Source: an uncultured Candidatus Pelagibacter sp.
Lineage (GTDB): Bacteria > Pseudomonadota > Alphaproteobacteria > Pelagibacterales > Pelagibacteraceae
NCBI GenBank assembly: GCA_905612375.1
Contig: CAJQRS010000050.1
Location: forward strand, 1 to 38,260
DNA: 38,260 nucleotides
Direction: 5' to 3'
In this document: positions 1 to 38,260 of the stretch, one piece after another
How the letters are laid out: the number at the start of each line of letters is the position of its first letter
How positions within the stretch are numbered: the stretch's first letter is position 1
Notes under the pieces: generated by a model
The model's input: only the letters and a program-made list of their open reading frames with translations
Database searches by the model: none
What the model was told of the DNA's origin: nothing
Made by a program: the position numbers and the translations under genes

Positions 1-1
1 A

Positions 2-994
2 CGTGACCAACAACCTAAAGTTCAAGCAGAAAAAAAAGGTCAAGCTACTGAGGGTTTAAGAATTTCACAAAATGAAAAAATTGAGAATGAAAAGATAATT
101 GAAGAGACGGATAAAAAAATTAACTCTTTAAGACTTGAATTAAATGATGTTCAAGAAAAATCTATCCAAATAAGAGAAAGAAAAGCAAGTTCAGGTGCGA
201 CTGTCGAAGGATTAAAAAAACGTAAAGATGACTTGTTAGAGAGAGTTATTTCTGAACTTAAACTTGAAGAAAATGATATTCTTGAAAATTCTAATTTAAA
301 CGGTGTTGAGGAGCTACCAGACTCGGTTGATCAAGAAGATGCCTTAGATGAAAAGAAGAGAGAAAGAGAAAAGCTTGGTTCAGTTAATTTAAGAGCGGAT
401 GAAGAAACAAGTAAATATGAAATTGAAATTAAGAAAATGGAGCAAGATAGGGAAGATCTCGTATCTGCAATCATTAAATTAAAAGAAAGTATTAATGAAT
501 TAAATCAAAAAGGAAGAGAGAGACTTTTAGAAGCTTTTGAGAAGGTTAATAGAAAGTTCAATGAAGTTTACACAAAATTATTTAATGGAGGAAATGCAAA
601 ATTAGAATTAGTTGATTCTGATGATCCGCTTGAAGCTGGACTAGAAATGCTAGTAAGCCCTCCAGGTAAAAGACTTCAATCCATAACTTTACTATCTGGT
701 GGCGAACAAGCTTTGACCGCTTTATCACTTATCTTTGCTGTGTTCCTTACCAATCCATCGCCAATCTGTGTGCTGGATGAAGTTGATGCTCCACTAGATG
801 ATGCCAACGTAACAAGATTCTGCGGCCTACTAGATGACTTAACAAAAATAACTAATACTAAATTTATTATAGTAACTCACCATGCTCTAACGATGTCTAA
901 AATGAATAGACTTTATGGAGTAACTATGCCTGAAAAAGGTATTAGCCAGCTAGTAGCTGTTGATTTACAAAAAGCTGAGAGTATGGTTGCTTAA
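2..994 (+). CDS. smc: Chromosome segregation protein SMC, C-terminal part (5' truncated by window edge)
   Basis: The frame of the 233..994 ORF stays open to the window start (RDQQPKVQAEKKGQATEGLRIS...). Coiled coil followed by the ABC signature LLSGGEQALTALSLIFA and Walker B CVLDEVDAPLDDANV. Confidence 0.95.
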   Translation, partial: RDQQPKVQAEKKGQATEGLRISQNEKIENEKIIEETDKKINSLRLELNDVQEKSIQIRERKASSGATVEGLKKRKDDLLERVISELKLEENDILENSNLNGVEELPDSVDQEDALDEKKREREKLGSVNLRADEETSKYEIEIKKMEQDREDLVSAIIKLKESINELNQKGRERLLEAFEKVNRKFNEVYTKLFNGGNAKLELVDSDDPLEAGLEMLVSPPGKRLQSITLLSGGEQALTALSLIFAVFLTNPSPICVLDEVDAPLDDANVTRFCGLLDDLTKITNTKFIIVTHHALTMSKMNRLYGVTMPEKGISQLVAVDLQKAESMVA

Positions 995-1001
995 TAGACA
1001 A

Positions 1002-1277
1002 ATGCCAAAAGATTCGCTTAAAACTCGCCTAGAGATTGCAAAGTCTAAGATTGCTAAGAGAAATCTTTATAAAGATGAGGAACCACCCTCTTCTATTGGG
1101 ACTGCCTTTAAACTAAGCACAGAATTAGTGTCTGCGGTAGCAGTTGGGACAATTATAGGGTTTATTTTAGACACGACCTTTGGTACTAAGCCTTGGTTAA
1201 TATTAATATTTTTTTTTGTAGGTGTGGTTGCTGGTATTGTAAATGTATTCAGATCTGCAAAAAAAATGCAAGAATAG
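1002..1277 (+). CDS. atpI: ATP synthase protein I (AtpI-like)
   Basis: Two-TM AtpI-like protein (ELVSAVAVGTIIGFILDTTFGTKPWLILIFFFVGVVAGIVNVFR) directly upstream of atpB. ATG at 1002 preferred over the ORF-track start at 960, which lies inside smc. Confidence 0.85.
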   Translation: MPKDSLKTRLEIAKSKIAKRNLYKDEEPPSSIGTAFKLSTELVSAVAVGTIIGFILDTTFGTKPWLILIFFFVGVVAGIVNVFRSAKKMQE

Positions 1278-1289
1278 ATTTAAAAAATT

Positions 1290-2024
1290 ATGGCAACAAA
1301 TCCAATGCACCAATTCGAGGTTTATAGAATTGGACCAGAAATAAAATTAGGCGCAATAGATATATCATTTACGAATGCAAGTTTGTTTATGGTCATTAGT
1401 TCTTTAGCAATACTATTAATTTTTAACCTTGGATCAAAAAAAAATTCATTACTACCTAGTAAAGTTCAACTTCTAGCAGAATTAAGTTACAGCTTTGTTT
1501 CAAAAATGATTAGTGATACCGCTGGATCTAAAGCAAAACCATATTTTGCATTCATCTTTTCTTTATTTATGTTTGTACTTTTTTGTAACATGTTTGGAAT
1601 GATTCCTTATGCATTTACAGTAACTAGTCATATCATTGTCACTTTTATCTTAGCTTCATTTATTTTTGTTGGAGTAACAATAATTGGTTTTATGAAGCAT
1701 GGCTTAGGTTATTTAAAATTATTTGTACCAAGCGGAGTGCCAGTAGTTCTTCTACCATTAATCGTTGTTATAGAGATTATTTCTTATTTAAGTAGACCTG
1801 TAAGTCTTTCTGTTCGTTTATTTGCTAACATGATGGCTGGTCATACTATGATGAAAGTTTTCGGTGGCTTTGTAATAAGCCTCGGGATAGTTGGTGGATG
1901 GCTTCCACTGAGTTTTTCGGTTGCACTAACTGGTTTGGAAATACTGGTTGCTTTTCTTCAAGCATATGTTTTTGCAATCTTAACCTGCATCTATTTAAAC
2001 GATGCATTAAATTTACACCATTAA
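1290..2024 (+). CDS. atpB: F0F1 ATP synthase subunit a
   Basis: SLSVRLFANMMAGH motif and multi-TM protein typical of subunit a. Confidence 0.97.
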   Translation: MATNPMHQFEVYRIGPEIKLGAIDISFTNASLFMVISSLAILLIFNLGSKKNSLLPSKVQLLAELSYSFVSKMISDTAGSKAKPYFAFIFSLFMFVLFCNMFGMIPYAFTVTSHIIVTFILASFIFVGVTIIGFMKHGLGYLKLFVPSGVPVVLLPLIVVIEIISYLSRPVSLSVRLFANMMAGHTMMKVFGGFVISLGIVGGWLPLSFSVALTGLEILVAFLQAYVFAILTCIYLNDALNLHH

Positions 2025-2030
2025 CTAACA

Positions 2031-2037
2031 TAAGGAG
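2031..2037 (+). promoter_or_regulatory. Strong Shine-Dalgarno for atpE
   Basis: TAAGGAGG immediately upstream of the ATG at 2044; near-consensus, unlike most starts in this window. Confidence 0.6.
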
Positions 2038-2043
2038 GATATA

Positions 2044-2271
2044 ATGGAATTAGAAGCAGCAAAAATGATCGGAGCAGGACTAGCAGCAATAGCTCTAGCC
2101 GGTGCCGGTATTGGAATTGGAATTATCTTTGGTAATTACCTTTCTGCCGCGATGAGAAACCCATCCGCAGCACAAAAACAATTTCCTAATCTTTTATTAG
2201 GATTTGCTTTAGCTGAGGCTACTGGTCTATTTGGATTAGTGGTTGCGTTAATTATTTTATTTGCATTTTAA
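2044..2271 (+). CDS. atpE: F0F1 ATP synthase subunit c
   Basis: 75 aa proteolipid with GAGIGIGIIFGNYLSAAMRNPSA and FALAEATGLF (ion-binding Glu). Confidence 0.97.
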   Translation: MELEAAKMIGAGLAAIALAGAGIGIGIIFGNYLSAAMRNPSAAQKQFPNLLLGFALAEATGLFGLVVALIILFAF

Positions 2272-2276
2272 ATTTA

Positions 2277-2867
2277 ATGATTAAAAAAATATTTTTTCAG
2301 TCGATATTTTTAAGCTTCCTATTTTCTATGGAAGCTTTTGCAGCTGAAAGTGGAGGTATGCCTCAATTAAATCCTGAGTTTTGGATTTCTCAAATTTTCT
2401 GGCTAACCATAACTTTTGGAATATTATATGTTGTTCTTTCTAAACTTATACTTCCAAAAATTAGTGCAAACCTTGAGATAAGAAAATTACAGATCGTAGA
2501 GAATATTGAGGCGGCGGAAAAACAAAGAGAGCAAAGTGAACTAAATATAGCAGAATATGAAAAAATAGTTCAAAACAGTAAAGACGAAGCCAAAAGTTAC
2601 TTCAAACAAGCTAGAGAAAAACTATTAAAAGGTATTAATCTAAAAAAAGATGCCTTAGATAAAGAACTGAATGAAGAAATTCAAAAAGCTGAGTCTGAAA
2701 TACAAGAGCTTAAAGATAAGGCTCCAGAAAAAATTAATAAGATAGCTGTAGAAACATCTGCAGATTTGCTACATCAGTTAATAGGTGCAGAAGTTAATAA
2801 TAGTAGCATCTCAGCAATTGTTGATGATCTATCAAGAAGAAAGATGGGTGAATATTATGGCAATTGA
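2277..2867 (+). CDS. atpG: F0F1 ATP synthase subunit b'
   Basis: Signal-like N-terminus, one TM, long charged helix; position after atpE and before a second b-type subunit. Confidence 0.85.
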   Translation: MIKKIFFQSIFLSFLFSMEAFAAESGGMPQLNPEFWISQIFWLTITFGILYVVLSKLILPKISANLEIRKLQIVENIEAAEKQREQSELNIAEYEKIVQNSKDEAKSYFKQAREKLLKGINLKKDALDKELNEEIQKAESEIQELKDKAPEKINKIAVETSADLLHQLIGAEVNNSSISAIVDDLSRRKMGEYYGN

Positions 2868-3354
2868 TGCAACTTTTTGGGTAGCAATATCCTTTATAAT
2901 TTTTATTGGAGGATTAATTTATCTAAAAATACCTCAAAAAATTAATGAAGTTTTAAACAAACTTATTTTAGATATTAAAAATGAAATTGATGAAAGTGAA
3001 AAATTAAGATCTGAAGCAAAAATTCTATTAGATAATGCACAAAGTAAATTAGATACGGCTCAAACAGTTAGTAATGAAATTTTAGAGCAAGCAAAGAAAG
3101 ATAGTGACCATTTGGTTATAGAGATGAATGATAAATTTCACAAATCTTCTGAAATTAAAAAAAATTTAGCTGAAAACAAAATCACACAAATGAAGGATGC
3201 GGCACTTAAGGAGATAAAAGATGTATCAATAAGGATTGCTGTCGAATCTGTTAAAAAAATTATAAGTACATCTGTTGATAAATCAAAACTTGACAGTTTG
3301 TTTGATAAAAACCTAGAAGAAACAAAAGTTGCTTTAAAGAAAATCAACTCATAA
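2857..3354 (+). CDS. atpF: F0F1 ATP synthase subunit b
   Basis: MAIDATFWVAISFIIFIGGLIYLKIP then coiled coil. ATG at 2857 chosen over the track start at 2785, which lies deep inside the b' gene. Confidence 0.9.
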   Translation: MAIDATFWVAISFIIFIGGLIYLKIPQKINEVLNKLILDIKNEIDESEKLRSEAKILLDNAQSKLDTAQTVSNEILEQAKKDSDHLVIEMNDKFHKSSEIKKNLAENKITQMKDAALKEIKDVSIRIAVESVKKIISTSVDKSKLDSLFDKNLEETKVALKKINS

Positions 3355-3393
3355 TTCCCTTACAATTTTTAAAAAAAACTATAAATTAACCAA

Positions 3394-4851
3394 ATGAAAT
3401 CTATAGTCATTGGTTCTGGTTTTGGTGGGATAGCTGCTGCCCTTAGATTAAAAGCCAAAAATCATAGTGTTACATTAATTGAAAAACACCCTGATCTTGG
3501 GGGTAGAGCTAGAGTGTTCAAAAAGAATGGCTTTACATTTGATGCTGGACCTACTGTGATTACAGCACCTTATTTAATTGAAGAGCTATTTGAACTTTTT
3601 AATAAAAAAGCAGAGGATTATATAAAACTTACACCTCTTAATATTTGGTATCGATTTATTTTTGAAGATGGGAATAAGTTTGACTATTCTGGTAACGAAG
3701 AAAAAATGAAAAAACAGATTAGAGAAATAAATGAAGATGATGTTAAAGGATATGAAGAGCTTGTAAAATTTACTAAAAAAATATTTGATAAAGGATTTAC
3801 AGAACTTGCAGATGTACCCTTTGATAAACCTTTAGTTATGATGAAACAATTACCTGCTCTATTAAAGCTTAAAAGTTATAAATCAGTATATTCGCTAGTG
3901 TCTTCCTACATTAAAAATGAAAAATTAAGGCGTATGTTAAGTATGCATCCACTTTTAGTTGGAGGGAACCCTTTTACAACAACATCAATTTATGGATTGA
4001 TACTATATCTAGAAAAAAAATGGGGCATTCATTACTCAATGGGTGGTACTGGAAATATAATCAAAGGCTTAGAAACGCTAATGACCGAAGAAGGAATAGA
4101 GATAATTAAAGGTCAAGAGGTCACAAAAATTATTTCATTAAATAATAAAATTGAAGGAGTAAAATTAAATAATCAAAAAGAAATAAATGCAAATAATGTA
4201 ATATGTAACGCTGATCCACCAGCAGTCTATGAAAAGCTTCTCAATCAAACTAAAACTAATTCTTTATTTGAATGGAAACAAAAAAGAATGGAATATTCTA
4301 TGGGGTTATTTGTGTATTATTTTGGTACTAAAAAAACGTACCCTGATGTTGAGCACCATACAATTAAGTTTGGGGACAAATATAAAGAACATCTAAATGA
4401 TATATTTGATAAAAAAAAATTAAATAATGATATAAGTTATTATCTACATAGACCTTCTGCTACTGATAAATCTATGGCACCAGAAGGAAATGACTGTTTC
4501 TACGTACTAGTTCCAGTCCCAAACAATCAATCTAAATTAGATTGGACAATTGAAGGTGAAAAGATGAAAAACCTAGTAATAGATAAAATGGAAAAGGCAC
4601 TCTTACCTAATCTTAGAGAAAACATAATTGAGGACTTCTACTTGACACCTGATTATTTTGAAAAAGAGTTAAATACTAAATTTGGATCTGGGTTTTCTAT
4701 ACAGCCCAAGTTTACTCAGTCAGCTTATTTTAGATTTCACAATAAATCAGAAATTTGTGAAGGATTATACTTTGTTGGCGCTGGAACACATCCTGGTGCA
4801 GGCGTACCCGGCGTACTATCCTCAGCAAAAGTTTTAGATAAGATTATTTAA
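3394..4851 (+). CDS. crtI: Phytoene desaturase (CrtI family)
   Basis: N-terminal FAD motif GSGFGGIAAALRLKAKNHSVTLIEKHPDLGGRARVF and C-terminal GAGTHPGAGVPGVLSSAKV. Confidence 0.96.
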   Translation: MKSIVIGSGFGGIAAALRLKAKNHSVTLIEKHPDLGGRARVFKKNGFTFDAGPTVITAPYLIEELFELFNKKAEDYIKLTPLNIWYRFIFEDGNKFDYSGNEEKMKKQIREINEDDVKGYEELVKFTKKIFDKGFTELADVPFDKPLVMMKQLPALLKLKSYKSVYSLVSSYIKNEKLRRMLSMHPLLVGGNPFTTTSIYGLILYLEKKWGIHYSMGGTGNIIKGLETLMTEEGIEIIKGQEVTKIISLNNKIEGVKLNNQKEINANNVICNADPPAVYEKLLNQTKTNSLFEWKQKRMEYSMGLFVYYFGTKKTYPDVEHHTIKFGDKYKEHLNDIFDKKKLNNDISYYLHRPSATDKSMAPEGNDCFYVLVPVPNNQSKLDWTIEGEKMKNLVIDKMEKALLPNLRENIIEDFYLTPDYFEKELNTKFGSGFSIQPKFTQSAYFRFHNKSEICEGLYFVGAGTHPGAGVPGVLSSAKVLDKII

Positions 4852-5702
4852 TGTCTGATAAAAACTATCTGTCTATTTATGCAAAGTCTTTTAACTGGGC
4901 TGGTTTTTTCTTGCCAAAAAAAACATATCAAAAATGCTCCTCATTATATGATTTCTGTAGAACAGTTGATGATATTGCAGATGATCAAAATGAATTGGGT
5001 ATTAAAAAAAAAAATTTATTTATTTTTAAGAATGATTTTATTAATAAAAATTTTAATAATTTAATAATTAAGAACATGTGGGATCTTATGATTGATCATG
5101 AGATTGCTATAAAAATTATTGAAGATTTATTTGATGGTGTTGAATCAGATTTAAATAAAAAAGTTCAATTAAATAATAAAAAAGATTTGTTAATTTATTC
5201 TTACAGAGTTGCTGGTACAGTAGGTCTGATGATGGCAAAAATTTTAAATGTTAAAGGTGACAATTCAATGAAAGCTGCCATAGATTTAGGTATTGCAATG
5301 CAACTAACAAATATATCTAGAGATGTTGTAGAGGACTCAAAGATTAATAGATTTTATATTAAGAATGATTTTAAGACAATAAGTGACACCTTGGCTTTAG
5401 CTGATTTGTTTTATAAAAGCTCTTTTATAGCAATTAAGGAAATACCCTTTAAGTTTAGATTTGCAATACTTGTAGCAAGAAGAGTTTACAAGAAAATAGG
5501 TGATAAAATTTTAAGAACAAAGAATATAGAGAATTATAATAAAGCAGGTAAGATTTATGTAAATAATATTACAAAAATCTATCAGACCATTTTTTCTATA
5601 TTTGACTTAGTAACACTTTTTGTAACAAAACAAAAAAGTGGTTACATGAATAATGAACACTTTTTAATTAGTGAGGAAATAGATTTAAATGAAAGAATTT
5701 GA
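4851..5702 (+). CDS. crtB: Phytoene synthase (CrtB)
   Basis: Squalene/phytoene synthase motifs (YDFCRTVDDIADD, AMQLTNISRDVVEDSKINRFYI); TAATG overlap with crtI. Confidence 0.95.
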   Translation: MSDKNYLSIYAKSFNWAGFFLPKKTYQKCSSLYDFCRTVDDIADDQNELGIKKKNLFIFKNDFINKNFNNLIIKNMWDLMIDHEIAIKIIEDLFDGVESDLNKKVQLNNKKDLLIYSYRVAGTVGLMMAKILNVKGDNSMKAAIDLGIAMQLTNISRDVVEDSKINRFYIKNDFKTISDTLALADLFYKSSFIAIKEIPFKFRFAILVARRVYKKIGDKILRTKNIENYNKAGKIYVNNITKIYQTIFSIFDLVTLFVTKQKSGYMNNEHFLISEEIDLNERI

Positions 5703-6759
5703 TTATATAATTATTGGTGGTGGTTGTGCTGGGTTATCTTTAGCATACGAATTAGAAACTCATAATAAACTCAAAAATAAAACATTAGCAATTATTGAGC
5801 CTAGATTAGAGTACAAAAGAGATAAGACTTGGTCTTTCTGGAAAACAACAAGTCATAATTTTGAAGATTGTGTTAAGAAAAGTTGGGATAATTTTTCTAT
5901 AAATATACCCAATAGAACTAAATTTTTAGAATGTAATAAGCTACCTTATCAATCAATTGATAGTGGACTATTCTATAAAAAAATAAACTCCATACTGAAA
6001 CAAAATCCGAATATTAAATTTTATAAAAATATTAATGAATTAAACTTAAATAACTCACTTGTTTTCAATAGTGTACCTTCAATAGAATCTAATGAAAATC
6101 AGCTTTGGCAACACTTTAAGGGTATTGAGATCGAGACTACTAAAGATGTTTTTGATGAAAAGATCATGAATTTAATGGACTTTGATTGCCCACAATATGA
6201 AAGTGTTCATTTCTTTTACACACTGCCTTTTAGTAAAAATAAGGCTATGGTTGAAACTACGTGGTTATCTAAAATGAATAATAATCTGGAAATGGATTAT
6301 GATCGGCAATTAAAAAATTACATTGAAAATCATCTAAATATTAAAAATTACAAAATTAATTATAAAGAAAATGGCGCTATACCACTTTTTTATCCATCAA
6401 ATATTAATGGAAAAAAAAAAATAAATATAGGTACCGCGGGACATATGACTAGATTAAGTACTGGGTACACTTTTTTGAATATTCAAGAACACAGCAGATT
6501 CATAAGAGAAAATATTGATAATATTGATAAAATAAGAAGATATGAAATTAAAAAAAAATATCAATTTCTAGATAAGATATTTTTAAGAGTTTTAAATAAT
6601 CATGCCAACCAAATGCCAAATATATTTTTCAAAATGTTTGATAACTCTCCTGAAACTGTAATTAAATTTCTATCTAATAAGAGTAATATTTTTCAAGATT
6701 TATTAATAATTCTTAAAACAGCTAAAAAATGGTTATTTATTAAAGCCCTTTTAAAATAA
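5689..6759 (+). CDS. crtY: Lycopene beta-cyclase (CrtY)
   Basis: DYIIIGGGCAGLSLAYEL FAD motif, DKTWSFW, GTAGHMTRLSTGYTFLNIQ; overlaps crtB by 14 bp. Confidence 0.93.
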   Translation: MKEFDYIIIGGGCAGLSLAYELETHNKLKNKTLAIIEPRLEYKRDKTWSFWKTTSHNFEDCVKKSWDNFSINIPNRTKFLECNKLPYQSIDSGLFYKKINSILKQNPNIKFYKNINELNLNNSLVFNSVPSIESNENQLWQHFKGIEIETTKDVFDEKIMNLMDFDCPQYESVHFFYTLPFSKNKAMVETTWLSKMNNNLEMDYDRQLKNYIENHLNIKNYKINYKENGAIPLFYPSNINGKKKINIGTAGHMTRLSTGYTFLNIQEHSRFIRENIDNIDKIRRYEIKKKYQFLDKIFLRVLNNHANQMPNIFFKMFDNSPETVIKFLSNKSNIFQDLLIILKTAKKWLFIKALLK

Positions 6760-6760
6760 A

Positions 6761-7696
6761 ATGCATAGTCTGATAAATAAAATTAATTTCTATCATTCAA
6801 TAATTTTTTTTCTTTTTTCATGCTTCATTGCTTTGGCTGTTAATCAATTCGAAAACTTAATTATCTCTCCAGTAGTATGTTTATTTCTTATTCTTACAAT
6901 TGGAATTTCACATGGTGCGCTAGACAATCAAAAAGGTAAAAAAATTAGCCAATTATATAATGTAAAAAAATCTTATTTTTTTTATTTAATATATTCTCTT
7001 ATTGGAATTAGTATCATCATATTTTGGTTATTTTTTCCAACTGTGTCTCTTATTTTGTTTTTAATAATTGCCTCATATCACTTTGGGAAAGAAGATACGG
7101 AATTTTTGATAAATAATAAAAATGTATCAAATCTAATTCTTTATTTCTTTAAAGGATCTCTAATAATAATTGCACCATTAATGTTTCATTTCATTGAAAC
7201 AATTAATATTTTTAAATTACTTTTAATAGAAAATGAAAAATTTTATTTATTCTTAAACTTTATTGAAGATAACAACATATTACTTTTTGCTTTATCTATT
7301 TCTTTACTTTCTAGTATTTATTATTTTTTGAAAGATTTTAAAATTATAAATATTTTGATATTTTCAGATTTTTTTTCTATTATTGTTCTAAATTATTTTC
7401 TAACTCCACTAATTGCCTTTACAATATACTTTTGCTTCCTACATTCATTCCGACATTCAATTTCGTTGATAACAGAGCTTAATGAAAAAAGTTTGAAAAT
7501 TGGTACTATAACATTTATTAAAAAAGCTATGCCTCTTACGGTTTTAACTGCAATTTTATATGTTGTAAGCTTATATTTCCTTTCTAATTTCTATCAATTA
7601 AATGATGCAATATTAAAAGTGATATTTATTGGTTTGGCGTCTTTAACCTTTCCTCATATATTGCTTGAGTATCTTTTAGAAAAAAATGAAAAATAA
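6761..7696 (+). CDS. blh: Beta-carotene 15,15'-dioxygenase, Brp/Blh family (retinal synthesis)
   Basis: Multi-TM protein with the Brp/Blh motif SHGALDNQKG, plus ASYHFGKEDTEF and HSFRHS histidine motifs. Confidence 0.92.
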   Translation: MHSLINKINFYHSIIFFLFSCFIALAVNQFENLIISPVVCLFLILTIGISHGALDNQKGKKISQLYNVKKSYFFYLIYSLIGISIIIFWLFFPTVSLILFLIIASYHFGKEDTEFLINNKNVSNLILYFFKGSLIIIAPLMFHFIETINIFKLLLIENEKFYLFLNFIEDNNILLFALSISLLSSIYYFLKDFKIINILIFSDFFSIIVLNYFLTPLIAFTIYFCFLHSFRHSISLITELNEKSLKIGTITFIKKAMPLTVLTAILYVVSLYFLSNFYQLNDAILKVIFIGLASLTFPHILLEYLLEKNEK

Positions 7697-8630
7697 AGAA
7701 ATTAAAGTATTGTTATCTGCTCCAAGAGGTTTTTGTGCTGGGGTAGAAAGAGCAATAGAAATAGTTAAAAAAAGTATTAAAAAATATGGTGCACCAGTTT
7801 ATGTGCGACATGAAATAGTACACAATAAACATGTAGTGGATAGTCTTAAAGCAATAGGTGCAATTTTTGTTGAAGAGTTAGAGGAGGTTAAAGATAAAAC
7901 AAGACCAGTAATTTTTTCTGCACACGGTGTACCAAAATCAGTACCTCTAGAAGCTGATGGCTATAATATGGAATATGTAGATGCTACCTGTCCTCTTGTC
8001 TCAAAAGTTCATAGAGAAGCAGAGAACCTTCACAAAGCTGGCTATCATATTATTCTTATAGGACATAACAACCATCCAGAGGTTATTGGTACTATGGGAC
8101 AATTACCAGAAGATACGATTGATTTAATTCAAGATGAGCATGATGTTGAATTATACGAATTAGAGAATAATAAAAAAATTGCATATGTTACTCAAACGAC
8201 TCTGTCTGTTGATGACACTAAAAATATAATAAAAGCTCTTAAAAAAAAGTTTCCACAGATTAAAGAACCATTTAAAGAGGATATTTGCTATGCAACTACC
8301 AATCGTCAATCAGCTGTTAAAAATATTGCCAAACAATGTGATATGTTTTTTGTTTTAGGAAGTAGAAATTCCTCTAATTCAGTTCGTTTAGTTGAGGTGG
8401 CAGAACAAGCTGGCTGCCAACATGCTGAACTAATTCATTCAGAGAGTATAATTCCTTTTGAAAAAATACAAAATTGTAAAACAGTTGGTGTTTCTTCTGG
8501 CGCATCTGCACCTGAAGTTTTAGTTGAAAACTTTATTAAAAAATTGAAAAAAAATTTTAAAATAAAAATTGAGGAAGTTGAAATTATCAAAGAAAATATT
8601 GTTTTTAAAGTTCCTGCAAAATTAAATTAG
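7686..8630 (+). CDS. ispH: 4-hydroxy-3-methylbut-2-enyl diphosphate reductase (IspH/LytB)
   Basis: APRGFCAGVERAIEIV, VYVRHEIVHNKHVV, DATCPLVSKVH, ICYATTNRQ. Overlaps blh by 11 bp. Confidence 0.98.
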   Translation: MKNKEIKVLLSAPRGFCAGVERAIEIVKKSIKKYGAPVYVRHEIVHNKHVVDSLKAIGAIFVEELEEVKDKTRPVIFSAHGVPKSVPLEADGYNMEYVDATCPLVSKVHREAENLHKAGYHIILIGHNNHPEVIGTMGQLPEDTIDLIQDEHDVELYELENNKKIAYVTQTTLSVDDTKNIIKALKKKFPQIKEPFKEDICYATTNRQSAVKNIAKQCDMFFVLGSRNSSNSVRLVEVAEQAGCQHAELIHSESIIPFEKIQNCKTVGVSSGASAPEVLVENFIKKLKKNFKIKIEEVEIIKENIVFKVPAKLN

Positions 8631-9599
8631 ATGGCTGTATACACTAAAATAAATAGTAAAGACCTTCTATCGCTAAGTAGAGATTACAAATTAGGAAAAA
8701 TAATCAAATCTGAAGGAATTAAAAAAGGAATAGAAAATACAAACTATCTATTAAAAACAAGTAAAAAAAAATTTATTTTAACAATTTTTGAAAAAAGAGT
8801 TCAAAAAAAAGATTTACCTTTTTTTATGAACTTAATGGAAAAACTAAATCAAAAAAAAATCATTTGTCCAAAACCATTAAAGAATTTTGATGGTAAGCAC
8901 TTAAGTAAAATTCAAAATAAACCTGCGAGTATTGTGACTTTTTTAAAGGGAAAAGATAAGGCGACTCTTAGTTATAAAAATTGTTTTGATATTGGTAAAA
9001 ATATTGCAAAATTTCACAAAGCAGGAACTAAAATAAAGTTATATAGACAAAACTCTATGTCTATTAATAAATTAGGTGGTTTATTAAAAAGTATAAAATT
9101 TACGTCCAATAAAATAACTCCAAAACTAAAATCTACTCTTAATGTATGCTTAAAAGATATTAAAAATCAATGGCCAAAAAAATTACCAAGTGGAATTATT
9201 CATGGAGATTTATTTATAGATAATATCTTCTTTAATAAAAATAAATTTTCTGGATTTATTGATTTTTATTTTTCAAGCAACGATTACTTGATGTATGAGA
9301 TTGCAATTTGTATAAACGCTTTATGTTTTGATAAAAAAAGAGATTCTTTTGTAATGAATAATAAAAAAATTAAACACTTAATTGATGGATATGAAGCTAT
9401 AAGAAGTATTTCCAAAAAAGAGAAGAGCTCATTAAATATATTATGTAGAGGGGCAGCTTTAAGATACCTGCTAACTAGAATTTATGATTATTTTAATACT
9501 CCTAAAACTGCTCTAATTCAGATCAAAGAACCTAACGAATATTTTCAAAAACTAATCATCCATAACAATCTGAATACCTATAAAGATTATTATAAATAA
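8631..9599 (+). CDS. thrB: Homoserine kinase, APH-fold type (ThrB)
   Basis: APH-like kinase with GIIHGDLFIDNIFF and GFIDFYFS; IENTNYLLKTS N-lobe. Confidence 0.88.
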   Translation: MAVYTKINSKDLLSLSRDYKLGKIIKSEGIKKGIENTNYLLKTSKKKFILTIFEKRVQKKDLPFFMNLMEKLNQKKIICPKPLKNFDGKHLSKIQNKPASIVTFLKGKDKATLSYKNCFDIGKNIAKFHKAGTKIKLYRQNSMSINKLGGLLKSIKFTSNKITPKLKSTLNVCLKDIKNQWPKKLPSGIIHGDLFIDNIFFNKNKFSGFIDFYFSSNDYLMYEIAICINALCFDKKRDSFVMNNKKIKHLIDGYEAIRSISKKEKSSLNILCRGAALRYLLTRIYDYFNTPKTALIQIKEPNEYFQKLIIHNNLNTYKDYYK

Positions 9600-10024
9600 T
9601 GATAAAAATTTATACTGATGGTTCTTGCCTTAATAACCCTGGTAATGGAGGTTGGGCCGCTATCATCAATATTAACAATGAAATTAAAAAAATCAGTGGA
9701 AGCGTTAAAGACACAACTAATAATAAGATGGAGCTAATGGCACCAATTAAAGCGCTTCAGGAAATAAAAGAACAGCAACCTATTGAAATTTATACAGACT
9801 CCCAATATGTGAAATTAGGTATTACTGATTGGGTGCATAAATGGATTAAAAACAATTGGTTAACTTCTAAAAAGGAACCAGTAAAAAACAAAGAACTTTG
9901 GACTCAGCTTTATAAATTAAATCAATCTCATAAAATTAAATGGATATGGGTTAAGGCTCATGCTGGAAATATTCTAAATGAAGAAGTTGATTTATTAGCT
10001 AAACAAGCTGCCGAATTAAACTAA
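9599..10024 (+). CDS. rnhA: Ribonuclease HI
   Basis: IYTDGSCLNNPGNGGWAA, TNNKMELMA, YTDSQYV, WVKAHAGN. Confidence 0.97.
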   Translation: MIKIYTDGSCLNNPGNGGWAAIININNEIKKISGSVKDTTNNKMELMAPIKALQEIKEQQPIEIYTDSQYVKLGITDWVHKWIKNNWLTSKKEPVKNKELWTQLYKLNQSHKIKWIWVKAHAGNILNEEVDLLAKQAAELN

Positions 10025-10501
10025 ATTTAAAAAATTTTGGGCAGCCGAAACTTCACATGCACCAGCATCTTCTTCTTCTTGTAATTTAATTACTTTAAGA
10101 TTCTCTATTAACATTGTGTATCTATTTGATCTTACACCTAAGCCTCGGGCACTTTTATCAACATCGGCACCTATTGCTTTCGTAAAACTCAAAAATGGAT
10201 CTGCCATCATTAAAACTTTATCTCCAACATTTTGGCTTTTACCCCAAGCTTCCATTACAAATGGATCATTTACTGAGATACAGACTATTAAATCTACACC
10301 TTTTGCTTGGTATTTATCATGGCTATCAACGTATCCAGGTAAATGTTTAGCTGAACAAACCGAAGTATAAGCACCTGGTAAACCAAATAAAACAAGTTTC
10401 TTATTCTTAAAGAATTCTAAAGTATTTTTTTTAACTGGGCTTCCATTTTCCATAATAAAAAACTCAGAATTAGGTATGTTGTCATTTTCTTTTAATTTCA
10501 T
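10016..10501 (-). CDS. Peroxiredoxin (Prx5/AhpE-like, redoxin domain)
   Basis: LFGLPGAYTSVCSAKHLPGYV active site and SVNDPFVMEAWG. Confidence 0.93.
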   Translation of the reverse strand: MKLKENDNIPNSEFFIMENGSPVKKNTLEFFKNKKLVLFGLPGAYTSVCSAKHLPGYVDSHDKYQAKGVDLIVCISVNDPFVMEAWGKSQNVGDKVLMMADPFLSFTKAIGADVDKSARGLGVRSNRYTMLIENLKVIKLQEEEDAGACEVSAAQNFLNLV

Positions 10502-11877
10502 TGTATTTTTTCCTTAATATATTGTTTAGTTTTACTTAGATTGTTCGCAATAATATCGTAGTTTTCTTTTTCATCCATCACATACTTTAATTCTTCAGGT
10601 AAGCTTGGTCTAGTACCAATTGATTTATCTATAGCCTCTGGAAACTTACATGGGTGTGCTGTTGCTAAAACAATATTGTTACCCTCTATATTAACTTTTT
10701 TTAAAGCTCCAAAACCTATGGCACTATGAGGATCTAATACAATGTTATGCATAGTGTGAACTTCTTTAATAATGTTCAAAACCTCATTCTCATTTATGCT
10801 TGCTGATAAAAAGTCTTTATCAATTTTTTTCATCTTATCTTCTGGGATAATATATTTACCCTCTTCTTTAATTCCACTCATAACTTTTTGTGTTTCATGA
10901 TCATCAAAGTCATTCAAATCATAAATTAATCTTTCAAAATTACTCGCAATTTGAATATCCATACTTGGTGAATTTGTTTCTAAAACTGCTTCTGCTTCAT
11001 ATTTTCCACTAGAAATTGCTCTGTGTAAAATATCATTCTGATTTGTTGCAACGATAAGTTTATTGATTGGTAAACCCATTTTTTTGGATAGGTACCCAGC
11101 ATACACATCACCAAAATTTCCCGTAGGTACTGAAAAGTTAATTGGCCTATCATCTTTAACCTGAAAATATGTATAAAAATAATAGACTGATTGTGCAATA
11201 ATTCTTGCCCAATTTATCGAGTTAACTCCAGACATATTAATTGAGTTAGAAAACTCTTTATCTGCAAACATTGATTTAACTAAGTTTTGACAATCATCAA
11301 AGTTGCCTTCTATTGCTACATTAAAGACATTTTTTTCTTTAACAGTCGACATTAGTTTTCTTTGAACTAATGAAACTTTGTTGTGTGGGTGGAGAACAAA
11401 TATATTCATATTCTTTTTCCCTTTAATCGCATCTATTGCTGCAGCACCTGTGTCTCCAGATGTTGCAACGATAACGTTTATATTTTTATTAGTTTTTTTT
11501 AAATAATATTCATAGAAATTTCCAAGCAATTGCATTGCTATATCTTTAAAAGCAAGTGTGGGGCCATGGAATAACTCTAGAAGCGTCACATCACCTACTT
11601 TAATTAAATCTACTGTGTTATCTTTTCTGAATACTGAATATGATTTATCAACAATATCTGATAATTCATTTTTTGACATAAAGTCTCCAATAAAAGGATA
11701 AATTATTTTTTTTGCTAAGTTTTGATAGCTTAAACTACTTAAGGATTTAAGTTCTCCTGTACTGTATTTTTTTATTTCACTTGGAATAAATAGACCACCA
11801 TCATCAGCTAGTCCCTTGATGAAAACTTCCTCAAAACTGTATTCTTTTGAGTTATCTCTAGTACTTATGTATTTCAT
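10498..11877 (-). CDS. thrC: Threonine synthase
   Basis: MKYISTRDNSKEYSFEEVFIKGLADDGGLFIP, LELFHGPTLAFKDIAMQLLG, VATSGDTGAAAIDA. Confidence 0.97.
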   Translation of the reverse strand: MKYISTRDNSKEYSFEEVFIKGLADDGGLFIPSEIKKYSTGELKSLSSLSYQNLAKKIIYPFIGDFMSKNELSDIVDKSYSVFRKDNTVDLIKVGDVTLLELFHGPTLAFKDIAMQLLGNFYEYYLKKTNKNINVIVATSGDTGAAAIDAIKGKKNMNIFVLHPHNKVSLVQRKLMSTVKEKNVFNVAIEGNFDDCQNLVKSMFADKEFSNSINMSGVNSINWARIIAQSVYYFYTYFQVKDDRPINFSVPTGNFGDVYAGYLSKKMGLPINKLIVATNQNDILHRAISSGKYEAEAVLETNSPSMDIQIASNFERLIYDLNDFDDHETQKVMSGIKEEGKYIIPEDKMKKIDKDFLSASINENEVLNIIKEVHTMHNIVLDPHSAIGFGALKKVNIEGNNIVLATAHPCKFPEAIDKSIGTRPSLPEELKYVMDEKENYDIIANNLSKTKQYIKEKIQ

Positions 11878-12048
11878 GTAATAATTTTTTTCTAAAATAA
11901 AAATATATTAATTGTGAAAAAATGACTAATAAAAATGAACTTACAAATACAAACTAGTTAAGAATATAATTGTACATAATGACTTATTATCTTTTAACTT
12001 AATGATTTATTATATACCATTTATTAACAAAGATATAGGGGGGGTAAA

Positions 12049-12294
12049 TTGAGTATAATTGGACTGATTACAATGTATCTAATTATTCAGTTAGTGGTAT
12101 TTTTTTCTATATTACCAATAGATGTTAATCGAAAAAGAAAATTTTTAATCCCAGCAAATGAGGTTGGAGCACCTGAAAATCCTAAAATTCTTAAAAAGGC
12201 TTTTTATTCCATTGGTATTACAACTATTATTTTCACAATAATTTGCTTATTGATAAAATATGAATATTTAGATTTAAGAAATATAATTAGTTAA
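12049..12294 (+). CDS. DUF1467 family small membrane protein
   Basis: 81 aa with two TM segments and the pattern FFSILPIDVNRKRKFLIPANEVGAPENPKILKKA, resembling alphaproteobacterial DUF1467. TTG start after a G-rich SD. Confidence 0.75.
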   Translation: MSIIGLITMYLIIQLVVFFSILPIDVNRKRKFLIPANEVGAPENPKILKKAFYSIGITTIIFTIICLLIKYEYLDLRNIIS

Positions 12295-12315
12295 AACAAT
12301 ACTCTGTCACAATAT

Positions 12316-13215
12316 TTAAATTAAGCTATCCATTAAAAATAATACAAATATTAAAAATAAATATAAAATTGAATAACCAAAGACTTTTTTGGCTTTCTTC
12401 AAGTCAAATTTATTTTTTTTATATTGATATAAATCAAAACAAATAAAATTATAATAAATTGTAAGGATTAATGCTGGTAACAAGTAGATTAAACCTGAAA
12501 AATTAATCCAATATGGGAAAATAATAACAGGTAACATTAATAAAGAGTAAATTAGAATGTATACCTTTGTTTTTTCTATACCATCGGTTAAAGGTAGCAT
12601 TGGAATTTTTGCTTTTTTATAATCATCAGCTTTATATAGGCTCAAAGCCCAAAAGTGTGATGGCGTCCAAAAAAAAATTATTAAAAATAAACTTAGTGGC
12701 TCTAAACTAATTGTATTAGTGGCTATAGTCCATCCTATAACTGGCGGTAATGCTCCTGCAGCTCCACCTATGACAATGTTTTGAGGCGTTTTTCTTTTTA
12801 ACCATATTGTGTAAATAAAAAGATAAAAAAATATTGTAAAAAATAACAAAGATGCTGATAAAAAATTTGTGAAATAATTTAATGCTCCAACTGAAATAAC
12901 TGACAACGATATGCCAAATGTAAGAGCTTGTTTTCTGTTAATTTTACCAGTTGGAATTGGTCTCAAACATGTTCTTGTCATGAGTGCATCTAAGTCTGAT
13001 TCGTACCACATATTTAAACATCCAGCAGCTCCTGCACCTAGGGCAACTAAAGTTATACCTATCATAGCATCAATAGTGCTTATATTCGAATTAGAGGTTA
13101 AAAGACCGACTGCACATGTAAATATAACAAGAGACATAACTCTTGGCTTCATTAGCAAATATAAAGATTTAATATAAATATTTATATTTAGTGGAGCAGT
13201 TTTTTTTATAATCAT
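12316..13215 (-). CDS. ctaB: Protoheme IX farnesyltransferase (heme O synthase, CtaB)
   Basis: UbiA-fold protein with NMWYESDLDALMTRTCLRPIPTGKI and TPSHFWALSLYKADDYKKAKIPMLP. Confidence 0.96.
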   Translation of the reverse strand: MIIKKTAPLNINIYIKSLYLLMKPRVMSLVIFTCAVGLLTSNSNISTIDAMIGITLVALGAGAAGCLNMWYESDLDALMTRTCLRPIPTGKINRKQALTFGISLSVISVGALNYFTNFLSASLLFFTIFFYLFIYTIWLKRKTPQNIVIGGAAGALPPVIGWTIATNTISLEPLSLFLIIFFWTPSHFWALSLYKADDYKKAKIPMLPLTDGIEKTKVYILIYSLLMLPVIIFPYWINFSGLIYLLPALILTIYYNFICFDLYQYKKNKFDLKKAKKVFGYSILYLFLIFVLFLMDSLI

Positions 13216-13237
13216 ATTGGATAAATCTATTCTACAC

Positions 13238-13501
13238 TTAATCTATATTTATTAAAATAAATATAAGTGATAACACCATTCCAATAATTAAAATATGATT
13301 ACCTAAATCAAAAAATCCAACTTGCTTATTTTTTTTATCAATAAATCTTCTGCTGAGAGGCAAATTGTCATACGGATTAATTTTAATTGACGCACTCTTT
13401 TCTTTTTGAGCTTCTATTCTTAATTGAGTGCCAAACCATGTTGCATAAATAAAAAGTACAAAAAATATTAACACTCCAGCAAGTACAGTATAACCCGTCA
13501 T
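13238..13501 (-). CDS. Small two-TM membrane protein encoded downstream of oxidase cluster A
   Basis: MTGYTVLAGVLIFFVLFIYATWFGTQLRIEAQ...HILIIGMVLSLIFILINID. ATG at 13501 chosen over the track start at 13606, which overlaps the upstream gene by ~100 bp. Confidence 0.7.
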   Translation of the reverse strand: MTGYTVLAGVLIFFVLFIYATWFGTQLRIEAQKEKSASIKINPYDNLPLSRRFIDKKNKQVGFFDLGNHILIIGMVLSLIFILINID

Positions 13502-13506
13502 ATAAA

Positions 13507-13845
13507 TTACCCTCCTATAAAAAAATATAATAATCTTGTAAAAACAGTGTATTTTGCTTCTGCCGCCATGAGTATAATAAAACCAGCTATTGCTGTCATT
13601 GGCCACAAAAGAACATTAACTAAGGCATATCGCTCCCAATATAGATGCATAAAGAAAGCCATTATTAAACCGGCTTTAAGAAACATAAATATTAAGATTA
13701 AAGTCCACCTTAAAAACCCTTGAAATGCAAACCAGTCAACCATGTAAGAGAAAAAACTAAGCACAAATAATAACCCCCAAATCCACAGATAAATTCCTAT
13801 CTTGTGTGTTGAAGTAGACTGTTCTTTGTTTTGTATCTCATCCAT
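13507..13845 (-). CDS. Cytochrome c oxidase subunit IV, prokaryotic type (cluster A)
   Basis: Three TM segments with LKAGLIMAFFMHLYWER, characteristic of bacterial COX IV/CyoD-like proteins; between COX III and a small ORF. Confidence 0.85.
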   Translation of the reverse strand: MDEIQNKEQSTSTHKIGIYLWIWGLLFVLSFFSYMVDWFAFQGFLRWTLILIFMFLKAGLIMAFFMHLYWERYALVNVLLWPMTAIAGFIILMAAEAKYTVFTRLLYFFIGG

Positions 13846-13853
13846 AGTTTATT

Positions 13854-14558
13854 TTACCATAAGTAAAAAAAAGCAAATATAAATACCCATACCAAATCTA
13901 CAAAATGCCAATAGAGACCTAAAATTTCTATTGCAACATAATCTGATTTCATAGTCGTAAAAAAACCCCTTTTACCATTATCAAAATCACCTCTAAAAAC
14001 TTTTCTTGCATAAATAAATAGAAATATCACCCCAATCGATACATGTGTTCCATGAAAACCTGTGATCATAAAAAAGAAAGATCCAAATTGTTTAGCTCCA
14101 AATGGATTTTCCCATGGTCTAACACCTTCGTGTATTAATTTTGACCATTCGAATATCTGCATACCAACAAAAGTAAGGCCACCTATGGCTGTAGCTAATA
14201 TCAGCCAACCACACATTTTTCTATTTTTTTCATATCCATATTTAACTGCAAGTGCCATGGTTCCACTGCTTGTGATTAAAACAAATGTCATAATTGCAAT
14301 TAATAACAATGGAACAGGTACCCCACCTACATGTAAGGAGAAAACCTCACTTGTATTTGGCCAATCCACCACAGTAGACGTTCTTCCTTTCATGTATGAA
14401 ATTAAAAAACAGCTAAATATAAAAGTGTCACTTAATAAAAAAATCCACATCATAACTTTACCCCACTGAACACCTTTAAACGCAGTTTGATCTGACCCCA
14501 TATCATGGGACATGCCCTTAAAACCTCCAGGTAAATTGTTTAATGAATTATCTGACAT
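13854..14558 (-). CDS. Heme-copper oxidase subunit III (cluster A)
   Basis: GFHGTHVSIGVIFL and GLYWHFVDLVWVFIFAFFYLW motifs. Confidence 0.93.
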   Translation of the reverse strand: MSDNSLNNLPGGFKGMSHDMGSDQTAFKGVQWGKVMMWIFLLSDTFIFSCFLISYMKGRTSTVVDWPNTSEVFSLHVGGVPVPLLLIAIMTFVLITSSGTMALAVKYGYEKNRKMCGWLILATAIGGLTFVGMQIFEWSKLIHEGVRPWENPFGAKQFGSFFFMITGFHGTHVSIGVIFLFIYARKVFRGDFDNGKRGFFTTMKSDYVAIEILGLYWHFVDLVWVFIFAFFYLW

Positions 14559-14567
14559 ATAAATTGA

Positions 14568-16409
14568 TTATGTTTTTTCAACCTCCGCACTTATAACTTC
14601 ACTTGGTGGGGTTGTTTGAGTTATATAATCTTCTTTTGCTCCTGGTACATTAAAGTCATAAGGCCATCTATGAATAACTGGTAATTTTTCTCCCCAATTA
14701 CCATGAGCCGGGGGCACTTCTGGAGTTAACCACTCTAAAGAATTTGCTTTCCAGGGATTTTTCCCAGCTGGCTTTCCAATACTCAAACTTGATACTATAT
14801 TATAAATAAATATAAGCTGTGAGAAACCAACAATTAAAGCAGCCAAAGTTATAAATTCATTCAACCCTGTCGCAGAGGCTACATAAGGACTATCATACAT
14901 TTCAAAATACCTTCTTGGTACTCCAATAAAACCAAGATAGTGCATGGGAAAATAAATAGAATAAGCTCCTAAAAAAGTGAACCAGAAGTGCCACTTACCT
15001 AATTTTTCACTTAACATTCTTCCTGTAACTAAAGGAAACCAATGATAAACAGCTCCCATAATTACCATAAGCGGGGCAATACCCATCACCATATGAAAGT
15101 GTGCTATCACAAAATAAGTATCAGATAGTGGAATATCTACAGCAACGTTACCTAAAAAAATTCCAGTAATTCCCCCATTTACAAAGGTAACAATAAAGCC
15201 TAAACAAAAAAGCATCACAGTGTTCATTCTTATATTGGCTCGAAATAGTGTTATTATCCAGTTATAAACTTTTAATGCAGTTGGCACTGCAATAATGAGT
15301 GTAGTTGTTGCAAAGAAAAACCCAAACCATGGATTCATTCCACTAACATACATGTGATGAGCCCAAACAAAGAAACTTAAGCCACCAATACCAACAATAG
15401 CCCAAACCATCATTCTATATCCAAAAATATTTTTTCTAGCATGAACAGATATTAAATCTGAAACTATTCCAAAAGCAGGAAGAGCAACAATATAAACTTC
15501 AGGGTGGCCAAAAAACCAAAACAAATGCTGGAAGAGAACAGGACTTCCTCCTCCATAATCTAATACTTCTCCTGCTTGGACAATTGTTGGCATAAAGAAG
15601 CTAGTTTCAAGCATCTTATCTAAAGTCATCATAATACAACTAACCAGTAGTGCTGGAAATGCTAACATCGCTAAAGCAGTTGCTGTAAAAATTCCCCATA
15701 TTGTTAGGGGCATTCTCATTAAAGTCATTCCTCTAGTACGAGCTTGTAAAATTGTAATTATGTAATTTAATCCACCCATAGTAAATCCAATTACAAATAA
15801 AGATAAAGAAACAAGCATCAAAATAATTCCCATGTTTGAACCTGGGGTTCCTGGTAAAATTGCTTGAGGAGGATAGAGTGTCCACCCTGCTCCTGTTGGT
15901 CCACCTGGAACAAAAAAACTAGCCATCAAAACACAAACTGCAATAAAGAACATCCAAAAACTAACCATATTTACATATGGAAAAACCATATCTCTCGCAC
16001 CAACCATCAATGGAATTAAATAATTTCCAAAGCCTCCCAAAAATAATGCTGTTAAAAAATAAACTACCATTATCATTCCATGCATAGTTACAAACTGATA
16101 ATAGTGTTCAGCAGTAATGAATGGAACCAGATCTGGATAACCTAGCTGTAAACGCATTAACCATGAAAGTACTAAACCAACAATTCCTGTAAACACTGCA
16201 GTAAGAAAATATTGTACTCCAATAATTTTTGCATCCTGACAAAAAATCCACTTAGTAATAAAGCTATGACCATGATATAGATCTTGTTCTGGGAGCTCCG
16301 CAGGTCTTACGTAATCAATATCTTTTGATGGAGTGCCAGAAGTGCCAGATATGGTGTCTGAAGACTGTGCTTCAAGAGGTACATTTTTCTGGTTATATTC
16401 GTCTGACAT
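14568..16409 (-). CDS. Cytochrome c oxidase subunit I, second (alternative) A-type paralogue (cluster A)
   Basis: Heme/CuB motifs [53 protein letters not shown]. Confidence 0.96.
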   Translation of the reverse strand: MSDEYNQKNVPLEAQSSDTISGTSGTPSKDIDYVRPAELPEQDLYHGHSFITKWIFCQDAKIIGVQYFLTAVFTGIVGLVLSWLMRLQLGYPDLVPFITAEHYYQFVTMHGMIMVVYFLTALFLGGFGNYLIPLMVGARDMVFPYVNMVSFWMFFIAVCVLMASFFVPGGPTGAGWTLYPPQAILPGTPGSNMGIILMLVSLSLFVIGFTMGGLNYIITILQARTRGMTLMRMPLTIWGIFTATALAMLAFPALLVSCIMMTLDKMLETSFFMPTIVQAGEVLDYGGGSPVLFQHLFWFFGHPEVYIVALPAFGIVSDLISVHARKNIFGYRMMVWAIVGIGGLSFFVWAHHMYVSGMNPWFGFFFATTTLIIAVPTALKVYNWIITLFRANIRMNTVMLFCLGFIVTFVNGGITGIFLGNVAVDIPLSDTYFVIAHFHMVMGIAPLMVIMGAVYHWFPLVTGRMLSEKLGKWHFWFTFLGAYSIYFPMHYLGFIGVPRRYFEMYDSPYVASATGLNEFITLAALIVGFSQLIFIYNIVSSLSIGKPAGKNPWKANSLEWLTPEVPPAHGNWGEKLPVIHRWPYDFNVPGAKEDYITQTTPPSEVISAEVEKT

Positions 16410-16427
16410 ATTTCTCCTTTACATTAT

Positions 16428-17270
16428 TTAATCATTATTTTTAACAATGAGAATTTTTTTTAATTTATTATTTTCTTGCTTAGCAATTAAATCAGAAAAA
16501 GTTTCTTGTTCATTAATCCAACTTTTATAATTATCTTCACTTTCAACTATAACTTTTGCTCTCATAGCATAATGGCCCACTCCACAGTATTCAGCACATA
16601 AAACTTCATACTCCCCTATTTTGTTTGGCTCAAACCAATAATAAGTAATTATCCCAGGTATAGCATCCATTTTTGCCCTAAATTGTGGAACATAATAATT
16701 GTGTAAGACATCTAATGATCTTAATAAAATTTTTACGGGTCTATTTGTTTTTAAATGAAGCACGTCGTCTTCAATTAAAATATCATCTTTTCCATTTGGG
16801 TCATCCAGGTTTATTCCAAAAGGATTGTTGTCACTAATTTTTGCTACATGAGCAGTGCCTAATATTCCATCTTCACCTGGTAATCTATACTGCCATCCCC
16901 ATTGCCAAGCATTCACTTCAACTTGCAGTGCATTTTTGGGGGTATTAATATAATTATTATAAACAATAAGTCCTGGTGCCAAAAGAGCAATAACTCCTAC
17001 GGTTGTTGCAATAGTTAATATTTTTTCTAGCTTATGATCCTCTGGTTTGTATTCAACTTTACGGCCTTCTTTATAAGAAAACTTAAAGACGCAATACACC
17101 ATGAACAAACAAACTAAAATAAATACTCCTCCACCAATCCAAAAAGTTAAATTAATTGTATCATCCATTGCTCCCCAATTTGAAGCTATGTCAGTCCACC
17201 ACCATGGAGTAAAAATGTGGAACAAAACTGAACCAATAATTACCCCTAAAAATATAATTCCCGGGTGCAT
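16428..17270 (-). CDS. Cytochrome c oxidase subunit II (cluster A)
   Basis: Two N-terminal TM segments, VNAWQWGWQYRLP, and a CuA site CAEYCGVGHYAM. Confidence 0.95.
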   Translation of the reverse strand: MHPGIIFLGVIIGSVLFHIFTPWWWTDIASNWGAMDDTINLTFWIGGGVFILVCLFMVYCVFKFSYKEGRKVEYKPEDHKLEKILTIATTVGVIALLAPGLIVYNNYINTPKNALQVEVNAWQWGWQYRLPGEDGILGTAHVAKISDNNPFGINLDDPNGKDDILIEDDVLHLKTNRPVKILLRSLDVLHNYYVPQFRAKMDAIPGIITYYWFEPNKIGEYEVLCAEYCGVGHYAMRAKVIVESEDNYKSWINEQETFSDLIAKQENNKLKKILIVKNND

Positions 17271-17372
17271 ATTTGTCTCTCTCCGTAGATAAGAGTAATT
17301 GAAATCAAATACAGAATCTATAGAAAAATATATTAATAAATGAGCAAATAAGGCCTTATAATGAGTTAAATT

Positions 17373-17564
17373 ATGTTTGGAAAATTAGGTATTTATATAA
17401 CTATACTTGTTTTGGTATTTCTTTTTTACCTTGTAATTGCATTAGGTGCGGGGGTTTTTTCAAAGAGAAAAAAAAAACCAGAGGTAAAAAAATACATAAG
17501 ATCTGTAAATATTTTATTAGTTTTTATAATTATTGTTGGAACTTTTTTAATGCTGTTTCTTTAA
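17373..17564 (+). CDS. Hypothetical 63 aa two-TM membrane protein
   Basis: MFGKLGIYITILVLVFLFYLVIALGAGVFSKRKKKPEVKKYIRSVNILLVFIIIVGTFLMLFL: two hydrophobic segments around a basic loop, sited between oxidase genes. Confidence 0.55.
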   Translation: MFGKLGIYITILVLVFLFYLVIALGAGVFSKRKKKPEVKKYIRSVNILLVFIIIVGTFLMLFL

Positions 17565-17569
17565 AATAT

Positions 17570-18250
17570 TTAACTGAGTAACGCTTGGCACCAAGCAATA
17601 ACAGTATCATTAAAGACATACATAATTAAAAAAAATACAATCCAAACAATTAATAAAAAAGTCCAATAAAGAGACAAGGCATCAATGCTTTTTTCTTCTT
17701 TTATAGTATCTTCTTTACTTATTTTATTAACTTTAGAAAAAACTTTTCCCCAAAAAAATAGTCCTCCTAAAAGATGTAGCCCATGAAGTGCTGTAAAAAT
17801 ATAAAAGGATGAAAAATAATTATTTGTAGAAACATAATTTCCACTTTTCATTAATTGAAACCAAAAAAATATTTGTCCAAATAAAAATAAATAACTTAAA
17901 AAACCAACTATAAGTAAATTAATTTTAACCTTATCAAAATTATTTTTTTTAAGATCATTTGTAATTTTATTAAAGAAATAAGTTACAGCTAATAGAACTA
18001 AAGTATTTAACCATAATAAATTTGGTTTTAGCAAGTATCCAGTATCTTGGCTTACAGGAATACTATAAAGATAACCAGTAACAACCAAAGTAAATAGAAC
18101 AGTACTTACTCCAAAAATAACTATGACAGCTGATGTCTGCAATGATATGTCAAAAGTTTTACCTTCGTGATAATTGTCACTTATGATCTGTTCTTTTTCC
18201 CAAGGTTTATCAGCAAGCGTGCCAAAAACTTTTTTTAAAAATTTAGACAT
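17570..18250 (-). CDS. Divergent heme-copper oxidase subunit III-like protein
   Basis: FTALHGLHLLGGLFFWGKV matches the COX III HGxH region; the C-terminal LYWTFLLIVWIVFFLIMYV aligns with YWHFVDxVWxFLF. Confidence 0.85.
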   Translation of the reverse strand: MSKFLKKVFGTLADKPWEKEQIISDNYHEGKTFDISLQTSAVIVIFGVSTVLFTLVVTGYLYSIPVSQDTGYLLKPNLLWLNTLVLLAVTYFFNKITNDLKKNNFDKVKINLLIVGFLSYLFLFGQIFFWFQLMKSGNYVSTNNYFSSFYIFTALHGLHLLGGLFFWGKVFSKVNKISKEDTIKEEKSIDALSLYWTFLLIVWIVFFLIMYVFNDTVIAWCQALLS

Positions 18251-18283
18251 AATTCTAATATATATTATAATAACTATTAAATT

Positions 18284-18871
18284 ATGAAATTAAAGACCTC
18301 AATAACTATTCTAGGAGGGTGTTTATTAATTTTTCTATTTATTATGCTTCCAATTGTATTTTCGATACAAGAAAAGAAAGATAATATAGTTTCATCATAT
18401 TTTGGCTCATCTTTTATTTTAAAAGATGTAAACAATAAACCTATAACAGAAAATTCTTTTCAAGGCCCGTTAACTGCAATTTTTTTTGGATTTACAAATT
18501 GTCCCGATATATGTCCGATGACACTATCTAATCTAGATCAGGTTTTAGAAAAACTAAATAATGATGAGAGGGAAAGATTTAAAGTATATTTTATTAGTAT
18601 TGATCCTGAAATAGATAGTCCTGAAGTTATGAGAGATTATTTAGATGGATTTAAAAATAAAATTTATGGAATAACTGGAGATTCTCAAAAAATATTTTCA
18701 CTTTCAAAATCATGGGGAGTGTTAAGTGAAAAAATTTTTAAGACTGATGGTGGTTATTTAATCAATCATAGTTCTTCTATACTTTTATTAAATAAGGGAA
18801 AGTATATTGACAGAATTAGTCATCATGAGAAATTAGATGATATATACAAAGTAATTAAAAAATATTTATAG
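18284..18871 (+). CDS. Sco1/SenC copper chaperone for cytochrome c oxidase
   Basis: FFGFTNCPDICPMTLSNL (CxxxC), FISIDPEIDSPEVMRDYLDGF, and the distal His in YLINHSSSILLL. Confidence 0.96.
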   Translation: MKLKTSITILGGCLLIFLFIMLPIVFSIQEKKDNIVSSYFGSSFILKDVNNKPITENSFQGPLTAIFFGFTNCPDICPMTLSNLDQVLEKLNNDERERFKVYFISIDPEIDSPEVMRDYLDGFKNKIYGITGDSQKIFSLSKSWGVLSEKIFKTDGGYLINHSSSILLLNKGKYIDRISHHEKLDDIYKVIKKYL

Positions 18872-18882
18872 ACTTAAAATAT

Positions 18883-19536
18883 TTAGTAATTTTTTCTTCT
18901 AAAATATAAATAAAAAACAAGGATGGAAAAAGCTAATGAAAACCAAGTAATTGAATACTTTTTATGATTATTTGAAATTTTTGCAGTAATAGTTTTTACT
19001 TTGGGCATGTCTAGGTTGCTATCAAGATAGATAACAAATGGTGAAAAATTTTTTCCCATATATTGATAAATATCTTTTCTATTTAAAGTAAACCAGTAAT
19101 TATCTTGAATATTATTTTCTGGTTTAAATCTATTTGCTTTTAATTGCTTCTTCAGTGTTCCAGTAATATTTGGTGAAGCTAAAATATTAATTTTATTATT
19201 TTCTTTTTCATTAAAGGGAATCCATCCTCTATTTAATAAAAAGTTTTTATTCTCAATGATTATTGGGCTAACAATATCAAATCCTGGCTGTCCTTTTTCA
19301 TTTAGATTATATAGATAAATCTGTTTATCAAAATCTATAGTTCCAGTAGTTTTTATTCTCAAATAGTTTATGGGAATGTGGTCTAATAGATTTACTGGTT
19401 CATTTTTTAATGAATTTTCTATTTGATTTATTAATTCTAGCTTCCAATTTAATCTAATTAATTGCCAGCTTCCTAGAGCAACAAATGTTGAAATAAAAAG
19501 AAATACAAAAATTGAAAATATAAATTTATGTCTCAA
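18883..19536 (-). CDS. SURF1 family oxidase assembly protein
   Basis: FVALGSWQLIRLNWKLELI and FLLNRGWIPFNEKE motifs with terminal TM segments. Confidence 0.93.
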   Translation of the reverse strand: MRHKFIFSIFVFLFISTFVALGSWQLIRLNWKLELINQIENSLKNEPVNLLDHIPINYLRIKTTGTIDFDKQIYLYNLNEKGQPGFDIVSPIIIENKNFLLNRGWIPFNEKENNKINILASPNITGTLKKQLKANRFKPENNIQDNYWFTLNRKDIYQYMGKNFSPFVIYLDSNLDMPKVKTITAKISNNHKKYSITWFSLAFSILVFYLYFRRKNY

Positions 19537-19546
19537 AGGTTAAAAC

Positions 19547-20335
19547 TTAACTTCCCCAAATGTAGATTGAAGCAAATAAAAATAACCAGACTACATCAAC
19601 AAAGTGCCAGTACCACGCAGCTGCTTCGAAGCCAAAAAACTCTCCCTTTTTATACTGACCGGTCTTACCTCTCCACCAGCATACTGCTAAAAATATAGTT
19701 CCTATGATAACATGAAATCCATGGAAACCTGTTGCCATATAAAATACTGCACCATATATATTTCCTGAAAAATCAAAACTTGCATGATGATATTCATAAA
19801 TCTGCAATAAAGAAAAGCTAAAACCCAAAACAACTGTAATTGCCAAACCTTGAACAAAACTTTCTCTATCACCTTCTTCTAAGGCATGATGCGCCCAGGT
19901 AACCGTGGTTCCTGATAGTAGCAGAACTAATGTATTAATAAGTGGAATATCCCAGGGGTCAAAAGTTACTATACCTTTTGGAGGCCACACACTTCCAATT
20001 AATTCTCCAGGAAATAAGCTTGCATTAAAATAAGCCCAAAACCACGCAACAAAAAACATTACTTCGGAAGCGATAAAAAGGGTCATTCCATATCTAAGGT
20101 GAATTTTAACAACGGGAGTATGGTGATTATGATCAACCGACTCTATTATTACATCCCTAAACCACATGTATACTCCATAAAATAAAAGAGCAAAACCTAA
20201 GTACATTCCCCAGGAAACTTCACTATGCAAATAATAGACCGTCCCTATTGCTAAAAATAAGCTAGAAAATGATACATAAATAGGCCAAGGACTTGGATCT
20301 ACTAAATGATAATCATGTTTTTTTTCTGCTGACAT
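19547..20335 (-). CDS. ctaE: Cytochrome c oxidase subunit III (cluster B, canonical aa3)
   Basis: YHLVDPSPWPIYVSF, ATGFHGFHVIIGTIFL, WYWHFVDVVWLFLFASIYIWGS. Confidence 0.97.
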   Translation of the reverse strand: MSAEKKHDYHLVDPSPWPIYVSFSSLFLAIGTVYYLHSEVSWGMYLGFALLFYGVYMWFRDVIIESVDHNHHTPVVKIHLRYGMTLFIASEVMFFVAWFWAYFNASLFPGELIGSVWPPKGIVTFDPWDIPLINTLVLLLSGTTVTWAHHALEEGDRESFVQGLAITVVLGFSFSLLQIYEYHHASFDFSGNIYGAVFYMATGFHGFHVIIGTIFLAVCWWRGKTGQYKKGEFFGFEAAAWYWHFVDVVWLFLFASIYIWGS

Positions 20336-20337
20336 TT

Positions 20338-20877
20338 TTATAATTTTGATTGGTTATAGTAATCTGATGAAAAGAAAGTATAGGACATAGTTACATCTTT
20401 AATATTTTTAGTATTTGGATCATTTACCATCTCTGGATCTAAATAAAAAGTCATTATGTATGTTGCTTTTTCTCCTGCTTTCAACACTTGCTTTTCAAAG
20501 CAAAAACAGCCTAATTTACTGTAATACTTACCAAAAGATGATGGGGATACATTAAAAGCAGCCACACCGTAAGTTGTTTCATCACCATAATTCTCTACTT
20601 GAAATTCGATTCGATTCACTTGACCTATGTTCACATCCATAACATTTTTTTTTACTTTAAAATTCCAGGGCAGTTTGTTTACATTTGTATCAAAGCGAAC
20701 ACTTACTTTTTGATCTAAAACTATATCTGGTGCCTCTTTTGATATTTGCGTAGTTCCACCAAACCCAGTCGCTCTACAGAATATATCATATAAAGGTACC
20801 GCAGCAAATGAAAGGCCAAGCATGATAAAAAAGATTCCAGCTAAAATTATAGGAGTAAGCGTTTTTTTTTGGATCAT
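20338..20877 (-). CDS. ctaG: Cytochrome c oxidase assembly protein CtaG/Cox11
   Basis: SFAAVPLYDIFCRATGFGGTTQ and FGKYYSKLGCFCFEKQVLKAGEKA (Cox11 CFCF motif). Confidence 0.97.
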   Translation of the reverse strand: MIQKKTLTPIILAGIFFIMLGLSFAAVPLYDIFCRATGFGGTTQISKEAPDIVLDQKVSVRFDTNVNKLPWNFKVKKNVMDVNIGQVNRIEFQVENYGDETTYGVAAFNVSPSSFGKYYSKLGCFCFEKQVLKAGEKATYIMTFYLDPEMVNDPNTKNIKDVTMSYTFFSSDYYNQSKL

Positions 20878-20999
20878 AATTGTCTGTCAAAAACTCCCAC
20901 ATTATAGAGAGTAAAAAAAAATAAAAATATCATGAAGGCTATTATTCCAAACGCAGTAAAAATATTTTTTTTTTTAGTTTTTTTGTCTGGTGTCAGCAT
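20874..20999 (-). CDS. 41 aa CoxF-like single-TM protein, translationally coupled to ctaG; absent from the supplied ORF track
   Basis: Manual translation: MLTPDKKTKKKNIFTAFGIIAFMIFLFFFTLYNVGVFDRQL*. The TGA (20876..20874) overlaps the ctaG ATG (20877..20875). Lies between ctaD and ctaG, where alphaproteobacteria often encode a small CoxF-like protein. Confidence 0.75.
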   Translation of the reverse strand: MLTPDKKTKKKNIFTAFGIIAFMIFLFFFTLYNVGVFDRQL

Positions 21000-21037
21000 A
21001 ATAATATCTTATCTGTTAAAAATAATTTTCTTAAAAT

Positions 21038-23493
<2,456 letters not shown>

Positions 23494-23554
23494 TTGTTAC
23501 ACTCTATATAAAGTGTCTTTTTAAAAATTAAACTTTAGTTTTTGCGACAAAATA

Positions 23555-24256
23555 TCAATTAATTACGTAATTAACAATTGATAACGCTGAAATTACAGCA
23601 GTTTCAGATCTTAATATGTTTTCATTTATTTTAATTGGCTGAACGTCCTTAAATCTAAGAATCTCTCCTCTTTCTTCTTCTGAAAAATCACCCTCAGGAC
23701 CAATAATAACACAAGTTGGATTACCACTTAGTTTTCCTAAATCTAATTTTTTATTTTGAGAATTTAGGTCTGTAAATATTAAGTCCATTTTTTCATTACT
23801 TAAAAAATCTTTTAATGATTTGGGATCTTCAATAGATGGAATATTAATCCTATTTGATTGTTCTGCAGCTTCTATAATTACTTTTTCTAATCTTACTTTG
23901 TTAATTTTTCTAACTATCGTTCTATCAAATATAATTGGTAAGAATTTAGTTACTCCTAACTCTGTTGCTTTTTGAATCATAAAATTAAAATAATTTGATT
24001 TGATAGGTGAAAAAGCTAACCACAATTCTTTAGTATTTTCTTTTTGTCTTAATTGTTTTGTAATATTAAATTCAACAATACTTTTAGATATACTTAAAAT
24101 TTTTGCTTCCCACTCCCCACTGCTATTAAATAAAGAAAAAACTTCGCTCACTTTAACTCTCATTACTTTGTTTACATAATGTGATTGTGATTTATCAAGT
24201 TTAGCAGTTAAATTAAGTGATAAACTTTCTTTAAAAAATAATCTAATATTACTCAT
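23555..24256 (-). CDS. rsmE: 16S rRNA m3U1498 methyltransferase (RsmE)
   Basis: CVIIGPEGDFSEEE and LRSETAVISALSIVNY, RsmE/SPOUT signatures. Confidence 0.95.
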   Translation of the reverse strand: MSNIRLFFKESLSLNLTAKLDKSQSHYVNKVMRVKVSEVFSLFNSSGEWEAKILSISKSIVEFNITKQLRQKENTKELWLAFSPIKSNYFNFMIQKATELGVTKFLPIIFDRTIVRKINKVRLEKVIIEAAEQSNRINIPSIEDPKSLKDFLSNEKMDLIFTDLNSQNKKLDLGKLSGNPTCVIIGPEGDFSEEERGEILRFKDVQPIKINENILRSETAVISALSIVNYVIN

Positions 24257-24273
24257 AATTATAAGATTAATTT

Positions 24274-24945
24274 ATGAAGAATATTAAAGCAATAATTTTT
24301 GATGCATATGGCACTTTATTTGATGTCAATTCTGCAGCTGAAAAATGTAAAGATAAAATTGGTGATAAGTGGGAAGGTTTTGCAAATTACTGGCGTACCA
24401 CTCAATTAGAATATACTTGGCTTAGAAGTTTAATGAATAGGCATAAAGACTTTTGGAAAATCACAGAGGACAGTTTAGATAAATCAATGAAAGCTTTTAA
24501 AATAAATCCTTCAATGAGAAATGAATTATTAAATCTTTATAAGGTGCTCTCACCCTTTAAAGAAGTACCAGAAGTTTTAAAAAAACTTAAAGATAAAAAT
24601 TATAAACTAGGAATTCTTTCTAATGGGACACCTGCTCTTCTTAATGAATTAGTTAAAAGTAATAATTTAGAAAATATCTTTGATAATATTTTTTCAATTG
24701 AAGAGGTTGGAATTTATAAACCAGACTCAAAAGTTTATGACATGCCAATTATAAAATATAAAATACAAAAAGAAGAAGTTGCATTTTTAAGTGCAAATAC
24801 TTGGGATGTGTCTGGCGGTGGAAATTATGGTTACAGTTCTATTTGGGTAAACAGAAATAATAATATTTTTGATAATCTTGATTATTTACCAAAAATACAA
24901 ATAACAAATTTAAAACAACTGTTACCCAAAATAGAATCTAAATAA
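24274..24945 (+). CDS. (S)-2-haloacid dehalogenase, type II (HAD superfamily)
   Basis: FDAYGTLFDV, YWRTTQLEYTWLRSLM, ILSNGTPALL, YKPDSKVY, SANTWDVSGGGNYGYSSIWVNR: the full L-2-HAD catalytic pattern. Confidence 0.92.
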   Translation: MKNIKAIIFDAYGTLFDVNSAAEKCKDKIGDKWEGFANYWRTTQLEYTWLRSLMNRHKDFWKITEDSLDKSMKAFKINPSMRNELLNLYKVLSPFKEVPEVLKKLKDKNYKLGILSNGTPALLNELVKSNNLENIFDNIFSIEEVGIYKPDSKVYDMPIIKYKIQKEEVAFLSANTWDVSGGGNYGYSSIWVNRNNNIFDNLDYLPKIQITNLKQLLPKIESK

Positions 24946-24947
24946 AC

Positions 24948-26024
24948 CTAAGCCTTATCTCCATAATCAGTCATATGTTTAGGAATTCTTTTATTTTTTC
25001 CATACATAAAATGATTTTCCATATTTTCTCTATATTTGCTTGCAGGTACTTTTAATCCTACAGATTCAGCAACCTCTCTAATTAACATTGGATTAGCTCC
25101 ACAGCAGACCCCAAGGTAATTTATACCTAAATCATTTGCTGTTTTTGCAAATTGTCCAATTTCATATCTATTGCAAAAATGTGGATCTAGTGCTGTTGGA
25201 AATGTTCTTCCATGTGGAGATGGGCATTCACAATTACTTCTGTCTGGTAAATTAAAGAATGTTGGATAATCTTCGCTTGTTCTATAAGGGATTGGTAGAG
25301 CGCCTACATGACACTTCACTACTTTTCTTATTTCCTTTAAAAAAGGAAGCATCGTTGAAGGGCCTCTAAAACAATTTAAACCAACCACATCTGCGCCTAG
25401 TTGTTCTAACTTTTTGCAGGTATCTACTACAGATTTTCCATCTCTCATTTTATTTTCACCCATTGGAGAAATTGTTAGAACTGTTGGTAGGCCTGTTTTC
25501 TTCATTATTTCTAATGCTTTAAATGCTTCTTCTGCATAATAGAAAGTTTCACCAATCAACATGTCGGCACCTTCCTCAACAGCCCATCCAATCATTTCAG
25601 AAAACATAGATTCAACTACTTTTTGAGACTCTTTATCATTGTGCTTCCAAATATTTGAGTTTGAAATATTACCCGCCATTAAATTAGGCCTGCTTCCTTG
25701 ATTGAAGTGTCTCTTTGGTGCATCTAGCGCAACCTTTTTTGCGATTTTTAACGCTGCACGATTTAAAGGCTCAAGAAGTTCCTCTTTACCAATAACACGC
25801 ATTTTTTCTCTATGTCCATTATAAGTAAAGGCCTCAACAATATCCGAACCCGCATGTTGAAACTCTCTATGCAAATTCTCTAAGACCTCCGGGTGGTCCA
25901 ACGAAACCATTGGAACAAATTCTCCAGATGCCATAAAACCACGCCTTTCTATTTCAAATAAAAAACCTTCAGCGCATATAACAGGTCCATTATCTAATCT
26001 TTCTTTTAGTCTATTTGTGCTCAT
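24948..26024 (-). CDS. bhmT: Betaine-homocysteine / homocysteine S-methyltransferase
   Basis: Homocysteine S-methyltransferase fold with Zn ligands GLNCFRG and GVCCGANP; preceded by a SAM riboswitch leader. Confidence 0.9.
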   Translation of the reverse strand: MSTNRLKERLDNGPVICAEGFLFEIERRGFMASGEFVPMVSLDHPEVLENLHREFQHAGSDIVEAFTYNGHREKMRVIGKEELLEPLNRAALKIAKKVALDAPKRHFNQGSRPNLMAGNISNSNIWKHNDKESQKVVESMFSEMIGWAVEEGADMLIGETFYYAEEAFKALEIMKKTGLPTVLTISPMGENKMRDGKSVVDTCKKLEQLGADVVGLNCFRGPSTMLPFLKEIRKVVKCHVGALPIPYRTSEDYPTFFNLPDRSNCECPSPHGRTFPTALDPHFCNRYEIGQFAKTANDLGINYLGVCCGANPMLIREVAESVGLKVPASKYRENMENHFMYGKNKRIPKHMTDYGDKA

Positions 26025-26085
26025 TTTTTTTCTCCACGTTTTTTGGAGAAAAAAGGTAACGTTCTAACAAGAGGGTTAAGTTCAT
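26011..26085 (-). CDS. Candidate 24 aa leader ORF overlapping the bhmT start
   Basis: Manual translation MNLTLLLERYLFSPKNVEKKNEHK*. AAGGAG (26102..26097) lies 11 nt upstream of its ATG; its TAG lies inside bhmT, giving a 14-nt overlap. Confidence 0.4.
   Translation of the reverse strand: MNLTLLLERYLFSPKNVEKKNEHK
26026..26054 (-). promoter_or_regulatory. Hairpin sequestering the bhmT Shine-Dalgarno
   Basis: Sense strand TTTTTTCTCC-AAAAAACGT-GGAGAAAAAA: perfect 10-bp stem, 9-nt loop, containing GGAG 7 nt from the bhmT ATG. Confidence 0.6.
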
Positions 26086-26096
26086 AGGCCTCTTTT

Positions 26097-26158
26097 CTCC
26101 TTTTTAGTGCTTAAGCAAAATGCAGGGCGCACAATATGGTTCAACTGCCCGGCTTAAT
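26097..26158 (-). ncRNA. SAM-V-like riboswitch aptamer ending at a Shine-Dalgarno
   Basis: Sense: AAUUAAGCCGGGCAGUUGAACCAUAUUGUGCGCCCUGCAUUUUGCUUAAGCACUAAAAAGGAG. GGGC/GCCC stem, GUUGAACC loop, and 3' CUUAAGC..CUAAAAAGGAG as I recall for SAM-V. Proximal to bhmT. Confidence 0.75.
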
Positions 26159-26170
26159 TTTATAAAAGAT

Positions 26171-26201
26171 AAAAAAAAACCACCTATCTAAAGCGGTGGT
26201 T
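26171..26201 (-). terminator. Rho-independent terminator of the SAM-II expression platform
   Basis: Sense AACCACC-GCTTTAGATA-GGTGGTT followed by a T tract: 7-bp stem, 10-nt loop, upstream of bhmT in its leader. Confidence 0.85.
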
Positions 26202-26207
26202 AAAGCG

Positions 26208-26262
26208 TCGCTTTAGCAGGATTTATAAAGCGCTCTGCAATTTAACTTAACTCAGCGCTATA
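26208..26262 (-). ncRNA. SAM-II riboswitch aptamer
   Basis: Sense AGCGCUGAGUUAAGUUAAAUUGCAGAGCGCUUUAUAAAUCCUGCUAAAGCG. AGCGCU/AGCGCU P1, loop with UUAA..AUUGCA, AUAAAU linker and 3' GCUAAA match the SAM-II pattern. Confidence 0.87.
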
Positions 26263-26319
26263 CTCTTTAAACACATTTAACAAATGAAAGATACGGTAAT
26301 TATTGTTGTAACTTAGTTG

Positions 26320-26679
26320 TTATCTAATTCTATTTTCTTCAAAATTCTTATTTAATTTAACTGAAATTGTACGTGTATTTCTTTTATTCCATTCTGAAAA
26401 AGATTTTAATATTGGCATAACCGAAAGACCAAATTCTGTAAGTGAATATTCAACATTTGGTGGCATTATTTGAATAACTTTTCTATTAACTATTCCATCA
26501 GCCTCTAACTCTTTAAGCTGTTTAGATAGCATTTGTTGTGTAATGGTTTTCAATGCTTTTTTAAACTCACCAAATCTCATTTTTTTTCTTTGTAGTAAGC
26601 CAAACAAGATCCTAATTTTCCATTTACCTCCAAGGAAGTAAACTGCTCTTTCTGCTGGACAATCTATTAAGTTTTTCAT
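26320..26679 (-). CDS. HxlR-family winged-helix transcriptional regulator
   Basis: CPAERAVYFLGGKWKIRILFGLLQRKKMRFGEFKKALKTITQQMLSKQLKELEADGIVNR. Confidence 0.95.
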   Translation of the reverse strand: MKNLIDCPAERAVYFLGGKWKIRILFGLLQRKKMRFGEFKKALKTITQQMLSKQLKELEADGIVNRKVIQIMPPNVEYSLTEFGLSVMPILKSFSEWNKRNTRTISVKLNKNFEENRIR

Positions 26680-26707
26680 GGTATGTTTTTATAGACTAGT
26701 ATGATTA

Positions 26708-26725
26708 TTATGCGTTATTGCATTA
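26708..26725. promoter_or_regulatory. Candidate HxlR operator (imperfect inverted repeat)
   Basis: TTATGC-GTTATT-GCATTA in the divergent intergenic region, upstream of a possible -10 TATTAT (26738-26743) for the CDGSH operon. Confidence 0.3.
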
Positions 26726-26773
26726 TTGATAACAAGGTATTATGTACAAGTCAAATAAATTGAAAGGGTAAAT

Positions 26774-27013
26774 ATGACTAAAGGAGAAAGAGCTGGCGAT
26801 AGTGCAATCGCTGTTGAAGTTGAAAAAGATAAATCTTATTACTGGTGTTCATGTGGAAAGAGTGCAAAGCAACCTTTTTGTGACGGATCACATAAAGGTA
26901 CAGAGTTTACACCACTGGCATACAAGGCTGAAGAAACTAAAAAAATGTTTTTTTGTGCTTGCAAACAAACTAACAATCCGCCATTTTGTGACGGGTCACA
27001 TAACAAAAAATAA
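26774..27013 (+). CDS. Tandem CDGSH iron-sulfur domain protein
   Basis: Two motifs: WCSCGKSAKQPFCDGSH and FCACKQTNNPPFCDGSH. Confidence 0.95.
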   Translation: MTKGERAGDSAIAVEVEKDKSYYWCSCGKSAKQPFCDGSHKGTEFTPLAYKAEETKKMFFCACKQTNNPPFCDGSHNKK

Positions 27014-27021
27014 AGGATAGA

Positions 27022-27432
27022 ATGCAAAATTTAAATAATAAAGTTAATAATTTTTTTTCAAATATAGATGCATTAGCCTCTTTATTTTTTAGATTTGGAA
27101 TAGGAATAGCTTTTATAATTCATGGTCTAGGTAAATTTCCTTTACCTCCTCAAGGGTTAATTGAATATTTTAACTTATCACCTGCTCTAGCATCTTTAGT
27201 TGCTTTATCAGAATTATCAGCAGGGTTAATATTGATCATTGGTGGCTTTATTAAAAATCCTTTTGGCAACTTGCTAACAAGGCTAGCAGGATTAATGATT
27301 TTTATTATGATGATTAACATATTTGCTATTGCACACCCAGACTGGTTCATCACAACAAAACTATTTACTAGTGAGCAAATATTTCTTTTAATTGGTGGAG
27401 TTTATTTTTTAATTAAAGGTAATCGAACATAA
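27022..27432 (+). CDS. DoxX family membrane protein
   Basis: LFFRFGIGIAFIIHGLGKFP and ELSAGLILIIGGF, four-TM DoxX pattern. Confidence 0.9.
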   Translation: MQNLNNKVNNFFSNIDALASLFFRFGIGIAFIIHGLGKFPLPPQGLIEYFNLSPALASLVALSELSAGLILIIGGFIKNPFGNLLTRLAGLMIFIMMINIFAIAHPDWFITTKLFTSEQIFLLIGGVYFLIKGNRT

Positions 27433-27434
27433 AT

Positions 27435-28274
27435 ATGAGTCAAATCGAAGTAGAAAAAATAATAGAACCCGTTGCAGCATCAGATGGGGCCGGAGTTAAA
27501 CTAAAGAGAAGTATCGGTACTCATCTTATTGATTATCATGATCCTTTTTTAATGTTGGATGAGTTTGGCTCTGAAAATAAAGATGATTACATTGGTGGCT
27601 TCCCTCCCCACCCTCACAGAGGAATTGAAACAGTTACTTACATGTTAAGTGGTGAGTTTGAGCATGAAGATAGTACTGGAGCTAAAGGTAGAATGTCTTC
27701 AGGGGATGTTCAGTGGATGAAAACTGGTGGTGGAATAATTCATTCAGAAATGCCTGCAATGACAGAAGGTAAACTTCATGGATTTCAATTGTGGGTAAAT
27801 ATGCCTTCTAAATTAAAAATGAACAAACCTGAATACATTTATATTGATGCTGATAAAATGAGTACTCATAAAGATGATGATAAAATAGTTAAAATAATTG
27901 CAGGAAAATTTGAAGATGTAGAGGGACCCGTTAAAGGTCATAATGTTGAACCTGTTTACTTTGATGTAGAGATTGAAGAAGGTAAAGAATTTAATTTTGA
28001 TCTTCCTTCAACACATAATTCTTTAATTTACTTAATTGATGGAGAAATTAAGGTTGGAGATCAAAAGCATGCCCAAGCTAAAAACTCTACTTTAATTATT
28101 TTAACTAGAGGTGAAAAATTGAAAGTTTCTAGCTTAACTAAAGCTAAGTTTTTATTGATATCTGGTAAACCGATTGGTGAACCTATTGCCAGAGGTGGCC
28201 CATTTGTGATGAATACTAAAGCTGAAATCTTGCAAGCGGTACAAGACTATCATAATGGTACATTTGTAAAATAA
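27435..28274 (+). CDS. Pirin family protein
   Basis: DPFLMLDEFGS, GFPPHPHRGIETVTYMLSGEFEHEDSTG, GDVQWMKTGGGIIHSEMP. Confidence 0.96.
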   Translation: MSQIEVEKIIEPVAASDGAGVKLKRSIGTHLIDYHDPFLMLDEFGSENKDDYIGGFPPHPHRGIETVTYMLSGEFEHEDSTGAKGRMSSGDVQWMKTGGGIIHSEMPAMTEGKLHGFQLWVNMPSKLKMNKPEYIYIDADKMSTHKDDDKIVKIIAGKFEDVEGPVKGHNVEPVYFDVEIEEGKEFNFDLPSTHNSLIYLIDGEIKVGDQKHAQAKNSTLIILTRGEKLKVSSLTKAKFLLISGKPIGEPIARGGPFVMNTKAEILQAVQDYHNGTFVK

Positions 28275-29248
28275 TGAAAAAAATTGAAATAGAAAAATTT
28301 GGTGGTCCTGAGGTTTTAGTAACTAAAGATGTTGAAATCGGCAAACCAAGTGCAAAAGAAGTTCTTATAAAAAATTTATCAATTGGTCTTAACTATATTG
28401 ATGTTTATCACCGAACAGGCTTGTACCCTATTCCTCTACCAAGTGGAGTTGGTTTAGAAGCATGTGGGATAATTGAAGAAATAGGTTCTGAAGTAGATTT
28501 ATTCAAAGTTGGTGACAGGGTGGCTCACTCTTCAATGCCAATTGGTAGTTATTCTGAAAAACAATTATTTCCACAAGAAAAATTAGTTTTGGTTCCAGAG
28601 GGAATTTCAGATGAAATTGCATCTTGTATTATGCTTAAAGGAATTACTGCTGAATATTTATTGCACAGAGCCTACCCAATTAGAAAAGGTGATAAAGTTT
28701 TATACCATGCAGCAGCTGGTGGTGTGGGTCAAATTTTATGTCAGTGGGCTAATGCATTGGGCGCTGAAGTTATTGGAACGGTTGGCTCTAAAGAAAAAGA
28801 AGCTATTGCTAAAAAAAATGGCTGTCATCATGTAATAAATTATACTGATACAAACTTTGTTGAAGAAGTAGAAAAAATTGTAGGAAAAAATGGAGTTGAT
28901 GTCGTCTATGATGGTGTTGGTATAAAAACATTTGATGGATCAATTGAGACGTTAAAAGTCAGAGGCATGATGGTAGCTTTTGGTAATGCATCAGGATATG
29001 TTGATACTATAGATGTTAAGAAACATATTAATGCAAAAGGTTTATTTTTTACTCGTCCATCAATTGCACATTATACAATGACAAGAGAAGAATTGGTTGA
29101 ATCTGCAAAAAAAGTTTTTGATGCTGTATTATCTAGAAAATTTAAAGTTGAAATTTTTAAAAAATATTCTCTTAGTGATGCTAAGAAAGCTCATGAAGAA
29201 TTAGAGGCAAGATTATTAACTGGTCCTGCTGTAATTATTCCTAATTAA
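28274..29248 (+). CDS. NADPH:quinone oxidoreductase (MDR superfamily, Qor-like)
   Basis: GLNYIDVYHRTGLYPIPLPSGVGLEACG and YHAAAGGVGQILCQWANALGAEVIGTVGS. Confidence 0.95.
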   Translation: MKKIEIEKFGGPEVLVTKDVEIGKPSAKEVLIKNLSIGLNYIDVYHRTGLYPIPLPSGVGLEACGIIEEIGSEVDLFKVGDRVAHSSMPIGSYSEKQLFPQEKLVLVPEGISDEIASCIMLKGITAEYLLHRAYPIRKGDKVLYHAAAGGVGQILCQWANALGAEVIGTVGSKEKEAIAKKNGCHHVINYTDTNFVEEVEKIVGKNGVDVVYDGVGIKTFDGSIETLKVRGMMVAFGNASGYVDTIDVKKHINAKGLFFTRPSIAHYTMTREELVESAKKVFDAVLSRKFKVEIFKKYSLSDAKKAHEELEARLLTGPAVIIPN

Positions 29249-29649
29249 TATAAATCAACATCCATATCGGACATATGCAGTTTTAATGCATTTGTTGATA
29301 CGTGAATTTCTCTCAAAAAAACAATGATAGAAATCATCATTGAAAGACAACAAGAACCAAAAATTATTCTTGCAACAAAAATTTCATTCAAGTAAAGAGC
29401 AAAAACAGTCAATAAATTAAACAACAAACCAAAAGCTGCAAACATGATTGTCCATTTCAATAAAACGATTCTTCCACTTAAATTTATAAACTGCTTTTTC
29501 CATTCAGGTGGAATATGATTTTCATATACATGTTCATCATGAAGTTGACGAATAAGCTTACTCAGTGAATGAAATCTATTACTATAGATATTCATTAATA
29601 GAGGTATTGCTGGAAACATTAATGCTGTAACAGTGTAATCTATATTCAT
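29245..29649 (-). CDS. DUF2721 family membrane protein
   Basis: ALMFPAIPLLMNIYSNRFHSLSKLIRQL...RIVLLKWTIMFAAFGLLFNLLTVFALYL; DUF2721-like topology. Confidence 0.7.
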   Translation of the reverse strand: MNIDYTVTALMFPAIPLLMNIYSNRFHSLSKLIRQLHDEHVYENHIPPEWKKQFINLSGRIVLLKWTIMFAAFGLLFNLLTVFALYLNEIFVARIIFGSCCLSMMISIIVFLREIHVSTNALKLHMSDMDVDLY

Positions 29650-29701
29650 ACGAATCAGTTTGATTATGAAACTAGCTTTTGTTATTTACAAGTGAATTAT
29701 T

Positions 29702-30565
29702 ATGAAACAATTAAGCCTTTTTATTGAATTAACAAGATTAAAAAAGCCAATTGGTTTTATGCTTTTATTTTGGCCTTGTGCATGGGGATTAACGCTTGCA
29801 TATGATTTTTCAAACAATCTTAATAACTACTTTTTTTATTTAACTTTATTTTTTTTGGGCGCAGTTTTAATGCGCTCTGCAGGATGTATTGTAAATGACA
29901 TGCTAGATAAGGAATTTGATAAAAAAGTTTTCAGAACAAAAAATAGACCTATAGCATCTGGAAAGGTATCTATAAAACTTGGTTTTACATACACAATTTT
30001 CTTATGTCTCATGGCCCTCCTAGTTTTATTAAATTTTAATACTTTTACAATTATATTGGCATTAGGATCCATGCCTTTAGCATTTAGTTATCCGTTAATG
30101 AAAAGATATACATATTGGCCACAGTTATTCCTTGGTATTACTTTTAATTATGGTTTAATTCTTGGGTGGGTTTCCACTGCAAATCAAATAGAATTAGTAC
30201 CTATAATACTTTATATAGGAGCCATATTTTGGACACTAGGTTTCGACACAATATATGGCTATCAAGATATAAAGGATGATGAAATTATAGGAGTTAAATC
30301 AACATCAATAAAGTTTAAAAAAAATCCAAAATTATTTTTAATAATATGTTACTCAATCTTCATAATATCTATAATTATAATAAGTTTTATTATGAAATTT
30401 AACTCAACGTTCTATCTTTTTCTAATCATTCCAATTTTACATTTATTTTTATACCAAATTTATAATTTTGAATTTAAAGATCCAAAAAACAGTCTGAAAA
30501 CTTTTAAAACCAACAATCTACTTGGTGCAATTATTCTATTTAATATTTTGATTGGAAAGACTTAA
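29702..30565 (+). CDS. ubiA: 4-hydroxybenzoate polyprenyltransferase (UbiA)
   Basis: RSAGCIVNDMLDKEFDKKVFRTKNRPIASGKVS and DTIYGYQDIKDDEIIGVKSTSIKF. Confidence 0.95.
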   Translation: MKQLSLFIELTRLKKPIGFMLLFWPCAWGLTLAYDFSNNLNNYFFYLTLFFLGAVLMRSAGCIVNDMLDKEFDKKVFRTKNRPIASGKVSIKLGFTYTIFLCLMALLVLLNFNTFTIILALGSMPLAFSYPLMKRYTYWPQLFLGITFNYGLILGWVSTANQIELVPIILYIGAIFWTLGFDTIYGYQDIKDDEIIGVKSTSIKFKKNPKLFLIICYSIFIISIIIISFIMKFNSTFYLFLIIPILHLFLYQIYNFEFKDPKNSLKTFKTNNLLGAIILFNILIGKT

Positions 30566-30572
30566 GGTATTA

Positions 30573-32315
30573 ATGAAAAAAATAGATATTTTAAAAAGAC
30601 TTTATTTTGAATATACAAAAAAACACATAAAAAAAATAATATTATCTTTGTTTTTTGCCCTATTGGTTGCCGGTAGTACCTCATTAATTGCCTATCTTTT
30701 AGATCCTGCAATTGAAAAAATATTTATTGAAAAAGATCAAACATTAATACTCATTATTCCAATCTTTATTGTTATTGCTTTTGCCACAAAAGGTTTGTCT
30801 TTATATTTTGCAAAAGTTTTAATGATAGGAGTTTCAGAGGAGGTAAGAAAAGATTTACAGTGCGCTATGTTAGGAAACCTAATATCTGCTGATACAGCAT
30901 TGATAGATGGCAAGCATACTGGAAAATTTATATCAGTTTTAACTAATGATGTTGCTCATATAATAAATTTAATTAGTACTGCAGTTCTTAATGCGTTTAA
31001 AGATAGTTTAACCCTAATAGGTCTTCTCACAGTTATGTTTTTTCAAAACTGGCAACTTTCTTTAATAGCAATTATAATGATTCCTTTGGCTTCCCTTGCT
31101 GCTAAATCACTGGGAAAAAGAATAGGAAAGGTTTCAACTGAACAAATGCTAAAAGCAGGTTTACTTAATACGTATCTAATAGAATTATTTAAAAATCATA
31201 AACTAATCAAAATATTTCAACAAGAAAAACATGAAAATGAAAGAGCTGACAAATTTATAAATGACGTAAAAGAAAAATCTAAAAAAATTGCAACTATATA
31301 TGTTAGGTCCTCACCAATAATGGAAACTCTAACTGGAATTATGATTGCAGTATTAATTTTTTATTCTGGAAAACTTGTTTTGAGAAATGAGATAGATGTA
31401 AATAATTTTTTTTCTTTTCTTGCGGCAATGATGTTGGCATATCAGCCTGTAAGATCACTAGCCACTTTGAATATCACAATTAGTCAAGGTTTATCAGCTG
31501 CTACCCGAATATTGCCAATTATTGATGAAAAATCAAAACTAATTGAAAATGAAGATGATGTTGAAATTAAAATCAACAAAGGAAACATAGAATTCAAAAA
31601 TGTTTTTTTTAAATACGATCAAGAAAGAACAAAAAATACTTTAAATTCTGTTAGTTTAAAGATATTAGGTGGTAAAATGACCTCCATTGTTGGTCATAGT
31701 GGTGCTGGAAAATCTACAATATTAAATTTGATCCCCAGATTTTATGATATTAATTCGGGCGATATAGAGATTGATAGTCAATCAATATATAAATCTAGCA
31801 TAAACTCTTTGAGACAAAATATTTCGCTAGTAAGTCAAGACACAACTTTATTTGATGACACTATTCGGAATAATATCGCCTACGCAAATTTAAATGCGAC
31901 CCAGAATGAAATAGAAGAAGCAGCTAAGCATTCTTATGCAAGTGAATTTATAGAAAAACTTCCTAATCAATATGAAACAATTATTGGTGAAAATGGAACA
32001 AGATTATCCGGAGGTGAAAAACAAAGGTTATCTATAGCCCGTGCAATACTCAAGAAAAGTAAAATCATTCTTCTTGATGAGGCAACTTCTTCACTTGATG
32101 CCGATACTGAGAATAAAATTCAAGAGGCTATAAATTTTTTGACTAAAGATAGAACTACAATTGTCATAGCCCATAGATTATCAACAATTCTTAATTCAGA
32201 TAAAATTTATGTTATAGATTCTGGAAAAGTCGCCAGTGAAGGAACTCACGATGAACTATTGATAAATTCATCAGTTTATAAGAGCTTCTACGAAAAACAA
32301 ATTAGAAAAGTTTAA
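30573..32315 (+). CDS. msbA: Lipid A export ABC transporter (MsbA-like)
   Basis: TM domain plus NBD with VGHSGAGKS, LSGGEKQRLSIARAI, LLDEATSSLD; followed by waaA and lpxK. ATG at 30573 preferred. Confidence 0.9.
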   Translation: MKKIDILKRLYFEYTKKHIKKIILSLFFALLVAGSTSLIAYLLDPAIEKIFIEKDQTLILIIPIFIVIAFATKGLSLYFAKVLMIGVSEEVRKDLQCAMLGNLISADTALIDGKHTGKFISVLTNDVAHIINLISTAVLNAFKDSLTLIGLLTVMFFQNWQLSLIAIIMIPLASLAAKSLGKRIGKVSTEQMLKAGLLNTYLIELFKNHKLIKIFQQEKHENERADKFINDVKEKSKKIATIYVRSSPIMETLTGIMIAVLIFYSGKLVLRNEIDVNNFFSFLAAMMLAYQPVRSLATLNITISQGLSAATRILPIIDEKSKLIENEDDVEIKINKGNIEFKNVFFKYDQERTKNTLNSVSLKILGGKMTSIVGHSGAGKSTILNLIPRFYDINSGDIEIDSQSIYKSSINSLRQNISLVSQDTTLFDDTIRNNIAYANLNATQNEIEEAAKHSYASEFIEKLPNQYETIIGENGTRLSGGEKQRLSIARAILKKSKIILLDEATSSLDADTENKIQEAINFLTKDRTTIVIAHRLSTILNSDKIYVIDSGKVASEGTHDELLINSSVYKSFYEKQIRKV

Positions 32316-33562
32316 TGTTTGTTCTATACGGGCTATTAGCTAATTTGATTTTAATTCTTTCTCCAATAATTATTTTTATAAGGTTACTAAAAGGTAAGGA
32401 AGATTTAAACAGATTTAAAGAAAAGTTTGCTTTTTATAAAAGAAAAAAAGTTAGTGGAAAATTGATTTGGTTTCATGGTGCAAGTGTTGGTGAAATGCTC
32501 AGTGTAATTCCCTTAATTGAAAAATTAGAGAAAGATAAAAAAGTAAAACAAATTTTAATAACGTCAAACACAATCAGTTCATCCAATATATTATCCAATT
32601 TAAAGCTAAAAAAAACAATTCATCAATTCTTTCCAATCGATACTAATTATCACAGTCAAAAATTTATAAATTACTGGAAACCATCAGTTGCAATTTTTAT
32701 AGACTCTGAAATATGGCCCAATATGATTGTAAATATTAAGAAAAAATCCATCCCATTAATACTTCTAAACGCAAGAATTACCGATAAATCTTTTAGAAAA
32801 TGGAAAATATTCTCCTCAAGTACAAAAAATCTTTTCAAAAAATTTGACCTATGCTTGTCCTCAAGTTTAAAAACTAAAAAATATCTTAAATTATTAGGTG
32901 CTAAAAAAATAAAATTTATAGGCAATCTAAAATTTTCAGAAAGTGAAAAAAATGTCAACTCTTTAAGTAATAAGTTAAAAAAAAAGTTTTTATCTAGAAA
33001 AATATGGTGTGCATCAAGCACTCATGGTATTGAAGAAAAAATTTGTGCAACTACTCATAAGAGACTTAAAAATAAATATAAAAATTTATTAACAATAATA
33101 ATACCCAGACATATCAATAGGACGAAGAAAATTATAAATATAATAAAAAAGTTAGACTTAAAAATTCATCTTCATGATTCAAAAAAAGAAATGGATAATA
33201 AGACAGACATATACTTAGTAAACTCATTTGGCCAAACAAAGTCATTCTTCAAAATGTGCAAAATAGTTTTCTTGGGAGGGTCAATGATTAAACACGGCGG
33301 TCAAAATCCTCTTGAAGCAGCTAGATATGGTTGTAAAATTTTACATGGTACTTATATTTGGAATTTTGATGAAATATATGCACTACTAAAAAAATATAAA
33401 ATGTCCAATAAAGTTATGAATTCAAATCAATTGACCCATAAAGTGGACGAAATGTTTAACAATAAAAATAATTCTAAAAATTTAGAATTAAAAATTAGAA
33501 ACCTGGGGGGTATAATTTTAAATTCTACCTTAAAAGAAATAAATTTTTATATTAATAGATAA
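32315..33562 (+). CDS. waaA: 3-deoxy-D-manno-octulosonic acid transferase (WaaA/KdtA)
   Basis: LIWFHGASVGEMLSVIPLIEKL, FIDSEIWPNMI, LLNARITDKSFRKW, GGSMIKHGGQNPLEAA. Confidence 0.96.
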   Translation: MFVLYGLLANLILILSPIIIFIRLLKGKEDLNRFKEKFAFYKRKKVSGKLIWFHGASVGEMLSVIPLIEKLEKDKKVKQILITSNTISSSNILSNLKLKKTIHQFFPIDTNYHSQKFINYWKPSVAIFIDSEIWPNMIVNIKKKSIPLILLNARITDKSFRKWKIFSSSTKNLFKKFDLCLSSSLKTKKYLKLLGAKKIKFIGNLKFSESEKNVNSLSNKLKKKFLSRKIWCASSTHGIEEKICATTHKRLKNKYKNLLTIIIPRHINRTKKIINIIKKLDLKIHLHDSKKEMDNKTDIYLVNSFGQTKSFFKMCKIVFLGGSMIKHGGQNPLEAARYGCKILHGTYIWNFDEIYALLKKYKMSNKVMNSNQLTHKVDEMFNNKNNSKNLELKIRNLGGIILNSTLKEINFYINR

Positions 33563-34503
33563 TGAGATTTAAAAAACCTAAATTTTGGGATTCAAAAAAA
33601 CGTACTCTTCTTTCTTTTCTTTTACAGCCATTAACACTTCCCATAATAATAAATAATTTTTTTTTAGGGTTAAAAAAAAATGATAAAATTAATCATAAGA
33701 TAAAAAAGATTTGTATCGGCAATATATACTTAGGTGGCACTGCAAAAACACCTCTATCAATAAAAATTAATAAAATTTTAAGTAATCTAAATTTTCGAAC
33801 GGCAACTATTAAAAAATTTTATAAAGATCAAATTGATGAGCAGAAAATACTTAGTAAACGAACTAAATTGTATTGTTTAAAGAATAGAAAGGAAGCAATT
33901 AATGAGGCTATTAAAGATAATATTGATGTCGTTATTTTTGACGATGGTCTTCAAGACAGATCAGTGAGTTATGATCTAAGATTTGTATGTTTTAATAATA
34001 TAAAATGGATTGGGAATGGACAATTAATACCCGCTGGTCCTTTAAGAGAAAAAATAGAAAGTATCTCGAAATACGATGCTGTGTTTATTAATGGAAATAT
34101 AAACGATAACAGTGATTTGAAGTTATTAATTAAAAAATATAATAAAGACATACAAATTTTTGAGACTTTTTATAGACCTATCAACATTGAGGAATTTAAT
34201 GTTAAAGAAAAATATATAATTTTTTCTGGGATTGGTAACCCAGAAAGTTTTAAAGAAACATTAATGCAGAATAAACTAAATATAGTTAAAGAAATTATCT
34301 TTCCCGATCATCACAATTATGTTCAAAATGATATTGATTATATAAGATTACAAGCAAAACATTTGGGTGCAATAATATTAACAACAGAAAAAGATTATGT
34401 GAAAATTAATTCTAATAAAAATCATGATATTAAATTTTTAGAAATTGAGCTTGATATCAAAGAAGAGGAAAAGTTAATTAACTATTTAAAACTACATCTA
34501 TGA
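33562..34503 (+). CDS. lpxK: Tetraacyldisaccharide 4'-kinase
   Basis: CIGNIYLGGTAKTPLSIKI, VIFDDGLQDRSVSYDL, PAGPLREKIES, FPDHHNYVQNDI. Confidence 0.95.
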   Translation: MRFKKPKFWDSKKRTLLSFLLQPLTLPIIINNFFLGLKKNDKINHKIKKICIGNIYLGGTAKTPLSIKINKILSNLNFRTATIKKFYKDQIDEQKILSKRTKLYCLKNRKEAINEAIKDNIDVVIFDDGLQDRSVSYDLRFVCFNNIKWIGNGQLIPAGPLREKIESISKYDAVFINGNINDNSDLKLLIKKYNKDIQIFETFYRPINIEEFNVKEKYIIFSGIGNPESFKETLMQNKLNIVKEIIFPDHHNYVQNDIDYIRLQAKHLGAIILTTEKDYVKINSNKNHDIKFLEIELDIKEEEKLINYLKLHL

Positions 34504-35360
34504 AAACAATCAAATATTTTATTCAATTCTTGATCATATCAGCTCTTTTTTTAATATTTAAAATTTTAGGTTTACAACTTGCTTCATTTGTATCAAGTAA
34601 AATTATATCTTTTGTTGGGCCTCTTTTTAGATCAAAAGATTTAATAATATCCAATATACTAAGAGCACTTCCTGATTTAGATAAAAAAGAAACTAAAAAA
34701 ATTATAAAAAATATGTGGGTTAATTATGGAAGAATGCTTGCAGAATATATTTTTATAAAAGAATTTAGAGAGTTAAAATTTCAAGATAATATTGAAATTT
34801 ATGGACAAAATATCCTTGAAAGAATTAGAAAAGATAACGTACCTGTAATATTTGTTTCTGGGCATTTTAATAATTTTGAATTAATGGCTATGCATATAGA
34901 AAAGTCAGGTATTAATTTGGCTGCCATCTACAGACCTCTTAATAATAGATTTTTAAATATTATAATGGAAAGAATAAGAAAAAAATATATCTGTAAAAAT
35001 CAAATTAAAAAAGGTATTTCTGGAACAAAACAATTACTTTACTTTTTTAAAAAAAAAACCTCTATAGCGTTAATGATTGATCAAAGAGTTTCTCAAGGTA
35101 TCAAGTCTAATTTTTTTAAACATGAGGCGCTCACTACAACTATACCTGCTCAATTTGTAAAAAAATTTAAATGCAAGGTTGTACCTATTTATATCGAGAG
35201 AACTCAAGGTGTTAATTTTAAATTAACTATTCATGAACCTTTGGAATACGCAGATAATGAGACAATTGAATCAATTACTTTAGATCTAAATTGTTTTCTT
35301 GAAAAACTAATTTTAAAAAATCCTGAGCAATGGATTTGGTCGCACAATCGCTGGAAGTAA
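34500..35360 (+). CDS. lpxL: Lipid A biosynthesis lauroyl acyltransferase (LpxL/HtrB family)
   Basis: VSGHFNNFELMAMHIEKSG, AIYRPLNNRFLN, IMRQR-like ALMIDQRVSQGI, PEQWIWSHNRWK. Confidence 0.93.
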   Translation: MKTIKYFIQFLIISALFLIFKILGLQLASFVSSKIISFVGPLFRSKDLIISNILRALPDLDKKETKKIIKNMWVNYGRMLAEYIFIKEFRELKFQDNIEIYGQNILERIRKDNVPVIFVSGHFNNFELMAMHIEKSGINLAAIYRPLNNRFLNIIMERIRKKYICKNQIKKGISGTKQLLYFFKKKTSIALMIDQRVSQGIKSNFFKHEALTTTIPAQFVKKFKCKVVPIYIERTQGVNFKLTIHEPLEYADNETIESITLDLNCFLEKLILKNPEQWIWSHNRWK

Positions 35361-35369
35361 AGCTAACTT

Positions 35370-35558
35370 TTATTTTTTTTCTTTTTTTATTCCCGCTTCT
35401 TTGTATGAATAATATGGTTCTTGCAACTCAACATTCCAGTAATTAAGCTCTTCTAAATTAATAATTTTACCTGATATGGCACAAATTACATAATCACCCT
35501 CTTCAATAATTTTAAAATTATTTGGTAAATATTTTATTTTTGCTAATTTTTTATTCAT
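35370..35558 (-). CDS. DUF2093 family protein
   Basis: YLPNNFKIIEEGDYVICAISGKIINLEELNYWNVELQEPYYS matches the alphaproteobacterial DUF2093 pattern. ATG at 35558 preferred over the track start, which would overlap purD. Confidence 0.85.
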   Translation of the reverse strand: MNKKLAKIKYLPNNFKIIEEGDYVICAISGKIINLEELNYWNVELQEPYYSYKEAGIKKEKK

Positions 35559-35579
35559 TTTTAGTCTATATGTTAATAC

Positions 35580-36845
35580 ATGAAAGTTGGAATAATAGGA
35601 AGTGGTGGTCGTGAACATGCCATATGTTACTCATTATATGGTCTGATTGAGATTGAAAGACTTTACTGTTTCCCTGGCAATGCTGGAACATCAAGAATTG
35701 CTGAAAATATTTCACTAAACCTAGAAAACTTTAATGAATTAAAGGATTTTATAAAAGCTAATAAAATTGATTTAATCGTAGTTGGTCCTGAAAAACCCTT
35801 GGTAGATGGCATAGTAGACTTTCTAGAAGCCCATAATATAAAAGTTTTTGGACCAAATAAGCTAGCTTCCCAGCTCGAGGGTTCTAAAATTTTTACAAAA
35901 AATCTTTGTAAGAAGCACAACATACCCACAGCAAAATTTGGTATTTTTGATAATATTGATAAAGCAACCTTATTTATAAGTAAAACTGAATATCCAATAG
36001 TTGTAAAAGCAGATGGATTGGCTTCTGGAAAAGGTGTTTATATTTGTGAGAATGATAAAGAGGCTAAAACAGCAATAAAAGAAATATTTGAAGGAAAATT
36101 TGGAAAAGCTGAAAACTTACTTATTGAAGAATTCCTTAAAGGTGAAGAAATGAGCTACTTCATTATTACAGATGGTAAAACTATAAAAAAATTTGAAACT
36201 GCTCAGGATCATAAAAGAGCATTGGAAGGTGATATGGGAAAAAATACTGGTGGTATGGGTGCCTACTCTCCTTCAAGATTAATTAATAAAGAATTAGATA
36301 AAAAAATTATGTCTAAAATAATTGAACCGACAATAAAGGGTCTTAGGGAAATTGGAACAAATTATAAAGGATTTTTATATGTGGGATTAATGATCGTTAA
36401 AAATGAACCTTATTTAATTGAATATAATGTACGTATGGGAGATCCAGAATGTCAAACAATACTACCCAAACTAAAAAGTAACTTATTAGAAATTTTTTTA
36501 GCTTGCTGTAATGAAAAGTTAAATGAGGTGTCTATAAAATGGAAAAATAAAAAAAGCTTATGTATTGTTTTATGCTCCAAGGGATATCCTGATGAATTTA
36601 AAACTAATGTATTAATAAATAATATTAATCAAATTAAACTTAACAAAGATGAATATTGTTATCACGCAGGTACAACAAAAAATAAAGAACAAGTTTATTC
36701 AAATGGTGGAAGAGTATTGAGTTTTGCTTTTTTGTCAGAAAGCTTTTCTGATGCAAGGATAAGAATAATAAATTCTATTAATACCTTAAATTGGGAAAAT
36801 GGTTTTTATCGAAAAGATATTGGTTTTAAAGTAATAGATGAATGA
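35580..36845 (+). CDS. purD: Phosphoribosylamine-glycine ligase
   Basis: MKVGIIGSGGREHAICYSL, FPGNAGTSRIA, YNVRMGDPECQTILPKL. Confidence 0.98.
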   Translation: MKVGIIGSGGREHAICYSLYGLIEIERLYCFPGNAGTSRIAENISLNLENFNELKDFIKANKIDLIVVGPEKPLVDGIVDFLEAHNIKVFGPNKLASQLEGSKIFTKNLCKKHNIPTAKFGIFDNIDKATLFISKTEYPIVVKADGLASGKGVYICENDKEAKTAIKEIFEGKFGKAENLLIEEFLKGEEMSYFIITDGKTIKKFETAQDHKRALEGDMGKNTGGMGAYSPSRLINKELDKKIMSKIIEPTIKGLREIGTNYKGFLYVGLMIVKNEPYLIEYNVRMGDPECQTILPKLKSNLLEIFLACCNEKLNEVSIKWKNKKSLCIVLCSKGYPDEFKTNVLINNINQIKLNKDEYCYHAGTTKNKEQVYSNGGRVLSFAFLSESFSDARIRIINSINTLNWENGFYRKDIGFKVIDE

Positions 36846-37405
36846 GAATAATATCTGGAAAATTAAAAGGGAAGAAAATTCATGAACCTAAAGATATAAA
36901 TACAAGGCCACTTAAAGACCTAACTAAAGAGTCAGTATTTAATATAATAACACACTCCAATAAACTCAACGTAAAGTTTGAAAATTCAAAAGTTTTAGAT
37001 TTATTTTCAGGCGTAGGATCCTTTGGTCTAGAATGTTTATCTAGAGGTTCTTCTGACATAACTTTTATAGAAAATTATAAAGGTGTTTTACCTATATTGA
37101 AAAAAAATATTCTTAATCTTAACTGTCAAAATAACTCTTCAATTATTGAAATTGATATAATCAATGATTTAAATTTTAAAATTTTTAAAAAAAAATTTGA
37201 TATTGTTTTTATGGATCCACCCTATAAAGAAAAAAGTTTAACTAGCTTATTGGGTAAGATTGTTGAGTTTAATATCTTAAACGAAGATGGAGTAATTATC
37301 ATACATAGGCATAAAAACGAACAAGATTCATTTCCGGATAAATTTAAAATTATTGAGCAGAAAAAATATGGAATATCAAAAGTAATTTTTGGAAGTTATC
37401 ACTAA
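36842..37405 (+). CDS. rsmD: 16S rRNA m2G966 methyltransferase (RsmD)
   Basis: MRIISGKLKGKKI, RPLKDLTKESVFNII, VLDLFSGVGSFGLECLSRG, FDIVFMDPPY. Confidence 0.96.
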   Translation: MRIISGKLKGKKIHEPKDINTRPLKDLTKESVFNIITHSNKLNVKFENSKVLDLFSGVGSFGLECLSRGSSDITFIENYKGVLPILKKNILNLNCQNNSSIIEIDIINDLNFKIFKKKFDIVFMDPPYKEKSLTSLLGKIVEFNILNEDGVIIIHRHKNEQDSFPDKFKIIEQKKYGISKVIFGSYH

Positions 37406-38260
37406 ACTATTATTTTATTTGTTTCTTTTTTTACCAATTCAACAGAAGGTTGATCATATGGATTAATCTTCAATGCCCTACCTATTAATATGGTTTCTAA
37501 AATAAAAAAACAAAATAACTCCCCTAAAGTTTTTTCATCCCGTTTGATTAATTCAAAACTTCTAAAAGGGATATTTTTTTTTAAAAAAACTTTTTCAGTA
37601 GCTAATTTTTGAGAAAAAATTATTTTATCAAAACTTTTATTTTTTAAATAATTGTGACTAGATAAAATTTTATTTTTGTTTATTTTTTGTGTTTTATTGT
37701 CTTTTACGTAAAAAAATGTAAAAAAATTGTTTTTTGGCCCATCTAGATAGAGTTGTAAAACACTGTGATTGTCCTTGGGCATATCAGAAATTATTGGCAT
37801 AATTCCATTCCCCTTTTTGCCCAAACTTTCTGCCATTAATTGCTGGTACCATTTAAATAAATTATTTGAGCTTTCGTCATAATTGAGAATAATTGAGTTA
37901 AATTTTTTTTGTTTTAAAAAATAAAGTGTATTGGCTACATTATTTGTTAATCCATTGATAAATTTTTTGTTTTTAATCAAGTAGTTAAGTTGTTTAAATT
38001 TTTTTACATTTAAGCCCATAAGTTCAGATGGCAACATCCCAACTTCAGATAAAACAGAATATCTACCACCTATAAAATTGTTGTGATGAACAATTTCAGC
38101 TTTTAGTTTTTCAGCTAACGAATGTAAATAACTTTTTTTATTTTCTGTAATAAAGATATTTTTATCTTTATTTCTTATAATAACATTCGAATTAGATATT
38201 GTTTCAAGTGTATTTCCTGACTTTGAAACAATCAAATTAACATAATTTTTTTTTTGATTA
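37402..38260 (-). CDS. pgi: Glucose-6-phosphate isomerase, C-terminal part (5' truncated by window edge)
   Basis: VSKSGNTLET, GGRYSVLSEVG, WYQQLMAESLGKKGNGIMP, NPYDQPSVELVK. The frame stays open through the window end. Confidence 0.93.
   Translation of the reverse strand, partial: NQKKNYVNLIVSKSGNTLETISNSNVIIRNKDKNIFITENKKSYLHSLAEKLKAEIVHHNNFIGGRYSVLSEVGMLPSELMGLNVKKFKQLNYLIKNKKFINGLTNNVANTLYFLKQKKFNSIILNYDESSNNLFKWYQQLMAESLGKKGNGIMPIISDMPKDNHSVLQLYLDGPKNNFFTFFYVKDNKTQKINKNKILSSHNYLKNKSFDKIIFSQKLATEKVFLKKNIPFRSFELIKRDEKTLGELFCFFILETILIGRALKINPYDQPSVELVKKETNKIIV

Follow-up and report, generated by a model that had tools for sequence, protein, structure and literature searches.

A Shine–Dalgarno copy at the end of a SAM-V riboswitch as a proposed anti-anti-Shine–Dalgarno strand upstream of bhmT in SAR11 bacteria

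The minus strand of contig CAJQRS010000050.1 from an uncultured Candidatus Pelagibacter sp. (assembly GCA_905612375.1) carries first a SAM-II-like element together with a terminator-like hairpin, then a SAM-V riboswitch aptamer whose terminal GGAG is followed by a 72-nt spacer, and finally the gene bhmT (Table 1). All coordinates refer to the window, the 38,260-nt stretch of this contig that was analysed. The SAR11 bacteria are among the most abundant marine bacterial groups, and bhmT of Candidatus Pelagibacter ubique counts among the founding examples both of SAM-V and of tandem riboswitches with two mechanisms. The original description, and the primary paper, is reportedly that of Poiata et al. 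2009. The name bhmT was adopted here from a preliminary description of the same DNA and from the positional match to the HTCC1062 bhmT of PMC2704228. An ORF on the same strand immediately upstream of the leader (26320-26679) appears to resemble a small winged-helix (HxlR-type) regulator.

The element that the preliminary description had called SAM-V-like is a full match to RF01826 (26159-26094; score cutoff, 41 bits) and has both the sequence and the secondary structure of this aptamer. By comparison, no Rfam SAM_alpha match was found in the window for the SAM-II-like element at 26209-26260, even at E-values up to 5, and Rfam-based surveys may miss tandems with such elements. The minus-strand coordinates, distances, ORF and hairpins of the preliminary description were all correct base for base. 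The GGAG at the end of SAM-V (26100-26097) lies 11 nt upstream of an ATG (26085-26083), which opens a 24-codon leader ORF, and 72 nt upstream of the bhmT ATG (26024-26022); the stop of the leader ORF ends 14 nt inside bhmT. A second GGAG, the Shine–Dalgarno sequence (SD) of bhmT, is located 7 nt upstream of the bhmT start codon and lies in a 10-bp hairpin formed by TTTTTTCTCC (26054-26045) and GGAGAAAAAA (26035-26026). The two arms of a 6-bp stem, AAGAGG and CCTCTT, are present at 26094-26089 and 26074-26069. In folding, the region was more stable than its dinucleotide shuffles (z = −3.0 in the window; mean z = −3.2 over 37 leaders).

Table 1. Features of the bhmT leader region in the window
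Feature	Position	Strand	Remarks
ACCACC...GGTGGT hairpin, then T run	26171..26200	-	intrinsic-terminator-like; by eye
SAM-II-like element	26209..26260	-	upstream tandem member; by eye and from the published HTCC1062 tandem (PMC2704228)
SAM-V riboswitch aptamer	26094..26159	-	Rfam RF01826, full-length match, 85.6 bits
Strand A, SAM-V-end SD (GGAGAAAAGAGG)	26089..26100	-	GGAG 26100-26097, then AAAAGAGG
CCTCTT apical motif	26069..26074	-	partner of AAGAGG in the 6-bp stem
Strand B (CCTTTTTTCTCC; also written CCUUUUUUCUCC)	26045..26056	-	anti-SD, able to pair with A or C
Strand C, bhmT SD GGAG + A's (GGAGAAAAAA)	26026..26035	-	10 bp with B
24-codon leader ORF	26011..26085	-	not conserved beyond near relatives
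bhmT	24948..26024	-	betaine-homocysteine methyltransferase, 358 aa

One pairing was absent from the preliminary description. The 5′ arm of the hairpin that masks the bhmT SD (strand B) can also pair with the end of SAM-V (strand A), 26100-26089 matching 26056-26045 over 12 bp, one of them G-U. Because B is complementary both to A and to strand C, which carries the bhmT SD, A and C compete for B. They have GGAGAAAA in common, and at the GGAG end the helices A:B and B:C exclude one another. For the isolated leader of the window, the predicted minimum free energy (MFE) of −18.8 belonged to the A:B fold; when the first GGAG was blocked, the B:C fold was obtained at −18.4. The two folds of the isolated leader are thus nearly equal in energy, and the leader is predicted to be bistable. 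A role of A:B as intrinsic terminator was ruled out, as B is not followed by a U-tract.

We collected bhmT loci from SAR11 genomes and found two main leader layouts. The proximal layout has the SAM-V GGAG 7-12 nt upstream of bhmT and lacks B and C. In the distal layout, of which we obtained 40 distinct leaders, the GGAG starts 68-80 nt 5′ of the bhmT ATG. The usual RF01826 platform, with the SD of the aptamer adjoining the start codon and directly occluded, is not what these 40 leaders present. Their separate SD near the bhmT ATG is GGAG (GAGG in the leader L026), a SAM-II-like core was recognized by motif in 37 of them and a terminator-like motif in all 40, and the encoded proteins range down to 74% identity to that of the window. 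On the bhmT tree there were 8 changes between leader classes, at least 5 of them forced, a rough count based on regex-derived labels by which several SAM-V leaders were called 'noSAMV'. A search of IMG/VR with bhmT as query gave no match.

Two further arrangements were seen. In L033, L036 and L126, 131-141 nt separate SAM-V from bhmT, a short ORF starts directly after the SAM-V SD, and a long hairpin again has the SAM-V GGAG at its base. In L047, L050, L106 and L118, the U-tract of a SAM-II-like terminator directly precedes SD and ATG, with no intervening SAM-V.

The distal layout of the window is shared by L026, whose bhmT occupies exactly 1126234-1127292. Meyer et al. 2009 placed a SAM-II/SAM-V tandem before bhmT in HTCC1062 at 1127293-1127553 (PMC2704228). 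Since the coordinates fit this tandem, L026 is very probably the HTCC1062 bhmT, an identification made on coordinates alone.

The A:B pairing is kept in nearly all distal leaders: in an automatic scan, the first 9 nt of A paired 9/9 with B in 35/37 leaders, and B paired with C at 7-9 of 9 positions in 37/37. For L022 and L090, the register of B was set by hand from folds, and the A:B counts of both are thereby lower. No full 9/9 partner of B type was found in the 32 other SAM-V downstream regions scanned (proximal bhmT, metY, mmuM), and CTCC, present in 33/37 distal leaders, occurred in 0/32 of these regions. In this comparison, a B-type strand is specific to the distal layout. The comparison of SAR11 leaders divided the claims of the preliminary description: the pairing of the masking hairpin is kept, and the leader ORF is not conserved outside near relatives. 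Prediction and comparison together point to two exclusive, conserved helices, one of them masking the SD of the gene, as in an anti-SD/anti-anti-SD arrangement.

We compared the pairing energies of native arms with those of arms exchanged between leaders. In this swap test, which removes relatedness only partly, native arms paired better for the inner stem (−4.9 vs −3.2 kcal/mol), for the whole A:B helix (−19.5 vs −16.0 kcal/mol) and for B:C (−11.8 vs −10.7 kcal/mol), with 0/2000 swaps as low in each case. When the set was reduced to 19 leaders sharing less than 85% identity, the counts per 5000 swaps were 0 for the inner stem, 0 for whole A:B, 8 for lower A:B and 23 for B:C; the corresponding numbers for 10 leaders were 13, 0, 91 and 90. 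Individual exchanges were in keeping with pairing. The near relatives L064 and L028 differ by C-to-U in the 5′ arm and, correspondingly, by G-to-A in the 3′ arm. At pair position 7, most leaders have U in B and A in both the A and C strands; in the L030 group, B carries C at this position, and the A and C strands both carry G.

The GGAG/CUCC core is nearly invariant and uninformative for co-variation, and the high conservation of B leaves only modest co-variation in the lower stem. RNAalifold and a covariance model on a MAFFT alignment of the leaders yielded no consensus pair, which we attribute to misaligned A strands and to the two conflicting structures; they were replaced by block-wise arms and swap tests. 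The AAGAGG/CCTCTT stem, which had been described as placing the leader ATG in its loop, failed as a conserved OFF-state helix, showing no co-variation in the arm-swap test (2581/5000 shuffles as low). CCC or CCT is present in the apical region of 38/40 distal leaders vs 39% expected from shuffles (26069-26075 in the window), and this apical CC[CT] does not co-vary with strand A.

The crystal structure paper on SAM-V proposes that SAM binding forms a helix P2a between nucleotides 14-15 and part of the SD, and that the SD at the 3′ end of the aptamer is free without SAM (PMC6061858). The corresponding aptamer strand of the distal leaders is nearly always AACC, which is complementary to the GG of A. 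We simulated SAM binding only by blocking nucleotides, the pseudoknot and triplex lying outside the energies; under these terms, blocking the two G's of A in the isolated platform lowered the median open probability of C from 0.75 to 0.0003, the value for the window falling from 0.587 to about 1.6×10−5, at an energy cost of 0.1-6.1 kcal/mol. In a longer model that comprised the aptamer sequence and 40 nt of the coding region, blocking AAAAAGG gave a change of more than 10-fold in 34/40 leaders (median ratio, 963) and of less than 10-fold in the other 6/40. In this longer context, the accessibility of C was low even when unblocked (median 0.038; window 0.008), so that absolute levels are uncertain. 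In several isolated leaders, including the near relatives L055, L003 and L056, B:C was the MFE fold even without blocking, which shows that the balance between A:B and B:C varies between leaders. P2a spans the two G's only, and the inner A:B stem is present in both states in many leaders.

We hypothesize that SAM governs a strand exchange in which A, the SAM-V copy of the SD, and C, the bhmT SD, compete for B; we assign this reading a probability of roughly 0.7. Without SAM, A would be free to form the long A:B hairpin, leaving C open and bhmT translated. With SAM bound, P2a would hold the two G's of A, B would pair with C, and bhmT would be off. The SAM-V 'SD' would then not be a working ribosome-binding site; we propose that it serves as an anti-anti-SD, or decoy SD. 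The SAM-II element and the terminator would act earlier, on transcription, as published, and the leader ORF would be at most accessory, in some lineages. We infer control of the exchange by SAM, the non-ribosomal role of A and the direction of the effect. In HTCC1062, bhmT mRNA and protein increase under sulfur limitation (PMC5069961), and the sign of this response agrees with the strand exchange, part of the rise being attributed to SAM-II.

The preliminary description had instead linked the two elements by translation: at low SAM, the SAM-V SD would be freed, and ribosomes on the leader ORF would melt B:C and expose the bhmT SD. Part of that interpretation stands, namely a distal bhmT SD, a conserved masking hairpin, no direct masking by SAM-V and the need for an extra linking step. 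Such coupling predicts the same sign as an RNA-only model, and in the window and its near relatives the leader ORF has good SD spacing and a stop that overlaps bhmT. The ORF and this overlap are kept in the window and in five near leaders (L055, L003, L056, L026 and L058), and in the HTCC1062-like L026 a 3-nt length difference preserves the frame. Moreover, in leaders bearing the ATG, 12/12 ORFs are in one frame relative to bhmT. However, only 12/40 distal leaders have an ATG located 4-21 nt downstream of the SAM-V GGAG; the other 28, sister leaders among them, lack it and keep A, B and C. The leader ATG underwent at least 6 state changes on the bhmT tree. In the absence of SAM, A:B is also predicted to hide the first SD in most leaders (median open probability 0.05), an objection to leader initiation that is weaker in the window, where the value is 0.25. 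Among the closest relatives, amino-acid-changing and silent differences are both seen, and the evolution of the ORF looks roughly neutral. The rarity of the ATG, its changes on the tree and the null result for the second stem mean that leader translation is mostly not supported as a general mechanism and no longer serves as the main link; we regard it as very unlikely, although in the clade of the window the ORF could provide additional coupling. Direct strand exchange, in contrast, would link SAM-V with the bhmT SD without need for translation. The frame shared by the 12 ATG-bearing leader ORFs (e.g. L002, L030, L059 and L090) comprises few independent cases and may be due to chance. A fusion of the ORF with bhmT through programmed slippage at eight consecutive A's was ruled out, as the number of A's varies between leaders.

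Two other explanations dispense with exchange altogether. The A:B helix might merely stabilize the mRNA or space the aptamer, the B:C complementarity being a by-product of purine-rich SDs. Part of this complementarity is indeed automatic, as A and C both consist of GGAG and A-rich sequence, but native B:C pairs better than swapped B:C, also after thinning to 19 leaders (23/5000), and it often extends beyond GGAG, as with UUCUUCUCC and GGAGAAGAA in the L030 group. We consider such a passive structure quite unlikely. Alternatively, the riboswitch SD could recruit the 30S subunit from a distance, with translation starting at the downstream AUG, as in the standby model for Sinorhizobium meliloti metA, where the SAM-II SD is needed although the start of translation is 74 nt further downstream (PMC9373788). 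Standby calls for a downstream start without an effective SD of its own, but the bhmT start in distal leaders has a GGAG-type SD, judged by its presence and not by its strength. Moreover, the predictions mostly show the upstream SD paired when the switch is ON, and standby needs no B strand that pairs with both SDs. Of the readings considered, we find this one the least probable. It is also conceivable, though unlikely, that functions are combined: where a leader ATG exists, the SAM-V SD copy could be both anti-anti-SD and working ribosome site, with ribosomes disrupting B and latching bhmT on. Such a leader would integrate SAM with ribosome availability, and the apical CC[CT] would be a further contact site.

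If the strand exchange is true, the accepted direct-occlusion account does not hold for bhmT, constructs ending at the aptamer lack the real switch, and an SD-like aptamer sequence can serve as an anti-anti-SD instead of a ribosome site. SAM-V has been described as acting directly on the adjacent ribosome-binding site (PMC2704228, PMC9481103, PMC6061858). For the Pelagibacter ubique bhmT tandem (PMC9481103, PMC11508383), which is the same locus and gene, a review states that SAM-V controls access to the ribosome-binding site directly. SAM binding to a bhmT SAM-V RNA has been published from calorimetry (PMC6061858), and the 52-nt riboswitch used is too short to contain A, B and C.

The bhmT leader resembles the metY/mmuM type of RF01826 in its aptamer, in the SD at the 3′ end and in being presumed OFF with SAM. 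In metY and mmuM, the SD of SAM-V itself serves an adjacent start, typically within 10 nt (PMC2704228), whereas the bhmT start is ~72 nt away and is preceded by an SD of its own, for whose anti-SD the SD of the aptamer competes. The SAM-II riboswitch of S. meliloti metA is similar to distal bhmT in its distant start, 74 nt from the riboswitch SD; mutation of this SD abolished translation from the distant start, and the authors propose standby (PMC9373788). The same mutant phenotype would follow from a strand exchange, which offers a testable alternative reading. Inspection by eye of SAM-II loci across Alphaproteobacteria, a set in which we did not recognize the metA leader of S. meliloti, revealed no clear similar platform. 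E. coli btuB (PMC11162775) likewise has alternative helices, one masking the SD and the other freeing it, but in the leaders described here the proposed anti-anti-SD is an SD copy that ends an H-type pseudoknot aptamer. Alternative anti-SD and anti-anti-SD helices are thus already known, and what differs here is the use of the SAM-V copy of the SD as the proposed anti-anti-SD.
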